Positions 1 through 64,000 of a stretch of DNA of 64,000 nucleotides are shown piece by piece. The stretch is from positions 1-64,000 of the forward strand of contig NZ_MWQH01000008.1 in NCBI RefSeq assembly GCF_002210295.1. Reading direction: 5' to 3'. A program made the position numbers and the translations under genes. The notes below the pieces were generated by a model. That model saw only the letters and a program-made list of their open reading frames with translations. It ran no database searches and was not told where the DNA came from. How positions within the stretch are numbered: the stretch's first letter is position 1; every line of letters starts with the position of its first letter. The DNA comes from Fibrobacter sp. UWB5. GTDB taxonomy: Bacteria; Fibrobacterota; Fibrobacteria; Fibrobacterales; Fibrobacteraceae.

Positions 1-50
1 CGCCGATGGTACCTGGCCCACGGGCCCGGGAGAGTAGGTCGCCGCTGGAT
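1..50 (+). rRNA. rrf: 5S ribosomal RNA, 3' end (partial)
   Basis: The window opens inside a 5S rRNA gene. The visible bases match the conserved 3' part of bacterial 5S, with CCGATGGTAC followed by GGGAGAGTAGGTCGCCGC. An intrinsic terminator follows within a few bases, as expected for the last gene of an rRNA operon. The exact 3' end is judged from the usual closing helix and could be off by a few bases. The 16S and 23S genes would lie to the left, outside the window. Confidence 0.85.
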
Positions 51-54
51 TCAC

Positions 55-92
55 GCCCCCTACGAGGTAAACCTCGCAGGGGGCTTTTTTTT
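55..92 (+). terminator. Intrinsic terminator of the rRNA operon
   Basis: A GCCCCCT...AGGGGGC stem, extended by an inner CGAGG/CCTCG helix around a short A-rich loop, is followed by eight T residues. It directly follows the 5S rRNA and so most likely ends the rRNA transcript. Confidence 0.85.
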
Positions 93-115
93 ATACCGCG
101 AGCATCAAATTTTTC

Positions 116-121
116 TATCCT
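116..121 (+). promoter_or_regulatory. Putative -10 element for leaderless start at 129
   Basis: TATCCT lies 7 bases before the ATG of the GH57-like gene. There is no Shine-Dalgarno sequence, and the site is just after the rRNA terminator, so a local promoter is needed. It fits the window-wide pattern of TA...T hexamers 6-7 bases before start codons. Confidence 0.35.
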
Positions 122-128
122 TTACCAC

Positions 129-1988
129 ATGAAACCGACGTTATCGTTTGTGTTGCAGTTGCCGCCTTCGACGGCGTATGCAAAGCTTGAATCTGTTGTA
201 GAGAATTTGCTGAAGGGCGTCTGCATGATGCTCGATTCGGGCAAGGTGAAGTTTTCGCTCTTCATGGATGGCCCGACACTTGAGGTGGCTGCCAAGGTTC
301 CGCGTCCGCTCATGTTCGGCAAGTTGCGTCGTGCTATCGAAGACGGTTCGCTTGAACTTTTAGGCGGTGGCTATTACGACCCGATGCTCCCGCTTTTCCC
401 GACAGAACTGCAGTCCATGCAACTCAAGAAGCATGGTAAGCTCCTGTGGAAATATTTCGGCATCGAGCCTTCCGGTTATTTCAACTCCTCGATGGTGTGG
501 GAAATGGAAATGACCGAACTCCTCGAAAAGCACCGCTTTGAATATGCGCTAGTGCAAGAGGCATCGCTCCAGGATGCGCTTGGCCGTACGACTCCCGTTT
601 CGGGCTGGTATACGGTCGAAGACAAGGGCTCGCTCATGCGAGTGGTCCCGGTGTCGCAAAAACTTTCTGAAGCCATTTCGAACGATGATTTTCAGTGGGA
701 ACAGATTGCAGAACCCTATTGTCGTGGCGGAAAGGCTGCCGTTGTCGGCTTGAATATTCCTCCGCAGCCGGGCGATATTATCCCATTCTTTGAACGTTTG
801 ATCGAGTTTGTCGAAATGAACGAGATTTCGACGAAAACGGTTGCAAGTGCTGTCACTGAACAGAATGCCGAAGGCCGTGTGAGCTTCTTGCTCTCGTCAG
901 GCCGAAAGATCGGCTTGCCTGCGGCAGCGAAAACCTGTCGTGAACTTCTGATTCGTAGACCCGAAGTCAACCTGCTCCACAAAATGCTTTTGGCCCAGTT
1001 CCGCCGCGCCGCGGCGTTGCTCAAGGGCCGTGAACGCGATGATTTCTTCGAAATGCTTTTGCCCGCGATGTCGCCGATTTATTATCGCGACTTGCAGGAC
1101 TCCGAAGGCATGCGCACGCCGATGGTCCGCTGGTGGGGTAACCGGTTCTTGTTGCAGGCGGCCAACCGCTTGACCGATCTCGTTTCGTTCGATGGAATCC
1201 GTCTGGATATTGCCGACTTTATGCTCGAAGGTTACAAGAGCATCTGGGCCGAGAACCATTCGTACTCCTTCTTGCTGAATTACCGCGACGGCGGCATTCT
1301 GAATATCTTGAATGCCAAGGATGCCGAAAATAGTGTACTGGGGGCTTGGCGTGACGACGGAAATCCGGCTGTCGGGTTCCTGGATTTCATGATTCCCAAT
1401 GTGGAACTCAAGGCCGAAAAGCTGGACCAGATTCTGTCTGACCGCGAAGGGATGCTGTCTGCCGCGTACGATTATCAAGTCAAGCGCCATGATGCGGGTA
1501 CCGATATCGCCTTGTTGTCCGATCAGCATTTGGTGCATGGCGGCCAGACTTTCGCGATTCATGCCGAAAAGAATTTCGAACTTTCGTCTACGGGTTCGCA
1601 GTTCTCGGTAGAATACAAGCTTACGAACAATTCTCCCGAAACCATCAAGGGATTCTTCGGAACCCTGCTGGATACAGGACTTCTCGCTTGCGGACATACG
1701 GATAGGGACATCTTGATTGATGGTGTCCCGCTCAAATTCAATTTCCGAGACCCGCTGATATTCCCGGATGCGTGTTCCCTTGAAATTGCGGACAAGACGA
1801 CCACTTCTAGAATAGAGCTGGTCTTTGAGAAAAAGGCCTCCGTTCTGGTGTCGCCGATTTTCGGCGCGTCTGCTCAGGCTGCTCCGGAAGCCTTGCAGGG
1901 CATTCGCGTGTTCCCGTTCTGGAAAATGAATCTTGCGAGCGAGTCTGAGTTCTCTGTGCTCATGACGGTTAAAATTTCCAAGAGGTAA
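129..1988 (+). CDS. GH57-like alpha-amylase / 4-alpha-glucanotransferase family protein
   Basis: This 619-residue protein resembles glycoside hydrolase family 57 4-alpha-glucanotransferases, which rearrange alpha-1,4-glucans such as glycogen. The N-terminal third has the family pattern GGGYYDPMLP near residue 79, and a VWE motif whose Glu125 sits where the catalytic nucleophile is expected. A GWYTVEDKG stretch near residues 155-170 and a C-terminal beta-rich region like the DUF1925/DUF1926 domains also fit. The usual DDGEKFG segment carrying the second catalytic Asp is not evident; its expected position reads VVGLNIPPQPGD, so activity may be altered or lost. No signal peptide is seen, so it is probably cytoplasmic. 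The ATG at 129 is preferred because an upstream in-frame start at 6 lies inside the 5S rRNA gene. A STAS-like gene follows after 3 bases. Confidence 0.75.
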   Translation: MKPTLSFVLQLPPSTAYAKLESVVENLLKGVCMMLDSGKVKFSLFMDGPTLEVAAKVPRPLMFGKLRRAIEDGSLELLGGGYYDPMLPLFPTELQSMQLKKHGKLLWKYFGIEPSGYFNSSMVWEMEMTELLEKHRFEYALVQEASLQDALGRTTPVSGWYTVEDKGSLMRVVPVSQKLSEAISNDDFQWEQIAEPYCRGGKAAVVGLNIPPQPGDIIPFFERLIEFVEMNEISTKTVASAVTEQNAEGRVSFLLSSGRKIGLPAAAKTCRELLIRRPEVNLLHKMLLAQFRRAAALLKGRERDDFFEMLLPAMSPIYYRDLQDSEGMRTPMVRWWGNRFLLQAANRLTDLVSFDGIRLDIADFMLEGYKSIWAENHSYSFLLNYRDGGILNILNAKDAENSVLGAWRDDGNPAVGFLDFMIPNVELKAEKLDQILSDREGMLSAAYDYQVKRHDAGTDIALLSDQHLVHGGQTFAIHAEKNFELSSTGSQFSVEYKLTNNSPETIKGFFGTLLDTGLLACGHTDRDILIDGVPLKFNFRDPLIFPDACSLEIADKTTTSRIELVFEKKASVLVSPIFGASAQAAPEALQGIRVFPFWKMNLASESEFSVLMTVKISKR

Positions 1989-1991
1989 TCG

Positions 1992-2681
1992 ATGAAGTCA
2001 GACTTGATTGACATACAGGTGGAATCTCGCGGAAACGATGTGGAACTTACGTTGTCCGGCTCTCTTGGCTTGCCCCAGCTTTCGGCGGTCAAAGAAAAAC
2101 TGGATATGCTTGTCGAAGGCCCGGGCTGCTTCTATTTCTTGAATTTGCAGAATGCGCATTTCACCAGTGACCGCTACCTGGAAGTTTTCCTGGAACTCTT
2201 GAACCGCGTCAAGTCGCAAAAGTCGGCGTTGATTCTGATTTTTGAGTCGGCGGAACTCTACGATTATTTCTCGAAGTATTTGAGCATTTTCGAAGTCTAC
2301 GAGAACCGTAAGGCGTACAAGAAGTCGGGCACGAAAAAGCAACTGCAGCAAATCGGCCTGCATTACGGGCTCCGCTCGGGCATTACGGTAAGCTCGGGTG
2401 TCGCCGTCGCTCTCATATCGCTGATTCTCGGGTGGATGATTACCTTGTTCGTGATTATTTCGACCCAGGGCCACGATTTGGCCGACAAGCAGGCTCAAAT
2501 TATTGCGCTCCAGAACCAGAAGGACCGCTACATCAGAGAAATTGACAAGCTGGAATCTTCGATCGGTCCGCTCCGTAAACTAGGCGTGGTGCAAGATACG
2601 ACTAGGCTCAGTTCCTTCGGGCTCATTCAGGATTGGGTGAGCTATTTGGAATACTTAGAGAATACAAGGCGTGAAAAGTAA
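1992..2681 (+). CDS. STAS-like domain membrane protein with coiled coil
   Basis: This 229-residue protein has an N-terminal region (about 10-105) with the alternating strand/helix layout of STAS anti-anti-sigma domains. The usual phosphorylatable Ser segment is not clearly conserved; HFTSDRYLE occupies the place. A single membrane helix spans about residues 130-156 (VALISLILGWMITLFVII), followed by a polar coiled coil (about 160-190) and a short tail. The predicted topology is a cytoplasmic STAS-like head with the coil in the periplasm. A good AGAGG ribosome site precedes the ATG. Its last 11 bases overlap the start of the lytic transglycosylase gene, so the two products are probably made together and may act together at the cell wall. 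That partnership is inferred from context only. Confidence 0.6.
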   Translation: MKSDLIDIQVESRGNDVELTLSGSLGLPQLSAVKEKLDMLVEGPGCFYFLNLQNAHFTSDRYLEVFLELLNRVKSQKSALILIFESAELYDYFSKYLSIFEVYENRKAYKKSGTKKQLQQIGLHYGLRSGITVSSGVAVALISLILGWMITLFVIISTQGHDLADKQAQIIALQNQKDRYIREIDKLESSIGPLRKLGVVQDTTRLSSFGLIQDWVSYLEYLENTRREK

Positions 2682-3354
2682 CGTTCGCATATCCAAGCTC
2701 ACGTTTGCGATTGCCCTGGTGCTTTGCTTCGGGGCGTTGGGGCTTTTTGTGTCTCATTGGCATGCTCGCCAGGCAGAAATCCAGCAGCTTGCCGTCAAAG
2801 AATCGATTTTGCGCGGCGAACTGGAACAGCTGAGCGCATGGGGCAAGTGGACGATTGACTACGTCAAAATCAGCCGTGCGTTGGATTACCTTTCAAAAGG
2901 TCGCTTGACCGAAGAGCAGCGTGAAATGCTCACGGAACAGATTTGGCAGATTTCACGATCGTATGCGACAGACCCGTTGCTTATTTTGGCGGTGGTAGCC
3001 CAGGAAAGTCACGGAAATCCGAATGCCCGCGGACGCATGCAGTCGGGGGCCTACTCGGGTGCGCTGGGGCTTATGCAAATCAAGCTTGAAACGGCAAAGA
3101 AAATGGGCGCTCACTTCGGGCTCAGTGTCGAGACCGAAGAAGACTTGCTGAGGCCCGAAATCAACGTGACGGTAGGAACCGCCTATCTGATCCGCTTGAT
3201 TTCTAAATACGGCAACTGGAAAGACGCCTTGATTGCATACAACTTAGGACATTCGGCGGTAGACCGCATGCTTCAATCGGGCAAACCTTTGCCGACCAAA
3301 TATTACGAGCACGTGATTTCCAAATACCAGAACCTGATGAGTCTCGAATTTTAA
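2671..3354 (+). CDS. Membrane-anchored lytic transglycosylase (SLT domain)
   Basis: This is a peptidoglycan lytic transglycosylase of 227 residues. An N-terminal membrane anchor or signal (about residues 8-28) is followed by a helical spacer and the SLT goose-lysozyme fold. The catalytic Glu112 sits in the family motif AQESHGNP. The later motifs GALGLMQIK and AYNLGHSAV are also typical of the Slt70/MltC/MltE group. The GTG start overlaps the upstream STAS-like gene by 11 bases, which suggests translational coupling. It probably cleaves the glycan strand in the periplasm. The exact MltE/Slt subgroup cannot be decided by eye. Confidence 0.85.
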   Translation: MKSNVRISKLTFAIALVLCFGALGLFVSHWHARQAEIQQLAVKESILRGELEQLSAWGKWTIDYVKISRALDYLSKGRLTEEQREMLTEQIWQISRSYATDPLLILAVVAQESHGNPNARGRMQSGAYSGALGLMQIKLETAKKMGAHFGLSVETEEDLLRPEINVTVGTAYLIRLISKYGNWKDALIAYNLGHSAVDRMLQSGKPLPTKYYEHVISKYQNLMSLEF

Positions 3355-3408
3355 GACAAGATGGCGATTCCGACAGATAAGTCGTAAGTAAATTGTCCTT
3401 AAATTTAC

Positions 3409-3414
3409 TAGATT
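3409..3414 (+). promoter_or_regulatory. Putative -10 element for leaderless start at 3421
   Basis: TAGATT lies 6 bases before the ATG of the TolC-like gene, and no Shine-Dalgarno sequence is present. This suggests the transcript begins at or very near the start codon. Confidence 0.35.
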
Positions 3415-3420
3415 TTACTC

Positions 3421-4782
3421 ATGTTTCGTGTAATCGCAGTCCTCTTCTTGGTCACAAGTGTGCTTGCCGGTGAAATCCGGTATAGTCTTGACCAGTTCGT
3501 GGAAGAAGGTCTCGCGGCGGATCCGCAGGTGGCAGAACTCAAATATGGCACCGAAGCGAAGAAAAACCAGATCCGCAAATTGAAATCCGAGGCCATTTTG
3601 CCGACTTTTTATGTGGGCATGATGGTGGGCCCCGCTCCCGGTTTAAAGAACGAATTGCAGAACGGTGATACGGTCGAAGTTTATGACTTTACCAAAATGG
3701 GCCCTTTCTGGGGTGTTCAGGCGAAATTTATCCAGCCTCTGAATCTGGGACAGTATCGCGCCGGTAAAATGGCTCTGGAAGCCGACTTGCAGCAAAAGAG
3801 TTTCGATATCGAAAACCAGGTCCACAAAAAAGACGTGGAACTGCAGACGTATTACTACAACTACCTTCTGGCAAAAGAAATGATCCGCATTGCGGGCGAT
3901 GCGCAGTCCAAGGTAGATGACGCCTACGAAAAGTTGGAAGAAGCCCTGGACGATGACGATCCGAACGTGTCGCAGATGGACCTTTTGAACCTGAAGGCCA
4001 AAATGCATACGGTCAAGGAAGGCGTTACCGAAGCCAATCTGGGTATGAAGCGCGTGATGCTTGCTATTCGTTTTTCGCTGAGAATGGACGAAAACGACTC
4101 CTTCGTGGCCGAGGATTCCGTGCTGGCTCCGCGAACCGAACCGTTGCCCTCGCTTGACGAAGTGCGCAATATGACTCTGAAATACCATCCGGAACTGCGT
4201 CAGCTTTCTGCGGGCATTCGCGCCCGCCGCATTCAGATGGACTTGGCCGAAGCAAAACTTGCCCCCGAATTCTTTGTGATGGGTGAAATCGAATACGTGA
4301 AGAGCTGGGCCGGTAACAGAAGTATCTTGCAGAAGAATGCTTTTGCCGAAGATGCCGTGAACAAGCTCGATGGCGTCTTGGGCGTCGGCGTTCGCTACAA
4401 CTTGAATTTCTGGAAAAACTGGGAAGGCTACCGTTCCGCCCGTACGGACATGCGCAGCCTTCAGCTGAAAGAATCTTACGCTTCGGACGGCTTGATGGCC
4501 AAGGCCGAAGAACAGTATTACCAGGTAGTTGCCGCCAAGGAAAAACTTGATGCCATGAAAGAAAGCCTGCGTGCTTCCGAAGGCATTTTGAAGGGCGCTG
4601 CCATGCAGTACGATTTGGACAAATCAAAGACGGGTGACTTGGTTTCGGCTTATACGCAAAATATTACCATGCAAAAAGATTACTATTTTGCGGTATGTTC
4701 GTATAATGTGGAGTTCGCCCAGCTGATTGCAAAGATTGGGATGTCTTTGAAGGAATTCCATACGATTTATATGAACCAGTGA
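3421..4782 (+). CDS. TolC-family outer membrane efflux protein
   Basis: This 453-residue protein begins with a clear signal peptide (MFRVIAVLFLVTSVLAG) and has the two-fold repeated long-helix layout of TolC/OEP channel proteins. These form trimeric outer-membrane exit ducts for efflux pumps or type I secretion. Helical segments rich in Ala, Glu, Lys and Gln fill about residues 100-220 and 340-430, separated by barrel-forming strands. No inner-membrane pump or adaptor gene is adjacent. The next genes instead encode an MlaC-like lipid carrier and a membrane protein, so a role in an Mla-like or lipid-linked export route is possible but not shown. The gene has no obvious ribosome site. Confidence 0.8.
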   Translation: MFRVIAVLFLVTSVLAGEIRYSLDQFVEEGLAADPQVAELKYGTEAKKNQIRKLKSEAILPTFYVGMMVGPAPGLKNELQNGDTVEVYDFTKMGPFWGVQAKFIQPLNLGQYRAGKMALEADLQQKSFDIENQVHKKDVELQTYYYNYLLAKEMIRIAGDAQSKVDDAYEKLEEALDDDDPNVSQMDLLNLKAKMHTVKEGVTEANLGMKRVMLAIRFSLRMDENDSFVAEDSVLAPRTEPLPSLDEVRNMTLKYHPELRQLSAGIRARRIQMDLAEAKLAPEFFVMGEIEYVKSWAGNRSILQKNAFAEDAVNKLDGVLGVGVRYNLNFWKNWEGYRSARTDMRSLQLKESYASDGLMAKAEEQYYQVVAAKEKLDAMKESLRASEGILKGAAMQYDLDKSKTGDLVSAYTQNITMQKDYYFAVCSYNVEFAQLIAKIGMSLKEFHTIYMNQ

Positions 4783-4799
4783 GTTTAAAGGAGAAGAAA

Positions 4800-5378
4800 A
4801 TGTTCAAGAAGATTTTAATCGCTATCGCATGCGCCTCTTTGGTAGCCTTTGCCGCCGAAGATCCGGTCGCCGCCATCAAGAAGAAGGATGCCGAACTCCA
4901 GACTCTTTTGAAGAAGTCTAGCCGCAATGCGAAGGAAACGGAACGCGTCAAGAGCTTGCTCAGCGATTCCTTTGATTTCGCCCTGCTCGCCAAGAAATCC
5001 TTGTCCAACAAGGATTGGGAGGCTCAGGATGCCGCTTCGCAGGAAAAGTTCGTTGCCGAATTCCAGCGCATGGTTCGCAATTCCAGCGCCAAGCGCCTGG
5101 AACTCTACCGCGCCGACTCTACGATTTATGAACCTGCCAAGATGAAGAAGGATGACGAAGCCCGCGTGGTGGCCCACCTCTGGAACAAGGGCAAGGAATC
5201 GGTTCTGGAATACAAGATGAGCCTGGTTGACGGCAAGTGGAAGGCTTGGGACTTGGTCATCGACGATCTTTCTACGGCACGCAATTACAAGGATCAGTTC
5301 TCGCAAATTCTCAAGACCAAGAGCTTTGCAGAATTGATCGATATCATCAGCAAGAAGGCTGATGAATCGGAGAAGTAA
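4800..5378 (+). CDS. mlaC: MlaC/Ttg2D-family phospholipid-binding protein
   Basis: This 192-residue protein has an N-terminal signal peptide (KKILIAIACASLVAFA) and the compact alpha/beta architecture of MlaC. MlaC is the periplasmic carrier that moves phospholipids between the outer membrane and the MlaFEDB ABC transporter. Family-like features are the SLLSDSFDF segment near the N terminus, an FVAEFQRMV helix, and the C-terminal pattern WKAWDLVIDDLS followed by YKDQF. Family members commonly run near 200 residues. The ATG at 4800 is chosen because AAAGGAG sits just upstream. MlaFEDB is not in this window, so the carrier is separated from its transporter or pairs with genes elsewhere. Confidence 0.75.
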   Translation: MFKKILIAIACASLVAFAAEDPVAAIKKKDAELQTLLKKSSRNAKETERVKSLLSDSFDFALLAKKSLSNKDWEAQDAASQEKFVAEFQRMVRNSSAKRLELYRADSTIYEPAKMKKDDEARVVAHLWNKGKESVLEYKMSLVDGKWKAWDLVIDDLSTARNYKDQFSQILKTKSFAELIDIISKKADESEK

Positions 5379-5383
5379 CCACT

Positions 5384-6298
5384 TTGATTTGGTTCTGGGG
5401 CGTACTTTGTGCTTTGGCGCTTGTCGCCCTGTTCTTTCCGTTTATATTCTGGATTGATTTTTCGGCGGACTTTACTGAAGTAACTGTCCGCGTTCGTTTT
5501 TTCAAGAAAGAGCTTTATACCTACACGAAGAACTTTAAAAAGGGGGAGTCCTCCGAAGAGGAGGATGTTTCTATTGAAGAAGAAGAAACGGTTGCTGCGG
5601 CCCCTGCACCGAAGGTAGAAAAGGCGGAACCGCCGAAGCCCGAAAAATCTTCGGAGCCGGAAAAACCTGTTGAAAAGCCCGTTGAACCGGAAAGCAAGCC
5701 GGAAACGGAAAAGAAAATAGAACCGGAACCTGAAAAGAAGCCTGCAGAAAAGAAACCCGCAGGGAATACTGAAGCGAAAGAAAAATCCAAAGCAGAAGAC
5801 AAGCCCACGGAAGAAAAATCGTCGGATGACGAGAAAGAACAAAAGCGCTCGTTGACGGATGAAGAATTCTGGACGCTCCTGTTAACTCCCGAATTTGATG
5901 TTCGCGCCTGGTGGGCCGTACGCCATGCTTTGTCCGCTTTGTTTAAGTTGTTCAGAATCCGCTTTGTCGATTGCTTTGTAGAAGGTTTCCGTATGGAATA
6001 CGAAACCATGGGCTATGCCGCGGCGCTGAACGGATTCCTCAAGAGTTTCCCCTACATTGGTGCTTGGGATTTCCGCATGGACTGGACCCGCGATCACGAA
6101 CTGAATGCGGCGGGCCATATGCGCGCCTCGTTGAACTTGTGCCGTGTGCTGGGCTTGGTCTTGGCGATTTTATTCTACGGCGGCATTGTGGCGTTTGCGT
6201 TCTGGCGTCGCCGCGCCAAGATTCTTAAGACGGGCGAGCTTCCGGAACTGGGCTTTATCCGCAACAAGATTGTGAAAATGATGTCGGAGGATGACTGA
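5384..6298 (+). CDS. Membrane protein with a long Lys/Glu/Pro linker (DUF2953-like)
   Basis: This 304-residue protein starts with a membrane helix (WGVLCALALVALFFPFIF). A short beta-like segment follows (about residues 27-45), then a low-complexity Lys/Glu/Pro linker of about 100 residues (55-155). The C-terminal domain (about 165-250) ends with a second membrane helix (LVLAILFYGGIVAFAF) and a basic tail. The beta segment and C-terminal part resemble DUF2953 membrane proteins, but this is a weak impression. Translation appears to start at a TTG preceded by GGAG. It overlaps the pseudouridine synthase gene by one base, so the two are translationally coupled. Function is unknown. Confidence 0.5.
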   Translation: MIWFWGVLCALALVALFFPFIFWIDFSADFTEVTVRVRFFKKELYTYTKNFKKGESSEEEDVSIEEEETVAAAPAPKVEKAEPPKPEKSSEPEKPVEKPVEPESKPETEKKIEPEPEKKPAEKKPAGNTEAKEKSKAEDKPTEEKSSDDEKEQKRSLTDEEFWTLLLTPEFDVRAWWAVRHALSALFKLFRIRFVDCFVEGFRMEYETMGYAAALNGFLKSFPYIGAWDFRMDWTRDHELNAAGHMRASLNLCRVLGLVLAILFYGGIVAFAFWRRRAKILKTGELPELGFIRNKIVKMMSEDD

Positions 6299-7002
6299 TG
6301 CCTGCTTTGACTTTGGATAGACTGCTCGCTTCTATCGGCTTTGGTTCGCGCAAGGAGGCCCGAGCCTTGGTGCGCATGGGTATGGTGGAACTGAACGGCG
6401 AAGTCCTTGACGATCCGTTTGTGGAATTCAAGGAACGTCCGGAATCGATTACGGTGAACGGCGAAGAAGTCCCGACAATCGAAAAACTTTACATCATGAT
6501 GGACAAACCGCTGGATGTGGAATGCAGTCACAACGCCCGCGACCACCAGTCGGTGTTCGAGCTGTTGCCGGACCGTTTTTCGGCGATGGGAATCCAGACG
6601 GTGGGTCGCCTGGATGCGGACTCTTCGGGATTGTTGCTGTTTTCGAACCAGGGCGATTTTATCCACAAGGTCGAAAGTCCCAAGAAGGGTTATCTGAAAC
6701 AGTACCGCGTGACGCTGGCGCGCCCGTTTACCGAAGAGCAGAAGGCGGAACTGTTGCGCGGCATCATGCTTAAAGACGAGCGCCGTCCTGTGTTGGCCCG
6801 CGAACTTTCGGTTGATGGCGATTCTGTGCTGATCTCGATTGGCGAAGGACTGTACCACCAGGTCCGCCGTATGTTTGCCGCCGTGGGCAATCACGTGCTT
6901 ACGCTTAAGCGCGAAGCCATCGGCCCGGTGGTGCTGGACCAGACGCTTGGCAAGGGTGGGTGGCGCTATTTGACGGCCGAGGAAGTAGCCTCGCTGACCT
7001 AA
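6298..7002 (+). CDS. rsuA: RsuA/RluB-family pseudouridine synthase
   Basis: This 234-residue enzyme isomerises uridine to pseudouridine in ribosomal RNA. An S4 RNA-binding domain occupies about residues 1-60, seen as LDRLLASIGFGSRKEAR. The catalytic domain carries the family motif GRLDADSSGLLLFS near residue 103, with the likely catalytic Asp106. Motif KQYRV near 136 and the C-terminal GLYHQVRRMFAAVGN are also diagnostic. Length and motif set fit RsuA (16S position 516) better than RluB/RluE, but substrate cannot be proven by eye. Its ATG overlaps the upstream stop as ATGA-type coupling. A strong hairpin follows. Confidence 0.85.
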   Translation: MPALTLDRLLASIGFGSRKEARALVRMGMVELNGEVLDDPFVEFKERPESITVNGEEVPTIEKLYIMMDKPLDVECSHNARDHQSVFELLPDRFSAMGIQTVGRLDADSSGLLLFSNQGDFIHKVESPKKGYLKQYRVTLARPFTEEQKAELLRGIMLKDERRPVLARELSVDGDSVLISIGEGLYHQVRRMFAAVGNHVLTLKREAIGPVVLDQTLGKGGWRYLTAEEVASLT

Positions 7003-7011
7003 TTAAATTAA

Positions 7012-7036
7012 AAAGCCTCGACATTGTCGGGGCTTT
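7012..7036. terminator. Bidirectional intrinsic terminator
   Basis: An 11-bp stem (AAAGCCTCGAC / GTCGGGGCTTT) with a three-base loop lies between two convergent genes. T-rich sequence follows the stem most clearly on the minus strand, so it can end the HU-like gene as well as the pseudouridine synthase operon. Confidence 0.7.
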
Positions 7037-7060
7037 AAAACTTGCTGTGGCGAAAATGGA

Positions 7061-7447
7061 TTAGGCTTCTTCGTCGGCCTGGATTTCTTGCGGCTGGGCA
7101 GAAATCACGACATCGCGGTCCTCTGCTTCGAGCTTGGCGTTCACGCCTTCGACCAGGGCTTCGAGACTGTTGATCTTGTCCTTGATGTCGTTGCTGAACT
7201 TGAAGGAAGGGACCATGCGTTCTTCGATAAGCACGGTTTCGCCGGTGCGGGGATTGCGGGCCGGACGAGCCTTGCGCGGCTTGCAGCTGAAAGTGCCGAA
7301 ACCACGAATCTCGATGGTGTTGCCTTCGATCAGCTTTTCGCCCAAAAGGTCGAGAAACTGCTCGATGACGGTCTTAATATCGTTGCGCACAAATCCGGTG
7401 GACTTGGCGATTTCTTGAATCAGTGCTTGTTTAGTTATATTTGCCAC
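7061..7447 (-). CDS. HU/IHF-family DNA-binding protein with acidic C-terminal extension
   Basis: This 128-residue protein belongs to the HU/IHF family that bends DNA and organises the nucleoid. The N-terminal helices (ITKQALIQEIAKSTG) and the beta arm with ARNPRTGETVLI are diagnostic, as is the EIRGFGTFSCK strand. Typical HU is about 90 residues. Here an acidic tail of about 35 residues (ending AQPQEIQADEEA) follows the fold and could tune DNA binding or partner contacts. The start is a GTG with no Shine-Dalgarno sequence. A perfect TATATT lies 6 bases upstream, fitting a leaderless transcript. Confidence 0.85.
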   Translation of the reverse strand: MANITKQALIQEIAKSTGFVRNDIKTVIEQFLDLLGEKLIEGNTIEIRGFGTFSCKPRKARPARNPRTGETVLIEERMVPSFKFSNDIKDKINSLEALVEGVNAKLEAEDRDVVISAQPQEIQADEEA

Positions 7448-7453
7448 GGCTTA

Positions 7454-7459
7454 AATATA
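7454..7459 (-). promoter_or_regulatory. Putative -10 element for leaderless start of the HU-like gene
   Basis: On the minus strand TATATT ends 6 bases before the GTG start at 7447, with no ribosome binding site between them. Confidence 0.45.
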
Positions 7460-7552
7460 GGTTTATCAATGAGTTAGCGTACGGGTTATACTCAAATTAA
7501 ATAATTTTTTCGGGCTCTAGTTGCGGACTATTTGTGAATAATTGTGGTTAAA

Positions 7553-8668
7553 ATGTTGAAAAGTTTCAAACTCAGAAATTTGGATGTATTTCCGAACACA
7601 ATCCTCAGCCCCATGGACGGGGTGACGGATGCTCCCTTCCGTAGGCTTTGCCGGGTTCTTTCCGGCAACCGGATGGGGCTTCTGGTGTCGGAATTCGTCC
7701 CGACGGACGGAGATTCCGTTTTTTGCCTGGATGGCCACAAGCAACTGAAGTTTTTCCCCGAAGAACGCCCGTTTGGCGTCCAAATTTTCGGGCGGTTCCC
7801 GGACCGTATGGCCGCCGCCGCTAAAAAGATAGCCGAAAACCTTCATCCGGAGTTTATCGAGGTGAATGCGGGCTGCCCGGCGCCCAAGGTGGCGGGGAAG
7901 GGAAGCGGGTCCGGATTGTTGCGTGACCTGCCTCGGCTGCAAGAAATTTTGCACGACGTCCGCGCTGCCCTGGATTCCTCGAGTGTAGACATTCCGCTGA
8001 CGCTCAAGTGCCGAATCGGTTGGGATGACCAGAGCATTAACGTGATGGAAACGCTGGCGATTGCCGAGGGCGAAGGCGTCGAGATGCTCACTGTGCATGG
8101 CCGTACCCGCCTGCAGGGGTACAACGGCCTTGCCAACTGGGAATGGATTGGCAAGGTCGCGGCCGCGGCCAAGATTCCCGTCATCGGGAATGGCGACGTG
8201 AACAGCGTGGCTGTTGCTCGCGAGCGCATTGAAACTTATGGCGTGTCGGGCGTGTCCATTGGCCGCGGCGCCATGCACAACCCGTGGATTTTCGGACAGA
8301 TTGCCGATGCTTGGGAAGGTAAGCCCGCACATGAAATTACTGCGATGGAAGCTCTTGACGTGTTCCCGCTTTACTACAAGTTCAAACTTGAAGACGGCTC
8401 TACTGAAATGGGGGCGCTAGGCCGCCTGAAACAGTTGGGCGCAAGACTCTGCAAGGGTTTTTGCCAAGAAGGATGCGGTGACGAAGCCGGAATGCATGTG
8501 CGTCAGACGTTGCTTACCGCGCAGACTCCGCAAGAATTTTTCGAACGCTTAGAGGTGTTGAAAAATGGTGTTGTGAAATCGATGCGCTACGATCCGAATC
8601 GCTTGGTAAACCTGAACGGAGCCAAGGAAACCGAATTGAGGTTTGGCGACCAGTTTGCCGGAAGGTAA
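7553..8668 (+). CDS. tRNA-dihydrouridine synthase (DusB-like)
   Basis: This is an FMN-dependent enzyme of about 371 residues that reduces uridine to dihydrouridine in tRNA. The TIM-barrel signature SPMDGVTDAPFRRLC near residue 20 is present. The catalytic loop follows as EVNAGCPAPKV near residue 105, with the family Cys. FMN-phosphate contacts appear as IPVIGNGDV and VSIGRGAMHNPW. The start is uncertain: ATG at 7553 is preferred, but a GTG at 7544 is in frame, and neither has a good ribosome site. A second Dus-family gene (dusA) occurs at about 59.6 kb. The two belong to different subfamilies, so they probably modify different tRNA positions. Confidence 0.85.
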   Translation: MLKSFKLRNLDVFPNTILSPMDGVTDAPFRRLCRVLSGNRMGLLVSEFVPTDGDSVFCLDGHKQLKFFPEERPFGVQIFGRFPDRMAAAAKKIAENLHPEFIEVNAGCPAPKVAGKGSGSGLLRDLPRLQEILHDVRAALDSSSVDIPLTLKCRIGWDDQSINVMETLAIAEGEGVEMLTVHGRTRLQGYNGLANWEWIGKVAAAAKIPVIGNGDVNSVAVARERIETYGVSGVSIGRGAMHNPWIFGQIADAWEGKPAHEITAMEALDVFPLYYKFKLEDGSTEMGALGRLKQLGARLCKGFCQEGCGDEAGMHVRQTLLTAQTPQEFFERLEVLKNGVVKSMRYDPNRLVNLNGAKETELRFGDQFAGR

Positions 8669-8695
8669 ATATTTTTTATATGAAATTTTTTAGAT

Positions 8696-8726
8696 AAACT
8701 GCTTTTATTGAAAAGCAGTTTTTTTT
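8696..8726 (+). terminator. Intrinsic terminator after the Dus gene
   Basis: An 11-bp perfect stem (AAACTGCTTTT / AAAAGCAGTTT) with a four-base loop is followed by a run of T residues, shortly after the stop codon at 8668. Confidence 0.8.
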
Positions 8727-8834
8727 GTAAAAAAGAAAGATATGGAAAATAATCTGTATAAACAATGTATGACAACTAGGCGTGCATGCGAAATTTACTG
8801 CAATATGAATGTTATTTTATATGAAAAAAATAAT

Positions 8835-8853
8835 CGTTGTAAATTTGACAACG
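8835..8853. promoter_or_regulatory. Inverted repeat, possible antitoxin operator
   Basis: CGTTGT and ACAACG form a perfect inverted repeat around a 7-base centre, 49 bases before the RelB/DinJ-like start. Antitoxins of this fold often bind such palindromes to repress their own promoter. The rest of the 8669-8901 gap is AT-rich with no other gene seen. Confidence 0.4.
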
Positions 8854-8901
8854 TGAAAAAAATAAACTATTGTTAAAAAAGCTTTTTGAAGGGAAGGAAC
8901 T

Positions 8902-9102
8902 ATGGCAATAGTAAGCGTAAGAATGGAAGACGAAACAAAGAAAAAGTTTGAAACTTTTTGTGATTCCGTCGGGATCACTGTTTCGGCAGCAGTAAACATG
9001 TTCGTGAAAATGACGATCCGCGAAGATCGCCTGCCCTTTGATGTCAAGGGTCATTCGTTTGAACCGCTGGGAAAGGTGGTTCAGGCGAAGGGCGTAGACT
9101 AA
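8902..9102 (+). CDS. RelB/DinJ-family antitoxin-like protein (orphan)
   Basis: This 66-residue protein has the ribbon-helix-helix pattern of RelB/DinJ antitoxins. A DNA-binding beta strand (VSVRMEDETKKKFE) is followed by two helices including GITVSAAVNMFVKM, close to the family consensus, then the family-type REDRLPFDV segment. Such proteins neutralise RelE/YafQ-type mRNA interferases and repress their operon. A strong AGGGAAGG ribosome site precedes the ATG. No toxin gene follows: a terminator comes within about 30 bases, so the antitoxin stands alone here. It may be a relic, a trans-acting antitoxin, or a plain transcriptional regulator. Confidence 0.75.
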   Translation: MAIVSVRMEDETKKKFETFCDSVGITVSAAVNMFVKMTIREDRLPFDVKGHSFEPLGKVVQAKGVD

Positions 9103-9130
9103 CAGATTTCTTGCTTAATCGTTATGTAGA

Positions 9131-9165
9131 ACAAAGCCGCCCGAATGGACGGCTTTGTTTTTTTT
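9131..9165 (+). terminator. Intrinsic terminator after the antitoxin-like gene
   Basis: A nine-bp stem ACAAAGCCG / CGGCTTTGT encloses a short loop and is followed by T residues. It closes the antitoxin-like gene as a single-gene transcript. Confidence 0.75.
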
Positions 9166-9185
9166 GGCTGCAAAGAAACTGCTAA

Positions 9186-10448
9186 TTAAATGTAGTAGAC
9201 GTAATTAAAGAACTCAAGGAATTTGTCAAACTGCATTGAGAATACGCCGTTCGAGTTCAAATTCAATCCGTTCCATGTACCACTGCGGCAATATTGCTTT
9301 ACCGGAGTGGAGCCCCACGGGTTACGAACGATAATGCGCTGAACGCCGTTGTAAGTTTCGATGCCCAAGATAGAATAGGCGTGGTTAGGAACTGTTCCGA
9401 CGGTGCTTTGACGGTCCTTGCCCGATGTAGAAACGGTGATGGGGGTGGTTGTCTGTCCGTTCGCGGCGGTGTTCCTCACGAGCATTTTCCAAATCTTGCT
9501 GCTATTTCCCTTTTTGCAGTAATAATCGTCGTAGCTGTAGCCGGTGAGGCGACGCAATGCGGTACCGGTGTTGCCGCCTTCGATCTTTTTCATGTTGGGA
9601 CAGTCGGAGCTCGTTTCGATCATCCATTTGGCGAAGGCTTTTTCCCACAAGGCGGGCCAAGTTTCGGTGTAAGAGGTGTTAGAACGACCGTAGATCCAGT
9701 ATCCGCCCGGGTAGTTTACGGCGACTTTCTGAGAAATAGTGACCCATTCTGCTTTCAGCTTTTTTGTCCAAAAACGGAATTGGTAATTGCCGCTGCTGAG
9801 ACTGCATGCGCCGAGCAAATGCGGTGCGCTCCACTGCACAGAACACAGTGCTGCCAAGAAATAGCAGTCGCCCAGGGCGCCCTGCATGACTTCGAGCCCA
9901 TACATGCTGGTGACGATGTAATTTCCCATGACCTTCCACATGATGTCGCTGGGAACCCAGTCTGCAGGCTTGCCTACTTTGTCTTTTGTTGTCTTTGCCG
10001 AAGCTTTTTGCTTGGGTTCGTCGTCGGAAACGACCTGGTCGGGGAACAAGGCTGCGCAAATCTTGTTGAAACCGGCAGGGAGGGCGTTCTTGTCGGCCTT
10101 CACGGTGTCGGTCTTCTTGGCGGACTTCTTTACAGTTTCTACGACTGCGTTCTTCTTGAAGAATTTGCGCATGCGTTCAAAATCTTTAGTTTCGGCAGCG
10201 GCTTCCACTTTGTCCTTAGAGGCGTTGTACTTGAACTGGCGCGGCATCAAAATGGGGCTGTTGGCCTTGAACATGGCCTTAGGGTCCTTAATGCCCAGCA
10301 AATCGGCGAGCTTCTTCTGAGGGTCTTTTTCTGCATCCCAATTGATTTTCTTCTGCGCAACGAGATCACCTAGAGCGTACGGGTTGATTGCTTTGCCGAG
10401 GTCGCCATCTTTAGGAAGGTTGGAAGTCGTTTTCTTTTTTGTTGCCAT
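9186..10448 (-). CDS. Calpain-like (C2 family) cysteine protease
   Basis: This 420-residue protein carries a papain-fold protease domain of the calpain type in its C-terminal half. The three catalytic residues can be read directly: Cys195 in QGALGDCYFLAAL (with oxyanion Gln189), His356 in NHAYSILG, and Asn376 in VRNPWG. The WPALWEKAFAKW motif near residue 264 is also typical of calpain cores. The N-terminal 165 residues are Lys- and Asp-rich and lack a signal peptide, so it is probably cytoplasmic or exported by a non-Sec route. They may act as an inhibitory or targeting segment. A strong GGAG site precedes the ATG. Calpain domains are mostly eukaryotic and scattered in bacteria, so lateral transfer is possible. 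Substrate is unknown. Confidence 0.85.
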   Translation of the reverse strand: MATKKKTTSNLPKDGDLGKAINPYALGDLVAQKKINWDAEKDPQKKLADLLGIKDPKAMFKANSPILMPRQFKYNASKDKVEAAAETKDFERMRKFFKKNAVVETVKKSAKKTDTVKADKNALPAGFNKICAALFPDQVVSDDEPKQKASAKTTKDKVGKPADWVPSDIMWKVMGNYIVTSMYGLEVMQGALGDCYFLAALCSVQWSAPHLLGACSLSSGNYQFRFWTKKLKAEWVTISQKVAVNYPGGYWIYGRSNTSYTETWPALWEKAFAKWMIETSSDCPNMKKIEGGNTGTALRRLTGYSYDDYYCKKGNSSKIWKMLVRNTAANGQTTTPITVSTSGKDRQSTVGTVPNHAYSILGIETYNGVQRIIVRNPWGSTPVKQYCRSGTWNGLNLNSNGVFSMQFDKFLEFFNYVYYI

Positions 10449-10778
10449 TTGAATCTCCTTTTTTTAGAGTTTGTTTGTGATTTATTGCTTACCAATATAA
10501 AACAAAAATATGCCGTAAAAGCATAATTTGCTTGCTTTTTTACAAACAAATTCTTATAGAATTGTTAAATGGAATACGCTGGTTTGATGATGTATTTTTG
10601 AATGAATATGGTGTAATAGAAATGAATTACGACTAGAATTGTAAAATTTTGTTAACCAAACAAGGCCGTGAATACTCCAAATTGGAATGTCTGGTAAACG
10701 GATTTTTTTGGGGGTATTCGTTCGGAAACGTTTTTCTTATATATATTAGTTCCAACTATTGTTCTTAAGAAGGGAAAT
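10449..10778. other. AT-rich divergent intergenic region (330 bp)
   Basis: This gap separates the calpain-like gene from the divergent FIST-GGDEF-HD-GYP gene. It is AT-rich and must hold both promoters. I see a TATATT-type -10 candidate on each strand, and AAGAAGGGAA as the ribosome site before 10779. No convincing small gene or structured RNA was found. Confidence 0.5.
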
Positions 10779-13175
10779 ATGAGGAACAAAATATTTGCGT
10801 ATAAGGATGCAGTCGGGTTTGAAAACGAACTCTTCCTGTTTAGCAAGTGGTACAAGGAACATGGTTCCCCCACGATGTGCTTCCAAATACATTCAACCAT
10901 ATTGGATCCCGAAAAACTGAAGCCCGTTTGGGATATTCTGGAACGGGTATTCCCCGATATCCCGTGGTTTGGCAATTCGACCGCCGGAAACATTGTGGAT
11001 TGCGAACAGGCCGTCGATATTTCGGTGTCTGCCATTATTTTCGAAAAAACGACGAGTAAATTCCAGGTTTTTCAGTACGACTTCTCTAGGGAATCTGTCG
11101 GTGGCATTGCGAGCGAAATCGTAAAAGAGGCAGATAAAAATCCATGGGTAAAGGCTGTAGAAATTTATCACTGCATTTCGCCCTTCTCGACGACGGCTCT
11201 TTGCGAAGGGCTTGACAGCCTTGCTCCGAACATTCAGGTTTTTGGCGGTATTGTTTGCTCTCCCGATATTACGAGCCCGAATTCCTGCGTGTTCTCGTCG
11301 GTGGGTGGCTATACGAAGTCCGGTCTTTTGGTCGTGTTCTACGGCGGTGACGATCTTTATATTGAATCTCGCAAGATTAGCGGCTGGAAACCCATTGGAC
11401 GTAACTTCCACGTGACCCGTTCGGAGGGCAATATCCTTTATGAACTGGGCGGCGTTCCGGCCTACGAAGTTTATAACAAGTACCTGAATATTAAGAACGA
11501 TAACAATTTCTTCTACAACGCGCTTGAATTCCCTATGCTTTACGAGCATAATGGCGTTTCGATTGTGCGTGCGGCTGGCGCGAGTAATCCGGATGGTTCG
11601 CTCTCCATGTCTTCGGATATTGACGAGGGGTCCATTGTCCGGTTGTCGTATGGTGAACCGCAATTGATTGTGGAAAAGATTAAGGCTGAAAGTGAAGCGT
11701 GCGAAAAGTTTGCTCCCGAAGTGCAGCATATCTTCTCTTGCGCGGCCCGAAAGGCGTTCTGGTCCCAGCATGAACCGACTTACGAAATTTCTCCGTTCAA
11801 GGGCTTGGCTTCTAGCACAGGTTTCTTCTCACATGGTGAATTCCTTCGTGAAAAGGGCCACTTGAACCAGCACAACATTACGCTCGTATTTGCCTCGATG
11901 CGTGAAGGTCCTGCGGTAAAGCATGAACATGCTCCTGTAGAAGATATCCAAGAGGGAATGGCTTCGCGTTTGCCGCTTGCGGCCCGTATGGCAACGTTCA
12001 TTCGCGAAACTTCTTTTGAACTGGAACAGATTAACAGCAAGCTGCGCGTGATGAACGAACACTTGCAAGATGTCGCGACGACCGATGCCTTGACGGGTCT
12101 TGAAAACAGGCTTGCCTTTGATGAAATCCTCAAGACGATTAGCCAGGAGGATAGCGAAGCCGGTACCTGGACTATGGTGTTGATGGATGTGAACGGCTTG
12201 AAGTACGCAAACGATACCTTTGGCCACCAGGCGGGCGATGCCTTGATCGTGGCGGCAGGTAACGCCATCAAGAGCGCTTACGGTGCAACTGGAAACTGCT
12301 TCAGAATTGGCGGTGACGAATTTGCCGTGGTGACGCGTGCTCCGCTGGATTCGCTGTTCGTGCTGTATAGCAACCTGCAGAAGTGTATCGAAGAATACAA
12401 CAAGGACGCTTTGTACCACTTGTCCATTGCAGTGGGCGAAAGCCGCCTGCGTAGCGATTCTGGCGTTCGCAAGTCCATTAGTGACTGGAAGATGGAAGCG
12501 GACTTGAACATGTACCGCGACAAGGTGCGTTACCACAAACCGGTCGAAAACAATGAAAACCAGAACCTCAAGGACTTGATTTCTTGTTTGATCACGGTGG
12601 AAGAAGCGAAGGATTCCTACACGGCTCACCATTCCGATCGCGTGAAGGCTTTCTCGGAACAGATTGCTAGGTTGCTTGGCCTGTCGGAAGGTTCTGTCTC
12701 GTTGATTACCCATGCCGCGCTCTTGCACGATATCGGCAAGATGGGCATTAGTGACAACGTGCTCGGTAAACCCGGTAAACTGACGGATGATGAATTCTCG
12801 ATTATTAAGCAGCATCCGGTGATTGGCGCTAAGATCTTGATGCAGTCCAACTACACCCACGAACTGGTGCAGATTGTGCTTCACCATCATGAACGCTTCG
12901 ATGGCCGCGGTTACCCCGAGGGCCTGAAGGGTGAAGAAATTCCTATCGGCGCCCGAATCATTGCCATTGCGGACTCTGTCGACGCGATGACGAGCAAGCG
13001 CGTATACCGTGATGCCTTGTCGCTGGATTACTGCCGCAAAGAAATCGAGAAGAATCTGGGCGTGATGTACGACCCTGCCATCGGCAAGGTGGTGCTGGAT
13101 CATTGGAACGAGGTCGCCGATTTGCTGATGAAGCTGCAGAGCGGTCGCCCGAAAATCGTCAATCGCACCAATTGA
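10779..13175 (+). CDS. FIST sensor - GGDEF - HD-GYP cyclic-di-GMP protein
   Basis: This 798-residue protein combines a FIST sensory module (about residues 1-385) with a GGDEF domain (about 430-545) and an HD-GYP domain (about 575-770). The GGDEF signature is intact at residues 511-515, so diguanylate cyclase activity is plausible. HD-GYP residues are also intact: HD at 650-651, and HHHERFDGRGYP starting at 702, so it should also hydrolyse cyclic-di-GMP. FIST domains are thought to bind small ligands such as amino acids. No membrane helices are seen, so it is likely a cytosolic sensor switching c-di-GMP synthesis and breakdown. It stands alone between a divergent protease and convergent gltA. 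Confidence 0.9.
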   Translation: MRNKIFAYKDAVGFENELFLFSKWYKEHGSPTMCFQIHSTILDPEKLKPVWDILERVFPDIPWFGNSTAGNIVDCEQAVDISVSAIIFEKTTSKFQVFQYDFSRESVGGIASEIVKEADKNPWVKAVEIYHCISPFSTTALCEGLDSLAPNIQVFGGIVCSPDITSPNSCVFSSVGGYTKSGLLVVFYGGDDLYIESRKISGWKPIGRNFHVTRSEGNILYELGGVPAYEVYNKYLNIKNDNNFFYNALEFPMLYEHNGVSIVRAAGASNPDGSLSMSSDIDEGSIVRLSYGEPQLIVEKIKAESEACEKFAPEVQHIFSCAARKAFWSQHEPTYEISPFKGLASSTGFFSHGEFLREKGHLNQHNITLVFASMREGPAVKHEHAPVEDIQEGMASRLPLAARMATFIRETSFELEQINSKLRVMNEHLQDVATTDALTGLENRLAFDEILKTISQEDSEAGTWTMVLMDVNGLKYANDTFGHQAGDALIVAAGNAIKSAYGATGNCFRIGGDEFAVVTRAPLDSLFVLYSNLQKCIEEYNKDALYHLSIAVGESRLRSDSGVRKSISDWKMEADLNMYRDKVRYHKPVENNENQNLKDLISCLITVEEAKDSYTAHHSDRVKAFSEQIARLLGLSEGSVSLITHAALLHDIGKMGISDNVLGKPGKLTDDEFSIIKQHPVIGAKILMQSNYTHELVQIVLHHHERFDGRGYPEGLKGEEIPIGARIIAIADSVDAMTSKRVYRDALSLDYCRKEIEKNLGVMYDPAIGKVVLDHWNEVADLLMKLQSGRPKIVNRTN

Positions 13176-13188
13176 TAGACCTTGCAAC

Positions 13189-13220
13189 AAAAGCCGCCGG
13201 ATTCGTACCGACGGCTTTTT
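13189..13220 (+). terminator. Intrinsic terminator of the FIST-GGDEF-HD-GYP gene
   Basis: A 12-bp stem AAAAGCCGCCGG / CCGACGGCTTTT with one mismatch is followed by a T-rich stretch, 13 bases after the stop codon. Confidence 0.75.
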
Positions 13221-13240
13221 GCTTTTGAAATTTTGTGAGC

Positions 13241-13267
13241 AAAAAGCCCCTGTTATTAAACAGGGGC
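13241..13267 (-). terminator. Intrinsic terminator of the citrate synthase operon
   Basis: Read on the minus strand, GCCCCTGTT pairs with AACAGGGGC around a short loop, followed by five T residues. It lies 58 bases beyond the gltA stop codon. Confidence 0.75.
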
Positions 13268-13325
13268 GATTGCGAGAGTGAGGCGATATCACATTCTTGG
13301 TTTTGTGATAGAGCCGAACGGACTT

Positions 13326-14615
13326 TTATCTCTTGTCGCGGTCGACCCAGGCGCGAGCCGTGTGGCCCGTGTAAATCTGGCGCGGACGGTTAATCTTGGA
13401 ATTCGGGTCGTCGTGCATTTCCTTCCAGTGGGCAATCCAGCCGGGCAAGCGGCCGATAGCGAACATCACGGTAAGCATGTTCGTCGGGATGCCCATGGCG
13501 CGGTAGAGAATGCCCGAGTAGAAGTCCACGTTCGGATAGAGCTTGCGTTCGATGAAGTAGTCGTCCTTGAGGGCGGCTTCTTCGAGCTTGAGCGCAATGT
13601 CCAGCAGCGGATCGTGGAAATGTTCGCGTTCGAACACCTGGTACATGAGCTTCTTGAGTACCTTGGCGCGCGGATCGTAGCTCTTGTAGACGCGGTGACC
13701 GAAGCCGGAAAGACGGAACGGGTCGTTCTTGTCCTTGGCCTTGTCCATCACCTGTTCGATGGTCATGCCGCTCTGCTGGATGCGCAGGAGCGTTTCGAGT
13801 ACGGCCTGGTTAGCACCGCCATGGAGCGGACCCCACAAGGCGCAAATACCAGCGCAGATACTTGCGTACAAGTTAGCGTGAGAGCTGCCCACCATACGCA
13901 CGGTAGAAGTAGAGCAGTTCTGTTCGTGGTCGGCGTGTACAATCAGAAGCGTGTTCAGCGCCTTTTCCATGATCGGATCCGGGTGGTAGGAACGGGCCTT
14001 GCTGCTGAACATCATGTTCAGGAAGTTGCTGCAGTAGCTGCGTTCTGCTTCGGGGTACACGAACGGTTCGCCGATGCTTGCCTTGTAAGAGAAGGCGGCA
14101 ATCGTGCGGATCTTTGAAATCAGGCTTGCAGTCGTGAGGTCGAACACGTCGGCGATGTTTTCATCGTCGTAGAAACGCGGCGTAAACAGGCCCACGGCAT
14201 TCACGATGGAGCTGAGGATGCCCATCGGGTGGGCGCTCGGCGGCATCTGCCTAAAGAAGTGCAGAAGGTTCTCGTGGAGGAGAGAGTTCTCGGTCAACAA
14301 CGTGCGGAAACGCGCCAGCTGCTGCTGAGTCGGCAGTTCACCGTAAATCAGGAGCCAGGCGGTTTCGGGGAAGGTAGCCTTTTCGGCAAGGTCTTCGATA
14401 CTGTAGCCGCGGTAACGCAGGATTCCGTGTTCGCCGTCCACGTAAGTGATGGCGCTTCGGGTGCTACCGGTGTTCAGGTAGCCGTAATCCAAGGTCACCA
14501 GGCCGGTTTCCTTGCGGAGTTTGCAGATGTCGAGACCGTGTTCGTTTTCAGCACCTTCAACAACAGGGAGCTCGATGCTCTTTCCGTTGTAACTTAAAAT
14601 GGCGTTGTCGGACAT
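13326..14615 (-). CDS. gltA: Citrate synthase
   Basis: This 429-residue enzyme condenses oxaloacetate and acetyl-CoA to citrate at the entry of the TCA cycle. All active-site regions of the hexameric GltA type are visible: GPLHGGANQAVLE with the first catalytic His, GFGHRVYKSYDPRAK with the second, and KLYPNVDFYSG with the catalytic Asp. The C-terminal IGRLPGWIAHWKEM motif is also standard. Length matches E. coli GltA (427). The start at 14615 is chosen because GGAGG lies a few bases upstream; a longer in-frame start at 14645 lacks support. It is downstream of an aminotransferase gene with a 31-base gap, so both probably share a transcript linking 2-oxoacid and amino-acid metabolism. Confidence 0.95.
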   Translation of the reverse strand: MSDNAILSYNGKSIELPVVEGAENEHGLDICKLRKETGLVTLDYGYLNTGSTRSAITYVDGEHGILRYRGYSIEDLAEKATFPETAWLLIYGELPTQQQLARFRTLLTENSLLHENLLHFFRQMPPSAHPMGILSSIVNAVGLFTPRFYDDENIADVFDLTTASLISKIRTIAAFSYKASIGEPFVYPEAERSYCSNFLNMMFSSKARSYHPDPIMEKALNTLLIVHADHEQNCSTSTVRMVGSSHANLYASICAGICALWGPLHGGANQAVLETLLRIQQSGMTIEQVMDKAKDKNDPFRLSGFGHRVYKSYDPRAKVLKKLMYQVFEREHFHDPLLDIALKLEEAALKDDYFIERKLYPNVDFYSGILYRAMGIPTNMLTVMFAIGRLPGWIAHWKEMHDDPNSKINRPRQIYTGHTARAWVDRDKR

Positions 14616-14646
14616 TATTCCTCCAGGAGGTACGGATTCCCGCACC

Positions 14647-15939
14647 TTACTTCATCTTCAAAATGCAATTATAGATATTGTCGAACAGCTTGGGAAGCTT
14701 TTCGGTCGGCACGGCAGAGAATGCGAGGCGAATCAGGCCAGAAAGCATGATCGTACCGGTGCTGTAGTCCTTGATGAGCTTTTCGCGGAGCTGTTCTGCG
14801 TCAACGCCCTTCGGCTTGATGCACATAAAGTAGCCGCTGTTGCACGGCATCGGTTCAAAGGCGTCCTTGTATTCCGGATGGGCGGCAAAAACTTCCTTGA
14901 TGATGTCGTAGCGCTTCTTGAGCACAGCGTACTTTTCCTGCTTCTGCTGCTGGTATTCGGGGCTCTGGAATGCGGCGAGCAGGATCTTCTGGCTGATGCT
15001 CGGGGCGTTGGAAATGTTACCACGGACGGTACCGGCGGCCTTGTCTTCGAGAGCCTTGAGCTGTGCTTCGGTAGCACCCTTGAAGCCGAAGCTCATGAAG
15101 CCCACGCGGAAGCCCCATACGTAGTCTTCCTTGGTCGGGCCGTCGAGCTTGACAGCGAGGAGGTTTTCGTGAGCGTCCACGAGCTTCACGAACAGGGATT
15201 CCTTTGTCACGCCTTCTTCGTACACGAGTCCGAAGTAAGCATCGTCGAGGAGGGCCACCACCTTGTTACCCTTGGCGGCGCATTCCGTGAGAATCTTGGC
15301 GATTTCGACAGCTTCCTTTTCGGTAGCGGTGTAACCGGTCGGGTTGTTCGGGAAGTTCAGGAGAACGACCTTCTTGTCGCCCTTGCTAGCTTCGAGAGCG
15401 GCCTTGAGGGCTTCGGTGTCGAAGCCGCCGTTCTTGAAGGTGTTGAAAGTCTTGATCTTGGCGCCACGGGCGTTTTCGAACACGAGTTCGTAGTTGTCCC
15501 AGTACAGGTCCGGGATAATCACTTCGTCGCCGGCGTCGAGGAACAGGTAGCCGGCGCAGCTGATGGCATGCGTCAGGGCGGCGGTCACCACCGGGTTGCT
15601 GAAGCTCTTGGTGGCAAGCGTCGGGTTCTTCTTGATGTCCAGTTCCTTCCAGGCCTTGCGGAGGTCCGGGTTACCGAAGCTCGGGGCATACAGGAAAGAA
15701 GTCTTGGGGAGGTTCAGGGACTTGAGAACGCAATCCAGCACGAGCGGAGAGCCGTCGTCTTCGAGAGCGGTTCCGATGGTAGCGTTGATTTCGGAGCCCT
15801 TGGCTTCGGCGCCCTGGCCGAGGATTCCCTTGCGGGGGAAGAAAATCGCCTTGCCCTGTTCAGAGAGCATGTCGAGAACTTTGCAGCCGTTTGCGGAAAG
15901 TTCAGCGTTCAGAGCCTGTGCTAAAGGATTGTAGTTCAT
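14647..15939 (-). CDS. Class I/II PLP-dependent aminotransferase
   Basis: This 430-residue protein belongs to fold-type I aminotransferases, which move amino groups between amino acids and 2-oxoacids using pyridoxal phosphate. Visible motifs are NFPNNPTGYT (substrate carboxylate and PLP contacts), LLDDAYFGL with the PLP-binding Asp/Tyr, and a GPTKEDYVWGFRVGF segment. In that segment the Lys is spaced K-x5-G-x-R as in the usual Schiff-base site. The exact substrate is unclear; aspartate- or alanine-type activity is possible. A normal leader is present: a TATATT -10 at 15970-15975 and an AAGGA ribosome site before the ATG. It precedes gltA in the same orientation, suggesting a role near the TCA cycle or glutamate supply. 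Confidence 0.8.
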   Translation of the reverse strand: MNYNPLAQALNAELSANGCKVLDMLSEQGKAIFFPRKGILGQGAEAKGSEINATIGTALEDDGSPLVLDCVLKSLNLPKTSFLYAPSFGNPDLRKAWKELDIKKNPTLATKSFSNPVVTAALTHAISCAGYLFLDAGDEVIIPDLYWDNYELVFENARGAKIKTFNTFKNGGFDTEALKAALEASKGDKKVVLLNFPNNPTGYTATEKEAVEIAKILTECAAKGNKVVALLDDAYFGLVYEEGVTKESLFVKLVDAHENLLAVKLDGPTKEDYVWGFRVGFMSFGFKGATEAQLKALEDKAAGTVRGNISNAPSISQKILLAAFQSPEYQQQKQEKYAVLKKRYDIIKEVFAAHPEYKDAFEPMPCNSGYFMCIKPKGVDAEQLREKLIKDYSTGTIMLSGLIRLAFSAVPTEKLPKLFDNIYNCILKMK

Positions 15940-15969
15940 AGTGGTGTCCTTTGAAAAATTCCGCGCGCA

Positions 15970-15975
15970 AATATA
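15970..15975 (-). promoter_or_regulatory. Putative -10 element of the aminotransferase-gltA operon
   Basis: TATATT on the minus strand lies 30 bases before the ATG at 15939. This gene has a conventional leader with an AAGGA ribosome site, in contrast to the many leaderless candidates nearby. Confidence 0.45.
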
Positions 15976-16099
15976 GAAAAATGGGGCTTGGGGGCTAGGT
16001 CTAGCAATAAATTTTGAGATCGAAAACAGGGTGGTTTGATAATAAAAACAGATTTATGTATTTTTGGGGACGATTAAACGCTTGTCGTTAGGAGGATAT

Positions 16100-19000
16100 A
16101 TGCGAAAGTTCGTCGTTTTGTCGACGCTATTATTGGCAAGTTTTTCCCTTGCAAGAGAGATTGTCCCGGAAATGCCGGGTACTTACGGCGCGTGCTACAG
16201 TATTACGACTGTGGAAGAACTTTACGGATACGTTAAGCTCGTTAACGAAGGCGAAGACCCCGATGGGTGCGTTTTGCTTCGCGACGACATTTATGTCAAT
16301 ACGGGTACTGATTTTGAAACGGGGAATGTGGCACAGTGGATTCCCATTGGAACGGCGGAGCACCCTTTTAAAGGCAAGTTTTCGGGAGAATACCATACCA
16401 TTTATGGTATTGCGCAAGATTGTGCGGCAGATTCTGTTGCGGGACTCTTCGGCTATGTTGCCGGAGGAACCGAAGATTCTCCGGTATTGATTGAAAGGCT
16501 TGGCGTTGAAAATACTCGTATTGCGGGATGCAGCGTAGTTGGCGGCTTGGCTGCAGTTGTCGATTCGAATAGTTATGTGTCTGTTAATAATGCCTATAGC
16601 GCAGGAACTTTTGCTGGTGTTTTAACTGCAGCTGGCTCGGTGGAAAAGGGCGTTGTCGGAGGACTTTTTGGCGAAGTTAAGGGCGATGTCTCTATTGAAA
16701 ATAGCCATAGTTCGGCGGCTCTCAAGGGAGTAAAGTTTGGCGGTCTTGTCGGCACTCTCTCGGTAGATTCGCTTCTTCATCTTAAGAATGCATTTAGCCT
16801 TACGGAATATGGCGCTGTCAATGGCAAAGATTTTGAAGGCGCAGAAATTCGGGATAGTGTCCAGTTTGCAAATGCGACTGTCGCAAAACTTTTGTATGAG
16901 TATAATCAATATGGGGCAAATTGGCGCCAGTCATCTGGTAGCACGCATCCGACATTGAGTGAAAAATATGGTGGTGATTTCTGGTACCCGTATACACTGC
17001 ATTACCCTAACGGAGAGATTAAGAGAAGCTGGCATAAGAATGCCGTGGTTCTTGAAGACGGTGATGATAGCACTTGTTATATCGGCTGGTATGAGTCGCC
17101 TACTTTTGAAGGTGAAGCGGAAGAATATGTTTGGGGCACTGCTGAATTATGGACTATAGGCCTCCCACGAGACAAAGATGGTTGGTGTCTTATCGGTAAC
17201 GCAGATGACCTTTATCTTTATGCTAAGGCGTTAAGGGATAAATATAAAAAGTCTATTGATTTTAAGGCGAAACTCACTGCGGATATTGTTGTAAACAAGA
17301 ATGTTCTTGATTCAAAAGGGAATGTGAACAAGGGAACATTCAGGTCGTGGAATCCTATCGAAAACGCTTATTATACCATTGACGGTGACGGTCATGTGAT
17401 TAGTGGCCTTTATTATTCTGGGGAAGGAGATATCTCGTTTATCAAGAATTTTGGTCTCAGGGATAAACCGGAGGATATTTCAATTCGTAACTTGGGGATA
17501 GTTGATTCCTATTTGGAGAGTACGGCTAAGGATAATGTGACGACGGGTTTGTTCTTAAGGGGTAATGGTAATATTACTTTAGAAAAAGTGTTCTTTGAAG
17601 GCACTCTTGCTGCGTCTGGTGAGTATGGGAACGTAAGGGGCTTGTTCAATGCCGTTAACGTGCCGCATGATTTTGTTGTAAAGAATACTCATGTCAAGGG
17701 TGTTTTAAAAGGCTCGGCAACGAGTGGTTTTGGAGGCCAGGTTTTGGCTGAGAATGTTTCTGTACGCGAATCGTATTTTGATGGAATATTATGGGGTGAT
17801 GGTGGCAGCCTTTTTGCGTGGGTGTGCTTGACGGGGACCTCTATGGAACAGCTGGAAAACGTAGAAATCCTAGATTTTTATAGCACTGCGTATAGTCCTT
17901 TGATAAAATACACCTTTGCCAAGACATTGACTTTAGTTAATGTTTATGGACGTTCTCCAGACATGGAATTCAGTTATATCGGAAAGAAAAATATCTCGAA
18001 CTTCTTCGTCATGGATTTAAAATCGGATTCTCACGAAATAACGACTTTCCCGAGCGAAAAATTTAGGGATGGAACGGTTGCTGCTCTTATGCGTCAAAAT
18101 TGCGTATATGGTGCCAACTGTTCCGTATGGGGACAGAATGTGGAAAAAGGGGACACACTTCCGAATTTTAGCGGAACCATAAATTCGTCAAAGTTGAAAT
18201 TTGCCAAATTGACGCTGAAAACCTTTGATGATGATCCGAATGCTTCAAAATATCCTAAGCAGTACTTAAAGGGATTTCAATTGACCCTTCCTGCCGAAGC
18301 AGATGTTATACGCGATGGTTATGTTTTTGCGGGCTGGTATCTTTCTAGCGATTTCTCCGGGAAACCGATTACGACAATCGATTCAACTGAAACGAAAGAT
18401 TTGACTTTGTACGCTAAATTTGTTTCACCGCTAATTATTACGCTGGTTGAATACGAGGGCAAGGAACAGATTGATACTGTAGGAAAGGGAATTGCATGGA
18501 AAACAAAACGTGTGGAGCGCGAAGGCTACGTATTTGCCGGTTGGTACGACAATCCTGATTTTACGGGACCGTTGTATGGTTATGCTACGATTCAAAAAAA
18601 TGACACGTTGTACGCAAAATGGTATAAACCGGAAATTCCGCCCTTGGTGGAGGATTGCTATCAGGTGTCGACTGTAGAACAGCTTTATGGGCTTGATTCT
18701 ATTTATGGGGATAAGACGAGAACAGATGCTTGCGTCGAACTTGTAGACGATATTGTACTCAATAAGAATGTTCTAAAAAAAGATGAATCTTTGAACGATT
18801 CCTTAGAAAATGTATTGACCAAATGGAAACCACCAGTGATTGTTGGCGTGTTTGATGGCAAGGGACATTCTATAAGTGGCTTATACTATGATGAGGAATA
18901 CGCCGTAGCAGGAGTCGGTCTTTTTGAGCGCGCGAACGGGGAAAAAGTTTCCATTCGCAATCTCGGAATAAAAGATGCTTTTATTCGGTGTAACGGAAAT

Positions 19001-20788
19001 GTGGCTGGCGGTATTGTTGGGGTATCTGAAACTGAACTAGAAATTGCCAATAGCTTCTTTGAGGGAACGCTTTATTCTAAGGGCAAATATGGTGCAGGTG
19101 GTCTCGTGGGCGATGCCATTAACAGAGCGTCAAAAGTGATAACAATTGTCAATAGTTACCATATAGGACCCGTTACGAGTGAATATGGTTTTGCTGGTGG
19201 GTTAATCGGTCGATTTAGTCATTACTCGAAGGCAGATCCTTCTTTTGTTGAAGTTGTTAATAGTTTTCATGCAGGTCGTTTGGCAAGTGGTGAAGAAAAT
19301 TACAAAGAATGCAATGAAAAATCTCTTTATTGTGGCATGATGTTTAAATCGGAATATGTGTCCCGAATAGACAATGTGTATTCTTTGGGAAAAATTCCGA
19401 CAGTTTCTCGAAATCATGTGTCTGGGGTGATGAGTTATCCAATCGAAAAGTTTGAAGATGGAACCGTTGCTCAACTACTGCACGATTATAATCAAGACGG
19501 GGTTGACGGTAGCATCTGGGGACAATCTAGTGGCAGAAAGTATCCGGACTTTAGTGGAAATGTCAAGGGGTTCTCTCCTTCTTATGCAAAAATAGAATGG
19601 CACTCTTATAGTAGTGATAAATATCCTTATCCGGCAAAGGTCTTGAAGGGTTCGCAACTTGTCTTGCCGGACCATCGCGAAATGGTTCGAGATGGGTATA
19701 TTTTTGGCGGTTGGTATGACAACGCTGGCTTTATGGGGTCTCCGATTTTTAGTATGAATGTGACTAAGGATGCGGTTCTCTATGCAAATTGGATAGAAGT
19801 AAAAAAGCCTGGTTTGGTAAATGGCTGCTATCAGATTTCGAGTGCGGAAGAACTCTATGGATTTGCTCGTGTTGTGAATCAGGGTGATTCTACAGCGTGT
19901 GGTGAATTGACTCGCAATATTACAATCAATCAGAATGTGCTGGATTCTAACGGGAATCCTCCCCTGGATGCGGAATATGGCTTTGCTCATTGGACTCCGA
20001 TTGGAAATGAAAATTGTCCATTCAGTGGAAAATTTGAAGGCAATGGGTATACCATTAGCGGGTTGTATCAGTATGCTTTGAACGAGTACGGTGGATTGTT
20101 TGGGGTGGTAAATGGTGGCTCTGCGAAGGATCCTGTTTTTATACATCATTTAGGTATTTCGGATTCCTATTTTAGGGGAGGCTTTGACAGTTTCTGGTCT
20201 AATACGGCGTCTGTTGTTGGTGGCGTAAGTGAAAAAAGTTATCTCAAAATATCAAGGGTTTATAGCACAGCTACGGTTGAAAACGGTGGCGGCTTTGTTT
20301 CTACTAACGAAGGAATTCTTGATATTGACAGCTGCTATAGTCTTGGTAAAGGCATTGTTTCTTCGTATGATGCGTCTTATGATGCATTGATAGATAAATC
20401 ATATTCCGGGTATGTAGATCCAATCAGACTGCCCTTGGTGACGAATTCCTATTGCGTTGTGGAATCTCGTTATGATTGCAAACTCATGGATCCAAAGAAT
20501 TTTGATGAGAAAATGTTCGGCTTTGTAGAATCGGATACATCGGGGCATCTTATGCCGTTCACGCCCTTTGTTAACTTGAAAAATCCTCCGGTTGCAATTG
20601 TTGCCTCGGGTAAGCAAATACAAGTCAATGGAGCTGCTCCTGGTCAAAAGTACGCCGTTTTGGACATGCAGGGACGTGTTATTTATCAGGGTGTTGCCGA
20701 AATATCGAATTTTGTGCTGAATATACCTCGTTCTGGCAAGTATATCGTGCGTGTTGGAAAGGCGATGCGGCCGGTTTTGGTTAAATAG
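16100..20788 (+). CDS. Giant modular exported surface protein with T9SS-like C-terminal tail
   Basis: This 1562-residue protein has a signal peptide (KFVVLSTLLLASFSLA) and a modular body. Four copies of a module begin with a Cys followed by a pattern like YQISSAEELYG (near residues 32, 363, 853 and 1243). In three of them a DIVLNKNVL-like strand follows. The modules contain GLUG-like glycine-rich turns (GGLFG, GGLVG), pointing to a beta-helix. Three Listeria-Bacteroides (InlB B-like) repeats with a GYVFAGWY core occur near residues 740, 809 and 1199. The last 75 residues (AVLDMQGRVIYQG) resemble type IX secretion C-terminal signals. It probably sits on the cell surface, perhaps in adhesion. 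GGAGGATAT precedes the ATG at 16100; an earlier in-frame ATG at 16064 has no ribosome site. Confidence 0.8.
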   Translation: MRKFVVLSTLLLASFSLAREIVPEMPGTYGACYSITTVEELYGYVKLVNEGEDPDGCVLLRDDIYVNTGTDFETGNVAQWIPIGTAEHPFKGKFSGEYHTIYGIAQDCAADSVAGLFGYVAGGTEDSPVLIERLGVENTRIAGCSVVGGLAAVVDSNSYVSVNNAYSAGTFAGVLTAAGSVEKGVVGGLFGEVKGDVSIENSHSSAALKGVKFGGLVGTLSVDSLLHLKNAFSLTEYGAVNGKDFEGAEIRDSVQFANATVAKLLYEYNQYGANWRQSSGSTHPTLSEKYGGDFWYPYTLHYPNGEIKRSWHKNAVVLEDGDDSTCYIGWYESPTFEGEAEEYVWGTAELWTIGLPRDKDGWCLIGNADDLYLYAKALRDKYKKSIDFKAKLTADIVVNKNVLDSKGNVNKGTFRSWNPIENAYYTIDGDGHVISGLYYSGEGDISFIKNFGLRDKPEDISIRNLGIVDSYLESTAKDNVTTGLFLRGNGNITLEKVFFEGTLAASGEYGNVRGLFNAVNVPHDFVVKNTHVKGVLKGSATSGFGGQVLAENVSVRESYFDGILWGDGGSLFAWVCLTGTSMEQLENVEILDFYSTAYSPLIKYTFAKTLTLVNVYGRSPDMEFSYIGKKNISNFFVMDLKSDSHEITTFPSEKFRDGTVAALMRQNCVYGANCSVWGQNVEKGDTLPNFSGTINSSKLKFAKLTLKTFDDDPNASKYPKQYLKGFQLTLPAEADVIRDGYVFAGWYLSSDFSGKPITTIDSTETKDLTLYAKFVSPLIITLVEYEGKEQIDTVGKGIAWKTKRVEREGYVFAGWYDNPDFTGPLYGYATIQKNDTLYAKWYKPEIPPLVEDCYQVSTVEQLYGLDSIYGDKTRTDACVELVDDIVLNKNVLKKDESLNDSLENVLTKWKPPVIVGVFDGKGHSISGLYYDEEYAVAGVGLFERANGEKVSIRNLGIKDAFIRCNGNVAGGIVGVSETELEIANSFFEGTLYSKGKYGAGGLVGDAINRASKVITIVNSYHIGPVTSEYGFAGGLIGRFSHYSKADPSFVEVVNSFHAGRLASGEENYKECNEKSLYCGMMFKSEYVSRIDNVYSLGKIPTVSRNHVSGVMSYPIEKFEDGTVAQLLHDYNQDGVDGSIWGQSSGRKYPDFSGNVKGFSPSYAKIEWHSYSSDKYPYPAKVLKGSQLVLPDHREMVRDGYIFGGWYDNAGFMGSPIFSMNVTKDAVLYANWIEVKKPGLVNGCYQISSAEELYGFARVVNQGDSTACGELTRNITINQNVLDSNGNPPLDAEYGFAHWTPIGNENCPFSGKFEGNGYTISGLYQYALNEYGGLFGVVNGGSAKDPVFIHHLGISDSYFRGGFDSFWSNTASVVGGVSEKSYLKISRVYSTATVENGGGFVSTNEGILDIDSCYSLGKGIVSSYDASYDALIDKSYSGYVDPIRLPLVTNSYCVVESRYDCKLMDPKNFDEKMFGFVESDTSGHLMPFTPFVNLKNPPVAIVASGKQIQVNGAAPGQKYAVLDMQGRVIYQGVAEISNFVLNIPRSGKYIVRVGKAMRPVLVK

Positions 20789-20890
20789 TCGTGATTCAAA
20801 ACACTGGATTTTGCAAAAAATGAAAAAATGAGCAGAAAGGCTTGTTTTTAGGATAGTGTTAATTTATATTGAATCGTGTAGGAGGTTTAC

Positions 20891-21838
20891 GTGAAAAAGT
20901 TTTTGTCCTGTTGTGCGGCCTTTTCGTTTGCTCTTTTGGCTTGCGGTGACGATTCCTCGTCGGATTCTAACGGGAATCACGTTTCTGCAGGATCCAACAA
21001 AAATGTTGACCTTCGGATGGTAAGCAAATGCCTTGACGATGGTTTGGGCGTCTTGGCTAAAAAGGCTGGTTCTGAAGAACTTGACAAGGCGTATCTGACT
21101 CAAGACGAAGACGGTAACTATCAGGTTTTGGTTCCTGAATTGAACGACTACTGCGATGTGGATGCCCGTTTTAGGTCAAAACGTTCTGGCGATACCTTGG
21201 AAATTTGGTTCAATCTGGAAGAAGCCGCCGTGACAAACTGCATGTGCATCAAGGATCACCTGTTCAGCATTAAGTCAAGCGATGCCGATGCCAAGTATTT
21301 CAAGTATTCTGGCGATGTCTTCGAGATAACGTCTGAGCCGGCGCCTGAAAGGCCCGAAATCGAGGAACCGACAATTCCCGATGCGCCGGAATTTGACGAG
21401 TCTGAACCGCACCAGCACACGACTGATGTGATTGGTAAGTGCAGGAGCGGCTCTGTTGACGATGAATCTCTTTTGAGCTATAAATATATCGATGTTGCCG
21501 GATGGAATGATTATTCGGAGACGACAGAAAACGGATCAATTCCTCTTGCCCTAAAGTACGAAGACGAAGGTGACGCAGTCCTTGTCATGGAGACTTCGTT
21601 CAGTTGCGATGAATATGTTTCTAGCGTGAATGTTTTTGTTTCGAATGACACGCTCTTTGTGAAACCTAAGATAAGCAAAGATGAATCGGTGAAATTGCCC
21701 CCGGGTGAAGGCTGCGCCTGCTTTACGCGCTCTTCAATCGTTCTTAAAAATGAAGGCGCTTATGCCGAAGCAAAGTACATGGTCTTTGGAAACCACATGG
21801 AATACGTGTATACATTGAAGCCCGGAATTGAAAAATAA
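20891..21838 (+). CDS. Lipoprotein with internally duplicated Cys-rich domain
   Basis: This 315-residue protein has a lipoprotein signal with lipobox LLAC (Cys18), followed by a Ser/Asp-rich spacer typical of Fibrobacter lipoproteins. The body appears to be an ancient duplication. Both halves (about 38-150 and 180-312) contain a short Cys-x-Cys motif (NCMC and GCAC) before a helix or strand ending in an AKY pattern, joined by a Pro/Glu-rich linker. No known domain was recognised. The start is GTG with an excellent GGAGG ribosome site 5 bases away. It follows the giant surface protein by about 100 bases with no clear terminator between, so the two may be co-transcribed. Confidence 0.7.
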   Translation: MKKFLSCCAAFSFALLACGDDSSSDSNGNHVSAGSNKNVDLRMVSKCLDDGLGVLAKKAGSEELDKAYLTQDEDGNYQVLVPELNDYCDVDARFRSKRSGDTLEIWFNLEEAAVTNCMCIKDHLFSIKSSDADAKYFKYSGDVFEITSEPAPERPEIEEPTIPDAPEFDESEPHQHTTDVIGKCRSGSVDDESLLSYKYIDVAGWNDYSETTENGSIPLALKYEDEGDAVLVMETSFSCDEYVSSVNVFVSNDTLFVKPKISKDESVKLPPGEGCACFTRSSIVLKNEGAYAEAKYMVFGNHMEYVYTLKPGIEK

Positions 21839-21865
21839 TCATCCTAAAGCTCCTTGGAATGATTA

Positions 21866-21894
21866 GCGCACCCCTTTGGGGGTGCGTTCTTTTT
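21866..21894 (+). terminator. Intrinsic terminator after the duplicated-domain lipoprotein
   Basis: A GCACCCC / GGGGTGC stem with a tight loop is followed by a T-rich stretch, 28 bases after the stop codon and just before the convergent helicase gene. Confidence 0.8.
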
Positions 21895-21904
21895 ATAGCG
21901 GCTG

Positions 21905-24505
21905 CTAGACTTCGCCGATGCGGGCCATTTTAAGGAGCGGCATGCCGGCTTCGCGGCACTCGGCGAGGTCGATATCGAAATCGATGCTCCAGTCGTTGAA
22001 ATCTTCTTCGTCTTGCAGCATTTGCTGGATATGCATTATGTTGCCTTCGTAAGTCACAATCGTGTGCCGCAGCGAACGTCCTTCGACGTCGAGGCGGAAA
22101 TTGTGGTGTTCCGCGGTGTAGGCGGCCATGATTTCGAGCAGACGCGGCTCCGTCCAGGGTTTGCCTTCGCCGTCTACGAGCATTTGGCCTTCGGCGAGGT
22201 CGTCGGCGAGCAAGTCCAAGACGTCGCTGTAGGCCTGCTTTTGCAAGGCGCTCATGAGCTGGAAGATGCGCTGACGAACCATGGTGAGGAAACGCTTCTT
22301 GTCGTAGGTAATGTCGGCGGCAATCTTGTCTGCGCCAAAGGCGGTTTCCTGTTCGGTGGCGCCTGCGGCTTCCATGCGCTTCTGGTAGTCTTCGGGGTGG
22401 GCCATCTTTTCCCATTCTTCGAGCAGGCTCGAGTCCGTGCGGCGAATCATGTCGCCGAGGTAATCTTGCATGTCGAGGAGTTCTTCGTTCTTGTAGCCGT
22501 CGGGAACAGTCTGCGAAAGCACCTTGTAGACGTTATTCAAATGCCGGAGCAAAATGGCTTCCATGCGCTGTAGGCCGTATTGCTTGACGTACCCGCTGAA
22601 GGTGCTGAAATTTTCGAACATTTCGCGGGCGATGCTCTTGGGCTCGATATTTACATCTACCCAAGGATGCTGTTCCGAAAATTCGTTGAAGGTGTCGTAA
22701 ATAAAGTCGCGCAGGGGCTTGGGGTATTCCACCTTCTCAATTTCTTCCATGCGCTGGTTGAATTCCATGCCTTGGGCCTTGAGCTCGTCAAGTCTTGCGT
22801 TGCGAGCCCTGTTCTGCTGGATGCGCAGAATGGTTTCGGGATTTTCAACGATGCTTTCGCACAAAGTAATAACGTCTAGGGCGTATTCGGGACTTTCACG
22901 GTCCAGTTTCGGGAGCGTGTCTACCAAGTACAGCGAAAGCGGCTGGTTCATGGAAAAGTCGTCTTGCAAGTCCATGTTGACGCGCAGGTGGCTGTAACCT
23001 TCGGCAATGGGCGTAGTAAATTCGATAATGTGCTTTTCGACAAGGCTTCTGAAAAGTTGGAAAGCGCGGTGGTTGAGCTGCTTTTTGCTGGCCGCACTTT
23101 CGTGACAGTCCTTGAGCAAGTTGCGCATGGCGCGGCAGCCGTCCGTGGGACGGCTCAAAATGTTGAGGAGCATTCCGTGGCTCACCTGGAAACTGGATGT
23201 CAGCGGTTCCGGAGCGGCGGCAATCAAACGCTTGAAGGTGCTTTCGTCAAAGGGAACGTAGCCATGTTCGGGCGGTTTCTTTTTCTGGAATTTTTTGCCG
23301 GTCTGCTTGGTTTTGGCTTCCAGTTTCAAGTTCTCGATTACATGTTCGGGCGCCTGCGCCACCACGTAGCCGATGTCGTCGAAGCCCTTGCGGCCGGCGC
23401 GGCCTGCAATCTGGTGAAAGTCGCGGGCGGTCAGAATCGCCGTCTTGTCACCGCTGTATTTGCAGAGCTGCGTAAACAGAACCGTTCGAATCGGAACGTT
23501 TACTCCCACGCCGAGCGTGTCGGTACCGCAAATGACCTTGAGCAAGCCTTTCTGTGCGAGCTTTTCGCAGAGAATGCGGTACTTGGGCAAAAGTCCTGCG
23601 TGATGGAGCCCGATGCCCTGCTTGAGCCAGCGCTTGACTTCGGGCCCGTAGGGGCTGCTGAAGCGCATTTCTTTAATCGCTTCGTTAATGGCCTGCTTTT
23701 CTTCTTTATTGCAGAGATCCAGGCTCATGAAATTCTGGGCGTTGGTGGCTGCGGCAGCCTGCGTAAAATGCACTACGTAAACGGGCGCCTTGCCGCTGGA
23801 CACGAGCTTTTGCACCGTGTTTGAAATTTCGGTTTCGGAATAGCTGAAATCAAGCGGAACCGGACGCTGCGAAGACCTTACGGTGACCGATTCGCGGCCC
23901 GTGTGTTTGGTCATGTCGCGTTCAAAGAATTCAGTGGCGCCGACGGTAGCGCTCATGAGCAGGAATCTTGCCTGCGGAAGCGTGAGCAGCGGAACCTGCC
24001 AAGCGACACCGCGTTCCTTGTCGGAATAGTAATGGAATTCGTCCATGACCACGTCGGTAATCGTGAGCATTCCGCCTTCACTTAGCGCCATGTTACTCAG
24101 GATTTCGGCGGTACAGCAAAGGATAGGGGCGTCATGATTGACGGTTGCGTCACCTGTCGAGAGACCTACATTCTCGGCGCCGAATTCCTTGCAGAGCGCC
24201 ATCCATTTTTCGTTGACCAGGGCCTTGATGGGGCAGGTGTAAACGCTGCGGCGCCCGTGTGCCAAACTGTCAAAATGGAGTGCCAGGGCCACCATGGATT
24301 TCCCGGAGCCCGTGGGGGTATTGAGGATGACGTTTTTGCCGTCCAAAAGCTCAAGGATGGCCTCTTCTTGAGCGGGGTAGAGCGTGGTGCCGCGGGATTC
24401 TGCCCATGCCATGAACGCGTCCAATAGGGTCTCGGCGCCTTCGCCTGCGTTAAAAGGGGTTTGGGGCAAGAAATCTTTCAATGTTTTGCGGGCGTTTTCA
24501 CTCAT
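21905..24505 (-). CDS. Ski2-like DEAD/DEAH-box helicase with C-terminal DUF3516-like region
   Basis: This 866-residue superfamily 2 helicase has Walker A TPTGSGKS at residues 63-70, motif II as DEFH at 155-158, motif III as MSATVG, and motif VI as [10 protein letters not shown]. The motif set and spacing are those of the Ski2/Mtr4-like branch, which unwinds structured RNA. The long C-terminal region of about 400 residues is helical and resembles DUF3516, found after such helicases in bacteria. A role in RNA processing or decay is likely but unproven. The start at 24505 gives a normal N terminus. It has no Shine-Dalgarno sequence, and TATCTT sits 7 bases upstream. An in-frame start at 24580 would add 25 residues of unlikely sequence. 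Confidence 0.8.
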
Positions 24506-24512
24506 AAAGCCA

Positions 24513-24518
24513 AAGATA
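24513..24518 (-). promoter_or_regulatory. Putative -10 element for leaderless start of the helicase gene
   Basis: On the minus strand TATCTT ends 7 bases before the ATG at 24505. No ribosome site is present. Confidence 0.35.
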
Positions 24519-24582
24519 GATATTTGTGGGTAAGTCTGTTTTTCTAAATTGTAGGTGTATTGAGTCTGAAGGAATTCCATTT

Positions 24583-26679
24583 ATGGCAACAAAGAAAAAA
24601 GAAGAAACCGACCTCGGTGAATTTTTGAAGGAGCTTGCTAAGAATTGGTACATCATGGTACCTTGTATTCTTTTGGCAGGTGCGGTTGGCGCGTTTGTCG
24701 CCCAATGGATCCGGCCGGTTTATCAAGTAGATGCCTTGCTGCAGATTGAAGCGAAGAGCAACAAGAGTGCAGGCCTGGTGGGCGGACTTGGAAATCTCTT
24801 TGCGACCAATAGCCCGGCTGAAACCGAAATGGAACTCATCAAGAGCCGTCAGGTGATGGGCTCTGCCGTCGAAAAGATGCGCCTTGACCTGGTTGCCGAA
24901 CCTTTGAACAAGCTGGACCGCTTGCTGCATAAGGAAGGCCGCGTCGACTTGATGAACTTTAGCTACAATAAGGAATTGCTTCCGACCGATTTCCGCGATG
25001 AGCCCTGGTTCCTTGAAATGAGGGATTCCTTGGGCAACTTTAATCTTTATGACTATAAGGATAGCCTGGTGCTTTCGGGTGCGGTGGGCCAGACTTATCA
25101 TTTTGAGTATGCGGGCGATTCGGCTGCTTTCGGCATTTTCAAGGCTGAAGTCCGCGAAGGACAGCGCTTTGCCGTGTCCAAGCTGAAACGCTTGGATGCC
25201 ATTGGCCTGTTCCGCTCTGCCTTTGACGTCAAGGAAAAAGGCAAGAAGACGGGAATTCTTGAATTTTCGTACCAGGACATTTATGCAGACCGCGCTGTTG
25301 AAATTCTGAACGAGGTGGCGTCTTCTTACTTGCGCCAGAATGTGGAAGAACGCAACGCCGAAGCGCAGAAGACTCTTGAATTTTTGGAAAAGCAGTTGCC
25401 CGATGTCAAGGCCCAGATGGATTCGTCTCTCTTGAACTTGAATACCTACCGCAATCAGGTGGGCTCGGTGGATATTAACGCTGAAACGCAGTTGGTACTC
25501 CAGCGCCGTATGCGACTGCAACAGGATATCCTTTCGCTGCAGCAGAAGAAGCAAGAAGCCATTCGTCTGTTCCATTCCGAACACCCGACGGTGAAGACTC
25601 TGGAAGACCAGGAAAACGCCCTGCGTCGCGAGTTGGCTGGTACCTCTAGCGAAGTGAAGAAACTGCCTGCTACCCAGCAAGAAGTACTTAAACTCCAGAA
25701 CGAAGTGGAATTGACCAAGGTCATGTACACCTCCTTGCTGAACAATATCCAGCAATTGCGCCTGGTGTCTGCCGGCGAAGTTGGCTCTGTGCGCGTCGTG
25801 GACTTTGCTGAACAGGTGACCAAGCCTGCGAAACCCAAGAAGCGCGTGATTCTTTGCATGGCCCTGTTCCTCGGATTCTTGCTTGGCGCCATGTTGGTGT
25901 CGATCAAGTCGAAGTTCAGCAGCGGCGTGAAGAGCGCTTCGTTCATCGAAAAGGAAACGGGCTATACCGTTTACGCCAAGGTACCTAAGGGCAACCCCAA
26001 GGGAACCAAGGGTACAAGGCCGCTTGCAGTGGTGGAACCGGACGATGTCGCGGTGGAATCTCTGCGTGCCCTCCGTTCTTCTCTGGAATTCTCCATGATG
26101 GACGAAGGCGGCTCCGTGGTGGGCGTGAGCGGCTTGATTCCGGGCGTGGGCAAGAGCTTTATCTCGGTGAACCTGGCTGCGTTGTTTGCGGGCCTTGGCA
26201 AGAGAGTGCTGCTGATCGATGCGGACCTTCGTAAGGGTAGACTCCACAAGGAATTCGGCATTAAGCGTGGCAATGGACTTTCCCAGGTTCTGTTGCGCGA
26301 AGTGAAGGTTGAAGATGTCATCCACAAGACGGAAGTCGAAAACCTGTTCGTGGTGCCTTGCGGCAATGTTCCGGCGAACCCGGCTGAATTGCTCGGCTCC
26401 AAGCACTACGCCGAACTGATTGAAGAATTCAAGAATAGCTATGATCTCGTGATTGTCGATACTCCGCCGATTATGCTGGTGACGGACGCTGCTCTCGCTT
26501 GCCGCGTTGCCGCCCAGATCGTGATGGTGATCGAATACAACAAGCATTCTATCGAAGCAATCAAGGATGGTATGGCGCAGATCCTCAAGGGCAATTCCAG
26601 CGCCCATGCGTCGATCGTAATCAACAAGTATGAACACAGCCGCACTGAAGGGTATGGCTACAAATACGGGAAGTACTAA
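24583..26679 (+). CDS. Wzc-like polysaccharide co-polymerase / bacterial tyrosine autokinase
   Basis: This 698-residue inner-membrane protein has a Wzz-type chain-length domain between two membrane helices (about 24-45 and 422-442), with a large periplasmic coiled-coil region. A cytoplasmic BY-kinase domain follows. The kinase has Walker [10 protein letters not shown] at 517-525, Walker A' with [11 protein letters not shown] near 547, and Walker B VDTPP near 625. The C terminus ends in a tyrosine cluster (GYGYKYGKY), the normal autophosphorylation site. Such proteins control assembly and export of capsule or exopolysaccharide. GAAGGA supports the ATG at 24583. Its stop codon overlaps the rmlA start by one base, tying the kinase to dTDP-sugar supply. 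Confidence 0.9.
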
Positions 26680-27566
26680 TGAAAGGAATCGTGCTCGCCG
26701 GAGGCTCCGGTACCAGACTCTACCCGCTGACCATGGTGACCAGTAAGCAGCTGTTGCCTGTTTACGACAAGCCCATGATCTACTACCCGCTTTCGACGCT
26801 CATGCTTGCGGGCATTCGCGACATCTTGATTATTTCGACTCCGACGGACTTGCCGAACTTTGAACGCCTGCTCGGTGACGGTTCCTCGATGGGCCTGAAC
26901 TTGAGCTACAAGGTGCAGCCGAGCCCCGATGGTCTTGCCCAGGCCTTTATTCTGGGCGAAGAATTTATCGGCAACGATTGCTGCGCCATGGTGCTTGGCG
27001 ACAACATCTTCTACGGTAACGGCTTTAGCCCGCTCCTGAAGGCGGCCGTGAAGAATGCCGAACAGAATGGCCGCGCCAGCGTGTTCGGTTACTATGTGGA
27101 AGACCCGGAACGCTTTGGCGTGGTGGAATTTGACGAATCGGGCAAGGTGATTTCGGTGGAAGAAAAGCCGAAGGAACCCAAGAGCAACTACGCCATTACC
27201 GGACTTTATTTCTACGACAATCGCGTGTCGGGCTTTGCCAAGGCCCAGAAGCCGAGCGCCCGTGGCGAACTTGAAATTACGGACTTGAACCGCGTGTATT
27301 TGGACAAGGGCGAACTCGACGTGAAACTCTTGGGCCGAGGTTTTGCCTGGCTTGATACCGGAACCATGGACAGCCTGATCGAAGCGGGCGAGTTCGTGAA
27401 GATGGTGGAAAAACGCCAGGGTATCCAGATTTCTGCAGTCGAAGAAATCGCCTACATCAACGGCTGGATTACCAAGGAAAAACTCCTGGAATCTGCCGCC
27501 AAGTACGGAAAGTCTCCTTACGGCCAGCACCTGCGCAAGGTCGCCGAAGGCAAGATCCGTTACTAA
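26679..27566 (+). CDS. rmlA: Glucose-1-phosphate thymidylyltransferase
   Basis: This 295-residue enzyme makes dTDP-glucose from dTTP and glucose-1-phosphate, the first step to dTDP-rhamnose and related sugars. The nucleotide-binding signature [11 protein letters not shown] is at residues 8-18, followed by [12 protein letters not shown] with the catalytic Lys. Later motifs [31 protein letters not shown] and [12 protein letters not shown] all match RmlA. Length is typical (about 290). It is translationally coupled to the upstream Wzc-like kinase through a TAATG overlap. The other dTDP-rhamnose genes (rmlBCD) are not in this window. Confidence 0.95.
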
Positions 27567-27584
27567 TTGAATTGCGGACAATTG

Positions 27585-27615
27585 AAAAAAGCCTGGTGTA
27601 AAAACCAGGCTTTTT
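27585..27615. terminator. Bidirectional intrinsic terminator between rmlA and rph
   Basis: AAAAAGCCTGG and CCAGGCTTTTT form an 11-bp stem, with A and T runs on the two flanks so it can work on both strands. It separates two convergent operons. Confidence 0.85.
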
Positions 27616-27638
27616 AATATGAATGCGATAGAGCCGAG

Positions 27639-28364
27639 CTACGGCAACTCGCCGCCGATCAATTCCATCTGCTTCTTATAGATGTCCTTGCAGGCGTTTT
27701 CGCCGAGGTCAAGGAGCGTGTTGAGCATGTTGCGGTCAAAACTGGCGTGCTCGCCGGTGCCCTGGACTTCGATGAAATTCTTGGCGTCTTGCATCACCAC
27801 GTTCATGTCAACATCGGCTGCGGAGTCTTCCACATAGCAGAGATCGCAGAGCGGCTTGCCTGCGACAACGCCGACGGAAATTGCCGTAATGCCGTGCTGC
27901 AGAATCTGGGCGGTAATGCCGAGGCGTTCTTTGATTTTCTTGAGAGCGAGCGCAAGGGCCACGAAGCCGCCGATAATGCTTGCGGTACGAGTGCCACCGT
28001 CGGCTTCGATCACGTCGCAGTCGACCACGATAGCGTTTTCACCGAGGGCGGCCAGGTCGGCTGCGCCGCGCAGCGAGCGGCCCACCAGGCGCTGGATTTC
28101 TTGCGTACGGCCGCTCGCGCCCTTGCGCTCGCGTTCCACACGCTTGCCCGTACTCTGCGGGAGCAGGCTGTATTCTGCCGTAATCCAGCCGGTGCCTTTG
28201 CCGGCGAGCCAATCAGGAACCTTCGGGAGGAGTGTTGCGTTACAGATAACGCGGGTACGACCCATTTCAATCAGAACGGAACCGTCGGCGCTCGAAATAA
28301 AGCCCGTGGTCATTTTGAGGTTGCGGTATTCGTCAAACTTTCTGTCGGTACGTTCGTAAGCCAT
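27639..28364 (-). CDS. rph: Ribonuclease PH
   Basis: This 241-residue phosphorolytic exoribonuclease trims the 3' ends of tRNA precursors. The N-terminal RTDRKFDEYRN and the GWITAEYSLLPQST segment are diagnostic. So are the phosphate- and RNA-binding residues in RERKGASGRTQEIQRLVGRS and the DCDVIEADGGTRTA motif. Length is close to the usual 238. An AGAGGA ribosome site precedes the ATG. The gene lies 10 bases after pheA, so the two are probably one transcript. Confidence 0.95.
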   Translation of the reverse strand: MAYERTDRKFDEYRNLKMTTGFISSADGSVLIEMGRTRVICNATLLPKVPDWLAGKGTGWITAEYSLLPQSTGKRVERERKGASGRTQEIQRLVGRSLRGAADLAALGENAIVVDCDVIEADGGTRTASIIGGFVALALALKKIKERLGITAQILQHGITAISVGVVAGKPLCDLCYVEDSAADVDMNVVMQDAKNFIEVQGTGEHASFDRNMLNTLLDLGENACKDIYKKQMELIGGELP

Positions 28365-28374
28365 TTTCGTCCTC

Positions 28375-29226
28375 TTAATATTTCAAAGTTTCAATCACGC
28401 CTTTCTTGAAGGTGCCCAGAATGTACATGTTGTTCGTGTAATTCTTGAGCTCGGCAAGAGCGGCCTGGGCGCGTTCTTCATTCACGTTTGCTTCAAAAGA
28501 CACGTGGAAAATGTATTCCCAAGGCTTGTCCGGATGCGGTCTGCTTTCGCAACGGGTCAAGTTGATGCCTCGCTTCGCAAAGCAACCGAGGGCGTTGTAA
28601 AGAGCGCCCACTGCGTTGTTGTCGGCAAGTTCGAACAGCATGGTGGTCTTGGCGCCTTCCACGGTGTCGAAAGCGGCGGGAACCTTTTGGATTCCGTAAA
28701 AACGCGTGAAGTTCGTGCCCTTCAAGTTTTCGAGGCCGGCTTTCAGAATATCCAGGTTGTAAATCTTTGCGGCGTAGGCGCTAGCGATGGCGCCTTCGTC
28801 TTTAGCCTTGCGAGCAGCGAGCTCTTCGGCAGAGCCTGCGGTATCGAATGCCGGAACCGCCTTGATCTGCGGGTTTTCGGCGAAGAACTTGGAGCATTGT
28901 GCAAGAGCCTGCGGGTGGCTGTAAACGCGCTTGAGGTCGCCCAGCTTGACGCCTGGCATCACGCACAAGGTGTGCTCGATGCGCAGCATGACTTCGCCCA
29001 CAATGCGGTGACGCCACTTGTAGAGCAAATCGTAGTTCGCTTCGATGGAGCCTGCGGTCGAGTTTTCGATAGGAATGGCACCGCCGTCGGCTTCACCGGT
29101 TTCAATCGCCTGGTAGATTTCTTCGAAAGTGTCCATCGGGAGCGTTTCGATATCTTCACCAAACAGGTAATGGGCGGCGCAATCGCTATAAGCGCCCTTG
29201 CGGCCTTGGAATGCAATTTTTTTCAT
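28375..29226 (-). CDS. pheA: Prephenate dehydratase with ACT domain
   Basis: This 283-residue enzyme converts prephenate to phenylpyruvate in phenylalanine synthesis. The catalytic domain (about 1-185) contains the diagnostic NFTRFYGI near residue 176, whose TRF motif is essential in the family. The C-terminal ACT domain (about 195-280) has the ESRP motif that binds Phe for feedback inhibition. No chorismate mutase domain is fused, so this is the monofunctional type. The start lacks a Shine-Dalgarno sequence and has TATATT 7 bases upstream, suggesting leaderless transcription. rph follows after 10 bases. Confidence 0.93.
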   Translation of the reverse strand: MKKIAFQGRKGAYSDCAAHYLFGEDIETLPMDTFEEIYQAIETGEADGGAIPIENSTAGSIEANYDLLYKWRHRIVGEVMLRIEHTLCVMPGVKLGDLKRVYSHPQALAQCSKFFAENPQIKAVPAFDTAGSAEELAARKAKDEGAIASAYAAKIYNLDILKAGLENLKGTNFTRFYGIQKVPAAFDTVEGAKTTMLFELADNNAVGALYNALGCFAKRGINLTRCESRPHPDKPWEYIFHVSFEANVNEERAQAALAELKNYTNNMYILGTFKKGVIETLKY

Positions 29227-29233
29227 ATGAGAA

Positions 29234-29239
29234 AATATA
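29234..29239 (-). promoter_or_regulatory. Putative -10 element for leaderless start of pheA
   Basis: A perfect TATATT on the minus strand ends 7 bases before the ATG at 29226. Confidence 0.45.
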
Positions 29240-29272
29240 GTTAATCGTAAGAGGTCGTCAGTATGCGAGCAT

Positions 29273-29300
29273 CACACATCTCACATTACACATTTCTCAT
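29273..29300. repeat. Heptamer short tandem repeat (4 units)
   Basis: Four consecutive 7-base units (CACACAT, CTCACAT, TACACAT, TTCTCAT) share the pattern ending CAT. They fill the gap between the pheA promoter and the end of the NlpC gene. A second, unrelated heptamer array occurs near 61.4 kb. Confidence 0.6.
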
Positions 29301-29302
29301 TG

Positions 29303-29962
29303 TTATTTGAATCTTCTCGCGCCTTGGTACTTGTGGCCCCAATACTTGTCCTGCATGGGCGAAATCATCACGCCGTTCTTGGTACTTGCGTGAATGAACC
29401 GGTTTCCGTTCAAGTAAATGCCCACGTGGTCAATCTTCCAGAGGCTTCCGAAAAACACGAGGTCGCCTTCTTTGAGTCCGCCTCGGCTTACGGATTTTCC
29501 TCGGCTGTCCTTGTACATCTTGGAAGCACTGTGGTCTAGTGCGATGTTGTAATAGCCTTTGTAAACTTGCATGACAAAACCGGAGCAGTCTGTCTTTGTC
29601 TTTGTCGCCTTGCCGTACACATACTTGGCGCCCATCCATTGTCTGGCGTAATTTTCCAAGTCCCCGCGAGGGGTCGCCCTTCTGGCGGCCTTGGCGGCTT
29701 CCTTTTTGGTGATGGCCGCACGCGCCTTTTCGGCGGAGTTCATGTGCTTCGAGGAATCTTGCGAGGCGGTCGTTTGCTCTGTGGTCTGCGGCTCTTCAAC
29801 CGGTTTTTCTTGTCTAGAAGACGAGGCTGTTTCGCTCGGTGGTACGCTCTTGTAGTCTCCGATGCTTCGGTCATACCCCGTACGTACAGGGAAGGAACAT
29901 CCGAAACACCACAGGCATATGCCGGCAAGGATGAACGGTGCAATTTTAGTGAGCGAAAACAT
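29303..29962 (-). CDS. NlpC/P60-family cell-wall peptidase (probable lipoprotein)
   Basis: This 219-residue protein has an N-terminal export signal (LTKIAPFILAGICLW) ending near Cys22, which could be a lipidation site although the CFGC lipobox is imperfect. A Ser/Thr/Glu-rich linker follows, then an NlpC/P60 domain (about 100-219). The catalytic Cys is in TKTDCSGFVM, the catalytic His in DHVGIYL, and the third polar residue in RFIHAST. It probably cuts peptide stems in peptidoglycan. The start at 29962 is chosen because the export signal begins there and TACATT lies 7 bases upstream. A longer reading from 30031 has an atypical N terminus. Confidence 0.85.
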   Translation of the reverse strand: MFSLTKIAPFILAGICLWCFGCSFPVRTGYDRSIGDYKSVPPSETASSSRQEKPVEEPQTTEQTTASQDSSKHMNSAEKARAAITKKEAAKAARRATPRGDLENYARQWMGAKYVYGKATKTKTDCSGFVMQVYKGYYNIALDHSASKMYKDSRGKSVSRGGLKEGDLVFFGSLWKIDHVGIYLNGNRFIHASTKNGVMISPMQDKYWGHKYQGARRFK

Positions 29963-29969
29963 CAAGCGA

Positions 29970-29975
29970 AATGTA
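29970..29975 (-). promoter_or_regulatory. Putative -10 element for leaderless start of the NlpC gene
   Basis: TACATT on the minus strand ends 7 bases before the ATG at 29962, and no ribosome site is visible. Confidence 0.35.
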
Positions 29976-30092
29976 ACTAAATCGTGGCTATATGCATTAT
30001 AGTGTTCAATGGAATTGGTGATGTTGGGCACCTATTTTTGCGGAATGGTGAATCTGCGGACATCCTTACTGGTCTGTTTTATTCAAACAAAG

Positions 30093-30098
30093 TATATT
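30093..30098 (+). promoter_or_regulatory. Putative -10 element for leaderless start of the radical SAM operon
   Basis: TATATT lies exactly 6 bases before the ATG at 30105, with no ribosome site in between. Confidence 0.45.
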
Positions 30099-30104
30099 TA
30101 TGCC

Positions 30105-31448
30105 ATGGATTTGAAAAACTTTTATTCTCACGATACGAATGTTTACAACCTTGAAGGTTTTGTCCCGCAAATTGTCGATGCCGAATATCTCCGCAATCTC
30201 GGAGTAACGGCGCAACCTTCCGAAGCAACCCTGCAAGGGCTTATCAAGGGTTCCAAGCTCTTTATGGAACGAGTCCAGAACCGAACGGTTATTCCTGTTT
30301 CGAAGTTGACGATTGAAAATATCGATCCGGATAAGGTTGAAACGGAAATTCACAACTATACAGGCCGTTGCCCTACGCTTACCTTTGAAATCAACCCTAT
30401 TCGCGGTTGCAATGTGGGCTGCCAGTATTGCTTGGTAACCGATGGCGTTCATGAACAGCACTTGGTGGCGTATGAAAATTACCACCTGTACGTGCGCAAA
30501 CTACTGGAAGAAATGAATGGGACGCCGACACGCCCCGTGACGGAAGAAGATATTCACAAGAAGAATGTCTTGCTGCAGGATTTGGCGACGGCCATCGAAG
30601 AGGCTCCTGAACGTAAGAAAGAAATTGAATCGAAGATTGTCGAAATTAGCCGTGGCAAGAACTGGAACCATTATTACTATTTCTCGCCCAAGACGGAAGC
30701 CTTCCAGGAACCGACGGTGCAGACGGGGATTGCTCACCGCATTCTCAAAGAATTCATTGCGCACTTTGAAAAGTATCCGGATTCCAACGCCAGGCTCTTC
30801 ATTGCTTCAAAGTCCGGCCCCAAGCATTTGCTTTACGAGTACGAAGGCGAAACCATTCTGGACTTGTTTGAAAAGCTCAAGGGCAAAATGCAGTTCAACA
30901 CGAGCGTCTCGATTATGCCCAAGGAATTCCGCGACCTGCTGGAACCTTACGCCGCCCCGATTGAAGAACGCCTGCAGTCTGTCAAGCTTTGCCAGGAACG
31001 CGGCATCCAGGCGAATTCCGCGCTGATTCAGCCCATTGTGATGCCGTACCTCACCGACGAACATATCAAGGATTTTTTCGATAAGTTGCATGCGGCGGGA
31101 ATCGTCAATTACAAGCCGGAATTCTTGACAGCATGCATGGAAAACCTTGCCATGCTCGGACAATGGCTCGGACACTTCGATAAGAACCTGGAGCGCGAAC
31201 TCTACGAGATTTATATCAAGCCCGACAACGCCGACCACCGCAAACAACGCGGCCGTACCGCTCCGGAAAGGGATTTGTGCATCAAGAGCATCGAAAAGAT
31301 GATGGCGTACACGCAAAAGCTCGGCATGACGACCAGTATCTGTTTCTGGGTCCGCAAGCAATTGCGCATCCCGAACACGTTGATTCCCATCGTCAATGCC
31401 AACGGTTTCCAGTGTCTCGGTTACCAGTCTAAGCTTTTTGCCAAATAG
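30105..31448 (+). CDS. Radical SAM protein of unrecognised subfamily
   Basis: This 447-residue protein has the radical SAM 4Fe-4S signature CNVGCQYC, with Cys102, Cys106 and Cys109 in CxxxCxxC spacing. A preceding TLTFEINPIRG strand and a following barrel (LFIASKSGPKH, NTSVSIMPKE, ALIQPIVMPYL) complete a typical SAM-radical TIM barrel. I could not place it in a named subfamily; some features recall spore-photoproduct-lyase-like proteins but this is weak. It starts a three-gene operon: 8 bases separate it from the ATP-grasp-like gene, which overlaps a WbqC-family gene. The operon suggests a small-molecule, peptide or glycan modification. The ATG at 30105 is preferred over an upstream in-frame start at 30009, which would add a poor N terminus. 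Confidence 0.75.
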   Translation: MDLKNFYSHDTNVYNLEGFVPQIVDAEYLRNLGVTAQPSEATLQGLIKGSKLFMERVQNRTVIPVSKLTIENIDPDKVETEIHNYTGRCPTLTFEINPIRGCNVGCQYCLVTDGVHEQHLVAYENYHLYVRKLLEEMNGTPTRPVTEEDIHKKNVLLQDLATAIEEAPERKKEIESKIVEISRGKNWNHYYYFSPKTEAFQEPTVQTGIAHRILKEFIAHFEKYPDSNARLFIASKSGPKHLLYEYEGETILDLFEKLKGKMQFNTSVSIMPKEFRDLLEPYAAPIEERLQSVKLCQERGIQANSALIQPIVMPYLTDEHIKDFFDKLHAAGIVNYKPEFLTACMENLAMLGQWLGHFDKNLERELYEIYIKPDNADHRKQRGRTAPERDLCIKSIEKMMAYTQKLGMTTSICFWVRKQLRIPNTLIPIVNANGFQCLGYQSKLFAK

Positions 31449-31456
31449 AGGCAACC

Positions 31457-32671
31457 ATGGACAAGACGTGCTCTCAAGTTTGTCGAGAACTATACTCCGA
31501 CAGGGAAGACTATTATCACCGCTGGTACCACGAGCGGCCCATTATCATTACGCCTGAACGTACGGCCGAGATTCGCGAAATGCACCGCGTTTTGTACAAG
31601 TGCGTCGAATATATGGCGTACCATTACGCTGAATTCGTCGACAAGTACATGCCACTTTCTCCCAAAGAAATGGAAATCCTGGCTTGCCAGAACCGCTATC
31701 CGTTCAAGGCGGGCGCGTACCGGCCCGATTATCTAATTACCGAAGACGGCAGACTGAAACTGTGCGAAATCACCTCGCGCTTTTTCGCTCACGGGATTTT
31801 CATGTCGTACTATTCCGAAGCGGCGGCGGACAAGTTTGTCGCCAAGTTCCCGGGGACGCACCGCGAAAGCCGTTTTGAAGAGATGATCCGCTACATGCTC
31901 GAAATTGTCGGCGACAAGCGAAAAATCTTCGTCTTGAAAAGCTCCGACAAGACTTCTGAAATCGCGCTCTACAAGGCTTTTTACGAACGCATGGGCAAGA
32001 GCGTTACGATTTACGAGGCGAACGAAGTCGAACCGAATATCGACAACTGGAAAGGCAATTTTGTCATCAGCGCATTGAACCAGAACGATATTCTCAGTTA
32101 TTCCATGGAAACCGTCAAAGCGATGATTGATTCTGGAATGTACAACGATTTCCGGACTATCTTCTTGGCGCATGACAAGCGCTTTATGAGGTTGTGGTTT
32201 GAAGACGATTTTACCGATCGTTTTTTGACGAAAGAAGAGGCTGCGTTCATTCGCGAGCATTCCATCGAGACTTTTGTCTGCGCGGAATCGGGGGCCGCGT
32301 CTGCACTTGCCGATGCCTATGCGCACAAGGACCGCTATATTCTCAAACATTACTGCCTTGGAAAAAGCGAAAAGGTTTTTGCGGGCCCGCTGACCTCCGA
32401 AGAGGAATGGAAGAACCTTTTTGATTCTGGCGCGGTCAAGGACATGATTATGCAGCCTTTTTTGCAGCAGCGTAAATTCCATACTGTCTGGGAAGGGACT
32501 CCCTTTGACGACTATGTTTGCGGCATGATGCTCTGCGTCGATGACAGGTTTTACGATTCGGGCTTGTTCCGTACCTCTAGCTGCCCGGTGACCAATAAAG
32601 TCGACGACCGAAAGGCATGCGCTGTCGCTACGGATTGCGCAAGCCTTTATGCGCATGGAGACTTGCTGTGA
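31457..32671 (+). CDS. ATP-grasp-like protein (possible circularly permuted type)
   Basis: This 404-residue protein has no sure family assignment. The RPDYLITEDGRLKLCEITSR segment near residue 88 resembles the substrate-side region of glutathionylspermidine-synthase-type and other circularly permuted ATP-grasp proteins. Later segments YILKHYCLGKSEKVFAG (near 294) and MIMQPFLQQRKF (near 332) look like the Lys and glycine-rich nucleotide loops of ATP-grasp ligases, which join a carboxylate to an amine using ATP. Catalytic residues cannot be confirmed by eye. It lies between a radical SAM gene (8 bases away) and a WbqC-family gene (overlap of 4 bases), implying a shared pathway. Confidence 0.45.
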   Translation: MDKTCSQVCRELYSDREDYYHRWYHERPIIITPERTAEIREMHRVLYKCVEYMAYHYAEFVDKYMPLSPKEMEILACQNRYPFKAGAYRPDYLITEDGRLKLCEITSRFFAHGIFMSYYSEAAADKFVAKFPGTHRESRFEEMIRYMLEIVGDKRKIFVLKSSDKTSEIALYKAFYERMGKSVTIYEANEVEPNIDNWKGNFVISALNQNDILSYSMETVKAMIDSGMYNDFRTIFLAHDKRFMRLWFEDDFTDRFLTKEEAAFIREHSIETFVCAESGAASALADAYAHKDRYILKHYCLGKSEKVFAGPLTSEEEWKNLFDSGAVKDMIMQPFLQQRKFHTVWEGTPFDDYVCGMMLCVDDRFYDSGLFRTSSCPVTNKVDDRKACAVATDCASLYAHGDLL

Positions 32672-33360
32672 TTATTGCCGGGAACCAGCCTTACTTTATA
32701 CCCTACATTGCCTATTGGCAGTTGATGAAGGCGTGCGATTTATTCCTAATCGGCGACGATTACGCTTTTATCACGCGCGGGTGGGTGCAACGCAACAGAA
32801 TCTTGCGACAGGGAAAGCCGGCCTATTTCGGGCTAGAGATTAACGATATCAGTTGCCATCGTTTGATTAACCAAACGGAACTATTGCGGGATGATTTTGC
32901 CAGAAAGCTGAAAGAACTTTACCATTGCTACCGTTCGGCGCCTTTCTTTGAAAGGGGCTACGAATTGATGGAACGGATTTTTTCGTGCGAAGAAACGAAC
33001 CTGACGGCGTTTCTGGTGAACTCCATTGAAATCGTCCGCGAATATCTTGGAATCAAGACGAAAATGATGTTCACGTCGCAGATCGAGGGCAATTGCCGAT
33101 TCAAACGCGAGCATAGGGTTTTTGATTTTTGCGACAGGCTTGGCGCAGCGACTTATGTCAACCCGATTGGCGGACAGTCCCTGTACAAGAAAGATGAATT
33201 TGCGGAGCACGGAATCGAGTTGAAGTTTATCCATTCGCATTGCCGCGAGTACAAGCAGTTCGGGAAAAACTTTGTCCCCGGGCTTTCGATACTCGATGTC
33301 ATCATGTTCAATTCCCGCGAAGAAATTGCGCAGATGCTCGACGAATACACGACGGAATAA
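32668..33360 (+). CDS. WbqC-family protein
   Basis: This 230-residue protein matches the WbqC family by its N terminus: IIAGNQPYFIPYIAYWQL, then DLFLIGDDYAFITRGWVQRN, with the typical DD and NRI patterns. WbqC proteins occur in O-antigen and other surface-glycan clusters, often near sugar-modifying genes, but their reaction is not established to my knowledge. The GTG start overlaps the stop of the upstream ATP-grasp-like gene as GTGA, a strong sign of coupled translation. An in-frame start at 32617 would overlap the upstream gene by about 50 bases and is less likely. No glycosyltransferases are nearby; the Wzc-rmlA pair is about 5 kb away. Confidence 0.75.
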   Translation: MIIAGNQPYFIPYIAYWQLMKACDLFLIGDDYAFITRGWVQRNRILRQGKPAYFGLEINDISCHRLINQTELLRDDFARKLKELYHCYRSAPFFERGYELMERIFSCEETNLTAFLVNSIEIVREYLGIKTKMMFTSQIEGNCRFKREHRVFDFCDRLGAATYVNPIGGQSLYKKDEFAEHGIELKFIHSHCREYKQFGKNFVPGLSILDVIMFNSREEIAQMLDEYTTE

Positions 33361-33393
33361 AAAAAACGCAGGCTCAATCGAGTCTGCGTTTTT
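33361..33393. terminator. Bidirectional intrinsic terminator
   Basis: AAAAACGCAG and CTGCGTTTTT form a stem, extended by an inner CTC/GAG pairing, with A and T runs on both sides. It closes the radical SAM operon and can also end thrS transcription from the other strand. Confidence 0.85.
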
Positions 33394-33402
33394 CAAAATG
33401 TC

Positions 33403-33423
33403 ATTCCCGGCTAGACCGGGAAT
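33403..33423. repeat. REP-like palindrome
   Basis: ATTCCCGG and CCGGGAAT form a perfect 8-bp inverted repeat with a 5-base centre, between a terminator and the thrS stop. It resembles dispersed palindromes seen between genes in bacterial chromosomes. Copy number elsewhere cannot be checked here. Confidence 0.4.
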
Positions 33424-33441
33424 CTCTTTAAGGTAGAGACC

Positions 33442-35379
33442 TTAGCGAACAACCTTGCGGTCTTCTTCCGTCATCTTGAGGAAGTCAGCGATCTTCATGC
33501 TGCCCTTGTCCCCTTCTTTACGGCGGCGAACAGAGACAACACCATCGGCAACTTCCTTCTCGCCGACGATCAGGAGGTACGGCACTTTCTGCAATTCGCA
33601 CTGGCGGATCTTGTAGCCGAGCTTTTCGTTGGATTCGTCGACTTCCACGCGGACGCCGGCGTTCACGAGTTCCTTCTCGACCTGCTTTGCATAGTCAACG
33701 AACTTCTCGGAAATCGGGAGCACGCGGGCCTGAACCGGAGCGAGCCACAGCGGGAAATCGCCCATGAATTCTTCGATAAGAATACCGAGGAAGCGTTCGA
33801 TGGAACCGACTGCTGCACGGTGCAACATCACCGGAATGTGCTTCTGGTTGTCCTTGCCGACATACTCGGCGCCGAGACGCTGCGGCAAGTTGAAGTCCAC
33901 CTGGATGGTACCGCACTGCCAGTCACGACCGAGGCTGTCCTTCAGCGTGAATTCCAGCTTCGGGCCATAGAAGGCACCTTCGCCCGGGTTCAAGATGTAG
34001 TCGAGGCCGGCGAGCTTCGTGGCTTCGGCGAGAGCGGCTTCAGCCTTGTCCCAAATTTCGTCGGAACCCACGCGCTTTTCCGGGCGGGTGGAGAACTTCA
34101 CCACGATATCGTCAAAACCGAAGTCGTGGTAGATTTCCTTGACGAGAGCGCAGAAGTCGGCCACTTCGCTTGCAATCTGGTCTTCGGTACAGAAGATGTG
34201 AGCGTCATCCTGCACAAAGCCGCGCACACGCATCAGGCCGTGCATGGTACCGGCAGGTTCGTAACGGTGGCACTTACCGAATTCGGCAAGGCGCATCGGA
34301 AGGTCGCGCCAGCTGCGGAGCCCGGTGTTGAAAATCTGGATGTGGCAGGGGCAGTTCATCGGCTTCACGGCCATTTCCACGTCGCCCGCCAGCGTCTTGA
34401 ACATGTTCTCGTTGTACTTGTCGGCGTGGCCGGACTTGATCCACAAAGTCTTGTTCACGATTTCCGGCGTGATCACTTCGAGGTAGCCACGACGGTCAAT
34501 CTTACCGCGGATGTAGTCCTTGAGGGCGTTCACCATCTTGGTGCCCTTCGGATGCCAGAACACCATGCCCGGAGAATGGTCTTCGATATGGTAAAGGTCC
34601 ATTTCCTTGCCGATCTTGCGGTGGTCGCGCTTTTCGGCCTCTTCCAGGAACTTCAGGTATGTTTCGAGACCTTCCTTGTCGGCAAAGCAGGTGCCGTACA
34701 CGCGGGTCAGCTGGTCAGAGTTCTGGTCGCCATGCCAGTAAGCGCCCGACATCGAGAGCACCTTGAAATTCTTGAGCTTGCCGGTAGAAGGCACGTGGGG
34801 GCCGGCACAGAGGTCTTCAAAGTTCTTGCCCGGTTCGCCAGTCACGTAGAAGCTGAGAGTGCCGTCGCTACCTTCGCGGGCGAGAGCGCGTTCAGCGTTG
34901 TCCGTCTTGTACTTGTCGCCCTCGGTGCGCTTCAGGCCATCGGCGGCACTGACTTCGCAACGGGTAAACGGACGGTCTTCCTTGATGATTTCCTTCATGC
35001 GCTTTTCGATGCGCTCGAAATCCGACTGCTGGATCGGGGTCGGTGTCATCAAATCGTAGTAGAAACCCTTTTCGATAGCCGGACCGTAAGCGAGCTTGGT
35101 GCCCGGGAACAGGTCGCAGATGGCTTCGGCAAGCACGTGGCTGCAGCTGTGACGCAGGAGCATCAGAGCATCCGGGTCGTCGTTGCTCGGCGTGATAATC
35201 TTGATGGTGCCGCTCTCGGTGAGCGGTCGCGTGAGGTCGAGGACCTTATCGCCGAGTTTGACGCCAAGCGCCTTGCGTGCAAGACCTTCGGAAATGCCCT
35301 TCGCAATTTCGAGGCCGGTGGTGCCCGATGCTACGGAACGTACGGAGCCATCGGGGAAGGTGAGTTCGATTTGAGACAT
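33442..35379 (-). CDS. thrS: Threonyl-tRNA synthetase
   Basis: This 645-residue class II synthetase charges tRNA-Thr. An N-terminal TGS domain (about 1-60, FPDGSVRSVASGTTGLEIA) is followed by the editing domain with the RHSCSHVLAEAI zinc-like motif, then the catalytic core. Core motifs include MNCPCHIQIF with a zinc-binding Cys, motif 2 with RYEPAGTMHGLMRVRGF, and motif 3 near the C terminus (HRAAVGSIERFLGIL). A class II anticodon-binding domain ends the protein. The ATG at 35379 follows a clear AAGGA ribosome site; a longer frame from 35475 lacks one. A TACATT -10 candidate lies further upstream, leaving a normal leader of about 70 bases without T-box features. Confidence 0.96.
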   Translation of the reverse strand: MSQIELTFPDGSVRSVASGTTGLEIAKGISEGLARKALGVKLGDKVLDLTRPLTESGTIKIITPSNDDPDALMLLRHSCSHVLAEAICDLFPGTKLAYGPAIEKGFYYDLMTPTPIQQSDFERIEKRMKEIIKEDRPFTRCEVSAADGLKRTEGDKYKTDNAERALAREGSDGTLSFYVTGEPGKNFEDLCAGPHVPSTGKLKNFKVLSMSGAYWHGDQNSDQLTRVYGTCFADKEGLETYLKFLEEAEKRDHRKIGKEMDLYHIEDHSPGMVFWHPKGTKMVNALKDYIRGKIDRRGYLEVITPEIVNKTLWIKSGHADKYNENMFKTLAGDVEMAVKPMNCPCHIQIFNTGLRSWRDLPMRLAEFGKCHRYEPAGTMHGLMRVRGFVQDDAHIFCTEDQIASEVADFCALVKEIYHDFGFDDIVVKFSTRPEKRVGSDEIWDKAEAALAEATKLAGLDYILNPGEGAFYGPKLEFTLKDSLGRDWQCGTIQVDFNLPQRLGAEYVGKDNQKHIPVMLHRAAVGSIERFLGILIEEFMGDFPLWLAPVQARVLPISEKFVDYAKQVEKELVNAGVRVEVDESNEKLGYKIRQCELQKVPYLLIVGEKEVADGVVSVRRRKEGDKGSMKIADFLKMTEEDRKVVR

Positions 35380-35508
35380 AAATAATCCTTTTTGTGGGCG
35401 GTTCTCGCCCGGTTCCCCAGAAATACGACATCTGGCGGTGCGCGCAAATGTAGCTAAAGGCAAGCGTCGCGGCAACCGTGCAGGGCCCTAAAACCCCAAT
35501 TCCATTGT

Positions 35509-35514
35509 TATATT
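35509..35514 (+). promoter_or_regulatory. Putative -10 element for leaderless start at 35522
   Basis: A perfect TATATT lies 7 bases before the ATG at 35522, and there is no ribosome site. Confidence 0.45.
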
Positions 35515-35521
35515 TAAATGC

Positions 35522-36232
35522 ATGGCATTGCTTCACAAACATACTCAACGATTCTTGCTGCGAATTGTATGCATTGTCATTCTTTGCTTTTGCAGTAATG
35601 TCATGGCCCAAGAAATAAACGCCTCGAAAGAAGAAGAACAATTGGACAAAATGCTCGAACATCATAACGAGCGTTACATGCCCAGAGCTCTTGGTTTTAG
35701 TGCCGGCTATGTGACACCTGATGTATTTGACTTTTCCATTTTTACTTTTCTTGACGTTTTACCAATCAATATTACAGATGGATATAGTATCCATGTCGGA
35801 TACGAGCCCCTCCATTTAAGGGTTGACGATTTCGGAGCTTCCGATGACGCCCTGTTTGCCGCAGGAGGATGGTTTCTTTTCAATGGAATTGATGCCGTTG
35901 CTAGGAAAATAACGGGTTCCGAATCAGATGGCCCTGGCATTTTGGTTTTGGCACCACTCTTTATCTGGTGCGGAATGGTTTACATCCCCCTTGTACCGGG
36001 TTCATGGCTTGGTATTAACGACCAAAACCATTTTACGACTCATGTGATTCAAGAAGGCTTTCACACACATAGTTTTATCTACACAAACGATTTAAGTTTA
36101 CGATTTTCAATGAAACCCTCTAGAGGAACAACAGGATATTTCCTAGACACGGGAATCCGTTTTGAAAAGAACTTCGCCGAAGATTTTAAATACAGGTTCT
36201 TTGTTCAACTAGGTCTATTTGGCTCAGGGTAA
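35522..36232 (+). CDS. Exported protein of unknown function
   Basis: This 236-residue protein has an N-terminal export signal (about residues 11-29, LLRIVCIVILCFCSNVMA). The body has alternating hydrophobic and aromatic strands (GYSIHVGYEPLHLRV, AAGGWFLFNGID, FIWCGMVYIPLVPGSW) and ends with strands LSLRFSMKP and YRFFVQLGLFG that could form part of a small outer-membrane barrel. No family was recognised. It opens the accessory-looking stretch to the right. Its 3' end lies close to, and convergent with, a broken antitoxin gene, so some terminal sequence may have been altered by nearby rearrangement. Confidence 0.55.
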   Translation: MALLHKHTQRFLLRIVCIVILCFCSNVMAQEINASKEEEQLDKMLEHHNERYMPRALGFSAGYVTPDVFDFSIFTFLDVLPINITDGYSIHVGYEPLHLRVDDFGASDDALFAAGGWFLFNGIDAVARKITGSESDGPGILVLAPLFIWCGMVYIPLVPGSWLGINDQNHFTTHVIQEGFHTHSFIYTNDLSLRFSMKPSRGTTGYFLDTGIRFEKNFAEDFKYRFFVQLGLFGSG

Positions 36233-36239
36233 AGCCGCA

Positions 36240-36448
36240 GACCATTACGAATCGAGGGACAAGCGTCATTTGGATTCCCATGGCGTTTAGCACCTTGAAA
36301 ATGGTTTCAAAACGCGTCTCGCGGTGTGTCTGATGGCACGGAGAAACAGCGCGGGGTCATCCGATTCGCTGACCAAGTTCAAATATTCGGCGACGATTTC
36401 CTCGTTGTCGAGGTATTCGGCAATGTCTAAGTGTTTGTGTATATACAT
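36240..36448 (-). pseudogene. Broken HigA-like addiction-module antidote
   Basis: Two pieces of a HigA-like antitoxin can be read in different frames. From about 36448 leftwards, IAEYLDNEEIVAEYLN and DDPALFLRAIRHTAR match the N-terminal half of the family. From 36320 leftwards in another frame, ETRFETIFKVLNAMGIQ and MTLVPR match its C-terminal end. The helix-turn-helix between them is missing, so a central deletion with frameshift has destroyed the gene. The first in-frame ATG at 36448 sits directly against a promoter -10 candidate, and no toxin gene is present upstream. This is best read as a decayed toxin-antitoxin locus. Confidence 0.7.
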
Positions 36449-36477
36449 AATGTATCTAATCGGATACATATTGTCAA
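36449..36477 (-). promoter_or_regulatory. Promoter with overlapping palindrome upstream of the broken antitoxin
   Basis: On the minus strand TTGACA (36472-36477) and TACATT (36449-36454) are separated by 17 bases. A palindrome, TGTATC and GATACA around 6 bases (36451-36468), covers the spacer and part of the -10, as an autorepressor operator would. It fits a toxin-antitoxin promoter left behind after gene loss. Confidence 0.5.
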
Positions 36478-36509
36478 GAGGTGTATATGGGGCTTTGGTG
36501 GGCCTGTAA

Positions 36510-37196
36510 TTATTCAGCAATATAAAGTCCATGTATTTGATTCTTCTCTTTGTCAAAGCAGTCTTTGATGATGGAATAATAAGTGTCGTCGGAATGTTCA
36601 AAATTTCGATATAGAGAAAATGCTATTAAATCGGCTAGTTGTATGGATCGTGATATGGATGAATCTAAAAATAAGGGAACCTCTGCAAAGTTATTCAGTT
36701 TTTCATTCCAACGGTTTCCGAGCGTTTGGTAAATTCTTGACCAATTCTGATATTGGTTTTCCATCTTTGTTTTGTCAAAGATGCATAATCCTCTTGCGGA
36801 TTCGTTATGTTTTATGAATTTTCTTTTTAGGAACTTGTCAAAACGGCTTGTCAATTGAGAAAAAAGTTCTTCCGAGACGCATTCGTGTTTGTTGTTGACG
36901 ATTGCGCCGAATAAAATAAATTGACGAGGATAATTTGCTTTGATGTAGGAAAGGCAATCCGTTAAGAAGGACTCTCTTGTTGCCTTTGGAATACTGCGCC
37001 AAAAGCCTTTTCCGCTTCTTATGGGACTGGCGTGCAGTTCTATATCAGTTCGCCCAAGGTGTTTTTCCATGATGGAATCTATAGCCTTTTGGATCCAATA
37101 AGTTTGACTTTCGAAAGTTGCAAACCCAGCCAAAACACTATATTTTGTATTGGGGTCTGACACCACGCCAGAATCATCTGCGTATAACAGATGCAT
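36510..37196 (-). CDS. DUF3800-family protein
   Basis: This 228-residue protein matches DUF3800. It has the N-terminal MHLLYADDSG strand with paired Asp residues, an ELHASPIRSGKGFW segment near residue 52, and the C-terminal SRSIQLADLIAFSLYR helix with another conserved Asp. The family is thought to have an RNase H-like fold, and its members are common in mobile and defence-related regions, but no function is established. A strong GGGGGG-type ribosome site precedes the ATG at 37196. Upstream, three phased palindromes at about 37416-37445 may belong to this gene or to the GNAT gene on the far side. Confidence 0.75.
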   Translation of the reverse strand: MHLLYADDSGVVSDPNTKYSVLAGFATFESQTYWIQKAIDSIMEKHLGRTDIELHASPIRSGKGFWRSIPKATRESFLTDCLSYIKANYPRQFILFGAIVNNKHECVSEELFSQLTSRFDKFLKRKFIKHNESARGLCIFDKTKMENQYQNWSRIYQTLGNRWNEKLNNFAEVPLFLDSSISRSIQLADLIAFSLYRNFEHSDDTYYSIIKDCFDKEKNQIHGLYIAE

Positions 37197-37490
37197 TTTT
37201 CCCCCATAAAAAAGAAGAGAGCCAAGCGAGATAACTCGACGCACCGCATAAAGGCAGCACTCTTGACCCTAATACCCTAAAGATAAATTTTATCATTGCC
37301 ATTGTCAACACCCTTTTGATTGCTCTTGTGCTTCTCCTTCTATTTGCAAAAAATGTGCCAAATGGAAAAATGGTTTTTTTGAGCGAAAAACAAAGGCTTG
37401 AATTTTTGAAGAAATGATTAATCACTGATTAATCAGTGATTAATCGGAAAAAAATACGGTGAACAATAGTGGTTGTAGTTGACTTAATCC
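37197..37490. other. Intergenic region with possible regulatory repeats
   Basis: About 290 bases without a convincing gene separate DUF3800 from the GNAT gene. The right part is AT-rich and carries three phased 10-bp palindromes, listed separately. No terminator hairpin is evident. Confidence 0.4.
37416..37445. repeat. Three phased GATTAATC palindromic units, 11-bp period
   Basis: GATTAATC occurs at 37416, 37427 and 37438, exactly 11 bases apart. The middle unit is the perfect palindrome TGATTAATCA. Spacing near one helical turn puts all units on the same face of DNA, as for a cooperative repressor or an iteron-like element. Confidence 0.65.
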
Positions 37491-37895
37491 TTACGTCCAC
37501 AGACTTGTGATAAACATAGCGCTTGCGTCATCGGCCTTCTTGAAGCCGCAATGCTCGTAGAAGGAGAGTTCTTCGTTGTAGGCGACCACGACGATGCGGA
37601 GGTAATCCTTGTAGATTTCCTTGACGCGTTCCACGAGTTCCTTGCCGATGCTTTGGCCCTGGTATTCGGGGCGTATGAGCAGGTAATGCACGTAGGCATT
37701 CATGATACCATCGTCCATGGCGCAGATCATGCCGACAAGCTTATCGCCGTCCCAGGCCGAGATGACGGTCTTGAAATTCTTCATCGCGACTACGAGTTTG
37801 TCGGGGAAATGCCCCGAGGACCATTCAACGGAGAGGAAGAGGTCTTTTAAATCTTGTTCAGAAAAATCGTGGGTGTTTTTGTATTCAATGGTCAT
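37491..37895 (-). CDS. GNAT-family N-acetyltransferase
   Basis: This 134-residue protein is a compact GNAT acetyltransferase. The acetyl-CoA pyrophosphate loop is visible as RPEYQGQSIGKELVERV near residue 75, preceded by the AYVHYLLI strand. The C-terminal AYNEELSFYEHCGFKKAD motif is also typical. The acceptor is unknown; small members of this group acetylate amines, antibiotics or protein N termini. It ends close to the 11-bp repeat array. Upstream lies a REP-like palindrome, then the BASS transporter gene in the same orientation. Confidence 0.85.
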   Translation of the reverse strand: MTIEYKNTHDFSEQDLKDLFLSVEWSSGHFPDKLVVAMKNFKTVISAWDGDKLVGMICAMDDGIMNAYVHYLLIRPEYQGQSIGKELVERVKEIYKDYLRIVVVAYNEELSFYEHCGFKKADDASAMFITSLWT

Positions 37896-37917
37896 AATTA
37901 TGCTGGAGATGCTTATT

Positions 37918-37952
37918 GGATCCTATCGCCGCTACGCGGCTCCAGGATGACA
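37918..37952. repeat. REP-like palindromic element
   Basis: ATCCT and AGGAT form outer arms, with GCCGC/GCGGC as an inner stem around a TAC loop. It sits between the GNAT and BASS genes. It resembles dispersed intergenic palindromes; other copies cannot be checked here. Confidence 0.45.
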
Positions 37953-37989
37953 GAGGATGGGCGCGGCGTTTATTCTCTGCGAAATCTTT

Positions 37990-38922
37990 TTATTCCTTTC
38001 GGCGATAAACGTTCGCGAGTATCGCGCCGGAGATGTTGTGCCACACGGAGAAGATGGCGCCGGGAACAGTCGCCATGGCGAGGCCCGAGAACGCTGTTGC
38101 TGCAAGGCTTGTGGCAAGGCCAGAATTTTGCATGCCGATTTCGATAGAGAGAGCCTTTGTCTTGGGTGTCGAGAATTTTAGCAACTTGCCGAGGCCAAAA
38201 CCGCAGCCGTAGCCGAGCAGGTTGTGTAGAATCACCACGGCAAACACGATAGCGCCCGTGGAGAGAATCTTCGCGGCATTGTGCGAGACAACTGCAGCCA
38301 CAATCATCGCAATCGCAATCACGGAAACGAGCGGTAACACCTTCACAGCGCGGGCAGTCCATTTGCCGAAGAACTTATTGATGACAAACCCGAGTGCAAT
38401 CGGCACGATGACGACCTTCACGATGGAAAGGAACATCGCCATCACGTCCACGTTCACGGTGGTGCGAAGCAGCAAATATGTAATTGCCGGAGTCAGCACG
38501 GGCGCGATGAGCGTATTCACGCTGGTCATGCCTACAGAAAGCGCCACATCGCCTTTCGAAAGGTATGTAATGACATTGCTGGAAGTTCCGCCCGGGCACG
38601 TACCTACGAGAACGACGCCCGCCATCAGCGCGGCATCGAGTCCGAAAATTTTGGAGAGTGCGAACGCGAGTGCCGGCATCACGATAAACTGCGCCGCACA
38701 CCCGATGGTGATTTCCTTCGGTCGTGCAAATACAAGCGCAAAGTCGCTCAATTTGAGCGTAAGCCCCATGCCGAACATCACGACCATCAGCAGGTAATTC
38801 ACCCACGAAAGTTCAATCCAGAGCGTCGATTTCGGCAGGAACAACGAGAGCGCCGCAATGGCCAAGACGACAACGGCCATCCACTTTCCAACGAATTCAC
38901 TGATCTTTTCGAGAATGTGCAT
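37990..38922 (-). CDS. Bile acid:sodium symporter (BASS) family transporter
   Basis: This 310-residue inner-membrane protein has nine to ten hydrophobic helices and the BASS signatures GTCPGGTSSNVITYLSKGD (near residue 108) and IEIGMQNSGLATSLA (near 265), which form the crossed sodium and substrate sites. Bacterial members carry organic acids such as pantoate or bile-acid-like compounds; the substrate here is unknown. The ATG at 38922 is preferred for its AAGG ribosome site, and a longer frame from 38979 would overlap vsr. It follows vsr by 53 bases in the same direction. Confidence 0.85.
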   Translation of the reverse strand: MHILEKISEFVGKWMAVVVLAIAALSLFLPKSTLWIELSWVNYLLMVVMFGMGLTLKLSDFALVFARPKEITIGCAAQFIVMPALAFALSKIFGLDAALMAGVVLVGTCPGGTSSNVITYLSKGDVALSVGMTSVNTLIAPVLTPAITYLLLRTTVNVDVMAMFLSIVKVVIVPIALGFVINKFFGKWTARAVKVLPLVSVIAIAMIVAAVVSHNAAKILSTGAIVFAVVILHNLLGYGCGFGLGKLLKFSTPKTKALSIEIGMQNSGLATSLAATAFSGLAMATVPGAIFSVWHNISGAILANVYRRKE

Positions 38923-38975
38923 TTTAAAACCTTTCAAAATCAACAAGAAAGATAGTCTTTTTCCCGACCCGTGGT

Positions 38976-39416
38976 TCAAATCTCGATGCTTTCTTCGTCG
39001 CTCTTGATAAAAGCCTTGAGACGCTCAATCGTGCGGTCGAAATCGTTCTTGATGGAGCATTCCCAAACGGTCGCGACGCGGTAGCCTTGTAGCGAAAGTT
39101 TCCAGTTCGTCTTGATGTCGCGCACGACATTATTCGTGAATTTTTCGTTCCAGAATTCAGGGTTGCTTTTGGGGCGGCTCGTGAACTTGCAGCCGTGCTG
39201 GTGCCAGAAACAACCGTTGATAAAGATGACCGCTCCGTATTTAAGAATATACAGGTCAGGCGTGCCTGGCAAATCGCGGCGGTGGAGTCTGTAGCGCAGC
39301 CCCGCTTTAAAAAGAGCCCGGCGTACCAAAATTTCTGGTTTCGTATCTACGGAATGAACCGCCTGCATCATCTGCGAGCGGTTCATTGGAAGACGTTTTT
39401 TCTGGCGACGTTTCAT
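38976..39416 (-). CDS. vsr: Very short patch repair (Vsr) endonuclease
   Basis: This 146-residue protein matches Vsr, which nicks T:G mismatches made by deamination of 5-methylcytosine. Diagnostic motifs are RSQMMQAVHSVDTKPEILVR at the N terminus, RYRLHRRDLPGTPDLYI with the catalytic Asp, and FINGCFWHQHGCKF with metal- and DNA-binding His/Cys residues. Vsr normally accompanies a cytosine-5 DNA methyltransferase, but none is seen nearby. A shorter start at 39386 is possible, and neither start has a clear ribosome site. It probably marks a transferred restriction-modification remnant, or acts with a methylase elsewhere. Confidence 0.85.
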   Translation of the reverse strand: MKRRQKKRLPMNRSQMMQAVHSVDTKPEILVRRALFKAGLRYRLHRRDLPGTPDLYILKYGAVIFINGCFWHQHGCKFTSRPKSNPEFWNEKFTNNVVRDIKTNWKLSLQGYRVATVWECSIKNDFDRTIERLKAFIKSDEESIEI

Positions 39417-39433
39417 CGGCCCGAGGCGCTGTT

Positions 39434-40201
39434 TTATTTCACGATTCCGACGTCGCTCGTCTTGACGAAACCGCGGATTTTTTCACCGAGACGGATTTCG
39501 GCGAACCCGCCCTGTTCCGAAAGCACTTCGAACGTGGTGCCTTCAGAAAGCGTGTTCAGCGTTTGTGACTTGTTGTTCGGGGCGCTGGTCACGTCGGCAT
39601 CCTTGGCGGTCACGACGCCTTCGATGTCGGTTTCGGCTACAAAGACCTTGTAGCCGGCGCTCATGGCGATAATGCAGAATACGCTAGACAGCGCGAACAT
39701 GGCGCCAATCAGCACGTTCTTTGCCCTACCGCTACGGCTGATACGCCTTGCGATGGCAAGCAACGCGATCGCCCAGAAGATCCCGAGCAACACCCACATT
39801 TGAGTCCTTAAAGACAGCGCATGGTGGGCCTTGAAAAGGTCGGAGAGAAGCGGGTTTTCTTCGCCGTCTTCTTCCACCTTGTCGCGGGTCATGGCCTGCG
39901 CGTACTTGAGGTTGTGAATAATGTCGTCGTTGTTGGGATCAAGGCGCAGGGCCGTCTTGTAGTAATAAATGGCAAAGCCGAGCTTGCCGCTTCTGAAGTA
40001 GGCGTTCCCTAAGTTGTAATACAGGTCGGAATTTTTGACTCCGTAGTCCTCGCAGGTTCGCCATTCGTCGATAGCGCGGTCAAATTCGCCTTCATTATAA
40101 TATACGACGCCGGATTCAATCCCGTTGCAATGATCTATTGCAAAACAGCCCGTCGCCAAAGCGACCATCATGGCGAAAAAGATAAATACTTTCAGTTTCA
40201 T
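39434..40201 (-). CDS. batE: BatE-like TPR membrane protein
   Basis: This 255-residue protein has an N-terminal signal (KVFIFFAMMVALATGCF), TPR-like helices (about residues 30-100, with YYNLGNAYFRSGKLGFAI), two membrane helices (about 130-190), and a C-terminal SH3-like domain (about 195-250). This architecture matches BatE of the Bacteroides aerotolerance (Bat) operon. BatE works with BatD and the von Willebrand proteins BatA/BatB in envelope stress tolerance. It directly follows batD, one base apart. BatA, BatB, BatC and MoxR are not in this window, so the set is split or encoded elsewhere. Confidence 0.75.
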   Translation of the reverse strand: MKLKVFIFFAMMVALATGCFAIDHCNGIESGVVYYNEGEFDRAIDEWRTCEDYGVKNSDLYYNLGNAYFRSGKLGFAIYYYKTALRLDPNNDDIIHNLKYAQAMTRDKVEEDGEENPLLSDLFKAHHALSLRTQMWVLLGIFWAIALLAIARRISRSGRAKNVLIGAMFALSSVFCIIAMSAGYKVFVAETDIEGVVTAKDADVTSAPNNKSQTLNTLSEGTTFEVLSEQGGFAEIRLGEKIRGFVKTSDVGIVK

Positions 40202-40202
40202 A

Positions 40203-42011
40203 TTATACCTTCAATCCTTCGCACAGTTTTTCGACGTCTTCGAGCATTTTCTGCTGTTCGTCCTTCGTCGGGTTTACCGGAGCGAATCGGGCGAATGCGC
40301 ACTTTTCAAGCCAGTTGTCAATGGCGTCAATCGTTTCGGCCTTGATTCCGAGCTTTGCGAGTTCTTCCTTCATTTGCGGGCGGGTCATGCCCTTGAATTC
40401 CAGGTTGGTCTTGTCGCTCAGGTAATCAATCAAGCCATTTTCCAGGGCGGCGTAAAGCGCCTTGGCGTCGCCCTTCTTTAAGGCTTCGCGGGCGTTGGCA
40501 AAACGAGCCTTGAGCATCTTGTTGGCCTTGCCCTTGCGCACGAGGGCGGCGTCGCTGTTGTGCTTGCGGCGGCTGCGCACGGCAAAGGTGACTATCAGGT
40601 AGAACGGAATCGCGGCTGCAAAAATCACCCAGTAAACAATGCTCTTGTAGGGGGCGGTGTTGTTGGCGGTGTCGCGGACCTTGTGGATAAAGCGGATGTC
40701 GCTACCCAGAGATTCGATTTCTTGCTTCTGCACGGCGGCGGGGCCTTGGGCGACCGGTGCCTGGAAGATAGCCTCTGCAGAGGCGTCACCTTTTTCCACA
40801 ACGACGTTCCAGGGGCCAGCCTTGGCAGTTTCGTAAACCTTTTTGCTCGGGTTGAACCAAGAGTAGGTGATTTCAGGAATGGTGAATTCGCCCTTCTTTT
40901 TGGGGTACAGGAACACGCGAATGTTCTTGGTGGTCACCACTTTGTTGCCGACAACCTTCTTGTTGATTTCGTTTTCAGGCGGCACCGAGCGGAATTCGCC
41001 AAAGTCGGGGAGCTTGGGGTCGGTAATGGAGCCCGGTAGGCCGTCACCCTTGATGTTGATGGTCAACGTCATCGCTTCGCCGACCTTTAAATTAGTGCGG
41101 TCGAAGTCTGCGTTAAAGGTGTAGCTACCGACCATACCGCTAAAGTTGGCGGGCTTGCCTTCGGTAGGCAGCGGCTTTACTGTAATATTGATAGAGGGTG
41201 TCTGCGTTTCGGTTTCGACAGATTCCTGGCGGATCGACTGCGCATGGAACGACATGCCGCCCATTTGCTTTTTCTCTTCGACCACCTTGGGCTCGCCGCG
41301 TTTGGTGTACTTGAACTTGAACGGCGGAATTTGCAGGTTGCCGCTCTTGGTGGGGCTGAGCCAGGCGAACTTGGCGCTGGCCTGCATTTCGCGGCGGCCG
41401 CCTTCGACCGGTTCGAACTTCATGTTGGCGAGGTCGCTACGGTGTACAATAAAATCGTCGCCCGTGTTCATGTCGGTGGCCTGCAGGCCGCCTTCAAAGT
41501 GCTCGAAAGTATGGAATCCGAGCGTCACGCTGAACTGTTCGCCTTCGTAAATGGTCTTTTTGCTCGGAGTCAGGCTGACGGCCAGGGCGTCGTCGGTGTA
41601 GGCGCGTTGCACGCTAATAGGAACGTCGCCGGTGAGGTTGCGCTTTTGTCCGTCAATCGTCAAGTAAATCTGTCCGACGCTGAGTCGGCCGGTCTTTTTC
41701 GGGGCTTTCAGCTTGAAGGTATAAACGCGGGCCTTGTAACCGCCGCGGTTTCCGCCACCGAAGAACGAATTGAACATGTCTTCCATGCTGGGGCGAATCA
41801 CCTGGTCGGTACTGTCGATTCCCATAAGGGTGAATCCGTTTGCGGTTTCCATCTGCAAATCGCTACGGTTTTCAGGAAGTTCTGCTAAAGGGAATACAAG
41901 CTGGAGTCCAAAGGTCTTGCCCGATTCCACGCGTTCCCGGTCCACTTGCAGGGACGGCCGTGCAGATACGCACAGGGCAGCGGCTAGGCAAAATAAGGTA
42001 ATTCGTTTCAT
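40203..42011 (-). CDS. batD: BatD-like protein
   Basis: This 602-residue protein has a signal peptide (ITLFCLAAALCVSARP), a series of beta-sandwich domains (about 20-430) and one membrane helix near residue 455 (YKSIVYWVIFAAAIPFYLIV). A helical cytoplasmic tail follows. Glycine-rich FFGGGNRGGYKARVYTFKL near residue 90 and the repeated strand pattern match BatD. It probably forms a periplasmic scaffold with BatA/BatB. Its start has no ribosome site and TAAATT 6 bases upstream. BatE follows in the same transcript. Confidence 0.8.
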   Translation of the reverse strand: MKRITLFCLAAALCVSARPSLQVDRERVESGKTFGLQLVFPLAELPENRSDLQMETANGFTLMGIDSTDQVIRPSMEDMFNSFFGGGNRGGYKARVYTFKLKAPKKTGRLSVGQIYLTIDGQKRNLTGDVPISVQRAYTDDALAVSLTPSKKTIYEGEQFSVTLGFHTFEHFEGGLQATDMNTGDDFIVHRSDLANMKFEPVEGGRREMQASAKFAWLSPTKSGNLQIPPFKFKYTKRGEPKVVEEKKQMGGMSFHAQSIRQESVETETQTPSINITVKPLPTEGKPANFSGMVGSYTFNADFDRTNLKVGEAMTLTINIKGDGLPGSITDPKLPDFGEFRSVPPENEINKKVVGNKVVTTKNIRVFLYPKKKGEFTIPEITYSWFNPSKKVYETAKAGPWNVVVEKGDASAEAIFQAPVAQGPAAVQKQEIESLGSDIRFIHKVRDTANNTAPYKSIVYWVIFAAAIPFYLIVTFAVRSRRKHNSDAALVRKGKANKMLKARFANAREALKKGDAKALYAALENGLIDYLSDKTNLEFKGMTRPQMKEELAKLGIKAETIDAIDNWLEKCAFARFAPVNPTKDEQQKMLEDVEKLCEGLKV

Positions 42012-42017
42012 GCCCCA

Positions 42018-42023
42018 AATTTA
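42018..42023 (-). promoter_or_regulatory. Putative -10 element for leaderless start of batD
   Basis: TAAATT on the minus strand ends 6 bases before the ATG at 42011. Confidence 0.35.
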
Positions 42024-42128
42024 CCAATTTTTACAGAAAAAGACCACGAGATGGGGGAGGCGACATCATGTGCTGGCCCCGGATAATAAAATTTTCGAAA
42101 AAAGTCGCTGAATATATACTTTTTCCCC

Positions 42129-42157
42129 TTGACGCGTTAGTAAATTTTTGTTAAATT
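42129..42157 (+). promoter_or_regulatory. Promoter of the 20-codon mini-gene
   Basis: TTGACG (42129-42134) and TAAATT (42152-42157) are separated by an optimal 17 bases. They point to the short reading frame at 42215, giving a leader of about 50 bases. Confidence 0.6.
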
Positions 42158-42214
42158 TGGCGCGCTGTTAAAAAATGGCGATAAAACGTCGAAAATAAAG
42201 GATGGAAGGATAAT

Positions 42215-42277
42215 ATGTACTGCATTCTCGCTGCCCTGCTGGTCAAGAGCTTCAAGAAGTACGCCAAGCGCGCTTAA
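42215..42277 (+). CDS. Predicted 20-residue membrane-active or leader peptide
   Basis: A 20-codon frame begins MYCILAALLVKS and ends in a basic segment (FKKYAKRA). It has a strong GGAAGG ribosome site, a well-spaced promoter 58 bases upstream, and an intrinsic terminator 44 bases after its stop. Such a complete transcription unit is unlikely for a chance frame. A hydrophobic front with a cationic end suggests a small membrane protein, a type I toxin-like peptide, or a leader peptide. Alternatively the unit is a small RNA and the frame is incidental. No attenuation link to mqnC exists, since mqnC is convergent. Confidence 0.5.
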   Translation: MYCILAALLVKSFKKYAKRA

Positions 42278-42320
42278 TTTGCCGCCTGGCTATTTTTTTT
42301 AGATTTCTCTCTCTGGTGAT

Positions 42321-42357
42321 TACCGGTTTAGCTGAACAGGCTGATCGGTATTTTTTT
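42321..42357 (+). terminator. Intrinsic terminator of the mini-gene
   Basis: TACCG and CGGTA form an outer stem, TTAGC and GCTGA an inner one, around a short loop, followed by seven T residues. Confidence 0.75.
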
Positions 42358-42383
42358 ATGCCTTAATCGAAGTGGCGATCACC

Positions 42384-43418
42384 TTAATCAAAGTTAAGGC
42401 TACGGCGGTAGGGGGTAAAACCGGCGTTTTTGATGAAATTTTCGGCTTGCTCGATGCTGGTGAGGCCGTGGTTCTGGAGCACGTTTTCTTCGATGACGAT
42501 ACTGTTGATGTCGTCGGCGCCGCAGTGCAGCCCGAGTTCGCCTAAAGAAAGCCCCATGCCGAGGAGCGAAACTTCGATATGCGGGATGTTGTCGAGGTAC
42601 AGGCGCGAAAGTGCCAGGAGCTTGAGGTATTCATCGCCGCGCACGTGGCGGATGGGGAACTTGTCGGTCTGCGGCTGGAAAGTCCATACTACAAAGCTCT
42701 TGAACCCGTTTGCAATATCTTGAGTCTTGCGCACGTAATCCAAATGCTCAATGATTTCTTCGGGCGTTTCGACGCTTCCGAAAACGATGTTTGCGCTGCC
42801 GGGGAGCCCTTTCTTGTGGCAGGCGGCAAGCGTGTCGCACCAGACTTGGGCGGGCAATTTTTTCGGGCTCAGGATTTGGCGCATGCGGTCGGAGAGAATC
42901 TCGGCGCCGGCACCCGGCACAGAGCTCAGACCCGCCTCTTTAAGAATATCTAGCAGTTCGTCGAGCGCGATTCCGTTGAATTCGGCGATGCGCACGAGTT
43001 CCACCGGCGAAAATCCGCGAACCTTCACGCCGAGTTCTTGCGTGAGCATTTTCAGCACGTCGGTATAATAGCTGAGCGGAATGTTTTGGTTCACGCCACC
43101 TTGCAAAAAAATCTGGTCGGCGCCTTTGGACTTGGCCTCCAGCGTCTTCTGGCGGATTTCGTCCAAATTAAGCACGTAGGCTTCGGGACTGTGTGCGGGC
43201 CTGCAAAAACTACAGAAACTGCAAGTGATTTCGCAGACGTTCGTGTAGTTGATGATGCGGAAAGCCGTATAGCCCACCTTGTTGCCCGGATTGATCCGGT
43301 GGCGTACGGTGTTGGCTGCCTGGGTGACCTCGGTCCACGGGGCGTTCTTCAAAATGTCCAGCGCCTCGGCCGGAGAAAGGCGAACGCCATCCACAGATTT
43401 TTGCAACAACGGATTCAT
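42384..43418 (-). CDS. mqnC: Radical SAM cyclic dehypoxanthine futalosine synthase (MqnC-like)
   Basis: This 344-residue protein is a radical SAM enzyme of the futalosine menaquinone pathway. The CEITCSFC motif (CxxxCxxC) near residue 62 binds the 4Fe-4S cluster, and the preceding INYTNVC run is typical of the MqnC/MqnE group. Segments FLQGGVNQNIPLSYY, VFGSVETPEEIIEHL and VVWTFQPQTD fit MqnC best, which closes the cyclic dehypoxanthine futalosine ring. MqnE is the alternative. Other menaquinone genes are not in this window. The start lacks a clear ribosome site and has TATTTT 7 bases upstream. Confidence 0.8.
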   Translation of the reverse strand: MNPLLQKSVDGVRLSPAEALDILKNAPWTEVTQAANTVRHRINPGNKVGYTAFRIINYTNVCEITCSFCSFCRPAHSPEAYVLNLDEIRQKTLEAKSKGADQIFLQGGVNQNIPLSYYTDVLKMLTQELGVKVRGFSPVELVRIAEFNGIALDELLDILKEAGLSSVPGAGAEILSDRMRQILSPKKLPAQVWCDTLAACHKKGLPGSANIVFGSVETPEEIIEHLDYVRKTQDIANGFKSFVVWTFQPQTDKFPIRHVRGDEYLKLLALSRLYLDNIPHIEVSLLGMGLSLGELGLHCGADDINSIVIEENVLQNHGLTSIEQAENFIKNAGFTPYRRSLNFD

Positions 43419-43425
43419 TGGCCTG

Positions 43426-43431
43426 AAAATA
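43426..43431 (-). promoter_or_regulatory. Putative -10 element for leaderless start of mqnC
   Basis: TATTTT on the minus strand ends 7 bases before the ATG at 43418. This is a weaker member of the pattern. Confidence 0.3.
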
Positions 43432-43540
43432 GCTTTTTTTACGTTTGAAGCGTGCCAAAATGGTCGCGATAATTGTATTTTTCTTTCGGTACCGAACGAT
43501 ACCTTTAAAAATGCACAAATTGCAAAAAAAGGTGAATACT

Positions 43541-44575
43541 ATGCAAGTTGATTTGAACACTGTCGATTGGAAGACGCTCCCCTTCGGTTATTATGACACC
43601 GATTACAATGTACGCTGCTACTACCGCAATGGTCAGTGGGGCAAGATCGAACTGTCTTCTTCCAAGGACATCAGCATCCACATGGCCGCTACTTGCTTGC
43701 ATTACGGCCAGGAAGGTTTTGAAGGCCTCAAGGCTTACACGGGCAAGGACGGCAAGGTCCGTATCTTCCGCGTCGACGAAAACGCCAAGCGTATGCAGAA
43801 CACGGCTAACCGCGTGCTCATGGCTGTGCCGCCTGTTGAATTGTTCCGCGAAATGGTCCACACCGTGGTGAAGGCCAACGCCCGTTTTGTGCCGCCGTAT
43901 GGCTACGGTGCAACACTCTATATTCGTCCGCTCCTCATCGGTATGAGCCCGGAAGTGGGTGTGAAGCCTGCCGACGAATACCTGCTCATGATGTTCGTGA
44001 CTCCGGTGGGTCCGTACTTCAAGGACGGGTTCAAGCCGGTGGACATGATGATTAGCCGCAACTACGACCGCGCTGCTCCGCAGGGTACGGGTACGGTGAA
44101 GGTTGGCGGTAACTACGCTGCTAGCCTCCAGTCCCTCGCCGAAGCCAAGAAGCTCGGCTACTCCAGCACGATTTATCTGGACGCGAAGGAAAAGAAGTAC
44201 ATCGACGAATGCGGTCCGGCAAACTTCTTCGGCATCAAGGGCAAGACCTACGTGACCCCGAAGTCCGAATCCATTCTGCCGTCTATCACCAACAAGAGCT
44301 TGCAGCAGTTGGCTGAATACCTCGGCTACACTGTGGAACGCCGCCAGGTTCCGTTCGAAGAGCTCGCTGAATTCTCCGAAACTGCTGAATGCGGTACCGC
44401 CGCCGTGATTACCCCGATCAAGAAGATCGTGGATCCGGTTGCCGGCAAGGAATTCACCTACGGTGACGGCAAGAATCCGGGCCCGGTCTGCACGGAACTC
44501 TTCACGAAGTACACTGCAATCCAGTTCGGTGAAGCGGAAGACCCGTTCGGCTGGACGGAAGTGGTGGATCTGTAA
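43541..44575 (+). CDS. ilvE: Branched-chain amino acid aminotransferase
   Basis: This 344-residue fold-type IV PLP enzyme performs the final transamination in leucine, isoleucine and valine synthesis. The Schiff-base Lys187 is in GTVKVGGNYAAS, and YIDECGPANFFGIK and FSETAECGTAAVITPI provide cofactor-binding residues. Length and motifs match the BCAT type II group. An AAAGGTGA ribosome site supports the ATG at 43541; a frame from 43445 would add an unlikely 32-residue leader. A terminator follows at about 44.66 kb. Confidence 0.93.
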   Translation: MQVDLNTVDWKTLPFGYYDTDYNVRCYYRNGQWGKIELSSSKDISIHMAATCLHYGQEGFEGLKAYTGKDGKVRIFRVDENAKRMQNTANRVLMAVPPVELFREMVHTVVKANARFVPPYGYGATLYIRPLLIGMSPEVGVKPADEYLLMMFVTPVGPYFKDGFKPVDMMISRNYDRAAPQGTGTVKVGGNYAASLQSLAEAKKLGYSSTIYLDAKEKKYIDECGPANFFGIKGKTYVTPKSESILPSITNKSLQQLAEYLGYTVERRQVPFEELAEFSETAECGTAAVITPIKKIVDPVAGKEFTYGDGKNPGPVCTELFTKYTAIQFGEAEDPFGWTEVVDL

Positions 44576-44640
44576 GAGGTCGCGACTCCGTCGCTTTGAG
44601 CGATGAGGTCGCTCGTCTTCGACTCGCTTCGAGGTATGAG
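44576..44640. repeat. Possible dispersed intergenic repeat
   Basis: Two GAGGTCGC copies and GAG/CTC-rich arms make a partly palindromic stretch between ilvE and its terminator. A related GAGGTCG...GTATG motif occurs near 29.25 kb. Whether it is a genome-wide family cannot be judged here. Confidence 0.3.
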
Positions 44641-44654
44641 CGAATTTGAAAATT

Positions 44655-44682
44655 TCCCGCGGAGAAGTCTGCGGGATTTTTT
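44655..44682 (+). terminator. Intrinsic terminator of ilvE
   Basis: TCCCGCGGA and TCTGCGGGA form a nine-bp stem around a four-base loop, followed by T residues. Confidence 0.75.
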
Positions 44683-44760
44683 GTGATTGCGATAATTGCG
44701 TTTCTACATCAAATAATATATATTGGTAAATAATGCGCTTGTGCTATGAAGGAGCTGGCT

Positions 44761-46881
44761 ATGGCTTGTATTAAATGGTTTGTTTTTCTAGGCTTTGTAG
44801 TCATGCTCGCCGCTTGTGGGGACGACAGCGATTTGGTCATTGAAACGTCTTTCGATGCGGCTGTTGAAGATGTCGAAGATTCTTCTAGCAGTAGTGGTAG
44901 GGTCGAGTCTTCGTCCAGTAGTAGCGCGGTGTATTCGTCTGCCGAAGATAATTCTTCAAGTAGTTCGGAATTTGCGGAGGAAGAAAAAGGCAGGACTATT
45001 TCCGGTGTTGCTCAGAAGGGGCCGTTCGTCGCCGGGTCCACTGTCAAACTTTACGAATTGGATGAAAAAACTTTGACTAAAACGGGAAAGTTTTTTTCTG
45101 GAGAAGTCGATTCAGTTGGTGATGGTGGGTTCAAGGTGTCGAATGTGGAACTGACGAGCCCGTATGCTCTTTTTGAGGTGACAGGCAAGTTCCGTAATGA
45201 GCTGGCAGGCAAGTTCCCTTATGAGGTGATAGGTGAAGAGTCTAGCGATGAAATCACCCTGCGTGCTCTAGCCAATCTTGATGGACGCGAAAAGGTGAAT
45301 GTCAACTTGCTTACGCATATGACGTATGAACGTATTCTTTTCCTGTTCGGGAAGGGGAAGGACTTTGCTACTGCCAAGAAACAGGCCGAGTCCGAAGTTT
45401 CCAAAGCGTTTTATTTTGGTCGCGAATTTGAAAATTTTGAAGACATAAATATTTTTGGCGATAGCGAAGAAAGTGCTGCTTTGCTTGCTACTAGCGTTCT
45501 TGTTGGCCGTAACGAGAATTATTTGATTATGTTCCTGGACACTTTTGGGAATGATTTTAGGAAGGATGGTACATGGAATGACGAAACCACTAGATACAAT
45601 GTTGGAACCAGGTTTGATTACGATGTGCAGATTGTAGAACGAATCCATAATAATATTATGGGTTGGGAAAGCGGCCCTGTTCCGAAATTTGGAAAGTATA
45701 TAAAGAAGATGTTGTGTGGCTTTCGAGGTTGGAGCAAATGCAATGTAGAATGTAAAGATGAAGGTGCTTTTATTCGCACAGGCAACAATTCATGGGATAT
45801 TTGCCGAGGTGGCGCGTTTTTTCGTGCTGATTACTCAACTGTAGATACGTATGGATGGGCTGCAGGAACTGATGGGGAACTACAGAAAGGCGACTCGACG
45901 GGTCGTATATATAAGTATGACGAAGACTTAAAGGCGTGGATAATAGCGGATTATGTAAGCTATGACTATGTTACCCTTATGCTCAATGGATGTACGCATA
46001 AGCGTGAAGGCGAAATTGGCTTGAATCCCAGGGATAAAACCTATTATGTTTGCGTGTATTATACGGATTCTGAAGTAGGAATAGATGGATACAAATGGCA
46101 AAAAGCGCGGGAAATAGATTTCATTAAGCGAGATAATAAATGCGATAGTGAAGACTTTGACCGGATTATTGCTGGAATAGATACCGTCACAAATAGATAT
46201 TACTGTTCCGCGAATGGTTGGGTGGATTTTATGGCATGGAGTTTTGATGTGCCGAAGGAATACCGTTTTAATCCAGATATTGATTATGGATCCATGACAG
46301 ACAAACGTGACGGCAAGACGTATAGGACTGTAAAGATTGGTAACCAGACCTGGATGGCAGAAAACTTGAATTATGCGGGTGACGGGATAGGGCATTGCTA
46401 CGATGATGTCTCTGAAAACTGCGAAACGGGAGGGCGCCTTTATAAATGGGATGTGGCAAGGGATGTTTGTCCCGAAGGCTGGCATTTGCCATCAAAGAAA
46501 GAGTTCGAAACATTGTTCTCTGCTGTAAAACGAGCGTATGACAAATATGACAAGGCGCAATACAGTCTTGCCGATATGTTCAAGGCTACCAGCGGTTGGA
46601 AGAATGATTACTCAAGGTGGACTCAAGGCCTAGATGTGGTCGGTTTTTCTGCGGTGCCTGCAGGCGGAAAGCATATTTATTCATACCGCATGCCTGAATA
46701 CAACCTTGCTGGCAGTTTTGCGTTTTTCTTGACTTCAACTGAATACAATGAAAGATACGTGCACGTGATGCTGTTGGGAACGGATGAAGCCTCTGTAGTA
46801 TCCAATTATATGGAAGGCGATCCTCATTATGACTCCAAGGAATCGGAATTTTCTGTTCGCTGCCTCAAGGATGCGAAATAA
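44761..46881 (+). CDS. FISUMP-domain lipoprotein (first of a tandem pair)
   Basis: This 706-residue protein has a lipoprotein signal with lipobox LAAC (Cys19) followed by Ser-rich linkers. A conserved module begins GVAQKGPFVAGSTVKLYEL near residue 82. The C terminus (about residues 500-706) carries the Fibrobacter succinogenes major paralogous domain: GKTYRTVKIGNQTWMAENL, then a Cys-containing turn, GRLYKW, CPEGWHLPSKKEFE, GFSAVPAG and a final FSVRCLKD. It is probably anchored on the cell surface, but FISUMP function is not established. The start at 44761 follows AAGGAG by 6 bases; an earlier ATG at 44746 overlaps that site. A close paralogue follows after 15 bases, so they are one operon. 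Confidence 0.85.
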   Translation: MACIKWFVFLGFVVMLAACGDDSDLVIETSFDAAVEDVEDSSSSSGRVESSSSSSAVYSSAEDNSSSSSEFAEEEKGRTISGVAQKGPFVAGSTVKLYELDEKTLTKTGKFFSGEVDSVGDGGFKVSNVELTSPYALFEVTGKFRNELAGKFPYEVIGEESSDEITLRALANLDGREKVNVNLLTHMTYERILFLFGKGKDFATAKKQAESEVSKAFYFGREFENFEDINIFGDSEESAALLATSVLVGRNENYLIMFLDTFGNDFRKDGTWNDETTRYNVGTRFDYDVQIVERIHNNIMGWESGPVPKFGKYIKKMLCGFRGWSKCNVECKDEGAFIRTGNNSWDICRGGAFFRADYSTVDTYGWAAGTDGELQKGDSTGRIYKYDEDLKAWIIADYVSYDYVTLMLNGCTHKREGEIGLNPRDKTYYVCVYYTDSEVGIDGYKWQKAREIDFIKRDNKCDSEDFDRIIAGIDTVTNRYYCSANGWVDFMAWSFDVPKEYRFNPDIDYGSMTDKRDGKTYRTVKIGNQTWMAENLNYAGDGIGHCYDDVSENCETGGRLYKWDVARDVCPEGWHLPSKKEFETLFSAVKRAYDKYDKAQYSLADMFKATSGWKNDYSRWTQGLDVVGFSAVPAGGKHIYSYRMPEYNLAGSFAFFLTSTEYNERYVHVMLLGTDEASVVSNYMEGDPHYDSKESEFSVRCLKDAK

Positions 46882-46896
46882 TCGATGGAGGTGATT

Positions 46897-49029
46897 ATGG
46901 TTTATACAAAATGGCATGTCTTATTAAGCATTGTTGTCTTGCTTGTTGCTTGCGGGAACGACGATTTGGTAGTGGAAACGTCTTTCGACTCGTCTGTAGA
47001 AGATATAGAAGAAATATCCTCCAGCAGCGTTAAGGAAAAGTCTTCCTCGAGCAGCAAGGGTAATTCGTCTGCCAAAGAGAATGTCTCGAGTAGTTCGGCG
47101 CGCGAACCGGATTCTTCGGCGACAGACTCCGTGCCTGCAGCAGTCATCAAGGACAAGACAATTTACGGTGTAGCCCAGAAGGGACCGTTCCGCGCCGGAA
47201 CAAAAGTCAAGATTTACGAACTGGATGCAAAAACCTTTGCCCAAACTGGAAAATATTTTGAAGGAAAAGTTCAGTCAGATAAAGACGGCTCGTTTGTTGT
47301 GCCAGGAGTGACCTTGTCGAGCCCTTATGTCCTTTTCGAAGTTTCGGGCAGTAATATTACCTTGAACGCACTCGCCGACCTGAGCGACCATGATACGGTG
47401 AATGTCAATGTGCTTACGCACTTGGAACAGGATCGCGTCTTTTATCTGCTCGAACAAGGACTCAAATTTTTTTCAGCTAAGATACTGGCCGAGGTCGATG
47501 TCTTAAGCGCATTTTACATTATGGGCTCGCATGCGGATTTTGAAGACATGAGTATTGCCGGCGATAAGGGGAGTGCCGAATTGCTCGCTGTTAGTGTACT
47601 CTCGCTATGCTATGGTGGCGAAAGCAAATTAGCGGAATTCTTGAAGAATTTTGCAGCTGACATCAAGGAAGACGGTAAATGGAATGACGAAATTGCCAAA
47701 GCAAAAATTGCGGATGAAGCGCAAAATAAATATTTTGAAGGAAAACTTGATACAATCTACCGGGATATCTTGGGATGGAAAATAGGTCCTCTTCCGAGTA
47801 GTCAAGACTATAAAAAGCGTATAAATGATTTCTGGTCTAGAATTTATGACATTGGTTTTTGTCCTGCTTATCCTGCTTATAGTACAGACTCTGTGGCAAG
47901 GCATGTCAATAATAAGAATAGTTCAATTTATGACTCCGACATTTGCTTTTATTGCAAGAAATCGAAAATTTGGACTTGGCTCAGGGGGTCGTGTATAGAT
48001 GGACCTGTAGATGAACCTGTAGATGAACCTAAACAAGAGGAAGTCCCTGCTTCTGGAGATGATGGCCAGTTGCGTGATGGTGACAGGGACCATGTAGAAA
48101 AGTTTGACGAAATTCTTGGTCGCTGGGTGGACGCTAACGAAGAGGATTATACACTTATGCTCGATGGCTGTACTTTTAAGCGCCATGGCGAAATTAGCAA
48201 AAGTCCTAAAGACGGAGCCTATTACTATTGCGATAGTTGCCCTGATGCGATTCTTTGGTATAATATTGGTGCGGCACCTGGCGAGCCCCCAAGTTGGCGG
48301 AAAGCGGTGGATGTAGATTTCGTTAGGCGCGATGAAAAATGCGAAGCTGGAGATGTTGGCCGAATCATTGAAAGGGCTGATAGCGTTACCGGGAGCTTTT
48401 ACTGTACGGTGAATGGTTGGACTAATTTGAAGGACTGGAGCTATGATGTGCCGAAGGAATTCCGTTTTAATCCGGATATTGATTATGGAACCATGACGGA
48501 CGATCGTGACGGTAAAAAGTACAAGACCGTGAAAATCGGAGACCAGGTCTGGATGGCCGAAAATCTGAATTACGCCGGCCCTAATGATGATATTAGCCGT
48601 TGTTACGAAGATGCGCCTGTAACCTGTGAAGCTGGGGGCCGATTGTACAGTTTGTCTGTGGCGGATACCGTTTGCCCCAGTGGTTGGCACTTGCCTAAAA
48701 AGGAAGAATTTGAAATTTTGCTTACGACCGTGGGTGGAATAGATAAAGCTAGCAATGAGCTCAGGTCTATCAGTGGTTGGACGAATGATTACAGCGGTTC
48801 AGATGCCTATGGATTTTCTGCGGTGCCTACTGGAGGCGCGTTAATTGAATCGTATCATGGAGATTTTTTCAGTTATAGTGGCTATAACGCGTACTTCTTT
48901 TCTAGTGATGGATATGTTTTTTCCATTAATCTCTGGAACGGAATTCTTTTGGATAATAGACGTGGTTGGCCTGTCTATGATCCTAATGAAGCCTTACTTC
49001 CTGTCCGTTGCCTCAAGGATGCGGAATAG
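46897..49029 (+). CDS. FISUMP-domain lipoprotein (second of a tandem pair)
   Basis: This 710-residue lipoprotein (lipobox LVAC, Cys19) shares its architecture with the preceding gene: Ser-rich linker, GVAQKGPFRAGTKVKIYEL module, a central region, and a C-terminal FISUMP domain (DGKKYKTVKIGDQVWMAENL, CPSGWHLPKKEEFE, GFSAVPTG, LPVRCLKD). The two are clearly duplicates, most alike in the N-terminal module and FISUMP domain and more divergent in the middle. A short tandem repeat encoding VDEPVDEP sits near residue 372 of this copy only. GGAGGTGATT gives a strong ribosome site before the ATG at 46897. Confidence 0.85.
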   Translation: MVYTKWHVLLSIVVLLVACGNDDLVVETSFDSSVEDIEEISSSSVKEKSSSSSKGNSSAKENVSSSSAREPDSSATDSVPAAVIKDKTIYGVAQKGPFRAGTKVKIYELDAKTFAQTGKYFEGKVQSDKDGSFVVPGVTLSSPYVLFEVSGSNITLNALADLSDHDTVNVNVLTHLEQDRVFYLLEQGLKFFSAKILAEVDVLSAFYIMGSHADFEDMSIAGDKGSAELLAVSVLSLCYGGESKLAEFLKNFAADIKEDGKWNDEIAKAKIADEAQNKYFEGKLDTIYRDILGWKIGPLPSSQDYKKRINDFWSRIYDIGFCPAYPAYSTDSVARHVNNKNSSIYDSDICFYCKKSKIWTWLRGSCIDGPVDEPVDEPKQEEVPASGDDGQLRDGDRDHVEKFDEILGRWVDANEEDYTLMLDGCTFKRHGEISKSPKDGAYYYCDSCPDAILWYNIGAAPGEPPSWRKAVDVDFVRRDEKCEAGDVGRIIERADSVTGSFYCTVNGWTNLKDWSYDVPKEFRFNPDIDYGTMTDDRDGKKYKTVKIGDQVWMAENLNYAGPNDDISRCYEDAPVTCEAGGRLYSLSVADTVCPSGWHLPKKEEFEILLTTVGGIDKASNELRSISGWTNDYSGSDAYGFSAVPTGGALIESYHGDFFSYSGYNAYFFSSDGYVFSINLWNGILLDNRRGWPVYDPNEALLPVRCLKDAE

Positions 49030-49059
49030 CCGAACGGCGTAAAATGCCTCGCACCTCAA

Positions 49060-51201
49060 TCATCCCAAGCGTTCTTTAAGGCGCGTGTAGCGGCGGGTGC
49101 TGCGGTTGTTGCGGACGGCCTGGTGGAAGGCGCCGGGGGCAGAAAGGATCCACACGTGGCCTTTCGCGCGGGTGATGGCCGTGTAGATTAAGTTGCGCTG
49201 CAACATCACGTAGTGGCTGGAATCGAGAATCACGATGACGGCGGGGTATTCGCTGCCCTGGCTCTTGTGGATGGTGCAGGCATAGGCGAGTTGCAGTTCG
49301 TCGAGTTCGTCGTCTTGGTAGGTGATGAGTTTTTCGTCGAAGAAGACGGCGATTTTGCGTTTTTCTTTGTAGATGCTGTAGACGATTCCGACGTCGCCGT
49401 TGAACACGTTCTTGTCGTAGTTGTTCTTGATTTGCATGACGCGGTCGCCCACGCTCCATTCGATGCCGACCATCTTGTGGCGGGGAACGCCTGGATTCAG
49501 CAGTTCTTGCAAGAAGGGGTTCAGCTCGATGATGCCGAGCGGGCCTTTGCGCATGGGGACAAGAATCTGCAAGTCGGTTTTTAAGTCGATGTCAATTTTG
49601 GAACGCACACCGGCCGCGATCAGTCGCTGTAAGTGGAGCTTGGCTTCTTCGGGCGTTTCGAACGGAACGAAGTGAAAATTCGGGCCTTCTATAGGCGACG
49701 GCGTAATGCCCTGATTGATTTTAGCGGCCTTGTCGGCGATGTCGTTGTCGCCGGATTGTCTAAAGATGTGCTGCAGGCGTACGCTTGGGATGCGCGGACA
49801 TTGCAGCAGATCGTTGAGGACGTTGCCGGGGCCGACACTTGGAAGCTGGTCGGCGTCGCCTACGAATACGATGCGGGCGGTTTCGGGAACGGCGTCCAAA
49901 AGCGAGGCCGCCAGCCAGGTGTCCACCATACTGAATTCGTCGACGACGAGCAAGTTGCAGTCGAGCTTGTTGAATTCGTTGCGGTTGAATTTCTTAGTGA
50001 CGGGGTCGACATCGAGCAGGCGGTGAATGGTGTAGGCCTTTTCGCCGCAGCAGTCGCCCATGCGCTTGGCCGCGCGGCCCGTAGGGGCGGCGAGCAGAAT
50101 GTTTTCGCCCATTTTGCGGGCGAGGTGAAGGATTCCCTTGAGAATCGTCGTCTTGCCGGTGCCGGGACCGCCGGTAATGATGCAAATCTTGTGTGCGGTG
50201 GCAAGGCGAATCGCTTCGCGCTGCACCGGGTGAAAGCTGAATTTATGTTCGCGTTCCCAGTCGACGAGTTCGCGCTCGAAGCCGTAAGTAGGCAACTCGT
50301 TTTCGTTGAGTCTGCGCTTGATGATTTCGGCGATTTTCTGCTCCGCGTTATCGAGCGGCGGGTAAAAGCAGTCTTCGCCGTGGCGCTTGATGCGGCCCGC
50401 TTCGCAAATGCGCTTGAACTGCTCCAGCAGATTCTGGATGGCGTCATCATCGGTGACGTCGATGCGCAGATTCTTGAGCGTGCGGCCGATTAAATCGTTG
50501 CTCGGCAAATAGCAGTGACCGTCCGAAAGCGATGCCTCTTGCAGCGAGTAAAGAAGTGCTTCTTGCAGGCGCATGGGGCTGTCTTTCGGAATGCCAACTT
50601 TCATGGCGATTTCGTCGGCCTTCAGGAATCCGATTCCCCAGATTTCTTCGCAGAGAATGTAGGGGTTCTCGCGGATTTTGCTGATGGTGTCCTGCCCGAA
50701 TTTCATCCACAGCTTCTTGGCGACGCTGCCCGTGATGTCGTGGTTGTAGAGGAATAATAAGGTTTCGCGGCTGTGGCGGTTTTCTTGCCAGCTGGCGAGG
50801 AACTGTTCTACCTTCGCGGCCGAAAGCCCCTTGATTTTCTTGGAGCGGAAACGGTCGGGCTCGTAGTCCAGAATATCGCGCAGTTCTTCGCCGAAAGCTT
50901 CGACGATTGCTTTTGCAGTCTTAGGGCCTATTCCTGGGAAAAGGCCGCTGCCGAGGTAGGCCTCCAGATTGTTGTTTTGCATTTCGACGATTTCGAAATG
51001 CTTTGCCTGGAACTGTTCGCCGAATTTAGGGTGGCGTCCCCAGTCGCCTTCGAAGCGCAGGTTTTCGCCTACGGAAAGTTCAGGGAGGGTGCCCGTAACG
51101 ACCACCACCTTCTTGGTGCTGCTATCAATAAGCCGCAGCACGGTGAAGCCGTTCTGCGGACTATGAAAGGTGATGGACTTGACGGAACCTTCGAGAACCA
51201 T
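49060..51201 (-). CDS. recD2: RecD2-type superfamily 1 DNA helicase
   Basis: This 713-residue protein is a RecD2/TraA-like helicase that unwinds DNA 5' to 3'. An N-terminal OB-like region and helix-hairpin-helix (FPGIGPKTAKAIVE) precede the motor domain. Walker A is GGPGTGKT from residue 344, and motif II is VVDEFSMVD. GDADQLPSVGPG is motif III, and the C-terminal CTIHKSQGSEYPAVIV and YTAITRAKGHV are the last helicase motifs. It acts in repair, apart from RecBCD. Its ATG abuts the cstA stop codon with no gap, so the two are translationally linked. Confidence 0.92.
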   Translation of the reverse strand: MVLEGSVKSITFHSPQNGFTVLRLIDSSTKKVVVVTGTLPELSVGENLRFEGDWGRHPKFGEQFQAKHFEIVEMQNNNLEAYLGSGLFPGIGPKTAKAIVEAFGEELRDILDYEPDRFRSKKIKGLSAAKVEQFLASWQENRHSRETLLFLYNHDITGSVAKKLWMKFGQDTISKIRENPYILCEEIWGIGFLKADEIAMKVGIPKDSPMRLQEALLYSLQEASLSDGHCYLPSNDLIGRTLKNLRIDVTDDDAIQNLLEQFKRICEAGRIKRHGEDCFYPPLDNAEQKIAEIIKRRLNENELPTYGFERELVDWEREHKFSFHPVQREAIRLATAHKICIITGGPGTGKTTILKGILHLARKMGENILLAAPTGRAAKRMGDCCGEKAYTIHRLLDVDPVTKKFNRNEFNKLDCNLLVVDEFSMVDTWLAASLLDAVPETARIVFVGDADQLPSVGPGNVLNDLLQCPRIPSVRLQHIFRQSGDNDIADKAAKINQGITPSPIEGPNFHFVPFETPEEAKLHLQRLIAAGVRSKIDIDLKTDLQILVPMRKGPLGIIELNPFLQELLNPGVPRHKMVGIEWSVGDRVMQIKNNYDKNVFNGDVGIVYSIYKEKRKIAVFFDEKLITYQDDELDELQLAYACTIHKSQGSEYPAVIVILDSSHYVMLQRNLIYTAITRAKGHVWILSAPGAFHQAVRNNRSTRRYTRLKERLG

Positions 51202-52737
51202 TTATTGAGCTTTGGGAACTTTACCTTCGTCCAGTTCGGGGTTCCAGCGGTCAGGATCAAAACCTTCCATCTTGGTAAGGTATTTGCCGCGAGTGCAAAG
51301 CAGGAATCCGAGAATGGCTGCATCGTGCAGGGCAATCACAAGGGCGGTTTTGTAGTCGAGACCGAATCCGAGCGGAGCGCCCTTCAGGTTTTCGGGGCTC
51401 ACCCAAAGAATGTAGTCGCAGGTAATGAAGGTCATGAACATGCACGGAATAAGTGCAATCCAGAAGTTCTTCTTTTTGCTGCGCAGGTAAACCGTGGCCA
51501 CGCAAAGGCTGCACACGGCCATGAGCTGGTTACTCCAGCTGAAGTAATTCCACAGGATGTTGAAGCCTTCGGGGTTCAGGTTGCTCCAGAAAATGATGGC
51601 AGCGCAGATGGCAAACATCGGCACGGTAAGGAGCAAACGGTTCTTGACAGAGGTCTGTTCCATTCCGGTGAGTTCTGCAATCGTGAGACGGAGGCTGCGG
51701 AGGCTCGTGTCGCCGCTAGTGATAGCAAGAACAATCACGCCGACCACAACGAGAATCGAAATCGGAGCCCAAGGAATCACGGTAGAAACGAGAATGCTCA
51801 AGACTTTGACGCCCGAAGCGCCGGTCAAGAGTTCCGGCATCTGGTGGTAAATGAACATGCCACCGGCGGCCCAAATCATACCGATCAGACCTTCGATAAT
51901 CATCATGCCGTAGAAAGTCTGGCGACCGGTCTTTTCGGTGACTTCGGTGCGGGCGACAAGCGGGCTCTGCGTGCTGTGGAAACCGCTAATGATACCGCAA
52001 GCAATCGTCACGAAGAGCATCGGGATAATCGGCTGGCCAGCCGGATGCTTGTGGAAGTTGCTCATGATGTCGTTGAAGCAGAAATTATCGAGAACGTTCA
52101 AGTTCGGGATGATTCCCACGAAAATAGCGAGAGAGGCAAGAATCAGGAGTGCACCGAAAATCGGGTAGATGCGACCGATAATCTTGTCGATGGGGAAGAA
52201 AGTGCTTGCGAAGTAATAGGCTAAAATGCAGGCGACGGCAATCCAGAACAAGGTGGGCGATACCGCGGAACCGGCAAGAATCGGGGTGTTGATGAGGGCG
52301 GCAGGCGTGTTGGTGAAGACGGCGCCCACCAAGATTAGGGCAACCGAGATCAGCGTCATCACGATTTTGGCCGGGCCTTTGCCCAGGAACTTGCGGGAAA
52401 GGGCCGGCACGTTGTAGCCGTTGTTGCGCATGCTGATCATGCCGCTAAAGTAGTCGTGCACGGCGCCGCCAAGCACGTTACCGATCGGCAACAGAATGAA
52501 GACTATGGCGCCGAACTTGATGCCCAAAATCACGCCGATCACAGGACCGATGCCTGCAATGTTCAAAAGCTGGATAAGGACGTTTTTCCAGTGTGCCATG
52601 GGAACACGGTCAACGCCATCCGGGTTTTCGAGGGCGGGAGTCTTGCGGTCATCGGGGCCGAAGACACGTTCAACGAATTTTCCGTAAGTGAAGTATCCGC
52701 CGATAAGAATCGCGATACCGATCAGGAATGTAATCAT
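51202..52737 (-). CDS. cstA: CstA-family carbon starvation / small-molecule transporter
   Basis: This 511-residue inner-membrane protein has about 12 hydrophobic helices. The N-terminal YFTYGKFVERVFGPDD and the core GPVIGVILG, PIGNVLGGAVHDYFSG and RNNGYNVPALSRKFLG are the strongest CstA signatures. CstA relatives carry peptides or pyruvate. At 511 residues it is shorter than E. coli CstA (about 700), matching a shorter subgroup. recD2 follows without a gap, an odd partnership, since the two functions are unrelated. An AAGG ribosome site lies before the start. Confidence 0.85.
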   Translation of the reverse strand: MITFLIGIAILIGGYFTYGKFVERVFGPDDRKTPALENPDGVDRVPMAHWKNVLIQLLNIAGIGPVIGVILGIKFGAIVFILLPIGNVLGGAVHDYFSGMISMRNNGYNVPALSRKFLGKGPAKIVMTLISVALILVGAVFTNTPAALINTPILAGSAVSPTLFWIAVACILAYYFASTFFPIDKIIGRIYPIFGALLILASLAIFVGIIPNLNVLDNFCFNDIMSNFHKHPAGQPIIPMLFVTIACGIISGFHSTQSPLVARTEVTEKTGRQTFYGMMIIEGLIGMIWAAGGMFIYHQMPELLTGASGVKVLSILVSTVIPWAPISILVVVGVIVLAITSGDTSLRSLRLTIAELTGMEQTSVKNRLLLTVPMFAICAAIIFWSNLNPEGFNILWNYFSWSNQLMAVCSLCVATVYLRSKKKNFWIALIPCMFMTFITCDYILWVSPENLKGAPLGFGLDYKTALVIALHDAAILGFLLCTRGKYLTKMEGFDPDRWNPELDEGKVPKAQ

Positions 52738-52764
52738 GTTATGCCTTCTTGTTGATTGTTTAAA

Positions 52765-53940
52765 TTATTCTGCGCTGTCTGCGGATTCGGCAGGAGCTTC
52801 TTCAGCCGGAGTTTCTTCTGCAGAAGCCTCTTCTACTGCGGGGGCGGCCGGAGCTTCGACCGGTTCTTCTGCGGGAGCTTCGGAAACACTTGAGTCGCTA
52901 GATTCTTCGACAGGGGCTTGTTCTGCCGGGGCTTCGTCGGAATCCGTTTTCACGTTCCCGCCGCGGACATAACCCTTATCCTTGGCAATTTCGTCGGGAG
53001 TCTTGTCCTTGCCGAATTGCGACTTGAAGTAGAGCACGTTTGTCGTGAAGCTGGACTTGCCGGCGTAATCGTAGCCGATAACCGGGTGCAGCGAGCTGAT
53101 CTGCAGGGCGATTGCAATGCCGAAACGGAATCCGTTGTTACCCTTGACGGTAATGTCGGGGTAGATTTCGTTCTTTCTGAAAATGTCGTAAGGGTCTTGT
53201 TGGTATAGTTCGCCGTAAGACAGCATTTTGGCGCTCTGGTAACCAAGCGACATCATGACTTCGAAGAAGTTGACGGGCTTGTAACCGAAAACGAACGAGA
53301 AATTGTGAGTCGAAATATCGAGACCCAGCTTGCCTTCGAATGCGTCAGGACGGTAGCCGATGGTACTGGAGTTGTAACCGTAAACAATACTCACGTCAAA
53401 CGGTTGGGCTGCCTTGGGGAGCATGTACTGGAAAAAGTGACCGAAGCTGTACTGGAATCCGATACCGAACAGGCTGAATTCGCGGAGTTCGCTGATGGAA
53501 GGCAGGTACATCATGCGGAGTACGGCTCTGAAGTGGTAGAAGCTCGCGCCCATCTGCAGGTAAGGGTAGGTGAATACGCCGAGGCCGTTCAGGGTCTTGT
53601 TACCGTAAATGGTGTCGGAGGGTGCTTCCGGATTGCCGTGGTCGCCAAAGATGGTCGGCTTGCCGCCGTAGCTCTTGTCGTCATCGCCAATGGGGATGAT
53701 CGAAATAGGGAGGCCCGCTTCAAACGTGAAACTCTGCGGCACCGAGGCGCTTGAGTACCAGTTGCTGTTGAGGACATTGCCTAGGTTGTCGATGATGGGC
53801 TTGACGTAACCGGAACGATTGCCAAGTTGGCTATCGAACGCGGACATGGATTCGTATTCGGAGGCCCAGCCGCTTCCATCCATGGCGAAAGCGGAACTAG
53901 CCCCTAAAATTAATGTAGCGATTAAAGCAAGCTTTTTCAT
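52765..53940 (-). CDS. Outer-membrane beta-barrel protein with acidic Ala/Glu-rich tail (DUF6588-like)
   Basis: This 391-residue protein has a signal peptide (KKLALIATLILGASSAFA) and a body of alternating strands (FGIGFQYSFGHFF, FSFVFGYKPVNFFEV, GFRFGIAIALQI) characteristic of an outer-membrane barrel. It recalls DUF6588 barrels, a tentative call. The last 65 residues are low-complexity, Ala/Glu/Pro-rich and strongly acidic, with repeated EAPAEE units, and may extend to the surface or periplasm. A TAAATT element is 9 bases before the ATG, with no ribosome site. A second barrel-like gene follows on its upstream side. Confidence 0.7.
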   Translation of the reverse strand: MKKLALIATLILGASSAFAMDGSGWASEYESMSAFDSQLGNRSGYVKPIIDNLGNVLNSNWYSSASVPQSFTFEAGLPISIIPIGDDDKSYGGKPTIFGDHGNPEAPSDTIYGNKTLNGLGVFTYPYLQMGASFYHFRAVLRMMYLPSISELREFSLFGIGFQYSFGHFFQYMLPKAAQPFDVSIVYGYNSSTIGYRPDAFEGKLGLDISTHNFSFVFGYKPVNFFEVMMSLGYQSAKMLSYGELYQQDPYDIFRKNEIYPDITVKGNNGFRFGIAIALQISSLHPVIGYDYAGKSSFTTNVLYFKSQFGKDKTPDEIAKDKGYVRGGNVKTDSDEAPAEQAPVEESSDSSVSEAPAEEPVEAPAAPAVEEASAEETPAEEAPAESADSAE

Positions 53941-53988
53941 ACGCGGGCAAATTTAGAAAAAGAAAAGGCGCCGCTTGGGCGCCTCGGG

Positions 53989-54660
53989 TTAAAATTGGTA
54001 TTGTATCGAAACACTGGCAAAAACGAAGGTTTGCCACAAATACGGGTCTAGATCGTTATTGTCGATTCGGGAACAATGAACGTTTTTGAACCAGTTTTCG
54101 TAAATCTTGATGGCCGGAACCATGGCGAGATCTTCAGTAATATAATAGTGGATGTTCATGATGACCGCAAAAGCGGATCCCATAAATTCGGAGTCGTAGA
54201 CATCGCTTCCGAAGAAGGCGGAATTTTCGGATTTGACGCTGCTGTATGAGTAGCCTGCACCAAGACCGATCTGGAAAAATTCCGGGTAGAATAAGTTGTA
54301 CGTAACTTCAAGTCCGGCACGCCAAATGCGCACGTCCTGCTGGTAGGAATCTTCGGGGAATCCGGTGATGTCCTGTTCCGATTTCCAGTACTGGAATCCA
54401 AGGCCAAAGGTGAATGCGCCGAGGTTTACGCCGAGCATGAGGTCCGGTGCTGCGGCGAACAAGATGGAAGGCGGGTGAATGTCGCCCTTGACGCCGGCGG
54501 TGTCTTTGCCGGTAAGAACGCGGTCGTTGAAATCGCCCTTGGAAACTTGGGCGCCAAAGCCTGCGCTTACATAGTAAGTGCGCGGCCAATAGTAGTCTTC
54601 GGCAAAGGTAAAACCTGCCAAAAGACAAACGAGCAATGCGATGACTTTCAACTTTTTCAT
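53989..54660 (-). CDS. Outer-membrane beta-barrel protein
   Basis: This 223-residue protein has an N-terminal signal peptide (KKLKVIALLVCLLAGFTFA) and a barrel-like series of strands (YYVSAGFGAQVSKG, FTFGLGFQYWKS, FQIGLGAGYSYSSV) ending VSIQYQF, with the terminal Phe common in outer-membrane proteins. No further family was recognised. The ATG at 54660 follows GGAG closely; a TTG three codons earlier is unlikely. It lies between nadA and the DUF6588-like gene, all on the minus strand, and may share their transcript. Confidence 0.7.
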   Translation of the reverse strand: MKKLKVIALLVCLLAGFTFAEDYYWPRTYYVSAGFGAQVSKGDFNDRVLTGKDTAGVKGDIHPPSILFAAAPDLMLGVNLGAFTFGLGFQYWKSEQDITGFPEDSYQQDVRIWRAGLEVTYNLFYPEFFQIGLGAGYSYSSVKSENSAFFGSDVYDSEFMGSAFAVIMNIHYYITEDLAMVPAIKIYENWFKNVHCSRIDNNDLDPYLWQTFVFASVSIQYQF

Positions 54661-54692
54661 TTTCTCCAAACCTTTTTATGAGCCAATCGTTG

Positions 54693-55709
54693 CTACTTGG
54701 CGGCGTAATAGAACATCGCGTCGATGCACTTCTTGGCGGCAACGCGTACGCTTTCGTCAAGTTCCACGTGCTGGGCCTTTTCCGGATGACGCAAAGTCTC
54801 CAAAATGTTTTCGAGCGAATTGGACTTCATGTACTTGCACATGCTGCAGCTGCCAATGAAGGTCTTGTTCGGAAATTCGTACTGCATGCGAGCGTTCAGG
54901 CCGCATTCGGTGAGCAGCAGGAAAGGCGTACCTTCGGGCTGTTCCTTGATGTAGTTCACCATCTGGCCGGTGCTGCCTACGTAGTCGCTCAAAAGGGCGA
55001 CGCCCGGGTGGCATTCGGGGTGGCTCACCACCTTGAGACCCGGGTTCTGGCTGCGGAAGAAGTTGATGAGTTCGGAATCGTAGGTTTCGTGCACGTAGCA
55101 GCAGCCGCTGTGGAGCACGATTTCTTTCTTGATGCCGCGCTTCTGCATTTCGTCGATGAGGTTCTGGCCCATGAGACCATCGGGCACGAATACAATCTTG
55201 TCGTTTTCGAGGCTAGAAACAATCTTCATCACGTTGCTGCTGGTGACGCACACGTCGCAGTTTGCCTTCACGTCGGCGGTGGTGTTGATATAGCACACGA
55301 AGGTGTGGTCGGGATACTTTTCGCGGAGTGCCTTGACCTCGGCGCCGGTAATGGAGTCGGCGAGGCTACAACCCGTGAGCGGGCCCGGAATCAGAACGTC
55401 CTTGGTCGGGTTCAAAATCTTGGCGGTTTCGCCCATAAAGCGCACGGCAGAGAACACGATTGTCTTCGCGCTTACCTTGGTGGCGTCCTGGCTCAGCTTG
55501 AAGCTGTCGCCGTCGTAGTCGGCAACGCCCAGAATGATTTCGGGGGCCACATAGCTGTGGGCGAGGATCACGGCGTCGCGTTCTTTTTTCAGCTCGTTGA
55601 TTTCGTTGATGAGGGGAAGCATCTGTTCGCACTTTTCCATGGAATAGGTGCAAAGGACGGCGCCCGGCTGGATACTGCTGAGACGTTTGTAGAGTTCTTC
55701 TGCTGTCAT
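54693..55709 (-). CDS. nadA: Quinolinate synthase
   Basis: This 338-residue enzyme condenses iminoaspartate with dihydroxyacetone phosphate to give quinolinate, the second step of NAD synthesis. The 4Fe-4S ligands are visible: a Cys near NCDVCVTSSN, GCCYVHE, and CSMCKYMKSN near the C terminus. The ILAHSYVAPE strand and the TECGLNARMQYEFPNK motif are also standard. nadB is not nearby. The ATG at 55709 gives a normal length; a longer frame would run into the divergent riboswitch. TATATT sits 7 bases before the start with no ribosome site. Confidence 0.94.
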   Translation of the reverse strand: MTAEELYKRLSSIQPGAVLCTYSMEKCEQMLPLINEINELKKERDAVILAHSYVAPEIILGVADYDGDSFKLSQDATKVSAKTIVFSAVRFMGETAKILNPTKDVLIPGPLTGCSLADSITGAEVKALREKYPDHTFVCYINTTADVKANCDVCVTSSNVMKIVSSLENDKIVFVPDGLMGQNLIDEMQKRGIKKEIVLHSGCCYVHETYDSELINFFRSQNPGLKVVSHPECHPGVALLSDYVGSTGQMVNYIKEQPEGTPFLLLTECGLNARMQYEFPNKTFIGSCSMCKYMKSNSLENILETLRHPEKAQHVELDESVRVAAKKCIDAMFYYAAK

Positions 55710-55716
55710 GGGCGTA

Positions 55717-55722
55717 AATATA
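55717..55722 (-). promoter_or_regulatory. Putative -10 element for leaderless start of nadA
   Basis: A perfect TATATT on the minus strand ends 7 bases before the ATG at 55709. The short gap to the riboswitch must also hold the divergent btuB promoter. Confidence 0.45.
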
Positions 55723-55760
55723 GCAAATTGTAAAAATATTTCTATATTTGAAAACGAAAA

Positions 55761-55947
55761 GTTTCCTGTGCCCTGAAAAGCCCGTGCGGGAGCCCTACTG
55801 GGTGGCCTGCAAGGAGAGAATCCCGTGAAAACCGGGAGCGGTCGCGCCGCTGTAAGGGAGGACGAAACCGGCATAAACCAATGTCTATATAGATGTGAAG
55901 GAGCCGGGAGTAGAGTGAGCCCCGAGCCAGAAGAACTGTGGGAAACG
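55761..55947 (+). promoter_or_regulatory. Cobalamin (adenosylcobalamin-type) riboswitch
   Basis: The leader of the TonB-receptor gene carries the conserved cobalamin aptamer. A GTTTCC/GGAAAC closing helix is at 55761-55766 and 55940-55945. The core follows, with GAATCCCGTGAAAACCGGGA and GCGCCGCTGTAAGG, and the B12-box-like GAGCCAGAAGAAC is at 55924-55936. The ribosome site GAGGAA lies about 8 bases after the last helix, and the ATG at 55962. This suggests that bound B12 hides the ribosome site and lowers expression, the usual off-switch for B12 uptake genes. Confidence 0.9.
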
Positions 55948-55961
55948 CTTTTTGAGGAACG

Positions 55962-58055
55962 ATGCGAACGACGTCTTTCTTAAAGGCCGCACGAGCTGCG
56001 GTCCTTAGCTGCTCGCTTATTGGGGGTGGGCTATGTGGCGCCTTTGCGGAACCTTCGGGCAATTCCCTGGAGGATGTTTCGGTTATTTCGGCAAAATCAG
56101 TCGCGGTCGATGAAAATTCTCCAACGCAAGATTTGGGCTTGAGCGAGGTTTCTGCTCCCTCGGTGAGTGGAGTTGCCGTTTCTAGCACTGATTATATGGA
56201 AATCCGCCCCTCCGCTTGGGAAGGCCGTGGCTTGTCCGCAACAGAAATCTTGTCTTCGCTTTCGGGAATCCAGGGGTATACGCAAGGGGGCATGGGCAGT
56301 TTTCAGACGGTGAGCATTCGTGGCATTGCGGCAAGGAACATTTTGATTTGCATTGATGGCATGCCGCTCAACGATGCCGGTGGCGGTGCTGCCGACCTGG
56401 GCGCCATTGATCTCAACAATATTGAAAAAATTGAAGTCTACAAAGACCGGACTCCCGCTAAGTATGGCGGTTCAGGAGTCGGTGGTGTCATCAACTTTGT
56501 GACTAAAAGTGCGATTAAGGCGTCTCGCGTGCCGAGCGGTCGTGTGTTTGCCAGTTTTGGCACGCACAATACATTCGAAGGTTCGGCTCAGGTGAGTGCA
56601 AGTGTGACCGATAGCGTGCAGTTCTCGGCAACGGCTTCGATGCGCCATAGCGATAACGATTACGAATTTGACAATCGTAACGGCACGCTCTACAACGACG
56701 AAGATGACTTTAAGGACAGAAGAAGAAATGCGGAATTCACGGAGTATTCCGGAAACATCCAGTACCGCATGCTTCATGGCGGAGGATTCTTCTCGACCTT
56801 GTCCGGAAACATCATGCACACCGAAGCCGGCAATCCCGGTACCGAAGACTTGCAGACTTATGTGGCAAAGTTCACGGGCGACATGGGGCAGCTCTCGTAC
56901 CGTCTGGAATTCCCCGAATACTTCGATTGCCTGCTTGTGGAATCTGGAATTACCGGAAGGTTCGAAAAAAATTCTTCGGAATCGTATTATCCGTTGGATA
57001 AAATCGGCTACTTGTCGAAAGACTACAAGTTTCTAGGCCTGGCGGGGTATAGGGCGATGCCCGAAGTTTCCGCGACCTTGTATTTCGGAGATTTTGAGGC
57101 GTTCCTCAGATTGGCGGGAAGTGCCGAACGCTGGGAAGCGCGCGGCCCTGTGCAGGACTTTAGTCTGAATCGTTATACGGGTTCTGTGGCGGGCAATGCG
57201 GAATATGCCTTTACGCGGTGGTTCTCGGTTTTGGCCGAGGGCAACGTGTTGAAATCGATTGATGATATCGATGGCGGTAAATTCCAGATGACTACGGGAA
57301 CTGCGCTGATAAGCGAGGCAACTGAGCGTGATTTGAGCTGGGCTGGAATGGTCCAGGCGAAATTAGGCAAAAAGGATTCGTGGATTGGCGGAAGCGCATC
57401 TATCGGTCGCTTTTATAGGCAACCGCAGTTGATGGAACTTTACGGCATGTATCCGGGAACGCTTTCGAACCCGACCTTGAAAGACGAATCTGCTTTGAAG
57501 TTTGCGGCAGGAATCTACTTGTCTACGCCGAAAAAGCGCTCTGTATTCCGCACGACCTACTTTGAAACCCATGCCGAAAACGGAATCTATTGGGTGACGA
57601 GTACCAACTTGATGAAGGCCTTTAATATAGACAAGTCTGTCATTCGCGGAGTAGAATTGGAACTGGATAGCCGTCCGGTTGATTTTTTCCAGACCGTATT
57701 GCGTGCCACCATCCAGGACCCGCGTGATGATAGCAGAAATAAATCCTACAATGGAAATCTTTTGCCCGGAGAGCCGGTACACAGTTACTATGCCGAAGGG
57801 ACGGTGTTCTTGCCGTTGCATTTGAGTAGCACATTTTCGATGGATAGCAGGTCTAGAATTTACAGCGATCGCCTGAACTTTACGAGACAGCCTCCGGTAA
57901 CGCATTACAATGCATCGCTTGCATGGCAACCGTGGGAAAAAACTCGTCTTGTTTTTGCGGTCAATAACATATCGGATGAAACTTATCGAAACATTTATAC
58001 GCCCTATCCGACACCAGGGCGTGAATACAAGTTCACAATCATACAGGGGTTCTAG
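55962..58055 (+). CDS. btuB: TonB-dependent outer-membrane receptor, probable cobalamin transporter (BtuB-like)
   Basis: This 697-residue protein has a signal peptide (about 1-29) and a TonB-box-like segment (LEDVSVISA near 36). A plug domain (about 85-195) has IRGIAARNILICIDGMPLND, and a 22-strand barrel ends in Phe. The plug motif IDLNNIEKIEVYKDRTPAKYG is typical of BtuB-like receptors. Placement under a cobalamin riboswitch makes B12 or a corrinoid the likely cargo. The next gene, a propeller-like lipoprotein, is probably its surface partner. E. coli BtuB is 614 residues; this one is longer. No btuCDF is in the window, so inner-membrane uptake lies elsewhere. Confidence 0.88.
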   Translation: MRTTSFLKAARAAVLSCSLIGGGLCGAFAEPSGNSLEDVSVISAKSVAVDENSPTQDLGLSEVSAPSVSGVAVSSTDYMEIRPSAWEGRGLSATEILSSLSGIQGYTQGGMGSFQTVSIRGIAARNILICIDGMPLNDAGGGAADLGAIDLNNIEKIEVYKDRTPAKYGGSGVGGVINFVTKSAIKASRVPSGRVFASFGTHNTFEGSAQVSASVTDSVQFSATASMRHSDNDYEFDNRNGTLYNDEDDFKDRRRNAEFTEYSGNIQYRMLHGGGFFSTLSGNIMHTEAGNPGTEDLQTYVAKFTGDMGQLSYRLEFPEYFDCLLVESGITGRFEKNSSESYYPLDKIGYLSKDYKFLGLAGYRAMPEVSATLYFGDFEAFLRLAGSAERWEARGPVQDFSLNRYTGSVAGNAEYAFTRWFSVLAEGNVLKSIDDIDGGKFQMTTGTALISEATERDLSWAGMVQAKLGKKDSWIGGSASIGRFYRQPQLMELYGMYPGTLSNPTLKDESALKFAAGIYLSTPKKRSVFRTTYFETHAENGIYWVTSTNLMKAFNIDKSVIRGVELELDSRPVDFFQTVLRATIQDPRDDSRNKSYNGNLLPGEPVHSYYAEGTVFLPLHLSSTFSMDSRSRIYSDRLNFTRQPPVTHYNASLAWQPWEKTRLVFAVNNISDETYRNIYTPYPTPGREYKFTIIQGF

Positions 58056-58095
58056 CCCCCGCGCTAAAATAGCGTAAAGCCAGAAAGGAGCAATA

Positions 58096-59586
58096 ATGAA
58101 TAAAAAGATACTCACAACACTAGCGGCGTTATCGTTCGCGTTCTACCTGGGCGCTTGCGGTGACGACAATAGTTCCTCGGCAAGCATTGAATGCTTGGAC
58201 AACGAAAACTGCTTGGATGAAGATCTGAGCAGCAGTTCCGAAGACGATGGCAGCTCTAGCTCTGCCAAGTCCGGCAAGGACAAGTCTTCTAGTTCTGTCA
58301 AGAAAGATGGCAAGTCCAGTAGCTCCGAAAAGGCTACCTCTAGCTCCAGTGAAAAGAAGGACGAAAAGTCCAGTTCCAGCGCTAAGGATGAAAAGTCCAG
58401 CTCTAGCGAAAAGAAAGACGAAAAGTCCAGTTCTAGCGAAAAGGTTGAATCCAGCAGCTCCGAAGCTCCGGTATCTAGTTCCTCTGCAGAACCCGAGTCC
58501 AGCAGCTCTGTCGAACTGAAGGTGACATACCTTTCTGAAACCCCGAATGCCGCTGACCTCGAAGTTTCTGGCGACACGCTGTTCGCTGTGTTCCAGCGCT
58601 ATGTTCCGGTTGAAGGCGGCGCCGATTTCAAGGACCCGGGCCTTCTCGCCATGTTCAAGTTGAGCGATGGTACCCTTCTCGATACGGTTCAGCTTCTGAC
58701 GAAGAACCCGATGTCTGTGAAGGTTGTGAAGGGCAACGTGTATGTGGGAACTCAGGGCGAATACAATTCCTCTTGGGGAATCGATGCCGATGAAAACCGC
58801 GGTATTGAAAAGATCGACCTGAAGAAGAAAAAGTCTGAACTTTGGGTAAGCGGTGAAAAACTCGGCGGTGGCGTAAACTCCATGGAAGTGAATGCTGCAG
58901 ACGGCAAGGCCTATGTCGCTGTTTACAAGGCTTATGGCACCGTCCCTGTTGTAGAAGTTGATTTGGCTAGCAAGACTGTGAAGAGCGTTGGCGACGTGAT
59001 GGATGGTTCTGGCGGATTGTTCTATGATGCCGATGCAAAGCTTCTTTATATCGGTGACCGTGGCTTTATGGATTGGAACCCTCCATACGATATGGGAAAT
59101 ATGTTCGTCCATGTTTATGATGGTAAGACCCTTAAGGCTGCAACAGACGAAGATGGTTTCTTGCAGTCCTACAGCATTACCAAGGCTGGTGGCGAAATAT
59201 TTGTCTACGTTTCTGACTATTCGAGTGGCGCTCTCTACTGGATTGAAGACGATGACTTTAGCTCTGAACGCGTCCAGTTCTCTTCTGACGCCGTCATTAG
59301 AAATGTGGGCGGCAAGCTGATTGTGCTTGATCGTGGCGGAGCTGCCGAAAAGGGTAACATTGCAGAGGTGGATCCTGCTGCAAAGTCTGTTTCTTGGCAG
59401 AAGGCATTTGAAACCAAGGTCAACCCCTATGACATAGTTGCAATCAATGGTAGCAATGCTTGGGTGGCCCTCTATGATGTTGCTGAAATCCGCAAGATTT
59501 CCCTTGCAGACGGTTCGACGATTTCTTCCATCGACACGAAGGAATTCAGCGCCAAGAAGGTCGAAGAAGTTACTGACGCCGAATAA
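58096..59586 (+). CDS. Surface lipoprotein with Ser-rich linker and beta-propeller-like body (BtuG-like candidate)
   Basis: This 496-residue protein has a lipoprotein signal (LGAC, Cys21), then about 115 residues of Ser/Lys/Glu tandem repeats, and a body (about 145-490) built of repeated strand motifs resembling a seven-bladed propeller. Examples are SVKVVKGNVYVGTQG, SMEVNAADGKAYVAVYK and PYDIVAINGSNAWVALYD. It lies 40 bases after the BtuB-like gene under the same riboswitch. In Bacteroides, the propeller lipoprotein BtuG binds B12 tightly and sits on BtuB. This gene fits that position and fold by context and pattern, but homology to BtuG is unconfirmed. A strong AAGGAG site precedes the ATG. 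Confidence 0.7.
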   Translation: MNKKILTTLAALSFAFYLGACGDDNSSSASIECLDNENCLDEDLSSSSEDDGSSSSAKSGKDKSSSSVKKDGKSSSSEKATSSSSEKKDEKSSSSAKDEKSSSSEKKDEKSSSSEKVESSSSEAPVSSSSAEPESSSSVELKVTYLSETPNAADLEVSGDTLFAVFQRYVPVEGGADFKDPGLLAMFKLSDGTLLDTVQLLTKNPMSVKVVKGNVYVGTQGEYNSSWGIDADENRGIEKIDLKKKKSELWVSGEKLGGGVNSMEVNAADGKAYVAVYKAYGTVPVVEVDLASKTVKSVGDVMDGSGGLFYDADAKLLYIGDRGFMDWNPPYDMGNMFVHVYDGKTLKAATDEDGFLQSYSITKAGGEIFVYVSDYSSGALYWIEDDDFSSERVQFSSDAVIRNVGGKLIVLDRGGAAEKGNIAEVDPAAKSVSWQKAFETKVNPYDIVAINGSNAWVALYDVAEIRKISLADGSTISSIDTKEFSAKKVEEVTDAE

Positions 59587-59594
59587 TTGACAGA

Positions 59595-60578
59595 CTAAGG
59601 TTCTGTAACCAAGTCCATAGCCCTGCGGATCATTTCCGCGGGGTTGTTTGTTTTGGGGGCATTTTCGCCGAGGTACTGGCGGAACTTGCGTGCGCCGGGC
59701 TTGCCGTTAAAGAGCCCGTAAATGTGGCGCACTAGAATGGTGGCGGGCGTTCCGCGGGCCGATTCCATCTCTACGTAGGGGAGGTAGGCTTCCAGGAGTT
59801 CCTTGCGTAACGAGAATCGCGGCGGTTTGCTTTCACCGAAAATTCTTTCGTCGGCATCGCGTAGGAACCACGGATTTTCGTAGGCTTCGCGACCGACCAT
59901 CACGCCGTCCAAATCTTGGAGCAGTTCAAGCGTTTGGTCGAGCGTCTTGATGCCGCCATTAATCGAAATGTTCAGCTGCGGCATTTCTGCCTTGAGTCGG
60001 TGTACCGTGTCGTAGTTTAGCGGAGGAACTTCGCGGTTTTCTTTAGGGCTCAGGCCCTTGAGCCATGCCTTACGGGCGTGAACAATGAACACGCGGCAGC
60101 CGGCATCGGCAATAGTGCCGATAAAATCGCGGAAAAATTCCCAAGAATCGAATTCGTCGACGCCGATACGGCACTTGATAGACACGGGGATGCTCACGGC
60201 GTCCTGCATCGCCTTAAAACAGTCGGCGACTAGGTTCTTGTCTTTCATGAGGCACGCGCCGAAGTTTCCGTTCTGCACGCGGTCCGAAGGGCAGCCGCAA
60301 TTCAGGTTGACTTCCTGAAAACCGGATTCCTCGACCATCTTGCTGCATTTGGCCAAATCGGCGGGATTAGAGCCGCCGAGCTGCAACACCGCGGGGTATT
60401 CGAATTCCTGATGGCGCAGGAACTGGTCCGGGTCAGTGTGCAGCAGCGCGTTGGTCGTGACCATTTCGCTGTACAACAAGATGTGCTTGGACAATAACCG
60501 CAAGAAATACCGTTCGTGACGGTCGGTGCAGTCGAGCATCGGGGCGATAGATAATCTGCGGTTGAAGTCAAGATTCAT
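59595..60578 (-). CDS. dusA: tRNA-dihydrouridine synthase A
   Basis: This 327-residue FMN enzyme makes dihydrouridine in tRNA. The N-terminal SIAPMLDCTDRHERYFLRL is the DusA signature, with the catalytic loop VNLNCGCPSDRVQNGNFGA near residue 92 including the catalytic Cys. ISINGGIK and DGVMVGREAYENPWF complete the FMN phosphate site. The ATG at 60578 overlaps the stop of the CnoX-like gene by one base, so the two are coupled; a longer frame from 60692 would run far into that gene. A DusB-like gene occurs near 7.5 kb. Confidence 0.92.
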   Translation of the reverse strand: MNLDFNRRLSIAPMLDCTDRHERYFLRLLSKHILLYSEMVTTNALLHTDPDQFLRHQEFEYPAVLQLGGSNPADLAKCSKMVEESGFQEVNLNCGCPSDRVQNGNFGACLMKDKNLVADCFKAMQDAVSIPVSIKCRIGVDEFDSWEFFRDFIGTIADAGCRVFIVHARKAWLKGLSPKENREVPPLNYDTVHRLKAEMPQLNISINGGIKTLDQTLELLQDLDGVMVGREAYENPWFLRDADERIFGESKPPRFSLRKELLEAYLPYVEMESARGTPATILVRHIYGLFNGKPGARKFRQYLGENAPKTNNPAEMIRRAMDLVTEP

Positions 60579-61402
60579 TAGATAAACATCATCGTGTTGA
60601 GTTTGGCGCGGTACTTCCAGGTGAGTTCGTGTTTCGGGCCGAGAACTCCGAACAAAGTAAGCATGGCCTTCTTGGCGGCGCCGTCGTTCCATTCCGGAGC
60701 TTCCACGTACAGGTTCAGGAATGCCTGCAATGCACTTTCAAAATCTTCGCTACAAGCGAGCTTGCATGCTTCGTGGTAAACAATCGCTTCTTTGCCCTGC
60801 ACGTCTTTCTTGGCGGCTTCGGCGTGGAAGTCCAGAAGTTCCAACAGCGATTTCGCTTCGCGGTACTGGTCGTCGGCTTCGGTGAACTTGGCAAGTACAG
60901 ATTTTGCCTTTTCGGTGTCGCCCATGCCGAGGCTTGCCTTTGCCCACAAAAGCTGCAACTTCTTGTCGTCGGGGGTCTTTGCAAGCGCTTCGTCGAGCAT
61001 CGGGAGCGCCTGGTCAAAATTCTTTTGGGCGATGGCGTCTTCGAGGGCCATCTGGAAGCGGGCTTCGTCGCTCACGAAGAATTTTTCGAGACGCTTCTTG
61101 AGGTCTGCTTCGGGCAACACGCCCTGGATTACGTCTGCAATCTGACCCTTCTCGACAATGTGAACTTCGGGCACCGAGCGCACGCGGAACGCCTGGATCA
61201 GCTGCATGTTTTCGCGTTCGTCGCAACTCACGACGCCGAGCGTAAAGTCCATGCTGGTAGAAAGCTGCCCCAGCAACTGGGAATACGGTGCGCAGTCGGG
61301 GTATTCTGCAGAAGAGAAAAGCACTGCTACGGCGCGGGTTTCAGAGGCCTGAGCGACCTCGGTTTCAAAATTTTCAGCGGTAATCTGTACAACTTTAGCC
61401 AT
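60578..61402 (-). CDS. cnoX: Thioredoxin-TPR co-chaperone (CnoX/YbbN-like)
   Basis: This 274-residue protein joins a thioredoxin-fold domain (about 1-110) to TPR-like helices (about 115-270), as in CnoX/YbbN. CnoX protects proteins from oxidative damage and hands them to chaperones. The usual CxxC is replaced by YPDCAPY with a single Cys, as in E. coli CnoX, so classic redox activity is unlikely. The cis-Pro segment RSVPEVHIV is retained. It overlaps dusA by one base. TATATT lies 6 bases before the ATG with no ribosome site, and the -10 overlaps the first unit of a heptamer repeat array. Confidence 0.8.
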   Translation of the reverse strand: MAKVVQITAENFETEVAQASETRAVAVLFSSAEYPDCAPYSQLLGQLSTSMDFTLGVVSCDERENMQLIQAFRVRSVPEVHIVEKGQIADVIQGVLPEADLKKRLEKFFVSDEARFQMALEDAIAQKNFDQALPMLDEALAKTPDDKKLQLLWAKASLGMGDTEKAKSVLAKFTEADDQYREAKSLLELLDFHAEAAKKDVQGKEAIVYHEACKLACSEDFESALQAFLNLYVEAPEWNDGAAKKAMLTLFGVLGPKHELTWKYRAKLNTMMFI

Positions 61403-61408
61403 ACGCTA

Positions 61409-61414
61409 AATATA
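61409..61414 (-). promoter_or_regulatory. Putative -10 element for leaderless start of the CnoX-like gene
   Basis: TATATT on the minus strand ends 6 bases before the ATG at 61402 and overlaps the edge of the heptamer array. Confidence 0.45.
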
Positions 61415-61447
61415 GAACTTAGAACTTAGAGCTTAGAACTTAGAACC
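61413..61447. repeat. Heptamer tandem repeat, TAGAACT x5
   Basis: Five consecutive 7-base units, three perfect TAGAACT plus TAGAGCT and TAGAACC, lie just upstream of the CnoX-like promoter. The facing array at 61469-61496 is the reverse orientation. Confidence 0.8.
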
Positions 61448-61468
61448 AAGATAATGAGCTTTTTTCTA

Positions 61469-61496
61469 AGTTCTACCAACTAAGTTCTATCAACTA
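61469..61496. repeat. Heptamer tandem repeat, inverted partner array (4 units)
   Basis: AGTTCTA CCAACTA AGTTCTA TCAACTA keeps a 7-base period and inverts the array at 61413-61447. The two could form a large stem between divergent promoters. Confidence 0.7.
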
Positions 61497-61502
61497 AAAT
61501 AC

Positions 61503-61508
61503 TATATT
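61503..61508 (+). promoter_or_regulatory. Putative -10 element for leaderless start at 61516
   Basis: TATATT lies 7 bases before the ATG of the zinc-ribbon gene, and no ribosome site is present. Confidence 0.45.
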
Positions 61509-61515
61509 CCTCAAC

Positions 61516-62037
61516 ATGAATACCTGTCCTTATTGCAAATCGGAGGTGGCAGAAATCAAGTTCCAGCATCTGGACTTGCGCATTTGCCCCAAGTGCTATT
61601 CTACGTTTTTCCCGTGCGACCAGACCATGGCCTTCCGCAGCGACCTCACCGACAAGTCCCGCGAGCTCTGGCTCAAGGCGCTCCTTGCCAAGAACGTGCA
61701 GGACCCGGTTTGCGAAGACCCCTGCTGCATCGATCACGGCGAACCTCTGGTGCAAGGAAAACTCCCGGATTACGGCTACGACGGCAAGGTCACCACTTGC
61801 TGCAAGATGTTCCACATGCCGCCATCCATGACCATTACGCTTTTAAAACGTACATTGGAACACCCGTTTCAGATGCCCGCTAAAGAAGGCAAACATCATT
61901 TCTTCTTTATCCGCGCGCTCGATGCCGTGGTGAACAAACTCTTTGGCGAAAAGGAACCTGACGAAGATCCGCTGGATTTGGTGCAGTACAGCCTTCACCT
62001 GAAACCGATTCTGGAACCTGAAGATTCTAATGGCTAA
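61516..62037 (+). CDS. Zinc-ribbon protein of unknown function
   Basis: This 173-residue protein begins with a four-Cys zinc ribbon (CPYC...CPKC spacing), as in TFIIB-type zinc-finger proteins. Further Cys-rich segments (DPVCEDPCCIDHGE and KVTTCCKMFHM) could bind a second metal. The C-terminal half is helical with an FFFIRALDAVVNKLF stretch. No catalytic motif was recognised. It overlaps the next gene by 8 bases and opens a four-gene coupled operon with two envelope proteins and an AI-2E-type permease. Confidence 0.6.
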   Translation: MNTCPYCKSEVAEIKFQHLDLRICPKCYSTFFPCDQTMAFRSDLTDKSRELWLKALLAKNVQDPVCEDPCCIDHGEPLVQGKLPDYGYDGKVTTCCKMFHMPPSMTITLLKRTLEHPFQMPAKEGKHHFFFIRALDAVVNKLFGEKEPDEDPLDLVQYSLHLKPILEPEDSNG

Positions 62038-62779
62038 GACATATATTATAATAGTGGCGATTGCCGCCGTCATTCTCGGCGTATACTTTGCCTTGCCGGA
62101 TCGTCACTTTGTCGATTCCGTGTTCCCGCTGCACGATGGCGCCTCTGTCTTTGAATACGACGACAAGGCCGATGGCGGTTCGTCCGAGGTGACGTTTGCG
62201 TTGACGGATTCCTCGGCCTCCTTTAGTTGCATGCTCGGTGCCGATACAGCCAAGAGCGCCTGGTGCGGACTTTTGTTGGACCTCAGTCAAGGCGAGAAGG
62301 CGGAATACCGCAACTGGACTTTTGTAGATTCGCTCATTTTTGAATTGGAATCTAGCGGAACCGATGAAATCCTTGTGAAAGTTTGGACGTTTGATCCGGA
62401 TGTCACCGACATCTCCAAACCGCGTACGTTCCGCCTGCTCATGAAGGAAATTCCGCTGACCAAGGGCCGCCAGCGTATCGCCTTCCCGTTTGAACAGTTC
62501 TACACGCCGGACTTTTGGTATGACGACGAACATGTTGATCGTACGTTGAACCGCCGCCATCAAGAAACAGTGGCCCGCGTCGAAATCGCTCCGGGCTGGA
62601 ATCAGCCGCGCGGCAAAAAGTTCTCGCTCAAGTTCTATTCCATTACGGCAAAGGGTGTGAGCAATTTTGCCTTTGGCGTCGTGATGTTCTTAATGCTTGG
62701 GCTCATGATTGTGGCGATCGGCCGCACGCATTCGTATAACAAGGAACACGAAGAAAAGTCTGCGGAGCCTCGCGCATGA
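62030..62779 (+). CDS. Two-TM envelope protein (possible sensor partner)
   Basis: This 249-residue protein has an N-terminal membrane helix (YIIIVAIAAVILGVYFAL), a periplasmic beta-rich domain (about 25-210), a second helix near 215 (FGVVMFLMLGLMIVAI), and a short cytoplasmic tail. The periplasmic part resembles carbohydrate-binding sandwich domains, with a FVDSLIFELESSG motif. Similar architecture and the same order of elements appear in the next gene, with which it overlaps by 4 bases (ATGA). This one lacks a DNA-binding end. They may form a complex. No family was recognised. Confidence 0.55.
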   Translation: MAKTYIIIVAIAAVILGVYFALPDRHFVDSVFPLHDGASVFEYDDKADGGSSEVTFALTDSSASFSCMLGADTAKSAWCGLLLDLSQGEKAEYRNWTFVDSLIFELESSGTDEILVKVWTFDPDVTDISKPRTFRLLMKEIPLTKGRQRIAFPFEQFYTPDFWYDDEHVDRTLNRRHQETVARVEIAPGWNQPRGKKFSLKFYSITAKGVSNFAFGVVMFLMLGLMIVAIGRTHSYNKEHEEKSAEPRA

Positions 62780-63708
62780 AAAAAATCATCATCGCAACAG
62801 CTGCGCTTGTAGTTGTTGTCGCCGTATGGATTTGCCTGTTCGTCAAGTTTAGCGCAACTGAACAAATCCTGTTCCCTGGCGGCACGTTCCAGGTGTATGC
62901 CGTTTCTGACGCAAATGTGGGCGGATTCTCGACGGTCGAACTTTCCAATCAGGATTCCGTCATTTCTGCCCACGTGAACATTCGCTCGGGCATGGCTTAC
63001 CCGTATGCAGGTGTGGGCGTTAATTTGCTCTCGGTCAATAATCGCCCGGCAAACGGATTCTTCGATTTTTCGGATTTCGATTCGCTCGTCATCGATGTCG
63101 AAACGGTCCGCATGCAGCGAGTGGGCATCAAGATTCTGAATGACGACCCCGTGTACAGTAAAAAGAATGTGTACCAGAGCTATCGCCCGATGGTAGCCCA
63201 GGCGCCTGTGATTGTTCGCGACCGCGTGAGCCGCGCCTCCGTATCGATGCTCGACTTTAAAGTGCCTGAATGGTGGCTTGCCATGCAGGGCCTCGACAAA
63301 GACGATGGCTTGCGCTACATGAACCGCGGCATGTTCTTTGAAATCTGTAACGGCGAAGGAACCATGCTCGGCATCCCCGACGACATCGTGGTGCGCTCGA
63401 TCAAACTCTGGGGCGAAAACCGTACCTTCAAGGCGCTCATGGTTGTGGCGCTCGTGGTCATGGTTTTGGTGTATGCGGGCATTGTTGCGCTGACGGTTCG
63501 CAATTCCGCAGGCCATATTGCTAGCCGCGAAAAGAAACGTGACGAACTGAAAACTCGCATGGCGCAGGCTGCCAAGCTCTTAAAAGAATCGGACCGCTCG
63601 GTTGCCGAAATCGCGCTTGCCGTAGGCGAAAAAAATCCGGCGGCATTCGAAAAAGCTTTCGCCAAAATCTATGGCGTAAAACCTCTGGAATATAAGGCTA
63701 AGAAATGA
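62776..63708 (+). CDS. Membrane-bound protein with AraC-type half HTH, candidate transmembrane regulator
   Basis: This 310-residue protein has a membrane helix (about 5-26), a periplasmic beta-rich domain (about 30-215) with SLVIDVETVRMQRVGIKIL, a second helix (about 218-240), a basic coiled segment, and a C-terminal helix-turn-helix. The last 36 residues (RSVAEIALAVG...YGVKPLEY) match the second HTH of AraC family proteins, including the phenylalanine and GxxPxxY pattern. A single AraC-like HTH at the end of a two-TM protein suggests a one-component system that senses outside the membrane. It overlaps both neighbours. Confidence 0.6.
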   Translation: MKKIIIATAALVVVVAVWICLFVKFSATEQILFPGGTFQVYAVSDANVGGFSTVELSNQDSVISAHVNIRSGMAYPYAGVGVNLLSVNNRPANGFFDFSDFDSLVIDVETVRMQRVGIKILNDDPVYSKKNVYQSYRPMVAQAPVIVRDRVSRASVSMLDFKVPEWWLAMQGLDKDDGLRYMNRGMFFEICNGEGTMLGIPDDIVVRSIKLWGENRTFKALMVVALVVMVLVYAGIVALTVRNSAGHIASREKKRDELKTRMAQAAKLLKESDRSVAEIALAVGEKNPAAFEKAFAKIYGVKPLEYKAKK

Positions 63709-64000
63709 GACGTATTTGGACTGTAGACCGCGTGATGCGGCTTTTGATTATGGCCGCCGGTGTCGGCATTCTACTTTGGGTGCTGCATTATTTGAGTGGC
63801 GTGCTCGCTCCGTTTTTTGCGGCGTTCCTTATCGCCTACATTTTCGATCCGCTGGTTACAAAAATTCAGAACAAGGTCAAGTTTCGCATTGCCGCTGTCA
63901 TAGTGGTGCTTACGCTCATGATTCTTGTGGTGGGTGGAGCCTTGTGGCTTTTTATCCCGATGGTGGTTGGCGAAATCAGGCACTTGGGCGAACTGATTCC
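63705..64000 (+). CDS. AI-2E-family (PerM/YdbI-type) permease, partial
   Basis: The gene begins with ATGA overlap of the upstream stop and runs to the window edge, giving 98 residues of an incomplete reading frame. The N-terminal hydrophobic helix and LAPFFAAFLIAYIFDPLV, followed by a second helix near 66 (AAVIVVLTLMILVVGGA), are typical of AI-2E-family membrane proteins. The family includes possible quorum-signal exporters and Na/H antiporters. The remaining helices lie outside the window. Confidence 0.8.
   Translation, partial: MRRIWTVDRVMRLLIMAAGVGILLWVLHYLSGVLAPFFAAFLIAYIFDPLVTKIQNKVKFRIAAVIVVLTLMILVVGGALWLFIPMVVGEIRHLGELI

Follow-up and report, generated by a model that had tools for sequence, protein, structure and literature searches.

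A conserved radical SAM, ATP-grasp and WbqC gene cassette of gut bacteria and its possible role in decorating surface amino sugars

Three genes of Fibrobacter sp. UWB5, coding for a radical SAM enzyme, an ATP-grasp-like protein and a WbqC family protein, lie side by side in the window (the whole stretch of 64,000 nucleotides that was analysed here) and raise the question of what they make together. The sequence-only reading of this locus proposed that a surface polymer carries a modified sugar, amino acid or peptide and knew of no described pathway with this set. In agreement with the latter point, no description of a radical SAM, ATP-grasp and WbqC gene set was found in the open-access literature, which is not proof of its newness.

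The cassette, its slot and its linkage

The following features were delineated:

30105..31448, plus strand: radical SAM gene, 447 aa (PF04055, E 8e-10)
31457..32671, plus strand: ATP-grasp gene of the GSS/Cp1B type, predicted carboxylate-amine ligase, 404 aa (Cp1B match and AlphaFold model)
32668..33360, plus strand: WbqC gene, 230 aa, predicted BshC/class I aaRS-like (HUP) ligase (PF08889, E 9e-59)
33362..33393, no strand: terminator-like stem-loop between the cassette 3' end and the convergent thrS (RNA fold)
29900..33360, no strand: variable slot from nlpC to thrS (comparison with cassette-free Fibrobacter genomes)

The arrangement is as first read from the letters, with all three genes on the plus strand, a gap of 8 nt between the radical SAM and ATP-grasp genes and an overlap of 4 nt between the ATP-grasp and WbqC genes. 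The WbqC frame is open from 32617; its start was placed at GTG 32668 because homologues favour this codon, and the GTGA overlap with the ATP-grasp gene is therefore likely. The hairpin behind the genes folds with -20.4 kcal/mol (z -8.9), and was absent from the output of a simple consensus terminator scan.

In three cassette-free Fibrobacter genomes (L211, L212, L215) the slot is only ~0.9 kb long, its flanks are identical in gene content, and it holds an unrelated gene of ~255 aa whose product looks, by eye, like a secreted PAP2-like phosphatase. As pathway partners, the Wzc-like and RmlA genes that lie 2.5-5 kb upstream of the cassette were considered and rejected; cassette-free relatives have them at the same position, which marks them as core genes here. 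In the genome of the window (100% complete, 17 contigs) the cassette stands alone, with neither an aminotransferase nor a GT2 glycosyltransferase adjoining and no capsule cluster around it. A GT2 of the type found with the cassette elsewhere was not detected in this genome (best 72 bits).

The full trio is present in 11 of 37 Fibrobacter genomes, always adjacent or nearly so, and a twelfth holds a fragmentary copy. Within the genus, the WbqC and ATP-grasp genes are confined to those genomes in an all-or-none manner. A scan of 84,980 species genomes, seeded with the ATP-grasp profile, yielded 129 loci; the analysis covered the best 80. Among these best 80 of 129, all three genes occur in every one of the 46 loci that extend 4 kb or more on both flanks, and the three loci without the full trio are all close to contig ends. 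As the genes are found in the same Fibrobacter genomes, adjacent to each other, and together in 46/46 well-flanked loci, their association is not due to chance. Gene order is shuffled while linkage is kept, as in the WbqC-radical SAM-ATP-grasp order of Lachnospiraceae, and elsewhere a PBP-like or acyltransferase-like membrane gene is inserted in the cassette. For the three proteins, distances are correlated (Mantel r 0.59-0.85). Because the collection scan had been seeded by the ATP-grasp profile, the radical SAM profile was separately run over 295 genomes from the order to which one carrier belongs. Two genomes other than the carrier matched, both with ATP-grasp, radical SAM, GT2 and DegT genes in a row and WbqC convergent. 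The cassette is rare, with 2 of 294 genomes in that order and none among 391 genomes of the order that includes the Lachnospiraceae carrier. Conserved co-occurrence, for which the sequence-only reading had proposed a search, is seen both in Fibrobacter and beyond; absence of the trio elsewhere and placement of its genes in unrelated known pathways, either of which would speak against that reading, were looked for and neither was found.

The carriers among the best 80 of 129 loci are Fibrobacter, Bacteroidales (Prevotellaceae, Bacteroidaceae, Paludibacteraceae), Bacillota including Lachnospiraceae, and one Treponema, and these loci stem mainly from herbivore-gut MAGs (rumen, abomasum, omasum, horse or other herbivores). 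In the radical SAM tree at least two entries into Fibrobacter are needed, with bins L083 and L091 nesting inside Bacteroidota; both are metagenome bins whose contigs could be misbinned, and the window's own clade is independent of them. No copy of the trio was found on plasmids (tblastn with the radical SAM protein, 1e-20). That the cassette can be transferred horizontally is part of the best reading given below.

Several further genes were observed at the cassette. A PBP_like_2 (phosphate-binding-protein-like) gene, by eye without signal peptide, lies inside or beside it at varied positions (L048:8090-8938, L056:9906-10760, L060:4890-5795, L092, L100, L101, L119). Arginase-family genes flank it in two Fibrobacter bins (L047:6857-7666, L048:5762-6700), and in two Lachnospiraceae bins an acyltransferase-3-like membrane protein and a separate ATP-grasp-like gene are encoded beside it (L068:2390-3595, L093:9180-10403).

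Predicted folds and conserved residues

The ATP-grasp protein has no Pfam family match, and the sole solved protein that it matched convincingly is Cp1B (9cjn; phmmer E 3e-8, alignment profile 2.7e-21). Its AlphaFold model (pLDDT 93.7) is a full GSS-type ATP-grasp. Comparison of the model with ATP-grasp families, as suggested in the sequence-only reading, gave VIA-align Z scores of 30.2 for Cp1B over 373 residues, 27.0 for homoglutathione synthetase and 24-27 for glutathione synthetases, so that the three-domain GSS-type fold is found at nearly full length (Z 24-30). In E-64 biosynthesis, Cp1B forms a pseudodipeptide from an amino acid and a carboxylate other than an amino acid, and its residues R139, D141 and E163 matter for function according to its authors (PMC12568646). 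These correspond to R89, D91 and E104 here, invariant in 80 sequences; the position of Cp1B N165, the fourth residue of its acyl-phosphate site, is T106, with T in 77 of the 80 sequences and G or S in the rest. The guess of an ATP-grasp ligase therefore holds at the level of the family, and the protein is a predicted carboxylate-amine ligase of the GSS/Cp1B type. With the fungal E-64 ligase it shares the fold over nearly its whole length, the R-x-D and E active-site residues and, as predicted, carboxylate-amine ligation. However, identity is ~20%, the active-site Asn is replaced by Thr, and the cassette protein is found in a bacterial glycan context with other partner genes.

The assignment of the third protein to the WbqC family was confirmed (PF08889, 199 bits against a gathering score of 21.3). 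Its model (pLDDT 93.7) was matched best in VIA-align by BshC (4wbd; Z 13.9, rmsd 3.4, 223 of 230 residues), followed by class I LysRS (Z 11.8) and then by all other structures at Z 8.1 or lower, which indicates a HUP fold in common with BshC and the class I synthetases. Foldseek with the same model gave no match below 0.001, its weak matches being mostly class I tyrosyl-tRNA synthetases. At the sequence level, PF10079, the BshC family, was absent among the Pfam matches up to E 1, an HH profile comparison with BshC gave no signal (shallow alignments, Neff ~3, 10 BshC sequences), and a PDB profile search brought no meaningful match. The likeness is thus a resemblance in predicted fold, which appears to be new for this family, and the function of WbqC remains a prediction. 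BshC, which is presumed to ligate cysteine to GlcN-malate in bacillithiol synthesis, is built of a Rossmann core with connecting peptides. Its presumed reaction, the joining of an amino acid to an amino sugar, adds to the likeness, whereas WbqC has less than half its length, no detectable sequence similarity to it and a ligase role that is predicted. According to a remark in Pfam, a relative of WbqC may act as a glycine transferase. In the open-access papers found, no activity is described for the family, and one quotes it as uncharacterised. WbqC genes have been reported in EPS and flagellar glycosylation loci and beside aminotransferases, with WbqC-DegT pairs described for B. thetaiotaomicron and for a flagellar insert of Dickeya.

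The radical SAM protein carries the CxxxCxxC motif (C102/C106/C109) and a PF04055 domain, as expected from the first reading of the gene. Together with these three cysteines, C89, C413 and C437 are invariant in 72/72 sequences, two distant ones included, and may form an auxiliary metal site or act as redox residues. The nearest named models are the spore-photoproduct-lyase-like families PA0069 and Rv2578c of NCBIfam, at 41 and 40 bits. These values are far below the curated cut-offs of 360 and 430 bits, as was the case in 22/22 cassette members, and the additional invariant cysteines further set the enzyme apart. Domain models revealed no SPASM match, and a profile search of the PDB no meaningful match.

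Neighbouring genes and alternative explanations

Outside the window's genome, the trio usually has beside it a GT2 glycosyltransferase gene and one for a DesI-like nucleotide-sugar 4-aminotransferase (DegT), sometimes within full EPS clusters. In the well-flanked loci among the best 80 of 129, a GT2 gene is near the trio in 37/46 and a DegT gene in 24/46, and neither is nearby in 9/46; a Wzx flippase was found in 10/46, an initiating sugar transferase (Bac_transf) in 5/46 and a NusG-like regulator in 5/46. A flippase, an initiating transferase or glycosyltransferases adjoin the trio in many Bacteroidota and Bacillota loci, though not in the genome of the window. In Prevotellaceae, clusters of the order NusG-PssT-radical SAM-ATP-grasp-WbqC-DegT occur, with Wzx further on. 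The linked aminotransferases are closest to DesI (dTDP-4-dehydro-6-deoxyglucose aminotransferase) in both NCBIfam and the PDB; TIGR04427 is their best family, at 244-304 bits against a cut-off of 650. The five-gene linkage points to a likely sugar donor. In Prevotellaceae, EPS clusters that include the cassette additionally contain a sugar-transfer-associated ATP-grasp gene (PF14397; L088, L094, L097, L099, L102, L121), and some a PGA_cap gene.

This context bears on the possibility that the trio makes a free small molecule, either an E-64-like pseudodipeptide or a thiol or glycoside of the bacillithiol kind, and decorates no polymer. Such a product would suit the closest relatives of the two ligases, the E-64 enzyme for the ATP-grasp protein and the bacillithiol enzyme BshC for the WbqC model, as well as the isolation of the trio in Fibrobacter. 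We nevertheless regard it as quite unlikely, given the Wzx, initiating transferase, NusG-like and GT2 genes counted above and the reported presence of WbqC in EPS and flagellar glycosylation loci. The same neighbours, the sugar aminotransferase and GT2, argue against a RiPP-like modification of a peptide or protein. Both enzyme types, radical SAM and ATP-grasp, are frequent in peptide maturation. However, within ~4 kb of the trio in 80 loci there was no small ORF (20-110 aa) with wide conservation that could encode a precursor, the radical SAM protein gave no SPASM match and the ATP-grasp fold is of the GSS type, which makes this explanation very improbable.

The main rival for the radical step arises from the DesI-like neighbours. 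The radical SAM enzyme DesII, for which a structure (8HZV) is available, uses TDP-4-amino-4,6-dideoxy-D-glucose (PMC11434129) and is a precedent for radical chemistry on this sugar. Desosamine synthesis and the cassette have in common that a radical SAM enzyme is linked with a DesI-like aminotransferase; the cassette differs in its extra ligases. Potentially, the cassette enzyme could act on the nucleotide amino sugar in a DesII-like manner, the ATP-grasp protein could aminoacylate the sugar amine directly, and WbqC could serve otherwise, e.g. in a second acylation. Yet the radical SAM profile (A4) matched no DesII in the PDB up to E 1, though that structure is published. The WbqC-DegT pairs in other glycan loci also suggest that WbqC already acts on that sugar. 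We therefore consider this scheme as a whole unlikely.

The window's genome does hold a DesI-like gene, recognized by the same profile as the linked aminotransferases, at G000:C4 away from the cassette. Genes of this type are present in 11/11 cassette genomes and 13/25 others (Fisher p 0.006, with relatives counted as independent). This gene could supply the sugar of the cassette, which is only suggestive since the relatives are not independent and the gene lies in a cluster with its own ligase. That cluster, a second surface-glycan locus (L142, 9918-19322), comprises CotH-like, Wzx, DesI-like DegT, PLP decarboxylase, PylC-like ATP-grasp, glycosyltransferase and Glf-like (UDP-galactopyranose-mutase-like) genes. 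It is possibly another amino-acid decoration route, and may use the DesI-like gene for something else.

A proposed route to an amide-decorated amino sugar

In the best reading, which is in our view just about probable, the trio is a horizontally transferable cytoplasmic cassette whose enzymes form an unusual amino-acid-derived amide and attach it, through the sugar's amine, to a nucleotide-linked amino sugar that is to be built into a surface polysaccharide or glycolipid. Starting from the observed gene identities, conserved linkage, genomic context, predicted folds and conserved ATP-grasp residues, we infer the substrates, the order of steps, the bond made by each ligase and the whole radical step as follows. 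The DesI-like aminotransferase, beside the cassette in many genomes and elsewhere in that of the window, would provide a dTDP-4-amino-4,6-dideoxy sugar. The ATP-grasp protein would activate a carboxylate as acyl phosphate and, like Cp1B in E-64 biosynthesis, ligate it with an amino acid to give an acyl-amino acid or dipeptide. WbqC, as a putative HUP-fold ligase resembling BshC, would form the bond between the sugar amine and the carboxyl group of that product, and the radical SAM protein would modify the amino acid, the amide or the sugar. Where present, GT2 would transfer the finished sugar. In known glycans, Qui4N (4-amino-4,6-dideoxyglucose) bears N-acetylglycyl or N-(3-hydroxybutyryl)-L-alanyl groups (PMC3210612), and a Cp1B-like ligase for acyl-amino acids followed by BshC-like coupling to a sugar amine would result in an acyl group of this type.

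Counting against the amide-decorated sugar are the cassette of the window's genome, which has no aminotransferase or GT2 beside it, and the nine of 46 loci with neither partner. The aminotransferases score below the DesI cut-off, WbqC resembles BshC by fold alone, and the chemistry of WbqC and of the radical SAM enzyme is predicted. The initial idea, a surface sugar that carries a modified amino acid or peptide, is supported by the context in other genomes (DesI-like, GT2, Wzx, Bac_transf and NusG-like genes) and by the Cp1B/GSS and BshC folds, but gains no support in the genome of the window, where the trio sits alone in a swapped slot without a capsule cluster.

Amide-decorated amino sugars of surface glycans are a kind already known, whereas the trio of radical SAM, GSS-type ATP-grasp and WbqC appears to be new. 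With the acylated amino-sugar pathways of O-antigens and capsules (DegT with WbqC; Qui4N), the cassette shares a DesI-like aminotransferase, WbqC, the surface-glycan context and probably the amide on an amino sugar; in contrast to them it adds the radical SAM and GSS-type ATP-grasp genes as a tight trio and is known from genes alone. As a bolder and rather doubtful extension, WbqC proteins in general might be free-standing amide ligases of the class I synthetase-like (BshC) type that transfer amino acids or acyl-amino acids to nucleotide amino sugars, and the cassette might add a substituent derived from a radical-SAM-modified amino acid to a surface glycan, passed between herbivore-gut phyla.

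WbqC is widespread in O-antigen and capsule loci, and a BshC-like fold suggests for it a specific reaction that can be tested. Should the radical SAM enzyme act on the same substituent, unusual chemistry would take place on a cell-surface sugar. The carriers are bacteria important in fibre-digesting gut communities, where variation of the coat governs encounters with phages and the host.
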